64,000 bases of DNA from Saccharomycopsis phalli (taxonomy: Eukaryota; Ascomycota; Saccharomycetes; Ascoideales; Saccharomycopsidaceae), in assembly GCA_020342235.1 (NCBI GenBank), contig CP073214.1, positions 1,612,001-1,676,000 of the forward strand. The letters run 5' to 3'. The notes under the pieces were generated by a model. It worked only from the letters and a program-made list of their open reading frames with translations. It ran no database searches and was not told the origin of the DNA. Within the stretch, counting starts at the first letter, position 1. Each line of letters opens with the position of its first letter. A program made the translations under genes and the position numbers. This document shows positions 1 to 64,000 of the stretch, piece after piece.

Positions 1-2
1 CG

Positions 3-1316
3 CCACAAAAGAGTTCCGCGCACCTGAACCGGCCCCAGATTTTTGCCATTGACCAGCTCTCGCCGTACCAAAACACGTGGACCATCAAGGCGCGAGTGTC
101 GTACAAATCGCCGATGCGGACCTGGTCGAACCAAAAGGGTGAGGGCAAGCTTTTTTCCGTGAACTTTCTAGACGAGACCAGCGAGATCAAGGCGACGGCG
201 TTCAATGACAATGCCGACAAGTGGTTTGACACTTTGCAAGAGGGCAAGGTGTTTTACGTTACAAAGGCGCGGATCAACCCGGCACGGAGCCAGTTTGCCA
301 CGTTGAGCCATCCATATGAGATTTCGTTGGACCGAGATACCGAGATTAGCGAGTGCGATGACGCGTCGGACGTGCCAAAGTTGCAGTACAAGTTGGTTTC
401 CTTGGGCGAGGTGCAGAATTTGCAGGTGAATGCTGTCATCGACGTCGTTGGGATCCTCAAGGAGATCGAGCCGTCGTTCCAAATCACCTCCAAGACCACG
501 GGCAAGCCGTATGACCGCCGTAACGTGGTGTTGGTGGACAGCTCGAAGTTCTCGGTGAGCCTTGGGTTGTGGAACAAAATGGCAGTGGACTTCAACTATC
601 CCCAGGGGTCGGTGATTGCCGTCAAGGGAGCCAGGGTCCAGGAGTTTGGCGGCAGCCGCACGTTGTCGTTGACACAGTCGGGAACCATGTCGCTCAACCC
701 AGACATTCCCGAGGCGTTCCAGCTCAAGGGCTGGTACGACAGCACCGGGTCCAAGGAGACGTATCAATCGTTGAACGTCGAGCGGGCTTCTCTGGGGATC
801 ACCAGCGATCGAACCACGTTGGCGCATTTGCAGGGCTTGAGTGACGACAAGCCGAGCTACCACAACGTGAAAGCCACCATCAACTTCCTCAAGAGCGAGA
901 CCTTCAGCTATCCTGCCTGCAACACCGAGGGATGCAACAAGAAGGTGCTTGAGCAGCCGGACGGCACCTGGCGCTGTGAAAAGTGCGACGTGAACCACGC
1001 AGAGCCAAACCACCGTTACATTCTTACGTGTTCGTTGGTGGACCATACGGGCCAGGTGTGGGCGACTTTGTTTGACGACAGTGCTCGTACGCTAGTGGGG
1101 ATGTCTGCCGGAGAGCTTCTTGCCTTGAAGGACACGCCTGGGTTTCTCCGGCACATGGAGAAGATTCTGATGAACGAGTACTCGTTCCGAGTATCGGTGA
1201 GACAGGAGAACTACAACGGGGTGACGCGTCTGAGGGTCCAGGTGCAGCAGTTGGCTCGCTTGGACTATGATGCGGAGTGCAATCTGTTGGTGAGTTCGTT
1301 GGAGAAGATTCTCTAG
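3..1316 (+). CDS. RFA1: Replication protein A large subunit, 3' part (5' end outside window)
   Basis: Large subunit of the heterotrimeric single-stranded DNA-binding protein RPA, used in nuclear replication, repair and recombination. The open frame enters from the left edge, so the N-terminal protein-interaction domain and true start are missing; no ATG before residue 36 needs to be a start. Visible are the beginning of DNA-binding domain A (FAIDQLSPYQNTWTIKARV, then KGEGKLFSVNFLDE), domain B (after KLQYKLVSLGEVQ), and domain C with its zinc ribbon, CNTEGC followed by CEKC. The C-terminus (MNEYSFRV, then a short tail) matches where the family normally ends, so the 3' end is complete. Family assignment is secure from these strings; gene name by similarity to the baker's-yeast protein as remembered. 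Confidence 0.96.
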   Translation, partial: PQKSSAHLNRPQIFAIDQLSPYQNTWTIKARVSYKSPMRTWSNQKGEGKLFSVNFLDETSEIKATAFNDNADKWFDTLQEGKVFYVTKARINPARSQFATLSHPYEISLDRDTEISECDDASDVPKLQYKLVSLGEVQNLQVNAVIDVVGILKEIEPSFQITSKTTGKPYDRRNVVLVDSSKFSVSLGLWNKMAVDFNYPQGSVIAVKGARVQEFGGSRTLSLTQSGTMSLNPDIPEAFQLKGWYDSTGSKETYQSLNVERASLGITSDRTTLAHLQGLSDDKPSYHNVKATINFLKSETFSYPACNTEGCNKKVLEQPDGTWRCEKCDVNHAEPNHRYILTCSLVDHTGQVWATLFDDSARTLVGMSAGELLALKDTPGFLRHMEKILMNEYSFRVSVRQENYNGVTRLRVQVQQLARLDYDAECNLLVSSLEKIL

Positions 1317-1399
1317 TTGGTGGGGGTCATTGGGTATTTAGTGTATGAACTTTTCTTGATTTTGTAGGGAGTGGGGGATTGAGAAGAATGGTTATTTAA

Positions 1400-3830
1400 G
1401 GGTTTGAGTGTGTAGTTGATTGGAGATGTGGACTTGTCACGTATTTCCCAACATTAATGTCTAGATCTTTGTCAAGACTGGTAAAGATTGTCAAGCAAAG
1501 ACTGGTGAAGATGTTGTAACCATCAAATGTTCTGACATTATAGACAGTATTAGTATTACTCACTTGTGCATCAGGGACAATGGACTTGCTATGATGATAC
1601 AAGGAGTGAATATTCACTGTTACAGCAACAAGAGCTTCATAGTCATCAACTTCACCTATATGCAAAACTCTGAAATGGTGCGCGAACAAGGAATCGAACC
1701 TCCCAGTTTGCAATTGTTGACATTTAGCAATCATCTTCAACCAAACGTGAAACTTGCCTTCAAAATGGAAGAACTCAGTCTAATCCGGTTAAACAAGCTT
1801 CCTCCACAGACAGAACACTTTAATTTTTTAGACTGGCAGACAGAGTTTGAGAGTGTCCTCGAGGAATTAGAACTCAAGGATATTATCGAATCTGATGATC
1901 CTAAGGTGTACCAAAAGCAAACATCAACTAGAAAGAATTTAATTTCAGCGGTATTAGAACAAAGCTTTGACGCAGCAAGAGTCAGAGAAATGCTCAGATA
2001 TCCAAAGGCATTTTACAGTCAACTTTGTTCGGAGAGAAGAGAATATTATATTGCTAATCGGAATTCAATTGTCCAACTGCTTGTGAAGTTTGATGCGGAC
2101 TCAGACACACTTTGCGTGGCCGGAAGAATTAATCGTTATAGGGAAATAGAAAGTCGAATTATACAGGCAAGTGGATGGAAAAACAAAGTAGGGAGTTTGC
2201 TATGAACGGTTCATCATTACCGCTTTGGCAAAAGGTCATTTTAGGGATTCGACGAACACGGGGTGTGACAGTCTCTGAAGTTCCAGCGCCATCAGATATT
2301 GCCCATTTGGCCGTGGAAAAGAGTAGAAAGGTGTTTTCTAAGAAACCTAGACACACGAAGAAGAAAAAGTCAACAAAGGGACGTGTCCAGTGTCAAATTT
2401 GCAAGAAACTAGGTCATGTAGCTGATCAATGTTACTTTTTACACCCTGAATTGGCCAAAAAAGAAAAAGTCGGAACCCAGGCAGTGAAGTGAAAGAGACA
2501 AAGCCAATGGTGCATACATTTCCAGAGTGTGATGCCGAGACTCTTGAAGTGGTTCCTGAATTTGGAATTTATGATACAGGTGCTGCAATATCGATGACCA
2601 CCGTTCGATCGTTATTGGCAGATTTGAAGGATGGGTGAATTAACTGTCGACCACTGTCTAGCAAAGTTGAGCAAGCTATTGGTCAAGGAAAATTGACGGT
2701 TCCATTGGAAAATGAGTCTATTGAAGTTGATGTCTATTATATCCCAGAAGAAAAACTTGCTCGTGATGTTACGATTATTGCAGCTGAAGATCTTAAGAAA
2801 CAAGGAGTAGAAGGTCATTTTGCAAGTCTGAATCCTTATTTGACGTATAAGGAATAACAGTACCCGGCTCTTAAGAGTTGTAGTTTTATGCTTTTACCTA
2901 TTAGTCCTGTCCCATGTACCTATTTTATGGTTGGGAGTGATCATGCTCTCGTTTTACATCAAAGATTTGGACATGCGAATTTAAAACACTGATCATATTA
3001 CCGCCGTAAGTATAATTTTTTGCAAAAAGAGGCAAGGCTATTGAAAAAGGGTTACTCAGAGTGCGTGGAATGTTTTCTTTCTCGGCCATTAACACAAAAC
3101 AGGAAGAGTGTGTTTCATCAGAGGGCAACGGTGCCTAGACATACCCTTCATGCGGATTTCATGTTTATTGAAGACGTAACTGTTCTTGTGATGGTAGATG
3201 AATTTAGTAAGGTGTGTCAAGCATCGATTATCAACTTCAAGAAGGCTGCTAGAATTGTTTTGGAAGAGAAGTTGGAAAAGGGAAAGTACAAACAATTCTT
3301 TACTGATAATGGAGGTGAATTTAGGAGTCTTTTGTTTTTGGAATTCTTAAAGTAACATGGAATTGAAAGGATTGAGATACCACCTAAAGCGAGTACGATT
3401 AATGGGTTGGTTGAACGGTTTAATGGAATTATCAAGAAACGATTGAATAAACTTCTAATGAGTCTTGTCCATAGAGACGCCTCAGCTCCGTTGATACTAA
3501 AGAATCTGGAGGTGAAGAAGTATTATCTTCAGTATATGCTCAATCACATCACGTTTCAGTATAACCGTTCACCACATCCAAGCAATAGGCTGATTCCTAT
3601 TTTGCTTCATCAAAGTCCAAGGCAGAGAGGAATTGAGGAAAATAAGCTATGATATTTTATTCAGGATATTTCCACGGGAGAGATCAAGATAAGAAAGAAT
3701 GTCCGATTCCATCCGGATGAGAGACTGGCTTTTCTACGACAGAGTGTTCGTGAAAATTTTACAAATCTTAAGTCATCTGAATCTCATAGACCTATCACTT
3801 AATGTGTTTAAGAAGTCGAAACCTATCTCT
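1400..3830 (+). mobile_element. Ty1/copia-type LTR retrotransposon fossil (broken)
   Basis: Remains of a copia-type element. Parts recognised in order: an LTR-like stretch ending about 1670, a primer-binding-site-like motif at 1676-1702, a Gag-like frame starting at ATG 1765, a CX2CX4HX4C zinc knuckle near 2393-2435, a protease-like stretch, and an integrase region (about 3020-3750) with the DNNG and LVERFNGIIKKR strings typical of copia integrases. The element is broken, with roughly half a dozen breaks, and no matching 3' LTR was recognised. It looks old compared with the long-frame element at 24.6-30.0 kb. A SINE-like fragment (3897-3985) lies just past its end. Confidence 0.8.
1676..1702 (+). 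other. Primer-binding-site-like motif of the copia fossil
   Basis: The stretch starts TGG and continues as the reverse complement of a tRNA 3' half: acceptor strand, T-stem, then GAATCGAACC, the complement of a T-loop. It sits between the LTR-like region and the Gag-like ATG at 1765, where a copia minus-strand primer site belongs. Its spacing (3 + about 12 nt before the T-loop complement) fits a tRNA 3' end with CCA. The tRNA was not identified. Confidence 0.55.
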
Positions 3831-3874
3831 CGACGTAACAGCCTGTGGAATCTAGTGGACAGGCTGTTACGTCG
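3831..3874. repeat. Perfect 16-bp inverted repeat (hairpin)
   Basis: CGACGTAACAGCCTGT at 3831-3846 is followed after a 12-nt spacer by its exact reverse complement at 3859-3874. It could form a strong stem-loop in DNA or RNA. It lies at the right end of the copia fossil and just left of a SINE-like fragment. Its function is unknown. Confidence 0.9.
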
Positions 3875-3896
3875 AAGATACCTGAAGTGGGAGAGT

Positions 3897-3985
3897 CTCA
3901 GGAACATCCTGAGGCAGCATTGCTGTTGAATAAAACCCTTTATCAACCCTCAATTGGTTACTTGGGATTAAAAACTTCAATGGGA
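3897..3985 (-). mobile_element. SINE-like element, internal fragment
   Basis: Read on the minus strand, this matches the 3' half of the SINE-like element at 22920-23390. Shared landmarks are CCATTGAAGTTTTT, a run ending AAAGGGTTTT, and GCTGCCTCAGGATGTTCCTG. The tRNA-like head and the tail are absent, so this is a fragment. The same landmarks occur in the copy at 8810-8998. Confidence 0.65.
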
Positions 3986-4113
3986 CCAGTCGCATTTCAT
4001 CTTACTATAATATTAACAGTAATATTCATTACAATAACAATAATATTAATTTTTGTACTAAGCTATATATTGTCACCGGTATTACGGTTATTCGACAACT
4101 ATATTTTCATCCA

Positions 4114-4646
4114 CAGGGACGAAAGAAATGGGCCCTTAAAGACCAAATAAACACCAAGATGACCCAGGAATGGCAAAAACTAGTGAACACTGGCGAGATT
4201 ACTCTCCCAGCCCACTATAGAACTCTACGTGGAACGGATTCACCGGTGGTTACCACCGCTAAAGATAAACTCCTACTAGCCGAGGCCTTACAACCAGAGC
4301 GCAGATTCGCCGCCTCTTTACAGACGCAAAATCAATTCATTCTCTTATAGGTTTCTACACGTTAGTGCTGGACGGGTAGATTCCTTTTCCTTTTGCAGCA
4401 CACAACAAGGGCGGCCGGGCAGGTAGTCCTCCTCGGGGGGCGAGACTCCATAGCTCTTTCTGAGCCATCTCTCTCCAACAGTTCCTTAAAGATCAAGTCG
4501 AAAGTTTTTATCCCCATTCAAAGGGTTTTCTCTCGACTCCAAAATTAGCGGCGCCGTCCTTAGTTTTTTAGACGGTGAAATACCAATCTCACCCTTCTGG
4601 GGAGCCTAGTATAGCTATAGAAGCAAATAAACAGTATTATTATTAT
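4114..4646 (+). mobile_element. 5'-truncated LINE, subfamily B, with 12-bp target-site duplication
   Basis: Three-prime end of a non-LTR retrotransposon. A partial frame (about 4159-4350, TQEWQKLVNTGEITLPAHY) matches the C-terminal part of the LINE frame at 6524-7219 (KEWQELIDSNEIQLPTHY). The fragment ends in GGAGCCTAGTATAGCTATAG, then AAATAA and an ATT-rich tail. The exact duplication TATTTTCATCCA flanks it at 4102-4113 and 4647-4658, the signature of target-primed reverse transcription. Its 3'UTR (CTTAAAGATCAAGTCGAAAG) is shared with copies at 54.4 and 57.9 kb and differs from that of subfamily A. The insertion lies 26 bp beyond the stop codon of the convergent gene at 4685-5779. Confidence 0.85.
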
Positions 4647-4684
4647 TATTTTCATCCAGGAAAATCTTATAGAGTAAGTACGTT

Positions 4685-5779
4685 TCAGAATATCTCAGGG
4701 TAAATCAACTCCAATGGCGGATTGTTATTCTGACCTGTCTTGACTTTATCTAATTTACGACAACCGTCTTCGTGGTCAAGTAAACAAAATAACATCAGTT
4801 CATGTCCTTTTGGACCATTTGCACAATCAAGTCCCAGAATATCACCTCGATCAAATGGAACTGAATCGCGAGCAGCTTTTGGATCCAGAATATCCACCTT
4901 GCCAGTGAGTGTATGCATGGTTTTAACCTTATTAATCAAACAAACATATTCACCTGACGTCAGATAAACAAGGTTACCCTTGAGGACCATATTTGGAAAC
5001 TTTGCCAATAAATCAGTGATTTGTTTATAGTTATATGCTATTCCCGTTTTAAAGACCTTGTGGAACTGCTTACGATCACGAAGCGTATCTGATTCCACAA
5101 AGAAGTTTTGAACTGCAATCATGTAGTCCATCGCAATGCTCCGCCGAAACGAATTCTTGGATGCTTCGCCAACCAAATCTTCAAATCTCTTTATTGAATT
5201 TTGAGATACTTTACTTTTCTTTTGATTCATGATGGTCTTCAATTGATTATAGACTTTATTTGTATTCCAGTTATCATCTGGAATATCATAACAGTCATAC
5301 TGTAAAGATGAAAAGTCTTTGGCGCTTTTTTGGGTCGCCTCTAGTGGCATGTCGGAGTAGACATTTGTCCAGTACTTTGCGAACCAGGCTTTTCTCGAGA
5401 AATATTCTGTCGGCAACAACGATGCAATATCCTCTTCGGACTTAAAATACCCGGTAGACAATGGACGAGAGATTGTATCCTTCTTGTAGGTGTTTTTGTC
5501 CAATGATTCAATATAGATTTCCCTCTTTTCACTATCATAAGCATATGAAAGCATCACATCGAGAGTCTCCTCATTTCCACATTGCTTAGGACTATGCTCA
5601 TAATCTCTATCAGCAAGTGGAGTATCTATACCAGTGACTGTGAATTGGTTGAGCAAAGAATTAAATTTTCTGTCGGTGCCGCCAGGTAGTAATCTACTGA
5701 TAGCACCAACTGGAGTCGCGAGACCAATCTCCAAAAAAAGAAGAGCTAAAAGGAGGTCAAAGATGGATAAAATTTTCAT
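4685..5779 (-). CDS. Unrecognised secreted protein, 364 aa
   Basis: I do not recognise a family. The frame starts at an ATG (5777-5779) about 25 bp downstream of a TATATAA box. Residues 1 to about 21 (MKILSIFDLLLALLFLEIGLA) form a good signal peptide and no other membrane segment follows. The mature part is mostly polar and has six cysteines (in CGNE, YDCYD, YVCL, LDCAN, LFCLL and DGCRK), an even number fitting disulfides in a secreted protein. No catalytic motif or GPI-attachment tail is visible. The frame is uninterrupted and its codon use is AT-rich compared with the housekeeping genes here, which fits a lineage-specific gene. LINE insertions lie on both sides. That it is a real gene is likely; its function is unknown. 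Confidence 0.7.
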   Translation of the reverse strand: MKILSIFDLLLALLFLEIGLATPVGAISRLLPGGTDRKFNSLLNQFTVTGIDTPLADRDYEHSPKQCGNEETLDVMLSYAYDSEKREIYIESLDKNTYKKDTISRPLSTGYFKSEEDIASLLPTEYFSRKAWFAKYWTNVYSDMPLEATQKSAKDFSSLQYDCYDIPDDNWNTNKVYNQLKTIMNQKKSKVSQNSIKRFEDLVGEASKNSFRRSIAMDYMIAVQNFFVESDTLRDRKQFHKVFKTGIAYNYKQITDLLAKFPNMVLKGNLVYLTSGEYVCLINKVKTMHTLTGKVDILDPKAARDSVPFDRGDILGLDCANGPKGHELMLFCLLDHEDGCRKLDKVKTGQNNNPPLELIYPEIF

Positions 5780-5803
5780 TAAAGAATTGATGAAAATGAT
5801 AGT

Positions 5804-5810
5804 TTATATA
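5804..5810 (-). promoter_or_regulatory. TATA box of the secreted-protein gene
   Basis: TATATAA on the minus strand, about 25 bp before the ATG at 5779. It is rather close for a yeast TATA box and implies a very short leader. Confidence 0.5.
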
Positions 5811-6225
5811 GGAAAGAACATGGTGAATATAGCTGATATTTTGAGCCTTGCAAATGTGCATAATCTGTGAGTGGCTAATTCCGCATACTTTCAGCTGTCA
5901 AGTGGGGATCATTTTGTGAGACTTTTCTCAGGGCTATTTCACATTTGTATTATATATCTAGAAGCTTGGTATTACATTTCATTCTTCTAGTATCATATCA
6001 TTTGTTTTTATTTTCATACTGATATGCTTTAACTTTTCAATCACTTTCAACCTTCACTGTCAGTCATGTTGAATTAACATTTCAAGGCAAATCACAGCCT
6101 AAATCATACACATGGCCATTGCTCGACCGTACGGCAAAACTTGTGTTTCCACAAAAGATGTAAGTCACTGTCTCCCTCTATTGTACTTGATCTCCGATGT
6201 CCAGAGCCCATTGGAGCCCCACTCT
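5811..6225. other. Intergenic, upstream of the secreted-protein gene
   Basis: AT-rich non-coding DNA between the TATA box and the LINE copy. I see no repeat, RNA gene or coding signal in it. Confidence 0.5.
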
Positions 6226-6239
6226 ATTGAGAATCAATA

Positions 6240-7219
6240 ATAATAATAATAATATTTATTTAAGGCTATAGCTATACTAGGCTCCCAGGGGAGATTTATA
6301 CTTCGCCGTCTATGACTAAGGACGGTGCTGCTATATAGTCGTCGAAAGAAAACTCTGCAACAGAGATAAAAAACTTTCAACCAGAGCTTGTAAATATGTA
6401 AGGTAATGAGCATTGGAGGGGCAATGAGTTTTTCGCCTAGATCTTTGGAGGTAACTTTAGCCACCCCCTCCCCAAGGTACTAATTCGGTAGCCCTCCTAA
6501 CGTGCTGTAACAAAAAGGGAAAACTACCGGTCCAGCACCGACGAGTAGAATTCTATAAGATTTTTAAGCTTCGCCTTATCTGAGAAGAGGATGCGAGCTT
6601 GAGTAGCGTTGGTAATTCCTTCAGGAATCTGTGCTTGGGCTCGAGAGTCCAATAGTATCGGGCATGTGAAATCGTGAAAAATAGATGGTGCAGCATCCTC
6701 ACATCGGCTGCATGATGGGCTCGCTTCGGCATTGAATAAAGTCTTAGTTTTATGTGAGACTAGGCTTTGGCCGCTAAGGAGTTGACTGATTTTGCTTAGT
6801 GCTCGTTTGGGCCCAACTAGTGCTTCTGAAAGTAGTAATGTTGACTTTTCAGTAGTAACTTGAATTGGACCTTGGCGTAGCGTTGTGTAGTGAGTCGGTA
6901 GTTGGATTTCATTGGAGTCAATGAGTTCTTGCCATTCCTTGGTTACTTTTTTCCTTGTAGCTTCTTTTAAAACAGAAATTTTTCTTTGTTTCAGCGGGGC
7001 CATTTGTTGTGTGGCAGTTTCCAGTTCAGTCTGATCTTGAATTAGTTGCTCCGCCCTCTGATTGATTCTTGAGGAGACGTCTTCAAAGGATCGCTGGTAG
7101 GGAATGCTGATGTTGAGGGCCGCGAGTGTCTCTTTGATGAGGGGATACGCGTGGAGTTCATTGTTTGCGACGCCTGATTTAATCTGCGTGTCTATGCTCT
7201 TTTGTATGGGGTTGCTGGG
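6240..7219 (-). mobile_element. 5'-truncated LINE, subfamily A, with exact 14-bp target-site duplication
   Basis: Non-LTR retrotransposon 3' end on the minus strand, flanked by ATTGAGAATCAATA at 6226-6239 and 7220-7233. The frame (7219 down to stop at 6524, about 231 codons) is the region after reverse transcriptase. It contains a zinc finger, CSRCEDAAPSIFHDFTC (CX2CX8HX3C), typical of L1-type ORF2 C-termini. An approximately 250-bp 3'UTR follows, then the shared GGAGCCTAGTATAGCTATAG and an (ATT)n tail. The frame carries no RT domain, so it is a dead-on-arrival 5' truncation. The perfect duplication suggests a recent insertion. Candida Zorro elements (L1 clade) are the nearest family I know; membership is inferred. 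Confidence 0.88.
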
Positions 7220-7382
7220 ATTGAGAATCAATAGAAATACTAAACTCCTCCTACGGAATACGCCATACACTTGGAAAGTTTTTGCTGACCAGAAACAAAA
7301 CTATAATCTCATAGTGTTTTGCCAGAACATTTTGGAACATGGTTCCTCCAGTACATTGCAAGATTCAGCAAAAAAAATTGTA

Positions 7383-7850
7383 AAAACGGCTATGTAGCTG
7401 TCAAAAGAAAACTCTGTAACAGAGATGAAAATTTACAACTAGTGCTGCTAAAAATATAAAGGAATGGGCATTGGTGGAGCAAAGAGCTTTGACCTAGGTT
7501 ATTCGTGACTTAAGCCACCCTCGACCCAGGTATGTTGCACGGCAACCCCTAACGTGCAGTAGTAAGAGGAGAAGCCACCAGTTCAGTACGGACGAATAGA
7601 ATCCTACAAGTTTAAGCTTTGGCTTATCTGAAAAGAAGAGGCGAGCTTGATTAGCGGTGGTTATTCTTTCGTGGAAAGTGGACAGCTGTCTTCGGTGTTG
7701 AAGACAGAGATTTTCCATTGTTTCAGCGGGGCCATTTGGATCGGGTCAGTATCAGACTAATCTTGAGTTAATTATTCCGTCCTCTGGTTGATTCTCGATG
7801 AGACGTCTTTGGATGATTTTTGGTAGGGAATACTGATGCCAAGGGCCGCA
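7383..7850 (-). mobile_element. Decayed LINE fragment, subfamily A
   Basis: Minus-strand homologue of the copy at 6240-7219, with the same order of 3'UTR and frame end (RLFFSDKPKLKLVGFYSSVL against RILFSDKAKLKNLIEFYSSVL). It lacks the terminal 85 bp or so and has an internal deletion of several hundred bases that removes the zinc-finger region. No clear target-site duplication was found. It is diverged and older than its neighbour. Confidence 0.8.
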
Positions 7851-8526
7851 AAATCCTGGTAATACTACAACATTAATAATTTAAATTCTACTGCTTACAC
7901 AATTGACGGTATACAAACGTAACATGTCATTTCCCAAATGATGTTAGACTTCCAGTACATTACATCGTTCAAAATAACCATCAAGTAACGTAATCTAGCA
8001 GATCCTTATGGCATCCATATCTTCTATTATAGATAATTCATCTTCTTGTTACTATTCTAGCTATTTTCTGTCCTATTTATATTATTCTCTAAGATGCATT
8101 CAGTTATCCTTAACTTCAGATGTCTGTACCGGTGATCTCCTTAATGTATAACCCCACTGTCCATCTCCTTAATTTATGAGATCCCCAATAGAACGATCTC
8201 CTTAATCTCTCAGGTCTTCAACAGGACGATCTCCTTAATCTCTAGGATCTTCGACATCTTCAACATCAAGAAGCAATCACTCGTGGTGCATATCAATATG
8301 ACGTGGTGTACGGCATCAAGCTACTTGACACAATGTTTTGATTATATTCATTCTCCAGTTGCATCAGCATGCTAATAATACACAGAAATTAAATTAATGC
8401 AATAATATCCAAGGCAGTTACTGGGATACTATATATTATCAACCATACCTATCTTCTTTTCATCACCAATGAACACTCTGGCCATCTTTCACATGCTTTT
8501 TAGCCATGCTCTTTATGGAGCTTGAC
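7851..8526. other. AT-rich intergenic with a 33-bp-spaced motif repeat
   Basis: There is no coding signal. ATCTCCTTAAT occurs four times, at 8135, 8163, 8196 and 8229, at spacings of 28, 33 and 33 bp, as a degenerate tandem repeat. Nothing else is recognisable. Confidence 0.6.
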
Positions 8527-8628
8527 CGTGCTAGTATCCTGGGGAGAGGGTGGCTCAAGTCACCTCTAAAGATCTAGGCAAAAGCACACTGGCCCTCCAA
8601 AGCTCATTACCTTAGATATTTACAAGCG
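8527..8628 (+). mobile_element. LINE 3'UTR fragment, subfamily A
   Basis: Similar to 3'UTR positions about 38724-38823 of the copy downstream of GDH2: CCTGGGGAG, a GTGGCT-AAGTCACCTC run, then CCCTCCAA, CATTACCTTA and ATATTTACAAGC. Both ends are missing. Confidence 0.7.
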
Positions 8629-8809
8629 GAATAGATGGTAAATAGAAATTTAGAGTAATCCATTCTTCATCATTGCACTGAGTTATGGTTTGCATCTATG
8701 ATTTGTATGGTTCTCGTATGGCAAGCATGATTGATGTAATAAAGGGTTCTTTCTGAAGCTATACTAATTGGTTGGTTTCTCATGCTTCTTGGCTATCTAT
8801 CATTTACAC

Positions 8810-8998
8810 TTTATGGCAGGCGCGCCATGAGGTAGTGACCAGGTTCGGGTCCCGCCAACCGTGGCGACAGGAAAGTCTCGAAAATGAGTAATGATAAACC
8901 CAACGAGACTTTCCCATTGAAGTTTTTCAGCCCATACAGCAGTCATGGGATATCAAGGGTTTTAACAATGCTGCCTTAGGGTGTTGTGAGTGAAACTA
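8810..8998 (+). mobile_element. SINE-like element, partial copy
   Basis: Aligns with the copy at 22920-23390. It has a B-box-like GGTTCGGGTCC at 8842-8852, CATGAGGTAGT before it, CCATTGAAGTTTTTCAGCCC near 8932, and GCTGCCTTAGG near 8970. The sequence between B box and middle is shorter than in the 22.9-kb copy, and the A box and tail are not recognisable. It is an older, internally deleted copy. Confidence 0.7.
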
Positions 8999-9299
8999 TA
9001 GTTGCTATACCACTGGAAAGTCACTATATTAACGTGGTGGTATACCAGTGGAAATTCAATATATTACCAGTGGTTCTATTACTGTGCCATATCACGCGAC
9101 ATTCAATATGCATCCGCACCTTCCTACAGCGTAGCAATACAGTGATTATCATTATTACATCATGAGGACTTGTTCATCAGTCTCTGAGCACGAAACACGC
9201 TCAGCCACCACCACTGGGCTCGTCTAGCCAACTGCCTCACAACATACAGGCATGCAAACTGCCGAGTCTTGGTACTACTCCAAGTCATTGCACTAGACT

Positions 9300-9410
9300 A
9301 AGCCATGTACCCAAGCTATGGATTCCAATCCATGGACTAAGCTATGGACTAAGCTATGGACCAATCCATGACCCAATCCACGACCCAATCCATCCAATCC
9401 ATGGACTAAT
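9300..9410. repeat. Low-complexity repeat of CCAATCCATGGA / CTAAGCTATGGA
   Basis: Interleaved short copies of CCAATCCATG, GGACTAAGCTAT and GACCCAATCCA, abutting the 3' end of KAP122. It probably expanded by slippage. Confidence 0.8.
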
Positions 9411-12306
9411 ACTCCAACCCATTGCACACCATCCACAAGCTGCGCAACGTGTTATTGCTCTTGCGCCCTCCACGAGTCAAGTACAACTTTTCTATAAACG
9501 AGTCAATTGGAATCAAGCGGCGCCCATTGGCAGAGCGCAGCTGGTTCACTGCCGTCAAGCTGTCGCGCATCCACCCGCGGAACCACAACGGGTACTTGCC
9601 GACAATCGACCGGACGACGTCGCTAAAAAAGTCCACGTTGCTGCGCGTGGTGTCGAGCAACGCCCGGAACGCAGTCTCGGTCAATGTGCGGCCAAGTCCA
9701 GACTCAAAACAACGGTCGACAGCCTCGAGCTTTGTAGCCACGAGCTTGGTCCAGAACGCGCACAACGGCCGGATGACACACTTTTCCTTGGCGTCGCGCA
9801 ACCCGGCGATGGCCGAGTCGAGTACCACCCCGAGTTGGTGGTACGTCAACGTGACGGAAGGGTTCTTTTCAAGCAACGCCGTCACCGACAGAAGCGCCAC
9901 CACATAGACGTCCAAGTCGGTCTGCACCACCGGCAACACTGCCACGAACGCCTGGTCAAGAAGCTGTGCTGCGGTGTCCGGCAGCATGTCTCGAGCACCC
10001 ACAGACACATATAGCGCCATCAACTTGTACAAGTTGATGTACTCCAGCGCACGCAGCGCGACCTGGCTGGGCTCGGCGGCCTGCTGCTGGAGCTTTGCCA
10101 CTGCTAGCTCCAAGATCCGTTCGCTGCCAAAGGCAAACGGCCCATGGCTATCACAAGCCCCGGCCCGGAGCACTAAGCAGGCGGCCTCGGTGATTTGCGC
10201 GTGGAAGTTGACGGCAAACCCCGAAACCGTCACCGTGTGCTTGAGAAACAAGCGGGTGTTTTCGTCGCTAAGTAACACTGTGCGGACCAATTGCAATGTG
10301 TTGCTGCGGACCGTGCCGTTTGCGTCCCAGAACTCGGCGTAGTCCTTGGTCTCAGGCCGCTGCAGCATGGCCCTGCCAACTTCATTAACACAATTGACCA
10401 ACGAAAGCAAGTACCCATACAAGACGTCTGATGGGGTTATACGTAGCTGGCCCAATGTTGCGGTCACGTGACCATGTAGCAAGTCGACGAGCCGCGCCAC
10501 GAGCGCGCCCTGCGCCGGCACAGGCACCGCCCGGATGATGCATGCGACCCCGTGCACGATTTTCTCCCGCACATAGCCGTCCAAGTCGGTCCGTTCCATG
10601 AGCTCGAGGACAATGCTGTCGAACCGCGCAAGGGCTCCTGCCAAGTGCTCGGCGCCGTCGCGGCAGATCTGGCTGATGGCCCGCACCACCAGCGGCTGGA
10701 GCGGCGCCGCGGCTCGGGCCAAGTACTGGAACAAGAGCTCGAGTGCCGGTGCAAGTGCGGCCGGGTGGTCCTGGAAGAAAAAGTCCACCCGGCCCAAGAG
10801 TCGAACCGCGGCCGCCATGAGTGGCGGCGAGTCTGCGGCGCGGCAATAGTCAAGCAATCCGGCGGAAAAGAGCTGCTCGAGCCCGGGAATCGCAGGCGAC
10901 GGGTCGTCGAGATCGTCAACCACGCTGCCGAGCACAAACAACGACGCCTCGACCTCAACTGGTGACCCAGACCCAGCAAGATTCTCAAGCACGCTGGCAA
11001 CGACCTTGGCAAGAAGCACGTCGCACACTGCCGGAAATACCGTCTGGAAGAGCTCGGCGACGTCGCGGCGGTACGCATACAACTCCGGCTCGGGCTGTGT
11101 GCCGCCAAACTGGATCTTGGTCCAGTAGATCTCGCAGACCCGCATGAGGAGCACCGCAAAACGCGCACGGAACGTCGCCAAGTTCGCCTCCGAGCCCACG
11201 ACTATAAGCAAGCTGCTGCTGTCGTCGATCAAGCTGTCGGCGACCTCGCCCCAGAACTCGGCAAACTCCCGGCTGAGCGTCTCCTCGGTCACCGGTTCGC
11301 CGGGGAACGCAGTCAACTGGAGCAACAACTCAAAGATGTATGCGCGGTCGTCGCGCACAAGCCACCGGCTCACGTTTGAAATGTCCGTCTCCACGTACAC
11401 GATCATGAGCTTGGCAAGCTCCTCGACTGCCGATGCGTCTGCCTGGTGGTGCGCCAAGTAGCGCATTCCCCAGGGACCAAACACCGCGTCAAAGAGCTGC
11501 TGCTTGAGCAGCGCGTCAACAAGATTGACATTCACCGTGAGGAGCGTGGTGAAAAACTCAAGCAAGCACGAGACCAACGGCGAGTCTAACTGACAGGCGA
11601 CTAGCAACGCCACACATGCAGAAAGAACGTCCATCAACTCAAACCGTGCACCACCACTGAGCTGCGAGAAGGAGACGTAGTTGAGCCAGCTCGTGAGGCA
11701 CGTGACACACTGCTCGACTGAAGAATCGGCGTCTCCGACAGAGTCAATGGCCCTGCCAACCCGGGCAACGATAATCTCCCGAGTGCGCGCAAACACGTCA
11801 TCGCGGAGCCGCTGGTGCAACTCCGCATTCACGTGCTCGCCTGCGTGTCTCAAGACCTCCTCAATGAGAATCTGAGAAAACGTGAGCACAAGCGCGTCGC
11901 CCGACGGCACTGCCGCCAACGGGTCGCGCCAGTCGCGGAAGTGGAAGCAGTACAGCAACGCCAAGTTGCTCAACACCTTCTTCACAACGAACCCGCTCGC
12001 CTGGCTCAGCACGAGCGCAGCTAGCTGACGGCACTGGACGTCGACGAGCCGCTGCAATTCCGCGACGTCGTCGTCGTCGACGGCATTGTGCGCCGCAAGA
12101 CTCCGGTTCAAGTGCACGGTATACGTGAGCGCACCAAAATACTGGCACTGGGGGGATGCCATGGTAAGCAAGTTGTCCGCGGCAATTAGCGCTCCGGGCA
12201 GCCGCTGGAAATCCTGGAGCCGCGCCTGGATAACTTGTAGCTCTGTGTTGTCGAGATTCAGGCTGTAGAGCCGCCCAATCTGTTCAACCAAAGCGTTTCC
12301 ATCCAT
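9406..12306 (-). CDS. KAP122: Importin-beta family karyopherin Kap122/Pdr6
   Basis: Nuclear transport receptor. In baker's yeast Kap122 imports TFIIA (Toa1/Toa2) and the Rnr2/Rnr4 small ribonucleotide-reductase subunits. The start chosen is the ATG at 12304-12306 (MDGNALVEQIGRLYSL); the six codons upstream begin with GTG. The N-terminal string CQYFGALTYTVHLNRS matches Kap122 as I remember it (YFGALTYTVQLN). The rest is Leu-rich helical repeat sequence without cofactor motifs, as expected for HEAT repeats. At 966 aa it is somewhat shorter than the 1081-aa baker's-yeast protein. The GC content is high and bias strong, as in the other conserved genes here. A CACGTG box lies 50 bp upstream. Confidence 0.88.
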   Translation of the reverse strand: MDGNALVEQIGRLYSLNLDNTELQVIQARLQDFQRLPGALIAADNLLTMASPQCQYFGALTYTVHLNRSLAAHNAVDDDDVAELQRLVDVQCRQLAALVLSQASGFVVKKVLSNLALLYCFHFRDWRDPLAAVPSGDALVLTFSQILIEEVLRHAGEHVNAELHQRLRDDVFARTREIIVARVGRAIDSVGDADSSVEQCVTCLTSWLNYVSFSQLSGGARFELMDVLSACVALLVACQLDSPLVSCLLEFFTTLLTVNVNLVDALLKQQLFDAVFGPWGMRYLAHHQADASAVEELAKLMIVYVETDISNVSRWLVRDDRAYIFELLLQLTAFPGEPVTEETLSREFAEFWGEVADSLIDDSSSLLIVVGSEANLATFRARFAVLLMRVCEIYWTKIQFGGTQPEPELYAYRRDVAELFQTVFPAVCDVLLAKVVASVLENLAGSGSPVEVEASLFVLGSVVDDLDDPSPAIPGLEQLFSAGLLDYCRAADSPPLMAAAVRLLGRVDFFFQDHPAALAPALELLFQYLARAAAPLQPLVVRAISQICRDGAEHLAGALARFDSIVLELMERTDLDGYVREKIVHGVACIIRAVPVPAQGALVARLVDLLHGHVTATLGQLRITPSDVLYGYLLSLVNCVNEVGRAMLQRPETKDYAEFWDANGTVRSNTLQLVRTVLLSDENTRLFLKHTVTVSGFAVNFHAQITEAACLVLRAGACDSHGPFAFGSERILELAVAKLQQQAAEPSQVALRALEYINLYKLMALYVSVGARDMLPDTAAQLLDQAFVAVLPVVQTDLDVYVVALLSVTALLEKNPSVTLTYHQLGVVLDSAIAGLRDAKEKCVIRPLCAFWTKLVATKLEAVDRCFESGLGRTLTETAFRALLDTTRSNVDFFSDVVRSIVGKYPLWFRGWMRDSLTAVNQLRSANGRRLIPIDSFIEKLYLTRGGRKSNNTLRSLWMVCNGLEY

Positions 12307-12355
12307 GGAAACATTCACTCCCACTCAGCTTTGGTGTAGCCATGGCCGGGTAACA

Positions 12356-12361
12356 CACGTG
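12356..12361. promoter_or_regulatory. CACGTG E-box upstream of KAP122
   Basis: A palindromic bHLH site (Cbf1/Pho4/Tye7 type in yeasts), 50 bp before the KAP122 ATG. The same hexamer recurs before SIN4, CDC7/p24, the chitinase gene and FIG4. Confidence 0.45.
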
Positions 12362-12828
12362 AAGCACCGGGGTGCGCGTGCCCACTCAATGTGAAGCCCT
12401 TGTGCCGTCATTAATGGCAATTGGAGAGCCGATTCGTTCCACTGGTGTAAATTGAGTGGCTCTCTTTGCATAGTTTCCAGGTTTCCGCTTCCCTGGTTCA
12501 GCGGTTTCACCGTTTCCTTGGTATGGATTATGCTTCCACTTCTGACTGTACTGCTAGTTCCGACACTAGTTCCGACTTCCGACTTCCGACTTCCGCTCAC
12601 CGCTTCTGACTTCCATGTACAATCTACGGCCTTGGATATTCACTTTTGATGGTCTCATGTGGCATTGTACTGTAGTCCCATCATAATATCGTGGGATTGG
12701 CGACTTCGGTGGGTCATTGTAGGTTTTGCGTAGTCACTTGAGGTTGAGACAATGTTGACAAATGAGGCCAGGGGTATTGTCGCCGTATTTCATATTATTG
12801 TCATGTTCTTGAGTTGTCATTATCATAC

Positions 12829-12932
12829 GACTGTTGCAGTATTCGCGCCATTGTTGCAGTATTTCATACAATTGTTGCAGTATTTCATACAATTGTTGCA
12901 GTATTTCATACAATTGCTGCAGTATACTCATA
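12829..12932. repeat. 21-bp tandem repeat, about 4.5 copies
   Basis: Unit TTGTTGCAGTATTTCATACAA; the central copies are exact and the outer copies diverged. Confidence 0.95.
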
Positions 12933-13967
12933 TTATTCTCAATATTCTCATAGCATTCTTACAGTACTCTCAATATTCCCATACTAGTGTCATTGTCAAG
13001 TATCCCACACATTTTCATAGCTTCTCAGATCCCCATCAGTCTCTTCACACTAGTCATTTTCAAGAAATTGCCAGCATCAAGTCTTGTATTACCATTTCAA
13101 TTTCATTCCAATCATTCAACACTTATCCTCTATAATCCTATTCAACATCTCACACCTCATTATCCAAGTCATTCAAATCATTCAATCATTCAACATCAAT
13201 CTTCTATAATCCTATTCATCACCTCAAGCCTTTATCCATGCCATTCAGTTCCAAATCACCTCCAATGCCAATAAAAACCACCCTTTGCCGCCACAGTTAT
13301 CCTTATATACCCAACCATGTCTAAATGTGCCCATGCTTATATCACCCCTGTATATTTCTCCATGTCGCGTCGCAACTCTTCCATAGCTCACTCATCAGTC
13401 ACCAATTACCAATATTCACTCATCAGTCACCAATTACAAACTACACCATTACCGTTCCGCTACTTGCCCGCATGTCCACTCCCATCACTTTCATTCTGTC
13501 TTCCACCTCCATGGCTACAACTACTCCAAACACCTTGCCTCCATTTTGCCTTTGCCTCATATTTAAATATCCCAGCATCCACAAACACTCCATTGTCTCA
13601 ATAATTCCTCCATTAAACTGGAATATTCCTGCTCTAAATCCAGTTTTGCCCACAGTGCATCTGGCCGCACCGCTCTTTAAATATATCTTCAATTTACCAA
13701 CTAAATTATATTACAAATTCTACACATTCCTAGCATCACCAAATCCAGCTTTCCAACACTCCAAGAAGCTCGTCGTACTGTTTCATGGTATTTTCAACAA
13801 GCAAACTTCTTCAGCCAGGCTTGGCATTGACAAAAGACAATCGTCAATGCATGCTGTACTCTTGGTTAATTCGCTCGAGCCCAGAGTGGCTATTTTACAT
13901 CTTGTGCCTACGCATTTCACCTTGAAGCAAATATTTGGCAAAACAATGCAACCAGCCCTTGAGAAGC

Positions 13968-14050
13968 CAAATGTATCAGAGGCCTATGGTTCGAAAAACC
14001 TGTTATGCCAGAATGTATCAGAGGCCTTTGGTTCCGAATACCTGTACAGC
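13968..14050. repeat. Two-copy direct repeat, about 41 bp
   Basis: AATGTATCAGAGGCCT-TGGTTC is repeated with a few substitutions, a recent local duplication. Confidence 0.8.
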
Positions 14051-15269
14051 CCGACTGAATGGCTGTAAGTTTTAGTACAAATAGCGGAAATAACATGAAT
14101 AACATAACAAAACATGGAAACTCACTGGACTAGCCACTGTCACATATTTTCATGTGAACTTGATATTGAAATGATCTTGTCATGGTTTCAAATTCTTGGC
14201 CCGTCCTAAATCATTAACCACTCTATAACAGGATTTTATAACTCACATTGATATTCATTCATGTTTTAATAATCTTCCGTCATATTCTTGCCAACTGCTA
14301 TATACGAGGCTTCGGAAGGCACCGTCTTGTATGGAAAACATACATACTGGATATGCTTCTACATCAACTTCAATAACCACATACTTTGCTATTAAATTTC
14401 AACCTCAAGAAATATCAATTCACTATATGAGCATGAGAAATGGCACACCTCACGTGAAGCAATCATGACGATATATTCTCCATGTTTCATTCAATTTCGT
14501 TCCAAACTATTTTATTCAGAGATATTTTAACACTCGCGAGTCGACTTGATCCAAATAAACAACCAATGGCCTTGCACTGGGAGAAATCTTTGTCAACATC
14601 ACAAGAGGCGTGGAAATGAGTAAATGCCTTTGGAATTGTGCTAAGAGAGCATAATGAAATTCACAAGGTACATGCTTCGGCAAAATTCGTTGAATCAGTG
14701 GAGCCTTTTTATGGCTCGGTAATGGTTCACTCGAGCATCTGTCGCAAGTGTGAATGTTTAATGAATAAGCAGGGATGTCTATGTTGTCTCAGTCCTGGAA
14801 ATTACAAATGTCCGGATATATGAAGTTTTCTTACTGTTAATTGAGACATTTTACTGATATTTAGTGACATATTACGTCATTTTCATTGTATCAATTTGCC
14901 AAATTATCCATTTCATAAGTTATCTCTTTCAATGCTTCATGACAGTAGAATTGACTTTTCGAAATACCTTTGCCGCGCTTTCCTCACAAAGTTTTGGGAA
15001 ACTGAGTACTAGACTATAATACAATACAGTCAAACTAAACCACTGCTAAACCAAAACATTGTAAAAGAATTTGACAGTATGAAAATGACCATGCCAACTG
15101 CTGTTGGATCGGCTCGCTGCAGCCTATATACCACACTAAAGAAGAAGCTCTACATGCCCAAAGGCTTCTTCATAAAAGGCTCTACACAAAGACTCTACAT
15201 AACGACGCAATTGCGGTGCCAAAGTATAACTATACCCTTAAAATATATTATACCATGAGACTGCTACCA

Positions 15270-15323
15270 CACGTGACAACGTACACATCTCACCACGTGA
15301 CCGATAGTAACCTATTACACGTG
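15270..15323. promoter_or_regulatory. Cluster of three CACGTG boxes before SIN4
   Basis: CACGTGAC occurs at 15270, 15294 and 15318, at exact 24-bp spacing, ending 20 bp before the ATG. All three read CACGTGAC in the same orientation, which suggests functional bHLH (Cbf1-like) sites placed about two helical turns apart. The binding factor is inferred. Confidence 0.6.
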
Positions 15324-15343
15324 ACGAAATTTCCTAACCTGTT

Positions 15344-17908
15344 ATGACATACAAGACCATTTCCTGGTCCAAGACCGGGTTCATTGCGTATGCTTCCGGG
15401 AAGAAGCCGCACAATGTCCATGTGACGCACCTCGAGTCGGATCGCGGTTATACCTGGCGGCTTGCCGATCCGCATAGGTTGTCGGTCAAGACCAAAAGCC
15501 TGGAAGTGCCTCCGATTGAGCACTTGGCCTGGAGCACTGTAGGAGACTACTTGGCATGTGTAGACTGCTATGGGAATGTGACGATATATGCTAGTGGGAT
15601 ATGCGAGAGTCCTCTGAGCCAGTATGTGATGCTGTTTTTCAACGACTTTGTCATGGTGTATACCGACGAGGAGTCCCGGGACAGCGAGTCGTCCTCGGTG
15701 GTGGGTTTCCAGTGGCTCAATGTTGAGAAGAAGGCAGTGTACCACTCCATGCCGGCTGTCCGGGTTGCCACGTCGGCGGATGCTCATAAAACCGACCCCC
15801 ATCAGGAGGACGTGGGGTATGTGTTTCTGTACAATTTCCAGCTCCAGGCGTCGAGCGGGTGCTCGCACCCGGTGATCAACAAGCAGGCGTGTCTTGGGGT
15901 GCGATCCAACGGGCAGATTTGCCTTTGGTACCAGAGCAGCCACAAGTTGAACTTCTTCCATGTGGCCTGCCAGCTTGACCGAGACGACCGGGTGTCGCTG
16001 GCGAGCTTTGCGTTCAATCTGGACGGCAGCGTGGCCCTTGTGGTGTACTCCAAGTGGACCGGCTCGCTCAAGTTGTACCGGATAGACATTGACTGGGGCA
16101 GCGTGAAGGAAAAGCCGCCGCCTCCGGGGCCCGAGCAGCCGCCGCGCATGACAGTGCGGCGGGTCTTGCGTGAGTATGTCCCCCTGGCCGGGGTCCATGG
16201 GCGGCCCCAGACGGTGACCCACCTCAAGTTTGTGTCGCAGTCGCACATGGCGGATAGTGAGTTGAGCGTGTTGGTGGTGGTCAAGGAGGGCCGGCACACG
16301 CTGATTCTCCGGTACGAGATTGCCGAGGACGGCGCCAGTGTGAATGGCATTCTTGCGGGAGGCAGGAAGCCAGAGGACCCTCGACGAGTGCCCGTGCTTC
16401 GCATCGCGTCGGTGCTCCAGTGTCCGGCACCGGTGCTTCGAATCGACAGTGTCTGCGGCAACATGTTTGTGTATATAGTGTACACCGACGGAACGGTGTC
16501 CATCAGGGAGACTGGCAGCTTCAAGGCGTGTGCGCCGGAGAACGAGCCCATCCCCACCGTGATCAGACTTTTGTTTGACGCGGGGTTCGTGCTCGGGCGG
16601 CTTCCTGAGCCTGCGTCGTTTGCAACAATGTCGCCCAACGTGTGTGCCATGGCATATCTTTCCAACGGCCGACTCCAGATCGAGTTTGCCCAGCGGCACA
16701 GCGACCACTCGCAGTTGAATCCGCTAGAGAAGTTGAGTGTCAGTGCCGCGTTTGCCCACGCGCACTCGTCGTGCTGTTTTGCCAACAGCTGTGGCGACGA
16801 TCTTATTGCCATGCTCCAGGGCGAAATCGACCGGTACCGTGTTCACGATCCGCAGCTTGCCGACCGCCTTGTCGCCTGTGTGATCCAGGAATCGCATTCC
16901 GCGTTGAAGTTCTCGTTGATCTACACTAACGACCAGCTCGACCGGCTCCTTGGAAACCCACCGTTGCAACGGCTCTTGTCGCTCCAGATGACCCTTGGCA
17001 CCACTGAGACTCGCTCCCGGAGCGGGCGTATCGCGTGGGCGCTTTTAAACCTCCGGCTTTGTGCGTTTGGCATCATCATCACCCTCAAGGCGTGGTACAA
17101 GGATGTACAGAACAGCAGCAGTGCCGTCGACATGAACTGGCGCGCAGAGATCATCGCCGGCTCGCTTGGCGTGGTTGAGTGGATTGCCAACTTCATTGCG
17201 TTCATTTGCCAGGACTTGTTTTACATTTGCGTCGGCAAGGTGGTCAACGGGGCACGCTACTCCGTCGGCGAGTCGATTTCCTTGCCGCTAATCTTGGCCA
17301 AGATCCCAAAAATCCTCTTGGTGAACTCCATCAAGGCCCTCAAGCAGATGATCGCCTTTGCCACCAAGTTCATTGCCGAGTACAACTTGGTCGCAGAGGT
17401 CCCAGTGCACAGCGTGACATTGCGCCTCAAGAACATTGTCATGAACTCGCTCGTTGGCATCGAGTCGTTTGAAAAGTTCCTCACCGCAGTCGAGCTTTCG
17501 GTCAAGACCCAGCTCAACAAGACCCAGTCCCGCAACCAGGTGTCGATGCTTGCCATCGAGCAGAAGCTTCTATGTCAGGGACTCATCCACGACGACTTGA
17601 AGGCTGTAGCAGGCCAGGTCTTGACCTTGTTTAGAGACACAGTCCGCAAGGAAATCAACATCTCCCAGCTATACTATTATGACCTTGAGTGGCTCGGCAT
17701 GGGAAGCTCGGTGGTACCGTTGACAAATCGCGGCGAAATCATCGACTGGTTGCGCAAGACGTTGATCTGCACCAAGACAAAGCGTTGTGTGAGGTGTGGG
17801 GCAATTGCCAACTTGAAAAATCAGCGGAACTTGGTCCGTGCAAATAACAACTGGGACGTGGCATTCCAAAGATATTGCTTCTGCGGCGCATGCTGGGTGA
17901 GCAGTTGA
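15344..17908 (+). CDS. SIN4: Mediator complex tail subunit Med16/Sin4
   Basis: Subunit of the Mediator tail module, which links sequence-specific regulators to RNA polymerase II in the nucleus. The 854-aa protein opens with MTYKTISWSKTGFIAYAS, has a beta-propeller-like N-terminal half (WSTVGDYLACVDCYGNVTIY; FAFNLDGSVALVVYSKW; VLRIDSVCGNMFVYIVYTDG) and a helical C-terminal half. It ends in a cysteine cluster (CVRC at residues 815-818, then CFCGAC near 845-850), as known for Med16 C-termini. Length is near the family norm (974 aa in baker's yeast). The ATG at 15344 lies just after three E-boxes. The assignment rests on overall architecture and the terminal Cys motif; no search was run. Confidence 0.85.
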   Translation: MTYKTISWSKTGFIAYASGKKPHNVHVTHLESDRGYTWRLADPHRLSVKTKSLEVPPIEHLAWSTVGDYLACVDCYGNVTIYASGICESPLSQYVMLFFNDFVMVYTDEESRDSESSSVVGFQWLNVEKKAVYHSMPAVRVATSADAHKTDPHQEDVGYVFLYNFQLQASSGCSHPVINKQACLGVRSNGQICLWYQSSHKLNFFHVACQLDRDDRVSLASFAFNLDGSVALVVYSKWTGSLKLYRIDIDWGSVKEKPPPPGPEQPPRMTVRRVLREYVPLAGVHGRPQTVTHLKFVSQSHMADSELSVLVVVKEGRHTLILRYEIAEDGASVNGILAGGRKPEDPRRVPVLRIASVLQCPAPVLRIDSVCGNMFVYIVYTDGTVSIRETGSFKACAPENEPIPTVIRLLFDAGFVLGRLPEPASFATMSPNVCAMAYLSNGRLQIEFAQRHSDHSQLNPLEKLSVSAAFAHAHSSCCFANSCGDDLIAMLQGEIDRYRVHDPQLADRLVACVIQESHSALKFSLIYTNDQLDRLLGNPPLQRLLSLQMTLGTTETRSRSGRIAWALLNLRLCAFGIIITLKAWYKDVQNSSSAVDMNWRAEIIAGSLGVVEWIANFIAFICQDLFYICVGKVVNGARYSVGESISLPLILAKIPKILLVNSIKALKQMIAFATKFIAEYNLVAEVPVHSVTLRLKNIVMNSLVGIESFEKFLTAVELSVKTQLNKTQSRNQVSMLAIEQKLLCQGLIHDDLKAVAGQVLTLFRDTVRKEINISQLYYYDLEWLGMGSSVVPLTNRGEIIDWLRKTLICTKTKRCVRCGAIANLKNQRNLVRANNNWDVAFQRYCFCGACWVSS

Positions 17909-18083
17909 CCACGCGGTACATGAGCTGGTGTATAAATTAAATACACAGTGATTACATTAATCAATGACTGAGATGTTGAGTTGAATTGGTTCTGGGACCA
18001 TCGGTTGTAGCTGGTTGTATTTTGGATTCTACATGGGTTGGTGAAGGATAAAGTTGATAAGACAGGGAATAAGAAAAGAATTT

Positions 18084-18161
18084 GAAGTTGAAGTTGAAGT
18101 TGAAGTTGAAGTTGAAGTTGAAGTTGAAGTTGAAGTTGAAGTTGAAGTTGAAGTTGAAGTT
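18084..18161. repeat. GAAGTT hexanucleotide microsatellite, 13 units
   Basis: Thirteen perfect GAAGTT units followed by degenerate GAAGTTAA copies. It lies 176 bp past the SIN4 stop. Confidence 0.97.
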
Positions 18162-19767
18162 AAGAAGTTGAAGTTAAGAAATTAAGAAGTTAAGAAATTA
18201 AAGTTAAGAAGTTGAAGTGGAAGTTAAGGAAGTTCTTAAAATATAGTAAACTATTCCCATGTATAATATTCTTGCAACATAGAAATAAACTCAGACAAAG
18301 CCATGCTTCTCCCATTCACCTTGTATAGTGACTCTCATCAAGTCACGCTTTGGCTGCAGCCTGTCCATTGATACATCTTCCCTGCAATCACGTGCACAAT
18401 AGACCACAGGTATACCGCCTGTTATGTAAGCGAGCGCTAATGACGTAATTACTAGTCTTGTGGAGTTTCACATTAGTCATTTTAGTTTATTGTCATACAA
18501 CAACTAGAATATGTGTTAATAGCACATGGATACCGAGCAGCTTCAGGATATCTGATGGTCAAAGACGCGTCGATCCTTACTGCAGTTTGACTGGTAGATT
18601 TGGACATGAATGACAGGACAAGAGACTTTCATTACAAACGAATATTAATCTAGCAACGTCTAGTCCCTCCTATCAGGGCAAAACCTCTTATTTTCCCGCA
18701 ACCTATACTTTCAACTACTAGGCCTTGGTCGAAGTATTTGGCTCCATGGCAATTTTTCTATCACTCTGACAATCGAAAGTGCTCAAAATAGATTCAAGAT
18801 ATGTCAATATCGGGTAAGGAGCACACAGTTTCTCAGAGATGTCAGAAATAGCCCAGGAAAACGGGCATTGGCCAGGAAAACTTCAGAACTCTTTTCCTTG
18901 CAACAATCAGCGCTCGTCCTTCCGCCTCCCAAAAAGAAGGTCAAAACCTCGAAGTGAAATTCCCACGAGTAACCCTAAACTCCAGAAAATTTCAAAATCA
19001 CATTCAGTTCGTGATGCTTTGATTAAAGTGAACTATTAGCAGTTCCAAGCCCTTGGCCGCATCACTTTTGGACTCGAAGTACCACTATACCAACTTTATT
19101 TACAGCCTGTGCACCTCTTATTAGCAGACTATAAATATTCAACCACAAGTTAACAAAAAGTCAACTTTAATCTCCTCAAGTTAGCTACAACGTCTCATTG
19201 CAAGCAGCAATAGGTATGTTAAAGCCGACAGGAGTCCTCAATATCGGTGCAGGGCGCTTCCCCATCCAACCACTGCTAAAATAAACTGCAATGCGTCCAA
19301 TAGCTCATCACCTAGAAAACTCTCTAAAAGCATCAGCAGACAGTCCTGGGAATGAAAACCAAAGACTCTATACATATCCTCCCAGTCAAGACTCTAGCTA
19401 CTCGTGGCATTGTCACGGTTCCAAATGCTATTCATTAAATGGCATTAGAATCATTAGCTGAAACGATGAGTCAAACACAGTCGCAGTTGACGGCCTACGG
19501 CTGACCCCTGCAAAAAACTAGGCCAAAATGACCAAATAAACAAACTGGCAAATTGAGAGACTGGCGGATACCAATTAACACGCGATTCGACCATTTCTGG
19601 ACAAATTCTCCTTTACAATAACAAAAAATAGGGCTTATAGTGCTCCTGGCAAGACTATGACTCTAGAACCACCTCTCTTAAGCTCTAGTCAAACGTCATT
19701 CACTGTGAGCAGGGTTTATGGCACTTTTATGGCGGTACTATGGTTTTTAGCGGCAAAATCCTTTAAT

Positions 19768-19808
19768 GGAGCCTAGTACAACCATACGCCATAAATAGTA
19801 TTATTATT
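19768..19808 (+). mobile_element. LINE 3'-tail remnant
   Basis: GGAGCCTAGTA followed by a diverged AACCATACGCCATAAATA and ATTATTATT, the terminal signature of the LINE family in this window. Only the last 40 bp or so remain. Confidence 0.6.
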
Positions 19809-20361
19809 GCCTTTGCTTCTGACTCTTCAGCCTCAAACAACTAGAGCTGTCCCATATGGAGCATCTTTTCCAAGAATGTCCGACAGAATCGTGCTATTTA
19901 CACAAGAAATAGGCTCGCTTTCCACTTGCTTCGCAGCGAGTATATTTTAGCTATTTCACCACAGGGATATAAAGTCATGTGGTTTATTTACTGAGTCAAC
20001 AACTCTTTTCAAGACTGCTCTGTCTAAACCAAGATGCAAAGAAACAAAGTTATGTTACCATTTCTTAGATCAAAGTAATGTCTTTTTTCGACTCGTGCCA
20101 CGCAGGTGGTATTTTGATCGCAATCAATTCCATCTGCTCAGGGTGTAATCAGAAAATCGTGTTGATACATCATTAACTCTTATTGGACAACTATATTCCA
20201 ATGTGCATCATTATGTATTATGGAATTTGCCATCAATAGCATGAAATCACCAACACGAAAATCACATAAAATTCAAAAGTCATAACAATTCATCTGCATA
20301 AACCAAACCAAAACTTTCAACAATCACACCCCAAACAGAAACTCTCCGATAGTTCACAACA

Positions 20362-22149
20362 CTACTCCTTGTTACTAACTTTGAATCCCGACAAATCGTG
20401 AATCACCATTCCTGCAACACATGCACTCAATAATGTACTGATAGCCCCGGTTATCAATGCAGAGAATACAGTCTGTGACACTATACGTGCCTTTTTCGGA
20501 GCCAAAGTACCCAATACCCCAATTTGCGTCCCCACCGATCCAAAATTGGAAAACCCGCAAAGAGCATACGTCGCCAAAAGCTGGCCTCGTTTAGACATCG
20601 TGTTGAATGGTGCCTTGGAAATCAAATAAGTGTAGCCGTTAAACTCGTTTTCAATAAACTTAATGGCAAGCAACTCTGCAATTGGTCTCAACTCATTCCG
20701 AGGAGCCCCCAAGAGAAACGCAACAGGATACAAAAGATACCCACCCATCAACTCGAACGTCAAGCCATTGATGTTCCAGAAATTACCAAACCAGGTAAGC
20801 ACCCCGTTGAACAACGCCACAATCGAGATGATGCACAACTGATTCGTCATAATCGTACCAGCCACAACTAACCCCAAGTAGGCACCGTTAGAAAATGCAT
20901 GCAACACGTTTCGTGGCTTGTCCTCCTCAGCCAAATTTTCGTCACCGTCGGGAATCTCACAGTCACCAGCAGTAAGCGAGTTTTCCACTTCAGGGTATCG
21001 CAATTTTGACACCGCTAAAGAAGCCGGAATCGACATCACACACGAAGACACCAACGCCTGGGGATTGATTCCTAGTGCAATATATGATATAAGCACCGAC
21101 CCGGAGATTGTGGCAAATCCTGAGCACATCACCTGGTGGATCTCTGCCACAGTCAAGTAAGGCAACAAACCTTTGATAAGAATAGCAGATTCGCCAATTC
21201 CAATAAATGGAGAGGCTGCAGCAACCACAGCTTCACCTCCACTGACTTTCATTGACCAGAAAAAAAACTTGGAGAACTTCCCCGTGGCCCATTGGATGAA
21301 ACCAAGATAGAGAAGTACATAGACCACGGAAATGAAGAAGAGCACCGCGGGTAGCACAGTGAAAAAAAACATACCCAAGTTAGCGACGGAATCATTAGTA
21401 ATAAAGGCAACACCATGCTTTGCAAAGCCAAGAAACTCTTCAGACAAGTTGGATACAAACTTGAAAATATCGTACCCTGCCTTGGTACGAAGCACAAACA
21501 AGGCAATCACAAACTGCATCAACATTCCATTTATCACAGTGACCCATCTGATTTTCTTGCGGTTCGTCGACGTGAGATACAACCCAAGCAAGGCAACGAT
21601 CATTCCAAAAAACGAAATGAGCCTGTCTACCCGTCTGGAGTCTTTGGTCTCGCTGGGAACCATGGTTCCTATAAGCATCACGGCTATCGTCAAAAGTGCC
21701 CCAGAAAGAAGCCTGAATCGTTTTGGAATAACCTTGTTGCGCAAGAAAAGCATGTTACACCAAGCAGTATCCAAGAATGACATGATCCACTTCACCAAGG
21801 GAACATAGAGCGTCAAGAAGCGAAAGAATATCATAATGTATATGATGGTGGGAATCAACCAATTGTGTCTTTGTTTTGGCTGTGCAATGATACTCACCCA
21901 CCAGGCAGTAAAAAACGAAAACCAAAAGAGGTGTACTGCCCATCTCCAGCGAGGATACGAAAACCGGATTTTTTGAGCAATGGTGAGCTTCTTTACCTCA
22001 TTTTCAGCCTCGCCCTCGCCCTCGCTGACTGAGTTCTGCTCATTTTTTTCCTTGGCCTCCTTTATCTTGATAGGCTCTTCCTCTGTTATTGATGTGATTC
22101 CATGAATACCTGTGGAAAACTGGGCACCGATTTCTCGATCCTGGGACAT
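20362..22149 (-). CDS. CNT: Concentrative nucleoside transporter (CNT family)
   Basis: Plasma-membrane symporter that takes up nucleosides using a cation gradient. Candida albicans has one CNT, described as proton-coupled; baker's yeast has none. The 595-aa protein begins with a charged cytosolic tail of about 68 residues, then multiple hydrophobic segments. Family strings are ASPFIGIGESAILIKGLLPYL (CNT re-entrant hairpin with the conserved GxGE) and CGFSNFGSVGTQIGVLG (second core motif), with NQLCIISIVALFNGVLTWFG between them. Length matches fungal CNTs. The start is the only ATG before the first membrane segment, with a TATATAA box about 90 bp upstream. The assignment is firm; substrate range is not readable. 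Confidence 0.93.
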   Translation of the reverse strand: MSQDREIGAQFSTGIHGITSITEEEPIKIKEAKEKNEQNSVSEGEGEAENEVKKLTIAQKIRFSYPRWRWAVHLFWFSFFTAWWVSIIAQPKQRHNWLIPTIIYIMIFFRFLTLYVPLVKWIMSFLDTAWCNMLFLRNKVIPKRFRLLSGALLTIAVMLIGTMVPSETKDSRRVDRLISFFGMIVALLGLYLTSTNRKKIRWVTVINGMLMQFVIALFVLRTKAGYDIFKFVSNLSEEFLGFAKHGVAFITNDSVANLGMFFFTVLPAVLFFISVVYVLLYLGFIQWATGKFSKFFFWSMKVSGGEAVVAAASPFIGIGESAILIKGLLPYLTVAEIHQVMCSGFATISGSVLISYIALGINPQALVSSCVMSIPASLAVSKLRYPEVENSLTAGDCEIPDGDENLAEEDKPRNVLHAFSNGAYLGLVVAGTIMTNQLCIISIVALFNGVLTWFGNFWNINGLTFELMGGYLLYPVAFLLGAPRNELRPIAELLAIKFIENEFNGYTYLISKAPFNTMSKRGQLLATYALCGFSNFGSVGTQIGVLGTLAPKKARIVSQTVFSALITGAISTLLSACVAGMVIHDLSGFKVSNKE

Positions 22150-22236
22150 TATTTGATGAAATTGCTCTGATGCACGTTACTTTATCCACTATTTTTCCTG
22201 GATAATGTCTGCTGTTTTATACAACCCACGCACGGC

Positions 22237-22243
22237 TTATATA
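22237..22243 (-). promoter_or_regulatory. TATA box of the CNT gene
   Basis: TATATAA on the minus strand, about 90 bp before the ATG at 22149, a normal yeast distance. Confidence 0.55.
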
Positions 22244-22907
22244 GCCTGCATGCTCAATGATCTGTGCCGTCCGAAAACGAACACCAAAAAGATAAGAAAA
22301 ACAGAAATACCAAGCCCCAACAAACATTAAAATTGACTAACAATATATAATGTTTTCCACTGTAACAACATCAGGAATTGTTATCGACTTGGTCCAAACA
22401 ATTCCACTGTATTTTCATTGAAGGATTTGGTCCCCTCAGTCATCCGTCATGTGTGTACTGACTTCCCAATGCCGTGAGTCCCATGGATTAACATGATAAG
22501 AAAAATATCACAAGGCAAGGTTTATGCACCAGGTCCAATTATTATTATTAGCCAAACCTTTTTTTGCGCTATTGATATGGAAGATAAGGAATGTTATCAT
22601 TCTCGAAACAAACTATATTTCTAATATATTTTCAATATATCACCAGGACCATCTACCAAAAGAGAAACTACAATAAAGATGTTGAACAAAAGGCATTTCC
22701 CAAAATAGTATATGTACTTGTGCCATGCCCCCCTAACAATGACAGCATGCTTAAAGTACCTTAATCTGAAACAGAGTCTTGCTATCATAGTGTAGTGTAT
22801 CGGTTCATGATCCTGTGTAATGAATAAGATCCGACAATGATAACAGTATGATCAACGGAATCTGATTAATGATCGCTTCCCGCGGCGAAAATAGTAAAAG
22901 CCCCGTC
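22244..22907. other. AT-rich intergenic upstream of CNT
   Basis: About 660 bp of promoter-proximal non-coding DNA. It has short ATT runs but no gene, RNA or repeat that I can support. Confidence 0.5.
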
Positions 22908-22919
22908 TAAGAAAACCCC

Positions 22920-23390
22920 GGGGGCAGGAGGTTTGGCCGAATGGAAAACACCTCATGCCTTATGGAGGGCGCATCATGAGGTAGTTACCGGGTTCGAGCC
23001 CCACCAAACCGCCCCAATACTCAAGAAAGTCTCCAGAAAGAGCACACTACGCCTCAGAAGGGCAATACAAGGAAGTCTCGCAAACGAGCAATGAACGACC
23101 CCGACGAGTCGTGCGCCCATCGTCACGAGATTCAGCGGCCGGATAGCGCCGGCATTTAGCCGAAGGATGGCCAGGCTTCTCGCATAACCAATAGCCAGTC
23201 ACGTTAAACCACTAACAACACTGCTCCCATTGAAGTTTTTCAGCCCATATAACCGTTTGGGGTTATAAAGGGTTTTCTTCAATAGAATGCTGCCTCAGGA
23301 TGTTCCTGAGTGAAAATATATCTGTCGAATCACCGTGTTTCCGGAGACAATATATAGCTAAATACAGAACTAAATATACTTAACTTAACT
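22920..23390 (+). mobile_element. tRNA-derived SINE-like element with 12-bp target-site duplication
   Basis: TAAGAAAACCCC at 22908-22919 and 23391-23402 exactly flanks 471 bp. The left part resembles a class II tRNA: complementary ends GGTTTGG (22930-22936) and CCAAACC (23004-23010) enclose an A box TGGCCGAATGG and a B box GGTTCGAGCCC. T-stem pairing is imperfect, so it is tRNA-derived, not a tRNA gene. A unique body follows, then CGGAGACAATATATAGCTAA and a short repetitive end (ACTTAACTTAACT). Related partial copies are at 3897-3985, 8810-8998 and 50759-50820. Head, body, tail and duplication together fit a SINE. The mobilising enzyme is inferred to be the resident LINE. Confidence 0.82.
22934..23001 (+). 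promoter_or_regulatory. Internal RNA polymerase III promoter (A and B boxes)
   Basis: A box TGGCCGAATGG at 22934-22944 (consensus TGGCNNAGTGG, one mismatch) and B box GGTTCGAGCC at 22991-23000 (full match to GGTTCGANNCC). Spacing of 57 nt between starts suits a class II tRNA-like promoter. Confidence 0.7.
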
Positions 23391-23402
23391 TAAGAAAACC
23401 CC

Positions 23403-24616
23403 TGTCTAAAACCCCTCTAGAGACAACCACTTGCTGTATTCCTTATTATAGTTTATACTTGTATGCAGTTTACATTCGTAGATCAATCCCAAGTGATCAT
23501 TGGCCATTAGACGCACTGAAATTGGTTCGAATAGCCTCTGGTGTACAGTAAATAGACTTGGCAGGCCAAATGCCACAAGTAGGCCAGAGTCCGTACTTGC
23601 TCTTAGGGATGACCCATCGGAATTTTATTTATTCCGAAAGTCTTATAACCCAGCTTATTCTCAAATGTTACCGTGCCAAAACAGTTGGATAATTGAGGAG
23701 AACTTCATTACAGAAATTTGTCCACCAGTTATGGTTTCACGGAATGACTGTCAGCCAATTTTTTACTCATACTCACACTGTTGGTGAATGTTTCAAGCAG
23801 CAAAATCCTGCCGAAGTTTATCTTACCGGTTGATTTATTCGTGATAATTAACATCAATTGTATGAAATTTTATAATATTTGTTTTCCTTTTGATATCGAC
23901 TAACTGGATGAATAACCAACTGCTCTATTGCTCGTCTGTTCTGTGGAACTTATCTCTCTTTTATGATAATGCCCAAACTATATTATACACTCCGTCATAG
24001 CAGCGTTCATTGTATTGCGGATGAAATAAGAGTCGCTCCATAAAGTATCACAGTACTCAATTAACTTCATGCAAATGTCATGACTCACGGTTGCCCAATC
24101 AGGCCAGTACTTTAACATGTCTTCTTTTTGAAAGGATTCACCCAATGATCAAAATCTATTTCATAGCTATCTTAACCTCCAATAATCTATGGTTCGCTTA
24201 GAACTTCTATCCTACACAAAAAGACACACTATTAGCTTGCACTATTTAGAGCTTCCTTTGGTGGTTGAACAGCTCCTTTAAAAGGATGCCTATTATGTTA
24301 CTTGTCAATCACAAGGTTTTTACACAGAGTGATTGCCTTTAGTCTTACTCTATCCGAAGATAAAAGTAACAGCAGGGCCCCCGCAGTGTCAAGGGATTTA
24401 AGAGGTGAAAGCTTCAGTACCGACATTGCAATCTTATTCTTCAGATAGTCTCAGCAGTAATAACAACTTGCCATCTAGCTTTCATTATCAAGATTTTCAC
24501 AACTTAATCTTGTGTATCAGGTTATTACCGATTGACACTTGTCATACCTATCAACTACGATTAAGGTCAATTTTTACGTTTGGGATTTGTTTCATACATG
24601 AGGTTGAGGTAGGTTT
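23403..24616. other. AT-rich intergenic between the SINE-like element and the copia element
   Basis: No coding family is recognisable. A 95-codon frame at 23500-23787 looks accidental. I searched this flank by eye for an LTR of the neighbouring copia element and did not find one. Confidence 0.5.
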
Positions 24617-26409
24617 CTAATAAGCATGAAGCCCTAGTCTTACCAATTCCTCAATCCATGTCATCCCATTTTTGGAAAAAGCCTTTGGCTTGGTAAACAT
24701 GTCGGCTTGCTGATCAGCTGACGGGATGTATCGCAACTCTAACCTGTCATCATCCGCAAGCTGCTGTATTTTACTCCAGTATGTTGCGTACTTCATTTGG
24801 CCGGCTTTAGCCCTGCCAACCTTTGCTAGCGCAGGCTGACAGTCCACATACGCAGTAATCTTTTCTCGACACCTGAAATCATTCTCGTCCTTTCCTTGCA
24901 CTCTTGTTCGTTGTTCCACCCCCATGGCATCAAGAAATAAGTTAATGTAGTCTTCAACCTCCTCAGCAACATTAGATCCATCAAAAAGAGCCTGGATTTC
25001 GGTTTCTGTTGTGGATCCTGCCTGCCTTTCAGTTCTATCAGTTTTCCACGCTACTGGCACGCCGTAGACCTTTACCACATAACCATAGTATGAAGTCATG
25101 TAACTGGGTAATATTTCGTTCTTTTCTCCAAGGAAAGAAGCGTCCGAATACAATTCAATTCTCGTTGGACGATCTCTTGGTTTGATTTTAATGCCAAACG
25201 ATTGGGTATTTAGATAATAATGCATGGCATCTCTGACTTTATACCATACCTCGGGATATTTTGTTTGGGCCATTGATGATAGATAGCATGCAACAAAACT
25301 TAGATCAGGGCGACAAGATCCTTGTATTATATCCAAAGTTTCTGTATACTTGTAAAAATTATCTGGATCACTTTCTTTACTGGTCGGCCTAAGCTTTACG
25401 TACAGCAGAATCGGTACCTGTGTCGTTTTACGTGATGGGACGGGACATAACTCCGGAAGTAAACTTTCGTCTTCCTGTTCGCGGCACATAATCAAACCGC
25501 TACGGCACTGGAATGATGTCTCGGTATCTTCATCGGGGTCCATCTTCTTAAGGTCAATACCTAGCAAACGTTTGGGGAACCCTAGTATCGTCAATTCTAT
25601 CTTCTCGCCCAATCTATCCAAAAAATCAAAGGCTTCAGAGCGATTCTTTGACACAACTAAGACGTCGTCCATGTAAATTATCACAATCATAGTCTTTGCA
25701 GAATTCTTGTATACTGATTTTAGAACTGGAGCAATCTCTGACATATCCAACTCTTTTAAAATTTTGTTAAAGTGATCATAACACGCCTTCGTACTCTCTT
25801 TCAATCCGTAAATTGATCTCTTGATCTTTAACCCAAGTTTATATCCAGCTATCGGTCGGATCTTTAACATTTCAATCACTTCTCTAGGCGGATGTACAAT
25901 AATGTTGGTACCTTCAGGAAGCCTAGCGTCTAAGCCCGCTGTATTGACATCAGCTTGAATGAGGTGCCAGCCTTCTTTGATTGCTAACGTTAAAAGCACT
26001 CTAATCGGTGTTGGTTTGACTGTTGGGGAATACACGTCTCTCTCCACACTATATTCCGGATAATGCCTAACATTATTTGCTTTCAACACCAATCGACTCT
26101 TGTAAACATTTTCAGTCTTTTTCTTATCCTCCCATCTAATTCTTGTAAGTTTCGTTTCCTTTGGTACAACAATTGGTTCAAATGTATTGTAGACATGGTG
26201 TGAGAATAGTTCCTTGTCCCTTGCTTCTTGTCTTTTAGCAGGGTCAAAATATTCTATCATTTCATAGTATTGGTTGAGTAACGCTTGTTTCCCATCGACA
26301 TATAGCTGGTGCCGCAATCTCTTCGGCGCCCGACTAATGAGTCCATTGCTCCTGTTAACAGTCGGAAACTTTAGGGCATTCAGTGATTCAATGATCAGAT
26401 CAGGTTCTC

Positions 26410-26990
26410 CCATAGCCTTGCGCTTCGCTCTGGTAATTGTATCAGGTTCTGTCACAGTCTTATGCCTTTCTTCAACAATTGTATCAGGTTTTGGCTCAGT
26501 CTTATGCTTCGCTCTGGTAATTGTATCAGGTTCTGGCACAGTCTTATGCTTCGCTTCAACAATCATATCAGGCTCTGGCATAGTCTTATGCTTCGCTTCA
26601 ACAATCGTATCAGGCTCTGGCATAGTCTTATGCTTCGCTTCAACAATCGTATCAGGCTCTGGCACAGTCTTATGCTTCGCTTCAACAATCGTATCAGGTT
26701 CTGGCACAGTCTTGTGCTTTGCTTCAACAATTGGATCAGGTTCTGTCATAGTCTTGTGCTTTGCTTCAACAATCGGATCAGGTTCTGTCATAGTATTGTG
26801 CTTTGCTTCAACAATCGGATCAGGTTCTGTCATAGTCTTCTGCTTTGCTTCAACAATTGGATCAGATTTTGTCATAGTCTTGTGCTTTGCTTCAACAATC
26901 GGATCAGGTTCTGTCATAGTCCTGTGCTTTGCTTCAACAATTGAATCAGATTTTGTCATAGTCTTGTTCTTTCGCTCAACAGATGGACCA
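26410..26990 (-). repeat. In-frame 42-bp tandem repeat inside the copia element
   Basis: About 14 copies of a 14-codon unit (EAKHKTM-EPD-IV) between integrase and reverse transcriptase. The register is constant, so it extends the protein without breaking the frame. Confidence 0.93.
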
Positions 26991-28539
26991 GGCTCCGATA
27001 CTATCCTACGGTTCGGTTCGTAGTGCAAATTTGGGTTGTCACCTTCTTCGAGAATTTCCTCGCCATCTATATTGAATTCGTATCCTCTTATACGTCTTCG
27101 AAGAACTGGTGGTAGACTCCGAAAGGCTGGGAACTTTCTACCTGGTGGTAAAGTAGCCATTGGAAGTATTCTTTTTGCAAAGTCAAATGAAACATCAGAA
27201 CAAAAGTACCGCTTACCCGTTGACCCGTCTTCAATAACGTATCCTGCTTGATTCTTTCGGCATCCTAAGAACCTGCCTTGCCGGGAAGGAGTATGGCGAT
27301 TTGACCTTTCCACATTTCCACGATAATAGTATACCTTTGTCCCAAAAGGTTGGAACGATTGTTTGCTAATTTTCTTGATTCGCGCCTCCCCATAGTGTCT
27401 TGTGAATGGAATATATCCATCAGGGAATTTCGGTAGTCTATTATACAGGTATACCACATGGTCCAAAATATCCTCAAGGTAATTTGCAACCAACGCATCG
27501 TTCAGTATTCTCCACTTTGGCAGATCTTCATCTCCTCTCAAGCTGGCAATGACGTTCTTCGTTCTATCCCTCACTATTTGGGCAAATCGCTCAATGAACC
27601 TTGTATTTTGCAAAGAAGTAGAGGGCACATCAATGAGTTCGATGTGGTTCTTTACAAGAAACTTTTCCAAGGTTTTAAAACCAAACGCAACGCGTTTATC
27701 AATGAACAAGCTTTTAAACCCAAGCAGCAACACATTCTCAATGACCAGCTGGGCAGCAGCCTTAGTAGGAATTCTAATGGCATCAATCACAGTACTATAT
27801 TCATCAACCATTACTAGAATTATAGCTTTGCCGAACCAAATCAAAGTAACAAATAATGTGTGGCATGGAACAGTAGCAGCCACATGACCTGGCTTCTTTG
27901 GCGTTGCATCTGTAGAAGTTCCTTTTAGACATGTAGAGCATTGGACTTTGGAAGACATTAAGATTTTGATTTCATTCGGCGAAAGATGATATACTTCAGC
28001 GTGCTTTATCAATTTGGCAGAATCCGTATGTCCATATAGTTGATGAATATGTAGTGCCTCCATATCGAACTCGCCGGCGTTTGCTTCAGGCAAAGATACA
28101 ATATCTCTGTTTAATTTCATATAAAGCAATCCCTTAGGTGTAGTGAACAAAGGAGTCTTCTTCTCCCTAAACATTATATGTGGATTGTTCATTGGTAAAA
28201 TTGGAATAACCTCTTCATTAGTAATCACATCTTTGTGAGCAAGAATTGATAGGTCACATCCAATGTCCTCCTTTTTTATGTGGTAACCCCTAATTGTGAT
28301 CGCCAGATCTCCCAAAGGAATACTGATAATTCCCGGACCAACAGCTCTAATGATTTCATTTCTTAGTACTTGGCATTGAATAATCTCGTCGTTGAGGTTT
28401 TCAAATAAATTTTTGTTAGTACTAAGAGTCACGTCAGCACCGGTATGATAAAGTAACATATTCGGCTCCACCCCTTCCAACTTTAATTCATCAATAGCGC
28501 AATTGAAGATTTTCGTGCCCTTAGTATTTGTCGTACTTT

Positions 28540-29350
28540 TCAGACTCTCACGATGCTTAACCTCCTTCTGTATCGCAATTTCCAACTCTCTTTGCTTAGC
28601 AGCCTCCAATTCTTTCTGTTTAACTGCTTCCAACTCTCTTTGCTTAGCAGCCTCCAATTCTTTCTGTTTAACTGCTTCCAATTCTCTTTGTTTAGCAGTC
28701 TCCAATTCTTTCTGTTTAACTGCTTCCAACTCTCTTTGCTTAGCAGCCTTCAATTCTTTCTGTTTAGCTGCTTCCAATTCTCTTTGTTTAGCAGCTTCCA
28801 ACTCTCTTTGTCTAACTGTTTCCAATTCTCTTTGCTCCAATTCTTTCCGTCTAGCTGTTTCCAATTCCTTCTGTCTCGCAATTTCCAACTCTCTTTGTCT
28901 AGCTGCTTCTAATTCCTTCTGTCTCGCAATTTCCGACTCACTTTGTCTGGCAGTTTCCATCTCTCTTTGCTTAACAATTTTCAACTCTTTCTGTCTAGCA
29001 GCTTCCAACTCTCTTTGCTTGGCAACTTCCAAGTCACTCCGCTTAACAACTTCCAAGTCACTCCGCTTAACAACTTCCAACTCTTTCTGGCTATCAGTTT
29101 CTAACTCTCTCTTTCTAGCAATTTCTAACTCTCTCTGTCTAGCAGCTTCCAAGTCACTTAGTCTAGCGGCATCACGCTCTCTTTGTCTGGCAGTCTCCAA
29201 CTCTCTCTGTCTAGCAGCCTCAAAATCTCTCTGTCTAGCAGCTTCCATCTTTCTCTGTCTAGCAATTTCCAAGTCGCTCTGCTTAACAACTTCCAAGTCA
29301 CCCTGCTTGGCAATTTCCGACGCCTTCTGCCTAGCGGCCTTCAACTCTTT
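28540..29350 (-). repeat. In-frame coiled-coil repeat inside the copia element
   Basis: Dozens of 8-codon, 24-bp units of the type ELEAAKQR/KELEAVKQ, predicted to be a long charged helix. It lies between the zinc-knuckle region and the protease-like region. Confidence 0.9.
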
Positions 29351-30663
29351 TTGTCGAACAACAGTGCACTCATTAATGGTATGTAATCCCCGCTTACCAC
29401 AACCCTCGCATCTCCGAGGTACACTATTCCTAGAAGTTCTTGACTCTTTCTGTCTAACAACAGTGCATTCATTAATAGTGTGCAATCCTCGTTTGCCACA
29501 ACCTTCACATTTCCGAAGGACATTACCATTTTGCCTACTGTACTTCGGGTCTTTCAGTCTAGCAATAGTGCATTCATTAATAGTGTGGCTTCCCCATTTA
29601 CCACAACCCTCGCATCTCCGACTGGTTTTACGATTCAGTCTAGCTGGGAATTTCGGGTTAGTCTTCAATCTTGGAGTGAAGTCTGCCTTCTGACTAGCGG
29701 ACTTTGAGGATACCTTGTCTTCATCAGATTCCCATTTAGCACCGCTGCGGGATCTAGTATGGGATGCACCGCTGTCTTCACGCGAAACTTTGAAAGAATC
29801 GGAGCGACTGTACCAGTTGGCCGAACATAGTTTGCTTTCTATACTGTTTTCATGTTCTGTGCTGCTAGAGTAGTGTTTCACCCTAGCTATTCTCTCATCA
29901 AGCCCTTTTTCAGGTCGAACGACCAACAAGGACGAGCTCCCTTGGTTATTTCGTGTTTCTCGACTGGAACTTTGGGGACGGTAGTGGTCATACACAGGGC
30001 GCCCTTCATTCCGATTATTATATATATCGGTTGATTTACTCATGGTAATTAAGATCACCGGTATAAAATCCTGGACTTCTTTGCTTGCGTATCTTTGTGT
30101 TTGCAAAATTACAATGTGGTTCTATTATCAATCAACGGGGGGAAAGGATTATTTATTTTATATAGCATGGGCCTCGCAGTCCGTTGCACAAAAGGGGTGA
30201 GGGTGGTGCATGACGCGGAAATGTACGTATCACATATATTACACAAGTTTATGAGACATTGGTTACAAATTAGCCCAGACTATAGGAAAGGAATGCTTGT
30301 ATTATTACATAGTTTAGTTATTTGGTGTAGGGATATAAAAAATATTTAAATCCTCGTGTGGTTCATATGATGTCTGGAAGGGCCAAGTCGACGTAGTCAT
30401 GTGACGAAACAAGTACTGCCCAAGACGGGACTTGTGGGCGAGCATGGTAAATTCTACGGCACTTCAAATGAGGCAACGGAATCCTCAAATGCTGGTATCT
30501 CACAATTTTTCCGGAAGAATAGTGGGTCACAGTATAATAGTGTGATGAGTTCTGGCCGATGGACGGATTTAATCACCTATTCGTCTGATTAATCAATACC
30601 AAGCAAAGCAAACAGTCGTTGGAAGTTCCATGTGACATGTACATATATATATCATGGTTAATG

Positions 30664-30720
30664 TATGTAGTAAGTTAGGATACGCGCTGGTAAAATATCT
30701 AAAATATTTGCTTAGCTATT
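30664..30720 (+). mobile_element. LTR-end remnant
   Basis: Shares TAGTAA-TTAGGATACG and GGTAAAATATCTAAAATAT with the LTR-end motif at 57856-57910 and with the reverse complements of 31655-31718, 32670-32732 and 54623-54683. It is a fossil fragment; the family is probably copia-like but unproven. Confidence 0.5.
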
Positions 30721-31384
30721 CAAGAAAATTCTAACTAGCGTACACACAACTAATGTACTGAATAGTCTGAATTAACCTGAGAGTAGCAATAACCAATATC
30801 TCGCGACTTGGGATGAAATGACGTCACATGTCTATGATATACAGTTAGCACTCAAGGGACAAGAGGTCTACTAACTCGGGAAGCAAATTTTTATATATTA
30901 TTTTATATTTACTGCTTGCAAGTTGTAATAGTTCACAGACATGTGCCCAAAGGTAACTCGGTAAAAATGCCGCGGAAAGACTAAAAGAAGGCTACGATAT
31001 TATCATGATTATTGGCCTTGCCAAATATCATTTCAAAGAGCGACAGGCAATATAAGATAAATGTAAAGTCTTGCGAAATAGTAAAGGAATTATCGAACTG
31101 GAAAATTCACATTGCTAACGATATAATACCACTAGCTCTAATCGAGTTTTTTCACGTGACCTCCCATGAGTGTATTTGAGGTTAACGATGCTGTCTGTAC
31201 CGTGCGACTGATTAAGCTTGGAGAACTGATATAGGAATTACAAGATTATGATGGAGCAGTTGGAATAAAAGCCAAGCCGTAAAGGAGAAAGCAGGGTTAG
31301 GCAATTAACGATAGCCCCGCTTGTGAATGAGCATAAATAACTGGGCGTAATGAAGAAGATGAAAGAGTTACTCTAAAAATTTAT

Positions 31385-31718
31385 TTACCGTCTGTTTGGT
31401 TATTAGAAAATGGTCTAGCCAGGCCCATTTCCTCTACATATGAATACTACGTCCTTCTCATGACCTCTAATCATTGCAAAGGTCCTCATTGCTCTCCTTG
31501 AAACGTTGTTTTCTTTGTTATTTCCTTTCTTTTTCTGTTATACTTGCTTTTTGACTCAATCTCTTAATCAAAGGCAATGGTCTAGCCAAGTTCATTCCCT
31601 TAGACCAAAGAATGGGTCTCACCTTCTCCGGATATAAATAGGCAGACTATTCTCTTAATAGTCAAGCCAATATATTTTAGCTATTTTACCAAACTCGTAT
31701 CCTAGTTACTATAGTACA
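31385..31718. mobile_element. Solo-LTR-like remnant
   Basis: A repeat carrying a TATAAATA box (31633-31640), two direct copies of ATGGTCTAGCCA (31410 and 31577), and the recurring end AATATATTTTAGCTATTTTA... finishing in TACA at 31718. No internal retroelement region adjoins it, so it looks like a solo LTR. The left boundary is uncertain. Confidence 0.5.
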
Positions 31719-32669
31719 TTGGGCAAATAGCTAATTAGAATAACTTGGAACACTATTCTGAGAGAACTGTACAACTTATATCTTGTAGTTTGCAGTGTTT
31801 AATATTGTTGATTGGTGAATTTTAAGTGTTGTAACAATACCACCAGGATTTTATTGTTATAGCATCTTTGTGCGATAAGCTTATAAGTGCCTATTCACCT
31901 GGTCATTTAGTCCCAAAGGAACAAAACAAAGTATGCACAGGTTTATATTTAAGGTCAATTATTAAGAATAGCTGGTAAAGGTAATCTATGATCTAACATG
32001 TCAAAATTGTCAATGTTGAAAGTTGGATAGTGCACGTAATATAAACTTGAAACCATCGTTCAGAGTATGCCCAAATTTTTGGCATCATTAGATGCTAGTA
32101 TCGGTTCTGCTATGGGCTATGATATAAACTAATTAAATATATATAAAGACGATACTTTTGTTTAATTTGACCAGATGAAATATCCGGACTTTTACAAATG
32201 AACCATGTATAAATAATTCATGCATTCACGTTACTTAAATTGAGGCTGCTTTATTACAACTTGAAAGTACAGTAGCGTTCCACTTGGCCAGATAAAGCCC
32301 AATCATCCAGTGGTAATATAAGTAGGTTAATAGTGTTCAGTCATAATTTCTTTTATAAACTCTACTGGTAGTCCGTTGGCAAAAAAAAATTGTGCAGCTT
32401 TCAAAGCATAAGACTGCAACGGTGCTTAAATGGCGTGCTAGATGCTTTGCTTATCAGATACAGGGCATGAGAGGAAGATTAGATTGCTGGATTTTTCAAT
32501 GACTAGTCCAGTGTTTGGGGTCCATATTGTCGTGATAACCTGGCTTGGGCAGGAGTTCTGCTGTAGCTTAGAGGAATGCTTGTATATGAAATATAATATT
32601 CCTGTAATAAAAAAGGGTTTTACTTTTTTTCTCATTTTATTTTCAAGAATAAGTTGTCAGGCTTTTCGC

Positions 32670-32732
32670 AGACTAGTCATAGGAATATATTTTAGCCATT
32701 TTACCAACCCGTATCCTAATTACTACATTACA
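32670..32732. mobile_element. LTR-end remnant
   Basis: AATATATTTTAGCCATTTTA, then ACCCGTATCCTAATTACTA: the same terminal motif as at 31655-31718, in the same orientation. Fossil fragment. Confidence 0.55.
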
Positions 32733-33103
32733 ATGGTGTATAAAGCGTATAATCCAAGAATGATTAAAAAGAGACCAACTGTTGAAAGAAAAGCAATTGA
32801 ATAAAGAGAAATATACACATTGGCGTTGGTTGTCATGAATCAATTGGTAAAAATACGCTTGTTTTTGTGGGGCTAGGTCATGGATGTATTGCAAGGTGCT
32901 TTGATCTTTGGAATGGAAAAAATGGGTAGGATTTCAATGTCATGAAGGCGAGGCTGGGCTGGTGAAAATTTGATAGAGTCTGTAGAATATCAGCAGTGTA
33001 GATGAGTGTTTTTGAAGAAAATCAAGCTTTGGCAGAGTTTAATATCATGGGGAAAATGGTATGATTATAATGCATTGAGCCAATTGATGTCCAAATAATT
33101 ATG

Positions 33104-33180
33104 GATCTGGCAATATGATCTGGCAATATGATCTGGCAATATGATCTGGCAATATGATCTGGCAATATGATCTGGCAATT
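33104..33180. repeat. 13-bp tandem repeat, about 6 copies
   Basis: Unit GATCTGGCAATAT repeated head to tail with no variation until the last copy. Confidence 0.97.
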
Positions 33181-33339
33181 TTGGATTCAGTAGGCCAAAA
33201 GTTGAGTCTGATATCCACCTGGCACAGGTTGTAACTCACAATTACCAAATCGCTGTAGGTCATTGTAACATAGGGAAAGTGCACTGTTAATGGATAGGAT
33301 TTCAGTAGGAAATATTAAGATGGAAGGATCATAAAAGGC

Positions 33340-33510
33340 TGAAATATCATAGAGTGTCATGGAATGTTGAAGTATCATAGTATGTCATGAAATGTTGAAA
33401 TATCACAGTGTGTCATGAAATGTTGAAATATCATGGTTGATTATGAAAGGTTGAAATATCATGGTTGATTATAAAAGGCAGAAATAACATGGTGGATCAT
33501 GAAAAGGCCT
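33340..33510. repeat. Degenerate tandem repeat, about 30 bp
   Basis: Repeated variants of TGTCATGAAATGTTGAAATA and TATCATGGTTGATTATGAAA. Copies are diverged. Confidence 0.85.
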
Positions 33511-34182
33511 AATTTTTGCAATGTATTCAACGACTTGGGCCACTAGCTAAATGGGGCATGGCTGTGGGAAAGAGGCGGTTTTTCGTCAAATTAGTTTGTT
33601 GAGATGTTTTTCAGCAAAGCCTGACTCGTGATGGGGCTAGTTGGCTAGACGCAAAAAGGCCGAAATGTGGAGAAGCAGGTCACATGATGCGTCAACCCGG
33701 AAGCCAATCCAAGTAGAGAAAAGTAGAGAGAGGTGGAGAGACGAGAATTACGAAGTAAGAAATACGAGGAGGGAGAGTACGAGGAGGGAGAAAATGGAAA
33801 AGCAAGAGGAACAAAGGAGTGGGAAAAGTAGAAGAAAAAAGAGCCAATGAGTAAGAAAAGTAGAGCAGCAAAGTCATAACCAAAAGGGTAGATTGATTGT
33901 GAGCAAAAAAGGACTTGGCCAAGCCATGTGGCGACTGTGGTTGCATGATACCCTGTGAAGGGCTAGAACCGGTTGTAAAGCCTAGTTGGAAATGTAGATT
34001 AGGTTCTGCAAGTATACATTACGTTTTCTAGGATCGTCGATGTATTGTTGACCATGTACAGATCCGACAGAGGTAATATGGGAGTTGTAAGTGGTATTGG
34101 TGGGAGTTGTCCGAGGTGGATTGTACATCGGAGTTGAGTGTATTGTACCTTGGTGTGGTGTAGGTATTAATGTACCTTGGTT

Positions 34183-34290
34183 GTAGTTGTTGTAGTTGTA
34201 GTTGTTGTAATTGTTGTAATTGTTGTAATTGTTGCAATTGTTGTAATTATTGCAATTGTTGTAATTGTTGCAATTGTTGTAATTGCTCGT
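34183..34290. repeat. TTG/TAA triplet array
   Basis: Runs of TTGTTGTAA and TTGTTGCAA, a trinucleotide-based microsatellite. Confidence 0.93.
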
Positions 34291-34995
34291 TGCAATTTCG
34301 GTTGAAATTCATTGTTGCAATTTTGTATTACCTTCTGTTACATACTGTTTAAATTCCCACTGGCAATTTCACCTTTGGACTTCTCGGCTCTTCTCAACTT
34401 CTCATTAAACTTTTCAGCTCTTTTCAGCTCTTTTCAGCTCCTCATTAAACTCTCTTGGCTCCTCTCTCATCCTCTCTTCTAGCTCATTAAACTCTCTAGG
34501 CTCTCTCCTCTGTTCACAAGGCACCAATCGCAGGCTGAAACCGCCTCCCCGCTAATAAGACACCCGGACACCGCAATATGCATGCCTTGCATCATTGGCA
34601 CATCCGTGCACCAGAGCCGTGGCCTTTGCCCGCACGCATACCGTCATTCATGGTTACCCCAGGTTTCATGAAAAATTTTTTTTTTCATCATTTTCTACTG
34701 CCAAGGAAGGCCCGGAGTAGGTGCTAAATTTAGGGGGTGACCTTATGCGATTGGGTTAGAGCCGCCAATTACCAAGCCACGGTACCACGGAGGGAATTGA
34801 ACAATGTAGGACTGACCGAGCAACGTGGCCTGGCTGGCTGGGCAGAAATTGGAAATGACGAGCCAAATTCCCGTAGAAATCGCCCACGATTTCCCGTCTG
34901 ACTCATGGTCCGGAGCGATTCGCGATGGAAAGTCGGAGGCAGCGCACGTCCTACCCGCGTCGACCCGCAGGAGGTCAGCGATGAGCTGTTTGAAG

Positions 34996-35003
34996 TATAA
35001 ATA
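34996..35003 (+). promoter_or_regulatory. TATA box of GDH2
   Basis: TATAAATA about 52 bp before the ATG. The preceding 250 bp is GC-richer with several CGG triplets, as in carbon/nitrogen-regulated yeast promoters, but no site can be assigned. Confidence 0.65.
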
Positions 35004-35054
35004 GCAGCGAGAGTCGCCCCCAGTAAAAGCACACACTACAAACACACTACAAAC

Positions 35055-38000
35055 ATGACATTGGAAACCACTGTGCCAAACATTGCGGCATTGTCGCTCC
35101 AGTCGAACGCCTCAGGCTACATCAACGTTCCGTTTGCCGACAAGGACAAGCAGTTTGACCAGGTCTTGGACGAGTTGGACCGGGCGGGATTCATCCCGGA
35201 GGCGCTTCTTGAGTCGGAGGCCAAGTGGTTCTACGAGCTGTTGGGCATTGACGACGTGTACTTTGCGCGGGAGAGCGTCACTGGGATTGTGTCGCACATC
35301 CACGCGTTGTATGCTGCCAAGTTGGAGCAGTATGCGGTGGGCAACCAGGACGTGCCGTTTATCCATCACATGCGGGAGACCGACGACCATGCGGTGTACT
35401 TTGACTCGTCGTTGCCAGACTCTGCTGAGTCGAAGTCGACGCAGTACGAGAAGCGGATCGACGAGCGGTACTTGAACTTGAGCGACCCCAAGACCGCTTC
35501 TTACCGGGTGGAGTCGTTCAAGGCGCCGCTCCGGCTCGGGACGAGCACGAGCCAGCTGATGCGGCTCTACTTTGTGTACCGCAACAAGTTTGCCGAGGTG
35601 CACGAGGCGTCGGAGACCGACATTGACGTCATTGGCGACACCACGTTTCTTGCCATTGCCTCGGACAACACCAAGCAATTGTACGCCAAGGTCTTGAAGG
35701 AGGTGTCGCAGATCACGGGCCCGGTGATCCACCACTACTCGGTGGATGACTCGCGGGAACACCGGATCGTGGTCGGGTTCCAGACCAAGACCTCGACCAA
35801 CTATGCGCTGGCCTTGACCGCGCTCTTGGACTATTATCACTTGTCTGAGACGAGACGGTACATTGAGCAGTTTTCCAACGGCAGCACCATCATCTCCAGT
35901 TACATTGTGCCGTCCGACGACGTGTCGTCCGAGTTGTCGATCCCGCAGGTCATCCGCGAGGCCTCGTTGCTCTACTGTCTTCCAAACAATGAGTTCTACG
36001 ACATCTTTGCCTCGGGCGGCCTCTCGTTGCAAGAGAGCATCTACGCGCACTGCGGAGTGATTTTCGTGACCCATTTCTTGAACCGGCTCGGGCCAGAGTA
36101 TGCAAAACTCACAAGCTTGCTTGACCCACTGAAGTCGACCCATCACCAGGAGGTGCTTTCGGCATTGAAGCACCGGCTCCGTGCAGAGACATACACCCAG
36201 TCGTTTATCCGGGACGTGTTCATCAAGCACCAGGGCATTGTGGCCCGGTTGTACCGGAGCTTTGCCGACGTGCACTACATCACATCGTCGGTGGAAAAGA
36301 CGCTCTCGTACCAGCGGCTCAAGTCGATTGAGCTGGTGCAAGACGAGGCCGAGCTCGAGCGGATCTTGGCCAAGGACGTGTCCCAGAACGAGAACCACGC
36401 ATTGGTGTTGCGTGCGCTCTTCAAGTTCAACCAGTCGGTGCTCAAGACCAACTTCTACACCCCAACCAAGGTCGCAATTGCGTTCCGTCTCGAGCCGCTG
36501 TTCTTGCCTCGTGATGAGTACCCTAGCGTGCCGTACGGGATGTTCTTTGTCGTGGGATCTGAGTTCCGTGGGTTCCACATCCGGTTCCGTGACATTGCTC
36601 GGGGTGGAATCCGGATCGTCCAGTCGCGGAGCCAGGACGCGTACGACGTTAATGTGCGCAACTTGATTGACGAGAACTACGGGTTGGCGTCGACGCAGCA
36701 GCGGAAGAACAAGGACATCCCAGAAGGCGGATCCAAGGGCGTGATTCTCCTCAACCCAGGCGAAGCACAGACGCGGCCAGCAGCGTCGTTTGAGAAGTAC
36801 ATTGACTCGATGTTGGACCTTCTTCTCAACGACAACATCCCCGGAGTCAAGGAGCCGGTGGTCGACTTGTACGGACGGCCAGAGATCATCTTCATGGGTC
36901 CAGACGAAGGCTCGGCGGGACTCGTTGGCTGGGCGACATTACATGCCCGACGACGTGGCGCCCCATGGTGGAAGTCGTTCTTCACCGGGAAGTCGCCGCA
37001 ATTGGGCGGCATTCCGCACGACGAGTACGGCATGACCACAAGATCGGTGCGCCAGTACGTCGAGCAGATCTACCGCAAATTGGGGCTTGAGTCGACAACC
37101 ATCACCAAGTTCCAGACCGGAGGCCCGAGCGGCGATTTGGGCTCGAACGAGATCTTGTTGGCCAAGCCAAACGAAAAGTACGTGGCCATTGTCGATGGGC
37201 CTGCTGTCGTCGGTGACCCAGAGGGATTAGACCGTGACGAGTTGGTGCGGCTTGCCAAGGCGCGGCTCGACATCTCGCACTTTGACACCTCCAAATTGGG
37301 ACCTCGTGGGTACTTGGTCAAGGTCGACGACGTCGATGTCGAGCTTCCAGGGGGATTGCGGTTCCCCAACGGTGTGGTGTTCCGCAACACGTTCCATTTG
37401 CGCTTGAAGGACTTGTTTGGCCACGTCGACTTGTTTGTGCCTTGCGGAGGCCGTCCGGCGTCGATCGACTCCAACAACGTCCACACCTTGATCGACGACA
37501 AGACCGGCAAGAGCATCATCCCATACATTGTCGAGGGAGCCAACTTGTTCATCACCCAGGCAGCAAAACTCGCGCTCGAGGCCGCAGGCGCAGTCTTGTT
37601 CAAGGACGCGTCCACCAACAAGGGCGGAGTCACATCCTCATCCAAGGAGGTGTTGGCGTCGTTGGCGTTTGACGATGCCGGGTTCTTGAAGAACATGTGC
37701 GTCGACAGCAACGGCACCGTGCCGGAGTTCTACAAGGGATATGTCAGCAGCGTCCAGGAAGTCATTGTCAAGAACGCCAAGCTGGAGTTTGAGAGCTTGT
37801 GGAAGCTCAAGCAGGACACGGGCAAGCCGTTCTCAGTGCTCTCGGACGAGTTGTCCGTGGCCATCAACGACTTGGCAGACAACTTGGCCGACAGTAAGGA
37901 GTTGTGGGACGACGGGGTTGAGTTCCGTAACGCAGTATTGGTCGACGCCTTGCCCCAGCTGTTGTTGAAGGAGGTCGGCATTGCCAACGTCTTATCCCGC

Positions 38001-38153
38001 ATCCCTGAGCCTTACTTGAAGCGAATCTTTGCTACCCACTTGGCAAGCGAGTATGTCTACACCCGGGGCATTGACTCCAACCCGGCAAAGTTTTTGGAGT
38101 ACATTTCCTCGTTGCGCAAGCAGTTTGTCCGTGAGGGTTTGTTGGCCCATTAA
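35055..38153 (+). CDS. GDH2: NAD-dependent glutamate dehydrogenase
   Basis: Catabolic enzyme that oxidises glutamate to 2-oxoglutarate and ammonium with NAD; it is needed to use glutamate or related amino acids as a nitrogen or carbon source. The 1032-aa protein has the long fungal N-terminal extension and the catalytic core: GFHIRFRDIARGGIRI, STQQRKNKDIPEGGSKGV, GPDEGSAG, KSPQLGGIPHDEYGMT, and the nucleotide-binding region KFQTGGPSGDLGSNE, followed by FVPCGGRP and IVEGANLFIT. Length is close to the baker's-yeast enzyme (1092 aa). The ATG is preceded by a TATA box and CACACTACAAACA. Three CTG codons (62, 252, 482) align with Ser in the baker's-yeast protein as remembered, supporting CUG-Ser decoding. 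Confidence 0.97.
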   Translation: MTLETTVPNIAALSLQSNASGYINVPFADKDKQFDQVLDELDRAGFIPEALLESEAKWFYELLGIDDVYFARESVTGIVSHIHALYAAKLEQYAVGNQDVPFIHHMRETDDHAVYFDSSLPDSAESKSTQYEKRIDERYLNLSDPKTASYRVESFKAPLRLGTSTSQLMRLYFVYRNKFAEVHEASETDIDVIGDTTFLAIASDNTKQLYAKVLKEVSQITGPVIHHYSVDDSREHRIVVGFQTKTSTNYALALTALLDYYHLSETRRYIEQFSNGSTIISSYIVPSDDVSSELSIPQVIREASLLYCLPNNEFYDIFASGGLSLQESIYAHCGVIFVTHFLNRLGPEYAKLTSLLDPLKSTHHQEVLSALKHRLRAETYTQSFIRDVFIKHQGIVARLYRSFADVHYITSSVEKTLSYQRLKSIELVQDEAELERILAKDVSQNENHALVLRALFKFNQSVLKTNFYTPTKVAIAFRLEPLFLPRDEYPSVPYGMFFVVGSEFRGFHIRFRDIARGGIRIVQSRSQDAYDVNVRNLIDENYGLASTQQRKNKDIPEGGSKGVILLNPGEAQTRPAASFEKYIDSMLDLLLNDNIPGVKEPVVDLYGRPEIIFMGPDEGSAGLVGWATLHARRRGAPWWKSFFTGKSPQLGGIPHDEYGMTTRSVRQYVEQIYRKLGLESTTITKFQTGGPSGDLGSNEILLAKPNEKYVAIVDGPAVVGDPEGLDRDELVRLAKARLDISHFDTSKLGPRGYLVKVDDVDVELPGGLRFPNGVVFRNTFHLRLKDLFGHVDLFVPCGGRPASIDSNNVHTLIDDKTGKSIIPYIVEGANLFITQAAKLALEAAGAVLFKDASTNKGGVTSSSKEVLASLAFDDAGFLKNMCVDSNGTVPEFYKGYVSSVQEVIVKNAKLEFESLWKLKQDTGKPFSVLSDELSVAINDLADNLADSKELWDDGVEFRNAVLVDALPQLLLKEVGIANVLSRIPEPYLKRIFATHLASEYVYTRGIDSNPAKFLEYISSLRKQFVREGLLAH

Positions 38154-38392
38154 GAGATGGTGATGGGAGTGATGAGTTGTGATATGAGTTGTGAGTAAAT
38201 TATTGCTGAATAAATGAGTTGAATCTTTGTAAGTTGTGCTGTAACTGTTTTCTTGAACTAGGACTATCTTGACATATGCAAGGTTTGGGAGGCTTATAAT
38301 GTAGTAGATCCCACTCGCAAAGAAAGGGTGTGAATCTGTCCATCTTGGACGGATAATCGACATGTAATGAATACTGATATTAACAGCCTAGA
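38154..38392. other. GDH2 3' flank
   Basis: About 240 bp of AT-rich DNA with TGAATAAATGAG about 50 bp past the stop, a plausible polyadenylation-type element. Confidence 0.4.
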
Positions 38393-38411
38393 ATAATAAA
38401 ACGTCTATTTC

Positions 38412-38957
38412 AGAAGCACTAGTTGGGCCCAAACGAGCACTAAGCAAAATCAGCCAACTCCTTAGCGACCAAAGCCTAGTTTCACATAAAACAAAGACGT
38501 TATTCATTGCAGAGGCTAGCCCATCATGCAGCAGATGTGAGGATACTGCACCATCTGTTTTCCATGACTTTACCTGCCCAAGCACAGTTACACAAAGGAA
38601 TTACCAATGCTACTCAAGCTCGTGTCTATTCTCAGATGAGCTGAGGCTTGAAAATCTTGTAGGATTCTACTCGTCAGTGCTGGACTGGTTTCCCTTTTGT
38701 TACAGCACGTTAGGAGGGCTAACGTGTTAGTACCTTGGGGAGGAAGTGGCTAAAGTCACCTCCAAAGATCCAGGCAAAAAGCTCATTGCCCTCCAATACC
38801 CATTACCTTACATATTTACAAGCTCTAGTCAAAAGTTTACATCTCTGTTGCAGAGTTTTCTTTCGACGACTGCATGGCCGTTCCTTAGTCGTGGACGGCA
38901 AAGTATAAATCTCCTCTGGGAGCCTAGTATAGCTATAGTCTTGAATAAATATTAATA
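38412..38957 (+). mobile_element. 5'-truncated LINE, subfamily A, with imperfect 19-bp target-site duplication
   Basis: Collinear with the minus-strand copy at 6240-7219: a decayed frame including the CSRCEDTAPS zinc-finger start, then the subfamily A 3'UTR, GGAGCCTAGTATAGCTATAG, AAATA and an ATT/ATA tail. ATAATAAAACGTCTATTTC (38393-38411) and ATAATAGAACGTCCATCTC (38958-38976) differ by three transitions, fitting an aged duplication. The frame has breaks and is not functional. Confidence 0.82.
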
Positions 38958-38976
38958 ATAATAGAACGTCCATCTC

Positions 38977-39791
38977 GTAAGGCTCTACTTGAACTCTGAG
39001 GAAATTCATATTAGCTTTTCGCAAGGTACCATGCTGATAATCAGCCATGTCCGAAATTTAGTCAAGTAGTCTTGCAATTGTTATTCTACATCAACATTCA
39101 TTACCAGTTGGATTGTCAACTAACCTAGTCGCTTGATTACCATATTGCTGGGGTCACATGATCAAATAGTCAAGACATGCCAACATCCACATTACAACAT
39201 CTCACAACTGTACTTTGGAAATTTCTCGTTAGAAATTTGCTTGCCCTTGCATCAAACAATCCAGTCAACACATTCTCATTCATACATCACAGTCGTACGA
39301 TACTTGCAATTCCACGTTCCATCTCCAAAGTGAGACATTAATGTCATGCCTCAAATGACTCCGGCATATGAAATTCGCACCTTATTCCCAATACCGCTTC
39401 TAGTTAACCACCCCCTAAAACTGGCACCCTCAATCACTGCCCATTCCACATGGCTGATCCTCACATCCATTTAACATCACGTGTCTCGAGTGTTTATTGT
39501 CGTACCTTTACAAGTGTATATTGTCGTACCTTTACAAGCGTACCTTATGCTAACATCTGCAGCACGCTGAAACTCAAAGTAATACGCTGATCCGTGCAAA
39601 TGGAGTATACTTTAGAGCTCCTACTAGACGACATCTTAATCAATGATACAACTATATTTCTCATCACTCTACCATTTTGTCCACATAACTCAGCTGTCGC
39701 TCAGTACACATCTCTACAGGGAATTATATCCTTGGTAACAGAAGATTAAACAAGCTTTTGCAATTTAAAGGTCACCTCTATCCAATGCAAA
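38977..39791. other. Intergenic upstream of the F-box gene
   Basis: AT-rich promoter region. It holds a two-copy direct repeat (39497-39543, TATTGTCGTACCTTTACAAG) and a CACGTG at about 39479. No gene is seen. Confidence 0.5.
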
Positions 39792-41285
39792 ATGAACCCC
39801 ATGGACTTTCCTCCAGAAATTATCGAGCATATCTGCCTGTACCTAAATACAAGAATTTGCCAACAATTGGCTCATTCACTGGATCATGTTTGGAGCATCA
39901 CTGCCAAGTCAGTGGCCTATAAAGAAATCACAATCTCCGCTGCAGCTTCTCATGGCAATAGAATTACTCTACCTCCTGAAGCCATCAAAGAGTTTACCGA
40001 AACAAAATACGTGCAAATATTGAAAATATATTCATTGGGCACCACTTTAGCACCCGGAATAGCCGGTAAGACCCACTATGGGCCCTTTTTGCGGAAATTG
40101 GCCAATCTCAGGACCCTCATCATCCCAGAGGGGAATCCATTTGCAGTACCCGGTAATACTGTAGTTGTTGACATCCCAATACTCCCTAAACTAAAGACCC
40201 TAGAATGCCAATGGGCACCTCATATGATTGCAAAATTTCTCAGCTGCCCAAGCTTGAAAATTTTAATCATTCGGGGCAATTGTAAAAGCCAACTGACACC
40301 AGCTCAAGTTAGACTTGGTACCCTAAAATTCCCGCATTTGAAGGAACTCACCGCTCAAGATACTCATTTTGATCAGGTGGACAAGTTGGATTGCCCCAGG
40401 GTAAATTGTATCAGCTTCGATGCCGCTGCGTCCAGCGAATTGAGTAAATTTAATTTGCCCAATGTCAAAAACGCAACAGTGGACTATATCAATGAGAGAT
40501 TGCTACTGGTGATTGCAAGCTCCTATACGGTACAAATCAACTGCACTGGCTTCTCGCCTCATTGGTTGAGCGTTGGTGCTTTGACAAATATCAGGCACTT
40601 GGTTATCCAAGGCCACCTTTCTGAATCGAGTGCCGATTTCAGCGATTTTAAAAATTTGAAATTCTTGTCGAAGCTCTGCTTTCAACACTGCTTTGCAAAA
40701 TCCATTGGGCTGATGAAGGACGTGCCGGGACTCAAGGACTTGGAGTTTCTGCATAGTAGAATGACGCAGTTTCCTAGACTCGAGTGCTTGAATATAACCA
40801 CTTTGAATTTAAAGTTTAACGATGTGGTTGAGTCGCTTGGCCCTTTTGAGGGCTATCACACTATCAAGCATTTGGATTTGAGCAGAGGGCCTCTTGAACG
40901 AATACAACTAAGAGGGTTGGATAATGTGGAGGTTTTGAATTTGAGTGGCACCAGTGTGGACTTTTTCCCGAACTTTTCGAATATGCATTCGTTAAAGAGG
41001 TTGGTATTTACTGACAACAGTCTTGTTTCAAATGACAACGGTGACTCCTTTGCATCCATTGAAGTGCTTGATTTGACCTCGACGTATGTTCTGGTCAAAG
41101 TAAACTGGGTGGCTGGTCTATGGCGAAGGTTTCCAAACGTTAAAGTGCTCTACAATAATAGCTTCAATGATGATGACATCAATGCTCGGTGGTTATTAGA
41201 ATACCCACAGATGTTTGTGCGTCAGCCAGACAATGAATGGTTGTTACATGACGTGGGGTCCCAGAATGGATTCTCGTGTATTTGA
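39792..41285 (+). CDS. F-box / leucine-rich-repeat protein, 497 aa
   Basis: Probable substrate adaptor of an SCF ubiquitin ligase. Residues 6 to about 45 (FPPEIIEHICLYLNTRICQQL...) fit an F-box, the Skp1-binding motif. The rest is a series of Leu-rich repeats of irregular spacing (LKHLDLSRGPLERIQLRGLD; VEVLNLSGTSVDFFPNFSNM), a likely substrate surface. Such F-box/LRR proteins are multicopy and fast-evolving in Candida-clade yeasts, and I cannot assign an orthologue. The start is the first ATG; a second Met is three codons on. Codon use is more AT-rich than in GDH2 or SIN4. The substrate is unknown. Confidence 0.78.
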   Translation: MNPMDFPPEIIEHICLYLNTRICQQLAHSLDHVWSITAKSVAYKEITISAAASHGNRITLPPEAIKEFTETKYVQILKIYSLGTTLAPGIAGKTHYGPFLRKLANLRTLIIPEGNPFAVPGNTVVVDIPILPKLKTLECQWAPHMIAKFLSCPSLKILIIRGNCKSQLTPAQVRLGTLKFPHLKELTAQDTHFDQVDKLDCPRVNCISFDAAASSELSKFNLPNVKNATVDYINERLLLVIASSYTVQINCTGFSPHWLSVGALTNIRHLVIQGHLSESSADFSDFKNLKFLSKLCFQHCFAKSIGLMKDVPGLKDLEFLHSRMTQFPRLECLNITTLNLKFNDVVESLGPFEGYHTIKHLDLSRGPLERIQLRGLDNVEVLNLSGTSVDFFPNFSNMHSLKRLVFTDNSLVSNDNGDSFASIEVLDLTSTYVLVKVNWVAGLWRRFPNVKVLYNNSFNDDDINARWLLEYPQMFVRQPDNEWLLHDVGSQNGFSCI

Positions 41286-42013
41286 AGGTAACCGGCTAGA
41301 CCAGGTTTTACAATGACGCTGCTCATGGGGTAGACATTGATTTACAATGCAACTGGCAACAAAACCATCCGTAAACGACTGGATTAGTGCAAATTCGGGA
41401 GTGTAATTCCAATGCGGATATTTTAGTTTGCAATTAATATACTATAGACGATGTATTCTGCATGAGGGATCATTTCTTTTTATTCAGGAGCACGTTTAAC
41501 CTTTTGGTAAAAGGTGAGCCAAGCATTGTGGAGTATGACTTTTACCATTGGCGACGGTTTTACTGGAAGCTTTGAACAAAGGATTCTGGTTAATAGGCAT
41601 GGTTTTAGAGCAGCACGGCTGGTGTTGGAATTTAAAGTGGCTGAGACTTTGCTGTAGATTTGACATTAGATTAGGCATTGGGATGGATTAGGAACCAAGG
41701 ACAAAGTGTAAAATAACACAGCAAATGCTCAATGGGCTAATTTGACCATCAACAGGTGGCTGGAAGCCAAGTGCGCTGATGCAGCGATGGGAGGATAAAG
41801 TTTAGTAGATTTACATGAATCTTAAAGAAAAGGTCGTTAATTAATAAAGAAATTAAATAGCTTTAACTAAGCGTGAGGAGTGAGAACGAAATATCCCAAG
41901 CTGCTTAGATGCCTGAGAAAGGGGTAACAAGAAGCAGAGAAATACCTTGACAAAATGAAAAGTAGAAGGAGAAGTAAAGAAGAAATAAAAAGGAATAAGA
42001 AATGTCGCACAAC
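41286..42013. other. Intergenic between convergent F-box and cell-wall genes
   Basis: About 730 bp of AT-rich DNA. A 60-codon frame on the minus strand (41496-41678) is not convincing. No repeat or RNA gene is seen. Confidence 0.5.
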
Positions 42014-43075
42014 TTAGATAAGGTTGATAGCCAAGTGGATCAATTGTTGGATTGGGTTAGAGAGTCTTTGAGCACCGTTGGCGGTCTGGACTGATGGAGC
42101 TGGACCGGCTGGTTGAGCACCAACAGAAGAGGTTCCGAGGGTGGAAACTGGAGCAGCTGGACCAGCTGGGTTAGCTGGAGAAGCTGGGTTAGCTGGACCA
42201 GCTGGGTTAGCTGGAGAAGCTGGCTTCGATGGGTTGGATGGACCAGCTGGGTTAGATGGGTTAGATGGACCGGCTGGGTTAGATGGGTTAGATGGACCAG
42301 CTGGGTTAGATGGGTTAGATGGACCGGCTGGGTTGGCTGGGTTGGCTGGGTTAGATGGACCAGATGGGTTGGATGGGCCAGCTGGAGCAGTTGGGTTAGC
42401 TGGAGCAGTGTTGTCACATGGAACAGTGGTGGTCACAGTAACAAGGTGACAAGCATTGTCCTTGCAAGAAGTAATGGTCGAGGTGACAGTGCTAAACGAT
42501 TGAGTAGCAGTGGTCGAAGCAGTGTTGTCACATGGAACAGTGGTGGTGACGGTAACAAGGTGACAAGCATTGTCCTTGCAAGAAGTGATGGTGGAGGTGA
42601 CGGTGCTGAAAGATTGAGCAGTGGTAGTGGATGGACCGGCTGGAGTGGTGCTGTTACCGTTGTTGGCTGGAGCAGTGGCAGTAGCAGTAGCAACGGCAGT
42701 GGCGGTGGCATCAGCAGTAGCAACAACGTTGTCGACGGTGGCACTAGCGGTTCTGTCAGCAACAGCAGTGGCAGTGGCAGTGGCAGCAGACTCACCATCT
42801 CTCTTGACAATGAACAAAGAGGCGGTGTTGGCGATTCCCTCGCTCAAGGCCTGGGAGGCCAAAGCAGAAGCGGAAACCGAAGCAGAAGCAGAGGCAGCAG
42901 AAGAAGCCAACGACGAGGCAGAGGCAGAAGCAAGAGCAGTAGCATCAGTGAAGGTAGCCGAGTCGATGCTGGAGGTGTTGGTGTAAGGACCAGCAAGAGA
43001 GCTTGGACCTTCTGCTGGAGAAGCAGCGACACTGAGAGCTAAAGGAGCGAGGACTAAGGCGACTGAGTAAAGCAT
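42014..43075 (-). CDS. Secreted Ser/Thr/Ala-rich cell-wall protein with Cys modules and Pro repeats
   Basis: Likely cell-surface mannoprotein, 353 aa from the ATG at 43073-43075; the frame stays open upstream but a TATATAA box 38 bp before this ATG supports this start. Residues 1-18 (MLYSVALVLAPLALSVAA) are a signal peptide. A Kex2-type KR lies at residues 91-92 (FIVKR/DGE). Then come low-complexity Ala/Thr/Val, two near-identical modules (SFSTVTSTITSCKDNACHLV, then VTVTTTVPCDNTA) like those in Candida GPI wall proteins, and about 110 residues of NPAGPSNPS repeats. The C-terminus (IQQLIHLAINLI) is only weakly hydrophobic, so a GPI anchor is uncertain. Repeats at DNA level suggest copy-number variation. 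Confidence 0.8.
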   Translation of the reverse strand: MLYSVALVLAPLALSVAASPAEGPSSLAGPYTNTSSIDSATFTDATALASASASSLASSAASASASVSASALASQALSEGIANTASLFIVKRDGESAATATATAVADRTASATVDNVVATADATATAVATATATAPANNGNSTTPAGPSTTTAQSFSTVTSTITSCKDNACHLVTVTTTVPCDNTASTTATQSFSTVTSTITSCKDNACHLVTVTTTVPCDNTAPANPTAPAGPSNPSGPSNPANPANPAGPSNPSNPAGPSNPSNPAGPSNPSNPAGPSNPSKPASPANPAGPANPASPANPAGPAAPVSTLGTSSVGAQPAGPAPSVQTANGAQRLSNPIQQLIHLAINLI

Positions 43076-43110
43076 TGAGTTGATGATGAAAAGTAGAGAA
43101 ATGTAGCGGC

Positions 43111-43117
43111 TTATATA
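43111..43117 (-). promoter_or_regulatory. TATA box of the cell-wall protein gene
   Basis: TATATAA on the minus strand, about 38 bp before the chosen ATG at 43075. Confidence 0.55.
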
Positions 43118-46100
43118 TTTGGATTTGTGATGATATTTTGCCCTGGTGAACAGGTTCAGATTAACATGCAATGCGGAGCCACGCGCACTCTGCATTCTGA
43201 ACTCAAAAAAACTCACTTCCTCGAGATTTGCGCGATCAAATGAGTATTACTCACATTTGTATTGGGCATTACCGGAAATTGATCTGCGCAGAAATTAATT
43301 GGATCTTTGCCTGGTGATACTGTCAACACTCCAATATTTACACTTTTGTATTTATACCCCACCAAGTGCCGGCCGTGGCGTGTTTCCAGTAGATCTTTGT
43401 TTGTTTAGTAACTGAGTCAGGCTACTCTTGGAAGCAAACTTCAAAAAAAAAAATCACAATGCATGACACATGAACACCACTTTTGTAGATTTGAGTGTGT
43501 TATACATGTGTGTACCGGACTCTAAATACTCTGCAAGTGGTAATTGTTGTTCGCGTCCAATGTGATTGAGATCGGAAGAGGATCAGTCCATTTTGAACCC
43601 TTGAAATTTTGACGTTCATCACTGTCAATTTGTCGTGGTATTGACCTGGAAAGGCATGGAAAAGTCCGAGCAATAACCAGTAGTAACCTTTAGTATTAAC
43701 CTTTGTCATAAACCTTTTACCAATTGCCAATATCTACGCTTCGTTCATCTCGTCATCTCTCATGTCTCTTCATCTCCTACGACTCTTCATCTCTTATGGC
43801 TCTTCATCTCTTACATCTTGTCTACATCTTGTCTCTTACATTTCGTCTCTTACATCTCGTCATATCTCACCTCTTCATCCAATAACATCCTTATCCACTC
43901 TCAAGACCTCGTACAGGTTCAGTAAACTATGGAAGTATACAAATATGCCGTTTACAGGTGGAAATTATAATTGCCTAGCGCAGCATAAAAATAGATCAGA
44001 ATGAAAAGGAAACAAATCCTCCGAACCACAACAATAAACCCAATCATGTTTATGTGGGTTCACAATGGTCCTTCGTTAATTGGCTAAATACGTACGTATA
44101 TCATTTCCAGAATGGACTCTCCCCCCTTCCACTTGAGTATCCATTTGACGTTTTGGTAATGTTATACAAGAAGGGCCTGCTTTCTGCCAAATAGGGACTC
44201 CTCCCAGTTCATAATTGTATTCGAAGCCTAATGAAACTGGTTCATACTGCGAGTCCATGCGCGCTGCATGTGGTCAACACCTACAAAGTAGTATCAATAA
44301 CAACTCATGGCGAGAAAAAAAAAATAAAAATAAACACAAGCTATCCCAATGACTTTGTCGGTTTACAACTGGCCCACTCTTCCAAACCAGCCGGTATGTA
44401 TCCAATGATATACTTCCTAATCGACTCCCTTGGCTGTTTTTTTAAAACTGCCTCATCGTTTGATATTCGGCCATTCCTAATCAAGTATCCCAAGGAGCCT
44501 CCTTCTGAACTGGATGCATGCAGGAATGTCAATTTAACATGAAATTGCTACAACTCGGCTTAGATATTAGCTCTGCTGCATACATATCTCCGGTTGATCT
44601 CTCTTGTATAGGACGCGCTCCGGTTTGGAAATCCGACGTTGACACCAAGCCCACGAAGCAGAGATTTGTGTGTATATGTTTGAATTGTAATGGTGTAGAC
44701 CTTGATTGTATGGGTAGATGGCGTGTGTATAGGTAGACAATTTTTTTTTTGCTGGCAATAAACCTCCAATAGGCGACTCCTGGTATGCTTGGACGGTTAA
44801 ATTGTATGCAATTTGATGATTGGTGTTTTCCACATTGAGATTAGGGGTTGAGGTACTTTGAGTGAGGATTGCGGTGCGTTTTGTAGGAAAAGTCGGTGAA
44901 TTCCATATTTTGAATCTGATAAATTGGTTTTTTATTCTTGGTTATATCTGTTGTTTTTGTTTCTGTTGTTTTTGTTGACTCCGTTGATTCTGTTAATTCC
45001 GTCGGTTATCTATTGAATCTGCTGTTTGTTCCGTTTCTTGTTCCACTTGTTCCTTAATTCCATTGCACTTCTGGTACATGGTTAACCTCTTGGAATTCAA
45101 TTTGTAGAAAATAATCTATATAGTACAATGTAATTACAAAGGTAGCACGTTATGGTGCTTGTGATGATCATCAATTGCAAATCAAATTTGACATTAGAAC
45201 ATCGCACAGGCTTTTCGGTGCAGTATTTGCAATTCCCATGTGACGGAATAACACCATACATTTGATTAAACCAAGTATGTTAATAATGATTCTTTGGTTA
45301 TTAAATTAAATTTATAAAATTTTACTCTCTTTGACATGTGCAATGTAATTAAAAATTCACACTCGTCGTACAGCATGGAAGCATCACTTCGTAGACCAAG
45401 TTTTTGGTAAGCAGACTGGTGGCCCTTTAAACAGTAGACTAACAAGACTTACAATATATTAACAAAACCCATCAAAGATTTTGAAATGATTTGATTATAC
45501 AAGAGTACAGAGTAACTATTACAAATTATCATGAAAATGGGCAATTTACCGACATGCACTGTTCAAAATTTATCTTCAAACTTTTATATCCAACCACTAA
45601 TTTAAGCCATCATTTTTAACCATTATTTTCAATCATTATTTTCAATCATTAATTTAAACCATCAATTTAAACACATGAAATAGTTAGTCGGTCCACAGAG
45701 TCTCGCAGCCGCAATAAAATATTTTGCAATTTCTCATTTCAAGCACTATTCATGGAATGATAATTTGCCTATTCAATGGCACAACTTAGATATGCTACGA
45801 GTAATATCTACAAAAACCACTTTTAATAAATGGAAATTACTTTAAAAGAAATCTAGTCAAACCGCAGTTTCCGTGAATAATGATAAACGGCTATTCAGCG
45901 TCATGTGTCATGTGACGGTGCTGGCTGACGGATCCGACAATGGGAAAATATAATACAATGCCGTCAGCTCATTTATTTTTCAACTTCTGGTACGAATCTT
46001 TGAACATGGCTCCTTCTCCAAGGATATGCAAAACTGTAAAATGGGCATTACACTTGGAAACAAGCAGTCTCTGCTTAATCTTAATGTACTAGTATTGGTG

Positions 46101-47485
46101 CAGTTTGAAGCCTACTGAATTTTGGAAATGTTAACTAGCACGATTAACAACCTCACCAATGACGGTGGGCAAATTCAACTATTGAGCGAGGACTGATCAT
46201 TGCATGGAAGATACGTTGATGAATATTCAATCGAATGGATCAACGGAAAATGAGCCATTTAATTCAACGATGTTCAAGAATAAACTCGCCGTTTTCTATA
46301 CTGTGTGTGTTCATTGTGAAGTAATACCATCACTGAGCCGCAAATCCGCGTTGGTATTCAGAATTCTCAAGGTTGCAGATGTGTGGTATTCTGGTCATTA
46401 CCAATAGATCGCATGCAGTAATAATAATTTTCTCATGTACAATGGCATGAATCAAACATGGGTTGCTCAGTTCGGTGGAACGATTTTATAGTTTTGATGA
46501 AAACGGCTATCAAACGTTGCGAACTTGGCCAGAGTGAACAAGCTTTGGCTAATTCTACGCGTGAGAGAGAATCCTTGGGCGTTGATAATAGACTAAAGTA
46601 ACTAGACATGGCCCGATAAACAACTCGAACACTGGATCAGTAAACTCGGTATACCCTGTGCCAGTAAACTCAGTATAATATTGTACCAGTAAACTCAGTA
46701 TGACACTACTAAAATATCAGTACAAGATTTTTAATATTATGCACTTGATGATTGCTGTCGCCAGAGTTTGCTGGTTGATTTAGCCATGACCCGTGGAAGG
46801 ATAAATTGGGTAAATAATATTTTTGGTCCTTTGCATTGAATCACCGGATGAATGGGTGATGACTGATTAATCGTCAAATTGTATTAGCAATACCCGAATA
46901 TTCTTTTTGGTAGAGCTTGTGTTTTCTCTATGCTATGTGCCTTGGTGGGGCATTCTCTTACTATAGCCACGCTAGGCTGAGTCAAGCATCGGCTGCATAA
47001 TGTGTTTGATGGTATATTGTCCAAGTACCAGTTGAACCACAACAATTTTCTGAAATATACACGATGATTCTGATGAGAAATTAGATATTACTAATGCTAA
47101 TTTGGTTTTTACCCATTGTACATTTTTGACGTCGGCTTGTCTTAGATCTATCTATGCGACACACATTAGCCATGCTTAGTCATGTGTCGGCAACCACTTG
47201 GGTGATAACGACATGAATTGAGAAAATTGCCAAAGGTCTTGTTTGGATCTTACACGTGTTTCGTATGTTGAATAATTTTGTTCCATTACTGTATTTTGTT
47301 ATTAAGCGATTATTCTTTGGATCGTCAAGGTCCATCATGTTTCAGCCAAGAACTGCAGGCAGAGATTAGTGTGCATTCAAAGACAAATTCAGGCCCCGAT
47401 TTTGGTAAAAGGATAATGGCCTAGGGAATAACGTGAAACTGTCTAGTGTATGATATGTGAAAGAACTGAGACTAAAAGAATGGGG

Positions 47486-47530
47486 CTGGAAAACTGGGGC
47501 TGGAAAACTGGGGCTGGAAAACTGGGGCTG
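47486..47530. repeat. 14-bp tandem repeat, 3 copies
   Basis: Unit GGGGCTGGAAAACT, exact. Confidence 0.93.
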
Positions 47531-47942
47531 AAATAGTTCTGCTGTGCCAGACGCTGCTTAGTGGGAGAAAATGGGCAAAGTATATCGGCCATTGGATTTG
47601 GTAATGAATGATGCTGAGGAAATGAGAATATCAACTGAGTGAAACAATAAACCAGTTTGTTGTGCAGGAATTCATACTTGCTACTGTAGTTTGTTAAAAT
47701 GTGACAATCCACTTACACCGCGTATCATCACCGGAGTCTAGTGAATTGCTGACATAGCACCGGAGATTACGCAGTTTAACCCTTTGGCAATTTTCGTTAA
47801 TTTCAAGCGTTTTGTTATGTGTGGGATAGTAGACTTGATCAAGAAAGCTGTATCATACATAATTACCATTCTGGGTCTATGATGTATAATTTGTTGCGAC
47901 TCCATGTTGTACAGTCTGTTGTTTATTGATTATATAACCTTT

Positions 47943-48078
47943 TATCCATTGTATAAGCTCTATCCATTGTATAAGCTCTATCCACTGTATAAGCTCTATC
48001 CACTGTATAAGCTCTATCCACTGTATAAGCTCCATCCACTGTATAAGCTCTATCCACTGTATAAGCTCTATCCACTGT
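47943..48078. repeat. 18-bp tandem repeat, about 7.5 copies
   Basis: Unit TATCCACTGTATAAGCTC with one or two variants (CATTG, TCCATCC). An 18-bp period keeps a frame open (LYPLYK), but this is probably fortuitous. Confidence 0.96.
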
Positions 48079-48570
48079 ACAGTACGTATATGATAGTACC
48101 TTACACTTGACAGAAGACTATGAAATACCCTAGATAACCAACACCAGCACCATGTCTCAACGGAGAAAATCTTGTTTCATGTGCCTGATTTGCAGTTGAA
48201 ACAAAAAATGGTCCTGCAGATTGATTAGACGGATGCTGCACGATCCGAGCCCCGTGACCATGGCGGAATTGATAGTTACAACCTGAAGCAGAGTTGGTGA
48301 TCAAACCATGGATCAACACGCCCCTGTAGAGCCTTACAATTAGTAGGAGACCCGCAGCAAAGTCGCGACATTGAGTCGTCCATTCCCGGGCCGAAATCCT
48401 TCTCCATGGAGTAGGTGTTGCGCCGGGGGACTGTAAATCATGGTGTTTTACTCAATGATGTTGTCGCTGGTCAGTACTCAGATCTAAGTTATGCGAGATT
48501 AGCTGGGTGTCTCCCTTTGGTACACAGATCTACCCACCAGTTGTGGCCGATGCACCCTTGGACCAGGCGT

Positions 48571-48576
48571 CACGTG
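48571..48576. promoter_or_regulatory. CACGTG E-box upstream of the chitinase gene
   Basis: CACGTGACC, 136 bp before the ATG and 70 bp before the TATA box. Confidence 0.4.
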
Positions 48577-48646
48577 ACCGCACCATGGCGACGGGCATAG
48601 ATTTAGTGTGCATGTTGAGTTTCATGGTATCTTCGTAGCACCGGTG

Positions 48647-48653
48647 TATATAA
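48647..48653 (+). promoter_or_regulatory. TATA box of the chitinase gene
   Basis: TATATAA, 59 bp before the ATG at 48712, at a normal distance. Confidence 0.65.
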
Positions 48654-48711
48654 TGGGGCTTTGTAGTAGGAAAACAATCATTATCAAAACACATACACAC
48701 TCCTTTATACA

Positions 48712-50019
48712 ATGTTGTTTTCTATCCTTCCTTCTTTTGTGCTCTTAACTATCCTCAAGTTCTGTGCTGCTCTGTACAGTGCCAGTGGCCGCAACGTCGC
48801 GGTTTACTGGGGTCAGGGCTCTGGCGAAGGTGACTTGGCCACCTACTGTAAGGCCGGGAGCAACGATATCGTGATTCTCTCGTTTATCGACCAGTTCCAG
48901 GGCAGTAGCATCAGCTACACTTTTGGTACCACCACGCAAAGCTGTGCTACTGCTGGTGACGCCGGATGCGCCTCGTTGGCTGATGACATCGTCACCTGTC
49001 AATCCTTGGGCGTCAAGATATTTATTTCCATGGGCGGTGCCGCTGGATCTTACGGAATGTCAACTGCCGATGCAAGTGCCTCGGCCGACAAGCTCTTCAG
49101 CTTGTTTGGTCCTTCTGGAAACGTGCTCAAGACCTCCTCGGGCAAGAATGCAGTGATCGACGGTGTTGACTTGGACATTGAGGCCGGCGAGAAGTCCGGC
49201 TACGGCGCCTTTGTTTCCGCAGTAAAGGGCAAGTTTGGCTCGGGCTTCTTGGTCTCCTCTGCTCCTCAATGTGTCTACCCAGACGCCTACCTTGGCGACG
49301 CCCTCACCAGCTCGGGAATCGACATTGCCTTTATCCAGTTCTACAACAACCCATGCAGCTTGGACAAGCAGTTCAACTGGGACACCTGGGCCACCTCTGC
49401 CAAATCCTTTACCAACAAGAACATGAAATTGTACATTGGACTTCCAGGATCTAGCAGTGCTGCTGGTTCCGGTTACGTCGACTTGAGTCTCGTGCAAAAG
49501 CAAGCTGCAGCTGCCATGGCCAGCAGCAACTTTGGTGGATTCATGGTCTGGGACGCCGTCAGAGGTACCAACAACGTCGTCAACGGTGCCTCCTACTTGA
49601 GCGGATTGAAGTCCATCTTGGGTGGAAAGACGACTCCAGACTCTGGAAACGCTACTGAGACTCTTGCTCCTACTTCTGCTCCTACTGCTACCAAGGGTAA
49701 GCACGGCCACGGATCTGCTCTTCCACCAGCTGACAACGACGTTGGATCTTCCGACTCTGGTGCCGCCGCTACCGCCTCCACCGACCCTCTCTCCCCAGTC
49801 GTTTCTGCAAAGGTCCACGGTCACGGCCCAGTTGTTCACCCACTCAATGGTGCTCAAAGTACCGTCACTGCCCAACCAACTACACTTTTGACTACGGTCG
49901 TGGGCTCTCCAGCTTTGACTCAGCCAAACTTGAGCAACGTCTTGTGGGCCGAAACCGCTACTCCAACCCTCCAAACTGACATCTTCTGGGCTGTTACCAA
50001 ATCCGCAACTGCCCAATAG
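48712..50019 (+). CDS. Secreted GH18 endochitinase (class III)
   Basis: Hydrolyses cell-wall chitin, probably at septa during cell separation. Residues 1 to about 20 (MLFSILPSFVLLTILKFCAA) are a signal peptide. The GH18 domain follows to about residue 305, with VYWGQG near the start, the KIFISMGGAAGSYG strand and the catalytic DGVDLDIE at residues 150-157, where Glu157 is the acid/base; FMVWDAVRG near the end is the conserved Trp strand. The C-terminal 120 residues are Ser/Thr/Pro-rich and carry two KxHGHG segments. I see neither a typical chitin-binding domain nor a GPI tail. Length (435 aa) is within the range of yeast secreted chitinases. All catalytic residues are present. It is probably a CTS1/CHT-type gene; the orthologue number is not assigned. 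Confidence 0.93.
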   Translation: MLFSILPSFVLLTILKFCAALYSASGRNVAVYWGQGSGEGDLATYCKAGSNDIVILSFIDQFQGSSISYTFGTTTQSCATAGDAGCASLADDIVTCQSLGVKIFISMGGAAGSYGMSTADASASADKLFSLFGPSGNVLKTSSGKNAVIDGVDLDIEAGEKSGYGAFVSAVKGKFGSGFLVSSAPQCVYPDAYLGDALTSSGIDIAFIQFYNNPCSLDKQFNWDTWATSAKSFTNKNMKLYIGLPGSSSAAGSGYVDLSLVQKQAAAAMASSNFGGFMVWDAVRGTNNVVNGASYLSGLKSILGGKTTPDSGNATETLAPTSAPTATKGKHGHGSALPPADNDVGSSDSGAAATASTDPLSPVVSAKVHGHGPVVHPLNGAQSTVTAQPTTLLTTVVGSPALTQPNLSNVLWAETATPTLQTDIFWAVTKSATAQ

Positions 50020-50758
50020 AGCCAAAGATGAACTCGGTCCTCCTCAGGCCTTCTGGAAAGAATTGAAGCTGGACCTTAGATACCATAGACTATACAGACT
50101 ATACTTTTTTATTTATTTATTTATTATAGAGATTTCACTTCTGTAGCAGCACCAGCTTACACTTTACAGTGATCCAATACTTTACAGTGATCCAATACTT
50201 TTAATTTCACCTACTACTTGCAATGCTCCAGCTACTTATCATTCTCCAACACTTTGCAGTGGTCCAACTACTTGCAATTTTTAATTTCAATTTTTAATAT
50301 TATTTCTACATTTATTTATATATTGTCTTTGGATTATTTCTTTGTGTATTTACCTGTTGTTGGTGTTGCAACGCGTGTGGTTATTGGATTACACGGTAAA
50401 TTAGCAGTTGGCGGGACTCGAACCTCGGTACTACTAGGGCAATGTTCAAACTGTTGGTATAGATGTCAGCAGAAATGGCGGTCCTTGCTCTTTTCAAATG
50501 TCAAATGTCGGACATTGTATTTATTTTTAATATGTATTAGCAACAATGAAAGGACCTTCTGCGTACAACAAATATAATGGCGGCCAATCGTTGTGTTCCG
50601 CGTCATACGACAGTTGGTAACTTGGAGACTCGACTTTGTCTTTATACAAGATCAAGGCAGACTTGCTCCGAACATCAACCAAAGAAACAAAATGTTTAAA
50701 AACAGAGTTGATTTTACATGCCTTGGCCAAGATTCCTTGGAGTAGTCATGCATTTCAG

Positions 50759-50820
50759 TTTATTCGTCGAATAACCGTGATGCCGGAGACAGTATAGCTA
50801 AATACAATAAATATTATTAT
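50759..50820 (+). mobile_element. SINE-like element, 3' end only
   Basis: ATTCGTCGAATAACCGTG, CCGGAGACAGTATAGCTAA, then ATACAATAAATATTATTAT. It matches the end of the element at 22920-23390 (TCGAATCACCGTG, CCGGAGACAATATATAGCTA) but has an ATT tail like the LINEs. ATTTCAG (50752-50758 and 50821-50827) flanks it, a possible 7-bp target duplication. Confidence 0.65.
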
Positions 50821-51105
50821 ATTTCAGCCTTGGTTTTAAATTTCAATGCTATAGTACTAGGTTGGTGTCAATCATGTTTCAACCATTTCTTGGCCTGGTT
50901 TTTGTATCCATGCATTGACAGTTTTTTCATTAGCTACAATTTCATTACCAATCTGTTTACCACACAAGATATCCTTGGTGCTGAAAATGCCAAACTACAG
51001 TTCGAAATGTGCTACTTCTTCATGTCTCATTATTATGCTAAATATTACCCACGTAGTTACCATGGTCTCCCGCGGTTTTATGATCTTTCAAGTCCCAACT
51101 TCTCT

Positions 51106-51168
51106 CCAGTCACTCTCCAGTCACTCTCCAGTCACTCTCCAGTCACTCTCCAGTCACTCTCCAGTCAC
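51106..51168. repeat. 11-bp tandem repeat, about 5.5 copies
   Basis: Unit CCAGTCACTCT, exact, 45 bp from the CDC7 3' end. A looser CTCAGTCTCACTCC repetition follows. Confidence 0.95.
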
Positions 51169-51211
51169 AGTCTCATCCCTCCATAGCCTCAGTCTCACTC
51201 CAATTCCAGTT

Positions 51212-52621
51212 TCATCCCTCCATAGCCTCAGTCTCAGTCTCTCCCACTCCCAACTTACGACAGCACTCTTCTGCACTTAGCCGCTTTGAAAAATTCAACT
51301 CCATACACCCAGCTAGCAACTCAAACAACTCCTGGTGTCGCTGCCCGTTTTCTCCTTCCTTGATATTCCCATACTCGTCAACACACTCCAACGTGGAATA
51401 CGCCACACTGTCCTCGGGAATCGTGCCATTCTCATCTTCGATGCTCAACGCCCAGTAGCAAATCTCTTTAAAGCTCCGGCTGGTGCTGCTGAGCGTCGGG
51501 AGGTTTGTGTCAAACCCCAACCCATGGAGCGCAGCACAGTGTTTCATCTTGTGGATCCCAAAGATGGACGCAAGCTCCACAATTGCATCCACGTCGTCCT
51601 GCGAGTCGAAAAACGGGAACCTGCGACTGAGCAAAGAGAGGAGAATCACCCCCGCCAGCCACACGTCGATTTTCATTGTCTGGTTCGGACACTTGAACAA
51701 CACCTCGGGCGCCCGAAAACCCCGTGTTCCTGCCCGATTGGCCCGTCGTGCAGGCCGTTCATCGTCAATAGGGTACCCTTTGATCTCGTGCCCGCCCACA
51801 TCGTCTAAGGACTGTCCTCCGGAGGTACACGGGCACGTGTGCTTTCTGCTAAAGGCGTCCTCAGCACTTTCCGCAAGTCCAAAGTCGACAAGCACGCCGC
51901 GTTTTGTCACGGGATTGAAGAGGAAGTTGTTCTGCTTGATGTCGCGGTGGATCACGTTCTTGGAGTGGATGTATGCAATCGCCTGGAATAGCTCACCCAT
52001 GTATATCTTGATGCCTTGGATCGGCAAATCGCGGTAGTAGTCGCGGAAATCAGCATGCTCGCAGTATGGGAGAACAATCAAAATCTGGTCCTGGAACCGT
52101 AACGCATCCACAATCGGGATAATGTTGCTGCTGCTGGACAACTTGTACAAGAACTTCAACTCCGAATATATCCGCAGCGGCGACGCAGTCACGTATACTT
52201 TCTTAATTGCCACAATCCCATGGCCGCCCTCCTTCTCGGAGACCAAGTCCTGGGCCTTGTACACCGACGAAAACGTCCCCTGACCAATCTTCTCCATCAA
52301 CTTGTACCGACGCTCAAGGCCAACAAACCGACTCAGAAGCGCCTGGAGTTCCTCTTCTTCCATCTGAAGCGCCAATCGTCTCTCCCGCTCCTTCCGGGCA
52401 AGCTTCCGTTCCCGAATAATGTACTCGCTTGCAAACAGCAGCGTCGTCTTATCATGCTTCAGTTCATTATTGAACTGCAATGAATCCACATTGGCACTTT
52501 TGCTGGGACTCGTGCTTTCCTGAAACACCTTTCGTTTCTTGCATGATTTGCTGGACTGCGGTTCGGCCACAGTATATATTACTGCCTTTTCTGGAGTCTG
52601 TGGACTGTTGACTTCTGGCAT
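51212..52621 (-). CDS. CDC7: Cdc7 protein kinase (DDK catalytic subunit)
   Basis: Ser/Thr kinase that, with its regulator Dbf4, phosphorylates MCM helicase to fire replication origins. The 469-aa protein has an N-terminal extension of about 100 residues rich in Lys/Arg/Glu, then the kinase: RRYKLMEKIGQGTFSSVYKA (Gly loop 113-120), Lys140 in VAIKKV, catalytic HRDIKQNN at 225-232, DFG at 246-248 and APE at 304-306. About 55 residues between DFG and APE form the kinase insert that marks Cdc7, and include a CPC motif. It is slightly shorter than the baker's-yeast protein (507 aa). The ATG at 52621 is followed 430 bp away by the divergent p24 gene, and the two share a promoter with four CACGTG boxes. 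Confidence 0.94.
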   Translation of the reverse strand: MPEVNSPQTPEKAVIYTVAEPQSSKSCKKRKVFQESTSPSKSANVDSLQFNNELKHDKTTLLFASEYIIRERKLARKERERRLALQMEEEELQALLSRFVGLERRYKLMEKIGQGTFSSVYKAQDLVSEKEGGHGIVAIKKVYVTASPLRIYSELKFLYKLSSSSNIIPIVDALRFQDQILIVLPYCEHADFRDYYRDLPIQGIKIYMGELFQAIAYIHSKNVIHRDIKQNNFLFNPVTKRGVLVDFGLAESAEDAFSRKHTCPCTSGGQSLDDVGGHEIKGYPIDDERPARRANRAGTRGFRAPEVLFKCPNQTMKIDVWLAGVILLSLLSRRFPFFDSQDDVDAIVELASIFGIHKMKHCAALHGLGFDTNLPTLSSTSRSFKEICYWALSIEDENGTIPEDSVAYSTLECVDEYGNIKEGENGQRHQELFELLAGCMELNFSKRLSAEECCRKLGVGETETEAMEG

Positions 52622-52759
52622 TTTTTATAAAAAGGCAAGCGCGTTTTTGATAGTTTTTAAAAGACCCCATGTATACCCACGCATCGCGATGCATAGGTCG
52701 CGTGCACTGGATGCATATGTGCCCCGGGATATTATTATTACCCGGTTAATGGTTATGAG

Positions 52760-53010
52760 CACATGTGAACAAATCACGTGGCTGTATTGTGTTGCGAGCC
52801 CCGTTATAATTGTCACGTGTTAAGTGAAGTGGTATGTGCCCTGTCCACAAATACGTTATGAGCACATGATCGTTTATCACGTGTACAACAACAGGTTGCG
52901 AGCTTTGGTGCATTTATTATTGATTACGAGCCCCGTATATTTATCACGTGTTTAATGATCTATTACGAGCCCTGTATCATGTGGATACGAGCCCCGTCCA
53001 TTCGTCCTGA
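52760..53010. promoter_or_regulatory. Bidirectional CDC7/p24 promoter with four CACGTG boxes in a degenerate repeat
   Basis: CACGTG occurs at 52775, 52814, 52878 and 52945. Around them (TA)CGAGCCCCGT recurs (about 52796, 52925 and 52988, with a GAGCCCTGT variant at 52968), and ATGAGCACATG occurs twice (about 52754 and 52858). The layout suggests tandem duplication of a unit of about 60-65 bp carrying one GAGCCCCGT and one E-box. Presumed targets of bHLH regulators; not shown. Confidence 0.6.
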
Positions 53011-53051
53011 ACCCCCATTGCCTGACAGATGTCTTCAAAACAAACTCGACC

Positions 53052-53678
53052 ATGCAATTCCTTCTTCTCATATTAACATTCTTGGTGGCATCCCACCAGA
53101 CAGTGTTGACAGTGGCGCTTGAGCCACAGGAGCAGTTGTGCTATTATGTTCTCACATCTGTTCCTGATACGTCAATCGGCTTTTATTTTGCGGTCCAGTC
53201 GGGCGGTAATTTTGACATTAATTTCGCAGTTAAGGATCCGCAAGGAGCCTCGATGATTAGCGGAGAGAAGGAGAGACAGGGGGACTGGACTTTTAATGCT
53301 GCTATAATTGGCGAGTACGAATTTTGTTTTGCCAATAGCATGTCGTCATTTGCTGAGAAGGTCGTGGACTTTGAGATCAAGTTTGAAAATGATTTCAAGG
53401 CTGAGTTACCGCAGGTGAACAATGGACAATCGCAAGATGAGCCTGTGGACGGTATGACATATGCAGTGGGCAACATTGATGGGAAGTTGAATGAGATGCT
53501 CCGTACTCTTCAGTACTATCGGACGAGAAATAACCGGAACCAGCACACTGTGAAGTCGACGGAAGTTCGGATTTTCTGGTTCAGTATGTTGGAGATTGTT
53601 CTCATGTGTGCCATGGCGTTGTTTCAAGTCAGTGTGGTTCATTTTTTCTTTAAAGGGAAGCGGAAGGGAATGGTGTGA
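53052..53678 (+). CDS. p24 family cargo receptor, Erp2/3/4 (gamma) type
   Basis: Type I membrane protein of COPII/COPI vesicles that helps sort GPI-anchored and other cargo between ER and Golgi. The 208-aa protein has a signal peptide (1 to about 22, FLLLILTFLVASHQTVLTVA), a GOLD domain with Cys30 and Cys92 as the likely disulfide, KDPQG-GEKERQGDWTF and GEYEFCFANSMSSFAEKVVD typical of p24, a coiled coil (LNEMLRTLQYYRTRNNRN) and one membrane segment (about 174-197). The short tail, FFFKGKRKGMV, has the Phe and dibasic signals for COPII/COPI binding. The SMSSFAEKVVDFEI pattern favours the gamma subgroup; which of Erp2, Erp3 or Erp4 it is cannot be decided. Confidence 0.92.
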   Translation: MQFLLLILTFLVASHQTVLTVALEPQEQLCYYVLTSVPDTSIGFYFAVQSGGNFDINFAVKDPQGASMISGEKERQGDWTFNAAIIGEYEFCFANSMSSFAEKVVDFEIKFENDFKAELPQVNNGQSQDEPVDGMTYAVGNIDGKLNEMLRTLQYYRTRNNRNQHTVKSTEVRIFWFSMLEIVLMCAMALFQVSVVHFFFKGKRKGMV

Positions 53679-54379
53679 TGTAGGAGAGGAGAGGGTGAGG
53701 GATGAAGAGAGAAGAGAGATGAAGAGGGATAAAGTGAGATAAAGTGGGATTTAAAGACAAGAGATTTAGAGATGTGGAAACCATGAGAACAGCACATTGT
53801 GAAATGTGAGTTACGTCACAGGTGGTGGTGAATAGCATTGTAAATTTAATCAATCGTTTCAAATGGCACTGCTGCTAATTCTTTATTTTGAAAGTGTGCT
53901 TAATATTTTTATGTTCGTTTATACCGGGTCTATTCTCCATGAATTTCTCATGAGAATAAAATTAATCATTAAATATATTTTGTTATACAGGAGTAGTATA
54001 AGCTTGTGTCACGTGATATATTATGCATAGAAGATTAACGCTAAACCTGGGGTCATTCATGTATATATTACCCGGAAGAGTGTTTGAATCTGTGGGTCAA
54101 TGCTAATTAGCAGACAGTCAAACAGCACTATTTGCTCAAGTTTGGTAATGACAATTACAAATTTAGTTTGGCCATGTACTTGATATATTGATCTTTGGTT
54201 TCTGGATTATTTTTTGACCGGGGCGTATGAAGTTTCAATTGTAATGAAGAAGGCTTACCCTAAATTTTTGTAGCCTGCTTCGTCCTTTAAGAGAATCTGG
54301 ACATTTAATTTTTATTATATTCAGTCTGGCTCTAAATCCTTTAATGAAGTTGTCTCAACTGATGTAGCTCCATATTGTG
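53679..54379. other. Intergenic downstream of the p24 gene
   Basis: Begins with a purine-rich AGAGAAGAGAGATGAAGAG stretch and a CACGTG near 54007. Otherwise AT-rich with nothing recognised. Confidence 0.5.
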
Positions 54380-54683
54380 CTGAGTAATTGTCCTTTTTAA
54401 GTATAAACAGTCGGACTTTTTTCTGAGTAATCTCTCTTCAACAGTCCCTTAAAGATCAAGTCGAAAGTTTTTATTTCTGTTCAAAGGGTTTACTCTTGAC
54501 TCCAAAATTAGCGGCGCCATCCTTGGTTTTTTAGACGGTGAAATATCAATCTCGACCTTTGGGAGAGCCTAGTATGGCTATAGAAGTAAATAAAGATATT
54601 ATCATTATTATAGTCGGACTTTGGAATAGTCAAGCGAATATATGTTAGTTATTTACCAACTTGTAACCTAGTTAGTATATTAT
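54380..54683. mobile_element. LTR remnant split by a LINE insertion
   Basis: GTATAAACAGTCGGACTTT (54401-54419) and, after the LINE, GGAATAGTCAAGCGAATATA and TTTACCAACTTGTAACCTAG align continuously with the LTR-like repeat at about 31633-31718 (TATAAATAGGCAGACT, AATAGTCAAGCC). The LTR is a fossil fragment; nothing internal adjoins it. Confidence 0.65.
54420..54611 (+). mobile_element. Short 5'-truncated LINE, subfamily B, with exact 11-bp target-site duplication
   Basis: 192 bp of subfamily B 3'UTR (CTTAAAGATCAAGTCGAAAG; AAAATTAGCGGCGCC; GAGCCTAGTATGGCTATAG) ending in an ATT-rich tail. AGTCGGACTTT at 54409-54419 and 54612-54622 flanks it. It inserted into the older LTR remnant. Confidence 0.85.
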
Positions 54684-54983
54684 GGCAACTTTTGATGTAT
54701 TAAGCTACAATCGATACTTGATTAAGCTACAATTGATAGTTTTAAACTACAATCAACACTTGGTTAAACCACAATCAACAATTGATTAAGCTACAACCAA
54801 CACTAGATTATTAAACCACAACCAACTTGTACCAGGCAAACCTGATAACATAGCCCTACCTTTATAACATTACAACAATGAAAACAAACTTCTGGATCCT
54901 CCACGTCTCCTTATTGTAAATTAAATACCACATTGTATATACCATTATACACCACATTGTATATAAATTACATACCGCATTGT
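54684..54983. repeat. Degenerate ~22-bp repeat and FRA1 3' flank
   Basis: Variants of TTAAGCTACAATCAACACTTGA recur six or seven times (about 54700-54830). A two-copy CATTGTATATA motif follows before the FRA1 stop. Confidence 0.7.
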
Positions 54984-57098
54984 CTACAAAGGAAGCGTCT
55001 CGTTCTTCAACCACAAATAACTCAGTCTGTCCAAGATCCCCTTAAACTCTTCAAAAATCAGATGATGGTACTGGTTGACCAAGTCGATCTCGTCCTTTGT
55101 TAGTAGTGACGTGTTGATCAACTTGCGGCAGTATGGCACCCTGGTGATGTTTTCCATTTGCAAAAAGCCATGCTTCTCCGACGGAGTCACACAGACAATG
55201 TTCTCGATACGGATTCCATAGTGGTCGGTCTTGTAGTACCCTGGTTCGTTGGAAATGACGTTGCCGGCCTGTAGTGGGAACTTCAAGCATGTTGGCCGGA
55301 AGCCAATGCCAATTGGCCCCTCGTGGACGTTCAAGAACGATCCGACGCCGTGGGACGTTCCATGTTTGTAGTCAAGCCCGTGGGACCACAAGAACTGGCG
55401 AGCAATGGCGTCAATCTGGTATCCGTTGGTGCCGTTGGGGAACTTTAGCGTCTCGATGGCAAGGTTGCCCTTCAAGACAAGGGTATAGTTGTCGATTTCC
55501 TCTTGGGTAGGCGTGGAGAAGTGGAGTGTCCGGGTGATGTCGGTGGTTCCTTGGAGGAACTGAGCGCCGGAATCGTTCAAGTAGATCTTGGCCGGGTTGA
55601 TGATCGACGAGTGTTCCACCGACGGACTGTAGTGGATGATGGCAGCGTTTTTCCCCGTGGACGAAATGGTCTCAAAGGACAAGTCCACAAAGTCGCGCTG
55701 CTGCCTGCGGAACGATTCCTGCTTCACTGCGGCCTCGTACTCGGTGATCATTTCTCCGGCCTTCATTTGGGCGTCGAGCCACGAGAAAAACTTTATACAA
55801 GCGACTGCGTCCTTGGAGTGTGCGACCTTGAAGTTGGCTGTCTCTGTTGCGTTTTTGACCGACTTGAAGAGCTCGATTGGCGAGTTGATGACCCGGAAGT
55901 CGCCAGGCAAGCTCTGGACGATTTTCGAGTTGGCTGACTGGGGAACAAGAAACGACGGCACGGCAAAACTGGCCAAGTCGCGGTAAAAGTCGCAGTACGG
56001 TCGTATTTGCACGTCAATCTCGCTGAGATACTGCGAAATGTCGAGCGCACTATCCCGTGACTCGAGGTCGCAGTAGAGAACCGTGGTGTCGTTGAGAAGC
56101 ACCAAGTAACTGTAAAACACCGGGTTAAAGTCGATGTCGGAGCCCCGGAGGTTGAGGAGCCAGGCGATTTCGTCAAGGGCGTTGACGACAAAGTTGCAGT
56201 GGCCATGTTCCTCGGTCAATTTGGCCCGAACGCGTTTGAGCTTCGACTCCGAGGATTCGCCTGTGAGCTCGGGACCAAGGCGAATCAATTTCGAGAGCTT
56301 GCGTTCGGGCAACGGCTCGAAATCCTGCCAGATAGCGTCGACCAAGTTTGCGTCGGTGCCGACAAGTTCGACTGTGGTTTTGACACCCAGTTTTGCGACC
56401 TCGTCGCTGAGTTTGCCTCGGAGGTCGGTAAACGCCCCGTGGGAAATCAACTTCGGGTCAATGGAGATCCGCACGTCCATCCCCGTGTCGCTGCTCTGTT
56501 GGATGGCCTGAGAAATGGCCCACTCTTGCCAGGACGGTTCTCCTTTGACATTCTGCTTGAGGAGCCGCCAGTTGAAGTCCAACTCGTCCTCGGCCTGCAC
56601 AAAGTACCGACCGTCGGTCGAAAGCGCACTCAAGCCTTGTGGGGTGTCGTTCATACAGAGCAAGTCACGGGTCACCACTGCGACTCCAGCAGACCCAGAG
56701 AACCCGGAAATGAAGCTGCGGCGCTGGTCGCTTGCCGCAACATACTCCGACTGGTGCTCATCCTCCGAGGGAACAATGTACACTGCAATGTTGTGGACCT
56801 TCATCTGGGTGCGGAGCGCCGCCAAACGGCGCGAGGTGTTTCTCTCCTTGACGGTGTCGACATCGCAGCCGGATAGCGACTTGCGCGAGTTGCTCCGGGA
56901 CAACGAAAGCCCGGCGGTGGACAGCCGGCGAAGACTCATTCGCTTAGCAATAATGGAAGAGCGATGGTTCTGGCGGGAAAGAAGCCCCGGGGAACATGTG
57001 CAGTTGGAGCAGTTGCGCGACATCCGCGGGCGCGACGTGGCCATCCTGTTACTTCCAAGTGATAGCATCGACGTCTTTTGAACTAGATGGCTAGACAT
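54984..57098 (-). CDS. FRA1: Fra1, aminopeptidase-P-like iron-regulation factor
   Basis: Cytosolic M24B (X-Pro aminopeptidase) family protein. In baker's yeast it works with Fra2 and glutaredoxins to signal mitochondrial Fe-S status to the Aft1/2 iron regulon. The start is the ATG at 57096-57098 (MSSHLVQKTSML), giving 704 aa; eight codons upstream begin with TTG. The N-terminal CSNCTCSPGLLSRQ and VPSEDEHQSEYVAASDQRR, ISGFSGSAGVAVVTRDLL match Fra1 as remembered (749 aa). The pita-bread domain keeps all metal ligands: Asp in LNDSGAQF and TTDITRT, His in GTSHGVGSF, Glu in ISNEPGYY and GIRIENIV. The C-terminus (YLWLKNETLPL) is the family end, so the gene is complete. Confidence 0.95.
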   Translation of the reverse strand: MSSHLVQKTSMLSLGSNRMATSRPRMSRNCSNCTCSPGLLSRQNHRSSIIAKRMSLRRLSTAGLSLSRSNSRKSLSGCDVDTVKERNTSRRLAALRTQMKVHNIAVYIVPSEDEHQSEYVAASDQRRSFISGFSGSAGVAVVTRDLLCMNDTPQGLSALSTDGRYFVQAEDELDFNWRLLKQNVKGEPSWQEWAISQAIQQSSDTGMDVRISIDPKLISHGAFTDLRGKLSDEVAKLGVKTTVELVGTDANLVDAIWQDFEPLPERKLSKLIRLGPELTGESSESKLKRVRAKLTEEHGHCNFVVNALDEIAWLLNLRGSDIDFNPVFYSYLVLLNDTTVLYCDLESRDSALDISQYLSEIDVQIRPYCDFYRDLASFAVPSFLVPQSANSKIVQSLPGDFRVINSPIELFKSVKNATETANFKVAHSKDAVACIKFFSWLDAQMKAGEMITEYEAAVKQESFRRQQRDFVDLSFETISSTGKNAAIIHYSPSVEHSSIINPAKIYLNDSGAQFLQGTTDITRTLHFSTPTQEEIDNYTLVLKGNLAIETLKFPNGTNGYQIDAIARQFLWSHGLDYKHGTSHGVGSFLNVHEGPIGIGFRPTCLKFPLQAGNVISNEPGYYKTDHYGIRIENIVCVTPSEKHGFLQMENITRVPYCRKLINTSLLTKDEIDLVNQYHHLIFEEFKGILDRLSYLWLKNETLPL

Positions 57099-57855
57099 GA
57101 TAGAAATGAGCACGACTGGCAAGGAAAAGCTAGTTCGTGTGCCGGGTAACGGGGTGAGATGGGAGTGACGAAGTCACCACCTTTGTCAGGTGTTTCTGGG
57201 TAACTGGTGTTGGTGTGAATATCGGCATTGCTAGGGTTTTGTAGTTGTAATATTATTATTGTATTTAGCCATTGTTTCTGGATGCACGGTATTTACGAAT
57301 ATATGTTTACTTGGGAAAATCCTGGGTAGTTGTTGAAGGAAACTGCTACAGATCTTATAGCTAGGATTAAACTCAATTTGGGTTGTCAATTCCTAGACTT
57401 GTAACTCGGTGCCTTGGCAAGTTTGACTGGTGAATTTTTCCATGGGGAGAATCATGTTCCATATGTTTTGGTAATTTATTCAAGTTTATAGACTGATTGG
57501 CAAGCACTTTCCACGTGTTGCGTATTCCATGGGTAGATTTGTATTTCATCAAAGCATGACAGAATTGCAGCTTCCAAGAGCTCTAGCGGTTTGCAATAAT
57601 TGGAAGTGCAAGGATAATCAGAGTTAGGGATGGTGAGTAATTAGATGTGGCATATGGATGTTATTATCAAATGGCTTGATATATGAATTGAATGAGTTAT
57701 TGAATGAGTTACTGTATGAGTCAAGTTTATGGAGTCATTGGTATGCGGCCAATGGTATAATACAGCCAATGGTAAAGGTTTTGTTGTAATTAATCTTCAA
57801 GCACGTAGAAATGTTTATTTTGTTGAGATTTATTATGATAGATATTTAATGTCGA
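57099..57855. other. Upstream region of FRA1
   Basis: AT-rich non-coding DNA with small repetitions of GAATGAGTTA near 57680-57720. No gene is seen. Confidence 0.5.
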
Positions 57856-57910
57856 TGTAATATAGTAACTAGAATACGAAGTTGGTAAATAGCTAAAATA
57901 TATTCGCTTT
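57856..57910 (+). mobile_element. LTR-end remnant abutting a LINE fragment
   Basis: Starts TGTAATATAGTAACTAGAAT, the reverse complement of the recurring LTR end at 31718, and breaks off in TTCGCTTT exactly where LINE sequence begins. Fossil fragment. Confidence 0.6.
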
Positions 57911-58050
57911 CCATAGCTCCTTCTGAGTCATTTCTCTTCAACAGTTCCTTAAAGATCAAGTCAAAAGTTTTTATCCCCATTCAAAGGGTCTTCTCTCGAC
58001 TGGGTCAAAAAGCAGGTATAAAAGACGGTAAATAAACATATTATTATTTA
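57911..58050 (+). mobile_element. LINE fragment, subfamily B, internally deleted
   Basis: CCATAGCTCCTTCTGAG, CTTAAAGATCAAGTC and CATTCAAAGGGTCTTCTCTC match the 4.4-kb and 54.4-kb copies. Then about 100 bp is missing and the AAATAAACA plus ATTATTATTT tail follows. TATTCGC/TATTCAC could be a short decayed duplication. Confidence 0.75.
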
Positions 58051-58416
58051 TTCACGATACAATTTATCTGTATTTATAGTGCCTATTCTCAATGTGACTC
58101 ATCTATATAATGTCCATTCTCAATACGACCCACCTATATAATATCCATTCTTAATACAACCCACCTATATAATGTCTATTACCAATACGACCCACCTGTA
58201 CAATGGCCATTTTCACATCCTTGGCACGATTCATCTACGTGAAGCATACCAAGCCACACATGAATGAAATCCGGTTGAAATGGCAACAAAAGTATGTGTA
58301 ATAAACAATCTCAATTTAAAGCGTACAAATACACAATACAACTCCATACATCCCTTTTGCAGTGGAATTGTACTATATGGTAATAACGTCCCATGATACT
58401 ATGATCATCTACAACC
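58051..58416. other. RIM9 3' flank with a 31-bp tandem repeat
   Basis: Non-coding. It contains the repeat at 58080-58203 and AT-rich DNA up to the RIM9 stop. Confidence 0.55.
58080..58203. repeat. 31-bp tandem repeat, 4 copies
   Basis: Units built on ATTCTCAATACGACCCACCT followed by ATATAATGTCC, with 2-5 differences each. Copies start at 58080, 58111, 58142 and 58173. Confidence 0.93.
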
Positions 58417-59529
58417 TCACTTTGGCAGTCTTCCCCGAGAAATCACGTCACTAATACTCCCATCACGCGGCGAATCCATGCCAGAGCCATCCAACGCCAA
58501 ATGTGGGCTTTGCCCACTGGCATTGCGTCTGCCATTTGCATTGTGTATAAACGTTGTCAACGGAATGGGAGGAGAGTGGTCGCTAAACAGGTCCAAGCCA
58601 GGCAGCTGGCTTGTATGTGACGCCGTGTGGAAATGGGCCGGGCTTTGGTCCATTTCGCGTGACAGTTGGGCGTAGTTTTGAAGATCTTGGTAATTCTCGT
58701 GGCTGGAACTGGTGTGGTGGTAATTCTCGTGACTGGATCTGGCATGGCCTTTATTCTGAGTCATTTGGTGGGTGTAGATTGGCTCCTCCGTATGGTGGGA
58801 TTCTACACTGCCAGTGACTGTTTCTGTTACAGTGTCAGTGGGCCTGAGAAACTGCTGGGGCACAGGAGAGTCGAGCGAGGGCTTTGCTAGAAGATTCTCC
58901 AGGCTGCTATGGGGCAGATCGTACTCAAAGCCGTGGAGCGAGTAGCGGGCGTTCTGGCTGTTGATGAGGGAGTTGTTGTGGTCGACAGCGAGTCTGCTGC
59001 TTGCGGTGCGGCGCATGATGCACATGGAAGCACCCGAGACGGCAATAAGCACGGTCAGGACGAGAATAAGCCAGCCGGACCAGTCGAGGAACGGGGCAAA
59101 GAGCAAGATGTCGACGAGGAAGCTGAGCAAGGAAAGGAGGAACGTCGGAAGAGTCCATAGGAGAAGGCCGACGAGAAGACGCAAGTTGCGTTTTGGCGGG
59201 GAGAAGTGCACGACCACGGAGAGCGCAAGGAGAATGAAGGTGAAGCCGTTGGAGATGGGGTGGACGACCAACAACTTTGAGATGGAGTGGCGGGTGTTGG
59301 ACGGGAGGCTGAACACCGAGAGTTCCTCGACGGTGGATGAGGAGTAGCCGATCATCACGGGGGAGCATGTGCCGTTGTTGTTGCAGAAGCCAAACACGCC
59401 GAACTTGTACCCGTCGTAGTTGCAGAGGGTGATGGACTGGGTCACAGGGACGGAGAGAATGGCCACGAGCTGGAGGGCGAGGGCTAATGCGAGGAGAAAC
59501 GATGCGAGGGCGGATGCTTTGAATGCCAT
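58417..59529 (-). CDS. RIM9: PalI/Rim9 pH-response membrane protein
   Basis: Plasma-membrane component of the Rim101/PacC ambient-pH sensing complex, helping the Rim21 sensor signal alkaline pH. The 370-aa protein has four membrane segments (about 8-28, 86-109, 118-146, 151-172), the PalI-type extracellular loop between the first two (CNYDGYKFGVFGFCN...GTC, residues 36-55), and a long Ser/His/Asn-rich cytosolic tail from about 173, with two SSHENY copies. Topology and the KFGVFGFC motif match the SUR7/PalI family. The tail makes it longer than baker's-yeast Rim9 (239 aa), as in other filament-forming ascomycetes. The start is the first ATG of the first membrane segment. Confidence 0.88.
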   Translation of the reverse strand: MAFKASALASFLLALALALQLVAILSVPVTQSITLCNYDGYKFGVFGFCNNNGTCSPVMIGYSSSTVEELSVFSLPSNTRHSISKLLVVHPISNGFTFILLALSVVVHFSPPKRNLRLLVGLLLWTLPTFLLSLLSFLVDILLFAPFLDWSGWLILVLTVLIAVSGASMCIMRRTASSRLAVDHNNSLINSQNARYSLHGFEYDLPHSSLENLLAKPSLDSPVPQQFLRPTDTVTETVTGSVESHHTEEPIYTHQMTQNKGHARSSHENYHHTSSSHENYQDLQNYAQLSREMDQSPAHFHTASHTSQLPGLDLFSDHSPPIPLTTFIHNANGRRNASGQSPHLALDGSGMDSPRDGSISDVISRGRLPK

Positions 59530-60322
59530 GGAGGAAGTAGCGGATGGAGTAGAGGATGAAGATATGAGTATATCGGCGTTGTCTTGACTGAATTGGTGTG
59601 TTGTCTTGCTTATTGTATTGACTGATAGTCTGTTGATTTATTATTTTCCTGGCTGATTAATCTGTTGATTTGATTATTGATTTGATTATAGTCTTGGTTG
59701 TCTCGATTATTGTCTCGATTGTCTTGATGGTTATATATGAATCTTAATCGATTTATTTCTGTATTTGGCTGATTTATATCTGTATCTTACTAACCAATCT
59801 TGATATCTATATCATCAACTGATTTATTTCTATAGCTCATAAATCCTTGTTCTGGTTTCTTGTTTCCGTCGTCTCGATTTCCGTCGTGACTATTTCTGTC
59901 GTCTCAACTATTGGTATCGTCTCAACTATTGGTATCGTCTCGATTTTATCGTCTCAACTATGTTTTGTTGTCTCAACTATGTCTTATCTTCTCGATTTTA
60001 TCTTCTCGATTTTATCTTCTCGATTTTATCTTCTCGATTTTATCTTCTCGATTTTATCTTCTCGATTTTATCTTCTCGATTTTATCTTCTCGATTTTATC
60101 TTCTCGATTTTATCGTCTCACTATCTCAGTCTATCAGTATCGTCTTACGGTAACCTGATATTCCTATCGTAGCTAAATCCGCGCAATTATACCAGGGTGA
60201 ATATCCGGTGCAGCTACCAGTCAATATCAAGTAGCGTATCCAAACAAACTTTAGATATACCACAAGTTGTGGTTACAATGTCTATCCATGCAACTGATGC
60301 GGTTCAAGTCCTTGGAGAGTGG
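59530..60322. other. Divergent RIM9/FIG4 intergenic
   Basis: TTGATT/TGTCTCGATT-rich DNA with a 14-bp minisatellite at 59989-60114. Two short TTTCTGTATTTGGCTGATTT-like repetitions precede it. No gene is seen. Confidence 0.55.
59989..60114. repeat. 14-bp tandem repeat, 9 perfect copies
   Basis: Unit TTCTCGATTTTATC, nine exact copies, with degenerate TCGTCTCAACTAT copies to the left. Confidence 0.98.
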
Positions 60323-60357
60323 CACGTGTCGGTCACGAATTGCATCTACGTCACGTG
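60323..60357. promoter_or_regulatory. Two CACGTGTC boxes immediately before FIG4
   Basis: CACGTG at 60323 and 60352, 29 bp apart, both followed by TC. The second ends 37 bp before the ATG at 60395, which supports transcription starting near that ATG. Confidence 0.5.
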
Positions 60358-60394
60358 TCAATTCATAAAGCTCGGTACTTGACCACTGTACGCT

Positions 60395-63300
60395 ATGGAG
60401 AGTTTGAAACTGAGCGAGGTAGGCTCGAAACAAGTACATGAGGAGAGTTTGAAATTGTGCGAGGAAAATTCAAACCGGGTACGTGATGAAAGCTCGAAAC
60501 GAGTACGTGATGAAAGCTCGAAACGAGTACATGATGAGAGCTTGAAACTGCGCGAGGAAAAGTCCAATCGAGTGCACGAGGAAAAGTCCAATCGAGTGCA
60601 CGAGGAAAAGTCCAACCGATTACGTGAGGAAAAGTCAAAACTGCACGAGGAAAAGACAAACAGAGTACGTGAGGAAAACTGGAAACGAGTGCATGAGGAA
60701 ATCTCCAACCGAGTACTCGAAAACCCAACCCAAATACTCGAAAACCCAACCCAAATACTCATAAACCCAACCCAAGCACGCGACGAAAACCCAACCCAAA
60801 TACTCAAAAAACCAACCCAAATACTCGAGGAAAACTCAAAGAAACGAGTGCGCGAGGAAAGCGACACCGACAGCCTGTATGCGCCCAGCTCTCCGCCCAA
60901 TAGCCCGCCCAACAGCCCGCCCAACCCTGCAGACGAGCCGCCCTGCCCCATGGTGTTCCCCGGAGGACCAAGCGAGGACGAGCCCGTACTCAAGCCGCGG
61001 AAACTCATACTCCAGAAGTTCACAGTGTACACGACCGCGGAACGCATGTACATTGTGGGCAGCAACAACCGGGAGCTGATGTTCCGGATCCTCGAGATCG
61101 ACTTGCGGGCAGTGCTGCTCGAGGTGATTGAGGACAACGTGTACTACACGCGACGGGAGGCGGTGCGGATTCTCAATGCTCTCGAAGCAGACGGCCTCGA
61201 GAAGCGAGTATCGTGCTACGGGCTCCTTGGGTTTGTGCGGTTCACACTGCACTACTACCTTCTCGTGGTCACCGAGCGGCATATTGTGGGCCACTTGGGC
61301 GGGCATCACGTGTACTGCGTGGGCGGCACTGCGCTCGTTCCTGTGGTCGGGCGGGCGCGGGCGCAGAGCCTGGACGAGCAAAAGTTGCTTCTGATCTTTG
61401 AGAGCTTCAACCTCGAGGAGCACTTCTACTTCAGCTACACGTACGACATCACGAACACGCTCCAGAAGAACCTCATGGTCGAGAAGCTGCGGCCGTACGG
61501 CAAGCCGCGGGACGGCTCGCTTGGCGAGTATAACGAGATGTTCGTGTGGAACCGCTCGCTTCTCCGGCCAGTGGTCGCAGTTTTTGACCGCTCCTTCGAC
61601 TGGTTCCAGCCGCTTGTGCATGGCTCCTTCAGCCAGGCAGTGGTGCTGGTGTACAACAAGAAGATCTACATCACCCTTGTGGCCCGCCGCTCGCACCATT
61701 TTGCCGGCGCCCGCTTCTTGAAACGCGGGGTCAACGACCAGGGCTATGTTGCCAACGAGGTTGAGACCGAGCAGATCGTCTGCGACCAGCTGGTCACCTC
61801 GTTCCACGACCCGGCCCAGGGCCCCTGGATGAACCCACGCTACTCGTCGTTTGTCCAGCATCGCGGAAGCATCCCGTTGTACTGGGCCCAGGACGTCGCC
61901 AACCTCAACAAGATCGCCAAGCCGCCCATCACCATCACCCTCCACGACCCGTTCTACTCTGCTGCCGCCCGCCACTTCAACCGGCTCTTTGCCCGCTACG
62001 GCCCAAACGTCCGCATCCTCAACCTCATCAAGCAGAAGGAAAAGGTGCCCCGCGAATCGACCTTGGGCCGCGAGTTCCGCAGCTGCATCGACTTCCTCCA
62101 GCAACGGCTCCCAGCAAAACTCGACTACGTCGCTTGGGACATGTCCCGTGCATCCAAGACTGGAAGCCACGGCCAGGACGTGCTCGAGTTCTTGGAACGC
62201 TACTCCGACACCGTGCTCGAAGAGGTCGGAGTCTTTGTCAACAGCAGCGTCCAGAACTCGTCCAACTTGCAAAAGGGCGTCTGCCGCACAAACTGCATCG
62301 ACTGTCTCGACCGCACCAACGCCGCACAGTTTGTCATTGGCAAAAAGGCATTGGGCCATCAGCTCAGGCGCCTCGGCATCCATGACAGCGTGTACCTCGA
62401 ATACGACTCTGACGCAGTCAACTTACTCACCAACATGTTCCACGATCATGGCAACATCATTGCTCTCCAGTATGGTGGGTCCAACTTGGTCAACACCATG
62501 GAGACGTACCGCAAGATCAACCAGTGGAACAACAAGAAAAACGACTTGATCGAGAACTTCAAACGCTTCTACTCAAACAGCTTTGTCGACCCGCTCCGCC
62601 AGGACACAATCAACTTGTTCTTGGGCAGCTACAGCTACGACACCCATGGGAAAAAATTCCTCCTCTGGGACTTGTCCAACGACCACTACCTCCACAACGA
62701 CATCCACTACCTCCCACACTCCCACAGCTACGGCTTCTGGTGGAACGCAAAGGTCCTCGACTACTGGGCCCACCTCCAGTACCCGCCGAAAAACATCCGC
62801 CCGGGCGGCTCCCCGGCCGACCCGGCAGCCGACCGCTTGGTCGAAAAGTACGTCCGCCCAATGCTCGCCGCCTACTACGTTGCGCCAGACGGCTCCGTCC
62901 GCCGCCGCCGCGGCGCTCCGCTGACTGCAACCCGCCCACGACTTCTCGCAAAACTCCTCCGCTACTTGGCCCAGCAGTACGTCCCAGCAAAATTGGAACC
63001 GGGAAAACACAACGACAACTACTTCAACGAATACTACCTCCCAAAACGCCTCACTAACTTCAAGCTCTTGTTCGACATGAACATCGTCAGCACCACCTCC
63101 CTCGGCCCAGACGAAGACCCCGCCCAGGACCCGCCTAGCGCGTCACGTGAGCCCAGCAGCCCGTTCGAGTCCCGCAAGCCAGGGGGGACAAACCAGAACT
63201 TGCTCCAGATGTACCAGGTGTCCCACGAAGAAACAAAAACTGTGGCGCATATAGACAGCGTCCCATCCACAAACGAAACAAGCTTCTCAATGAGCCAGCT

Positions 63301-63919
63301 CGCCCGCTTGTGCAACACCCAAGACAAGATCGCCGCAGAAATCCAGCAGCACGTCTTCCTACCAGACCCCCAGCAAGAGCCTTCCCCGGAACAGCTTCCA
63401 GAGACTCCTCAGCAGGAAGATCTCCCCGGGAAGCTGTTCCGGGCCCGCGACTTGCTCAGCTCCAGGTCCGTCAAATACTCACACCTATTGAACTTGCTTC
63501 CACAGAACTTGAACAAGTTCATGAAGACTCTGTCGCACGCAAAGAAGCCGGTCGAGCCTGAAATCCAGTCCACCGCCAGCGTCAAGCAGGAGTATCCTAG
63601 TAAAAAAGAGTATGTTGTCGACGAGGAGTATTACAGCAAGTACGAGCGCATGGAGTTTTACAGCGACCAATTGTCCATCGTCAGCGACTTTTACGATAAT
63701 GAGCACCCTGAGAGCCCCGATTACGACCCCGAGTCGTTGATGGTTGAGCCCCACGTCTACGACGCCAAGTATCGGGAGTACCAGTCATTTATCGACAACG
63801 ACTACACAGTTTCCGAACTTGAAATGAGTGTTTTCAAGCAATCAGTTGACTTTACCCGCTTGAATTTTGTTGAGAGTCTGCAAGATATCATGGATTACTA
63901 CAGTATTGATGTGCAGTAG
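60395..63919 (+). CDS. FIG4: Fig4 phosphoinositide phosphatase with repeat-expanded N-terminus
   Basis: SAC-domain phosphatase that turns over PI(3,5)P2 on the vacuole membrane in a complex with Vac14 and the Fab1 kinase. Conserved sequence starts at about residue 208 (KFTVYTTAERMYIVGSNNRE), followed by WGLLGF-like and ARRSHHFAGARFLKRGVN blocks. The catalytic CX5R(T) is C634-IDCLD-R640-T in CRTNCIDCLDRTN. The C-terminal part has the Fig4-type tail. At 1174 aa it is about 300 longer than the baker's-yeast protein (879 aa), mainly because residues 1 to about 150 are charged repeats (EEKSNRVH, DESSKRVR) and NPTQILE repeats. The frame through them is open and periods are multiples of three, so they are probably translated. 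A later start is possible, but the next in-frame ATG lies inside conserved sequence. Confidence 0.92.
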   Translation: MESLKLSEVGSKQVHEESLKLCEENSNRVRDESSKRVRDESSKRVHDESLKLREEKSNRVHEEKSNRVHEEKSNRLREEKSKLHEEKTNRVREENWKRVHEEISNRVLENPTQILENPTQILINPTQARDENPTQILKKPTQILEENSKKRVREESDTDSLYAPSSPPNSPPNSPPNPADEPPCPMVFPGGPSEDEPVLKPRKLILQKFTVYTTAERMYIVGSNNRELMFRILEIDLRAVLLEVIEDNVYYTRREAVRILNALEADGLEKRVSCYGLLGFVRFTLHYYLLVVTERHIVGHLGGHHVYCVGGTALVPVVGRARAQSLDEQKLLLIFESFNLEEHFYFSYTYDITNTLQKNLMVEKLRPYGKPRDGSLGEYNEMFVWNRSLLRPVVAVFDRSFDWFQPLVHGSFSQAVVLVYNKKIYITLVARRSHHFAGARFLKRGVNDQGYVANEVETEQIVCDQLVTSFHDPAQGPWMNPRYSSFVQHRGSIPLYWAQDVANLNKIAKPPITITLHDPFYSAAARHFNRLFARYGPNVRILNLIKQKEKVPRESTLGREFRSCIDFLQQRLPAKLDYVAWDMSRASKTGSHGQDVLEFLERYSDTVLEEVGVFVNSSVQNSSNLQKGVCRTNCIDCLDRTNAAQFVIGKKALGHQLRRLGIHDSVYLEYDSDAVNLLTNMFHDHGNIIALQYGGSNLVNTMETYRKINQWNNKKNDLIENFKRFYSNSFVDPLRQDTINLFLGSYSYDTHGKKFLLWDLSNDHYLHNDIHYLPHSHSYGFWWNAKVLDYWAHLQYPPKNIRPGGSPADPAADRLVEKYVRPMLAAYYVAPDGSVRRRRGAPLTATRPRLLAKLLRYLAQQYVPAKLEPGKHNDNYFNEYYLPKRLTNFKLLFDMNIVSTTSLGPDEDPAQDPPSASREPSSPFESRKPGGTNQNLLQMYQVSHEETKTVAHIDSVPSTNETSFSMSQLARLCNTQDKIAAEIQQHVFLPDPQQEPSPEQLPETPQQEDLPGKLFRARDLLSSRSVKYSHLLNLLPQNLNKFMKTLSHAKKPVEPEIQSTASVKQEYPSKKEYVVDEEYYSKYERMEFYSDQLSIVSDFYDNEHPESPDYDPESLMVEPHVYDAKYREYQSFIDNDYTVSELEMSVFKQSVDFTRLNFVESLQDIMDYYSIDVQ
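60450..60835. repeat. In-frame 24-bp and 21-bp minisatellite in FIG4
   Basis: Two successive repeat types: 8-codon units (D/E-E-S/K-S-K/N-R-V-R/H) to about 60710, then 7-codon units (NPTQILE) to about 60835. All lengths are multiples of three. Confidence 0.93.
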
Positions 63920-64000
63920 AAGCGCTAGTTGAAGGTGGTGAAACAAATATCATCTGTGTAGATGGATTGACACACGGCTATGCTAATGGTTGGAAGAAAG

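Follow-up and report, generated by a model that had tools for sequence, protein, structure and literature searches.

A probable tRNA-type SINE and its candidate partner LINE in the budding yeast Saccharomycopsis phalli

A 64,000-nt stretch of the Saccharomycopsis phalli genome (contig CP073214.1, positions 1,612,001 to 1,676,000; hereafter the window) contains, at 22908-23402, a short segment bracketed by a direct repeat, which a first-pass annotation made from the sequence alone read as a tRNA-derived SINE. The locus raises the question of whether this segment is indeed a SINE and, if so, what might transcribe it and what might have moved it. The host belongs among the budding yeasts of its genus: the NAD-glutamate dehydrogenase encoded in the window matches that of Saccharomycopsis crataegensis at 74%, the closest named relative among the best 120 of 8,000 scored candidates, within which two relatives without names are closer (83 and 77%).

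Anatomy of the window copy and its head

The element is framed by an exact 12-bp duplication, TAAGAAAACCCC, one copy of which occupies 22908-22919 and the other 23391-23402, just as the first-pass annotation had stated; these and all other features of the window copy are on the + strand. A single extra G separates the upstream duplication from the start of the element in this copy. The SINE core of 458 bp (22921-23378) follows, and then the short repetitive tail that had also been described, CTTAACTTAACT (23379-23390), the unit and length of which differ among copies. Within the core, a 95-nt Pol III-type promoter head (22921-23015), starting family-wide with GGGGCAGGAGG, is joined to a SINE-specific body (23016-23167), for which neither a BLASTN match in the LINE discussed below nor an Rfam family at the cut-off was found, and to a 3′ part (23168-23377) in common with the 3′ end of that LINE. 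An internal T5 run, a possible premature Pol III terminator, is located at 23236-23240, and a hairpin, CTCAGGA-TGT-TCCTGAG, at 23294-23310. The ORF list of the window holds no ATG-started ORF of at least 100 aa within 22908-23402, and the element, being short and without coding capacity, is in these respects like a tRNA-type SINE (SINE2).

A pattern search of the genome located both promoter boxes of the head, perfect in sequence: TGGCCGAATGG at 22934-22944 is the A box, and GGTTCGAGCCC at 22991-23001 is the B box. Lying near the 5′ end and at tRNA spacing, they have the arrangement expected of an internal Pol III-type promoter. The further description of the head as class II tRNA-like holds for the boxes and their spacing and finds no support beyond them: ARAGORN (run with the bacterial code) called no tRNA in the window, and the head gave no match to the Rfam tRNA model at E up to 10, whereas four of four control tRNA genes of this yeast, likewise cut at their A box, did match, three of them above the curated cut-off and the fourth under it. 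The predicted fold of the head is one long hairpin and not a cloverleaf (-41 kcal/mol, z -2.68, with 0 of 200 shuffles as low). When 14 tRNA types of the same genome, with types and anticodons named by our own reading of the sequences, were aligned to the head as possible sources, none rose beyond the effect of the boxes themselves (best z 1.8, for an Arg-like type), which leaves a parent of the tRNA-Leu or tRNA-Ser kind without support.

The tRNA genes of this yeast include three loci with an apparent CAG anticodon (C3:1181421-1181492, C5:1553999-1554070 and C7:1518973-1519044), in which, by our reading, the loop is CACAGAG, position 33 is not a U and an insert resembles an intron; the one compared with the Rfam model, L087, is below its cut-off. 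All three appear similar to the tRNA-Ser(CAG) known from the CUG-Ser2 clade; this clade, according to the accessible part of its description, comprises only Ascoidea and Saccharomycopsis (PMC5951914).

Two neighbours flank the window copy. A Ty1/copia-like element lies beside it at 24617-30043 (- strand), with a single open frame of 1,808 aa containing RVT_2, and on the other side a gene for a Nucleos_tra2-type nucleoside transporter (20362-22149, - strand) has its start about 0.8 kb from the SINE insertion.

Copies and insertion marks across the genome

A DNA search of the genome (14.15 Mb in eight contigs) yielded at least 43 matches to the element, with 40 of 317 candidates scored. Genome-wide, 45 places carry an A box and a B box at a tRNA-like distance, compared to none for the reversed pattern, and a reading of the listed sequences divides them into 34 SINE copies and 11 tRNA genes. 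In line with this count, a 31-base word from the SINE-only body has 36 exact and two near matches in the genome (control, 0). Rather than only the four pieces seen in the window, the genome thus holds 34 box-bearing copies of the SINE.

We read 35 recent loci (L001-L030 and L064-L068), the window copy included. The 458 bp of L002 are kept letter for letter in 30 of them, while the window copy and L013 each show one private change and L066 shows two; L067 is 5′-truncated, missing the first 24 nt and otherwise identical to L002, and L068 is 96.5% identical to the L002 core. Both boxes are retained in 34 of the 35 loci, the remaining one being the truncated copy. Compared to the 34 youngest loci (L001-L030 and L064-L067), the L002 sequence differs by four substitutions in ~15.5 kb, that is, ~3 in 10,000. 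Such near-zero divergence indicates recent amplification, though it should be taken as a crude sign of very recent spread, as gene conversion could also lower divergence. Older copies (L069-L073), with identities of 95, 84, 83, 79 and 76%, point to a longer history of the SINE family.

The flanks differ between copies, and most copies are enclosed by a duplication of their own. Duplications were scored in 33 of the 35 loci, excluding L008, in the flanks of which none was recognisable, and L067, where the anchor is missing. An own exact flank repeat of at least 11 bp was found in 29 of the 33, and a swapped-flank control reached this length in 0 of 1,056 pairs (longest, 10 bp). The loci below 11 bp in the script windows were L005 (5 bp), L016 (8 bp), L065 (7 bp) and L066 (3 bp); reading by eye past an extra 5′ piece gives duplications of 10 bp for L005 and 11 bp for L066, and the truncated L067 has one of 13 bp. 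The tails vary as well, both in unit (CTTAA, CTTAT or CTTA) and in length, and in several copies the tail is prolonged by the opening bases of the duplication (e.g. AAC or TTA), as pairing of the nicked target with the tail would predict.

The extra 5′ piece repeats the initial 17-25 nt of the element and is present in three of the 35 loci (L005, L022 and L066), perhaps through re-copying at the 5′ end of the RNA.

Two further types of evidence come from the sites themselves. The SINE at L005 sits within a LINE copy that is 95-96% identical to the whole LINE copies L061-L063, and L061 provides the corresponding empty site, with a single target, no SINE and one of ten target bases differing. 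Moreover, among 30 loci scanned for junction frames, of which five were translated, three (L020, L025 and L029) have frames open on both sides of the SINE, with the residues of the duplication common to both. In L020, an aspartyl protease is recognisable on both sides; in L025, a cytochrome P450 is found on one side and the other side has no match, and in L029 neither side matches Pfam. We take the duplications, the empty site and the interrupted open frames as marks of recent target-primed insertion.

These marks also bear on the proposal that the family is an old dispersed repeat, homogenised by gene conversion or multiplied through segmental duplication. The very high identity among copies and the repeats surrounding several of them would suit such an origin, yet it accounts poorly for differing flanks with own duplications, for an empty site in the LINE, for insertions within frames that are still open and for tails that differ in unit and length, and we give it next to no credence; gene conversion could still add to the identity of the young copies. 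The SINE reading is better served by these data: the first-pass annotation had suggested looking for several complete copies with differing duplications and a common head, and the genome search found them in dozens, with no member starting upstream of the head and lacking duplications among the copies read.

A LINE family with the same 3′ end

From 91 reverse-transcriptase matches, 30 loci were cut out, 12 of them LINE-type, and the SINE 3′ part was matched in nine of these 12 (L049-L057); the cut-out of the other three may stop before the end of the element. Eight of the nine show 81-82% identity to the SINE over 216 columns, and L049 shows 84.5% over 155. Against the 3′ end of three whole LINE copies (L061-L063), the last 210 bp of the SINE are 82% identical over 216 columns, with the last ~95 nt nearly identical and the 7-bp hairpin at 23294-23310 spelled with the same letters in the SINE/LINE alignment. 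A 31-base word bearing this hairpin is found at 170 genome places within three mismatches (control, 0), of which roughly 40 would be SINE copies and the remainder, by subtraction, mostly LINE ends.

The three whole copies of this LINE of ~5.05 kb are 99.88-99.98% identical over ~5.07 kb; they end in TTA tails, and each is enclosed by a duplication of its own (13-15 bp). Their ORF2 encodes 1,117 aa with Exo_endo_phos_2 and RVT_1 domains, whereas ORF1 (485 aa) has no Pfam match; the ORF1 frame is open in L061 and L063 and broken in L062. LINE copies with an intact endonuclease and reverse transcriptase are thus present in the same genome. A search with the LINE protein returned 61 relatives, mostly without names (best identity 29%) and several with an RNase H domain, and comparison with solved structures returned R2-type, group II intron-type and a few other reverse transcriptases, along with one unrelated designed protein. 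In an L1-clade LINE, as Ylli and Zorro are, a poly(A) tail and an L1-type reverse transcriptase would be expected; with these relatives and a TTA tail, the present LINE may belong to that clade or to another. In all three copies, just a few nt precede the start codon of ORF1, leaving almost no 5′ UTR.

The repeat tails are short in both elements and differ in unit, being of the CTTAA type in the SINE and TTA in the LINE. Two old SINE copies (L071 and L072) run into TTATTA-like, hence LINE-like, tails, which suggests that the SINE and the LINE may have been paired for long.

Other LINE-type sequences were also noted. A second family (L058-L060) has frames of 1,139-1,152 aa and is 66-71% identical to the first LINE over parts of its length; no SINE match was found within ~1.5 kb on each side of its reverse-transcriptase matches, a span that may miss the 3′ end. 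Likewise, L076-L079 gave no SINE match in the 2.1 kb of each, a stretch that may stop short of the 3′ end; with the partner LINE they show 76-79% identity in two short matches.

The LINE also helps to sort the three further pieces of the window that had been reported as related to the element. All three exist, and one of them is an old, decayed SINE copy (8811-9000, + strand). Two significant segments of this piece align with bases 41-88 and 306-401 in the query 22920-23392, the SINE-only head being the source of one, and a third, at 148-175, is weak (E 0.086). Another, in two pieces on the - strand (3897-3990 and 4043-4109, within 3897-4109), is closer to the LINE (92.6 and 86.6%) than to the SINE (87.2 and 82.1%) and is thus a 3′ remnant of the partner LINE family. 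The last (50766-50813, + strand), at 86% to both, is a tail remnant of either the LINE or the SINE.

With ~46% of its length (210/458 bp) LINE-like, the element might be viewed not as a SINE at all, and instead as a LINE derivative, formed by deletion, in which the 3′ end was retained and unrelated DNA was acquired. Such a derivative would not be expected to lack the LINE 5′ end altogether, nor to have a first 247 nt without any BLASTN match in the LINE and with both boxes preserved in all recent loci save the truncated one, and we regard this origin as highly improbable. The SINE reading is, on the contrary, strengthened by the common 3′ end, of which the first-pass annotation had no knowledge. 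Since identical copies, own duplications, an empty site, a shared 3′ end and an intact LINE occur together, they are best explained by a recently mobile SINE and a partner LINE. We consider it very likely that the element is a non-autonomous SINE with a tRNA-type Pol III promoter, mobilised by the LINE with which it shares its 3′ end.

Transcription, mobilisation and comparison with known pairs

The duplications, the variable tails, the truncated copy, the empty site, the common 3′ end and the intact LINEs can be read directly from the genome, and from this anatomy we infer Pol III transcription, capture of the RNA via hairpin and tail, and priming on the tail repeats. The A and B boxes, both within the first 81 nt, would drive a Pol III RNA of ~460 nt. 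The 3′ end of this RNA, with its hairpin and short repeat tail, would mimic that of the LINE, so that the LINE protein may take the SINE RNA instead of its own. The protein would then nick the target, the cut end could pair with the tail repeats, and the SINE RNA would be reverse transcribed at the nick, as in target-primed reverse transcription.

The internal T5 bears on the first of these steps, as it could cut Pol III transcripts short. In four of the 20 tRNA genes compared (L081, L083, L084 and L085), the T run of at least four that comes first after the gene is a T5, and no T5 follows within 130 bases past the 458-bp core in 26 of 30 copies (the count was repeated on 29 copies, with L008 left out). 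Early stops and long read-through would therefore be expected of a Pol III RNA. It could thus be argued that the LINE mobilises the element by way of a Pol II or read-through transcript, with the boxes as mere relics: the internal run has the length at which some tRNA genes of this yeast appear to end, a Pol III RNA would often extend far past the tail, and the head is not tRNA-like apart from the boxes. Relics, however, would hardly remain exact for both boxes at 34 places, nor would the copies be expected to begin uniformly at a G-rich start that precedes the A box by 13 nt. The Pol III start is expected near such a distance upstream of the A box, and transcription from other promoters appears to us quite unlikely. 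Within the preferred reading of a Pol III-transcribed SINE mobilised by the LINE, we also entertain a more specific version, in which the SINE is mobile today, its head is a Pol III promoter contained in one long hairpin rather than a decayed tRNA, and full-length RNA requires read-through of the T5; taken as a whole, this version is rather doubtful.

If this more specific version held, the SINE and the LINE would together make up a complete SINE/LINE system, housed in a compact yeast genome. To our knowledge, work on the choice of SINE RNA by LINE proteins and on the limits that hosts set on it has dealt mostly with animal cells. With a natural, recently active pair in a 14-Mb yeast, both partners, the host factors and the insertion sites would become accessible to yeast genetics.

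In the literature on Saccharomycotina that we searched, which lacks most subscription papers and hence gives a weak negative, no SINE family was found to be described together with a partner LINE. The accessible text of a study on Yarrowia speculates on tRNA-gene dimers and SINEs (PMC5014426), and a repeat summary for Brettanomyces counts five SINEs, with no family described in the part available (PMC6493715). The word SINE was not found in the searched text of two Saccharomycopsis genome papers, and the assembly paper of Saccharomycopsis schoenii, as far as its accessible text goes, searched specifically for LTR elements (PMC13148404). This suggests that SINEs of Saccharomycotina may have been overlooked.

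Pairs of SINEs and LINEs with a shared 3′ end are known from animals, plants and moulds, and the LINE Zorro of Candida albicans is a non-LTR element with endonuclease and reverse transcriptase. Several filamentous fungi have SINEs, according to the available part of a report on Aspergillus (PMC5063351); as fungal SINEs of like anatomy exist, the kind of element described here is already known. In that source, the 3′ part of AfuSINE2-1a of Aspergillus fumigatus resembles the 3′ UTR of the LINE I-1_AF of the Tad clade. By its description, AfuSINE2-1a is like our element in having a tRNA-type promoter head, a LINE-like 3′ part and a short repeat tail (ACT in that case), and differs from it in copy number (at least four by Southern blot, compared to more than 30 here) and in host, which is a filamentous fungus there and a budding yeast here. 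MgSINE of Magnaporthe grisea, known to us through its citation in the same source (472 bp, ~100 copies; PMC5063351), is similar in length, in its fungal host and in its tRNA-derived class. With stringent SINE/LINE pairs, as outlined in the accessible text of PMC3747384, the present pair has in common the shared 3′ end, the hairpin and the short repeat tail, although here the tail units of SINE and LINE differ and the pairing is proposed from sequence. Finally, Ylli of Yarrowia lipolytica is, like our LINE, a budding-yeast non-LTR element with endonuclease and reverse transcriptase, for which the available part of its description gives poly(A) tracts and no known target duplications (PMC5014426), whereas the LINE of S. 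phalli ends in TTA repeats, is flanked by duplications of 13-15 bp and is accompanied by a SINE with the same 3′ end.
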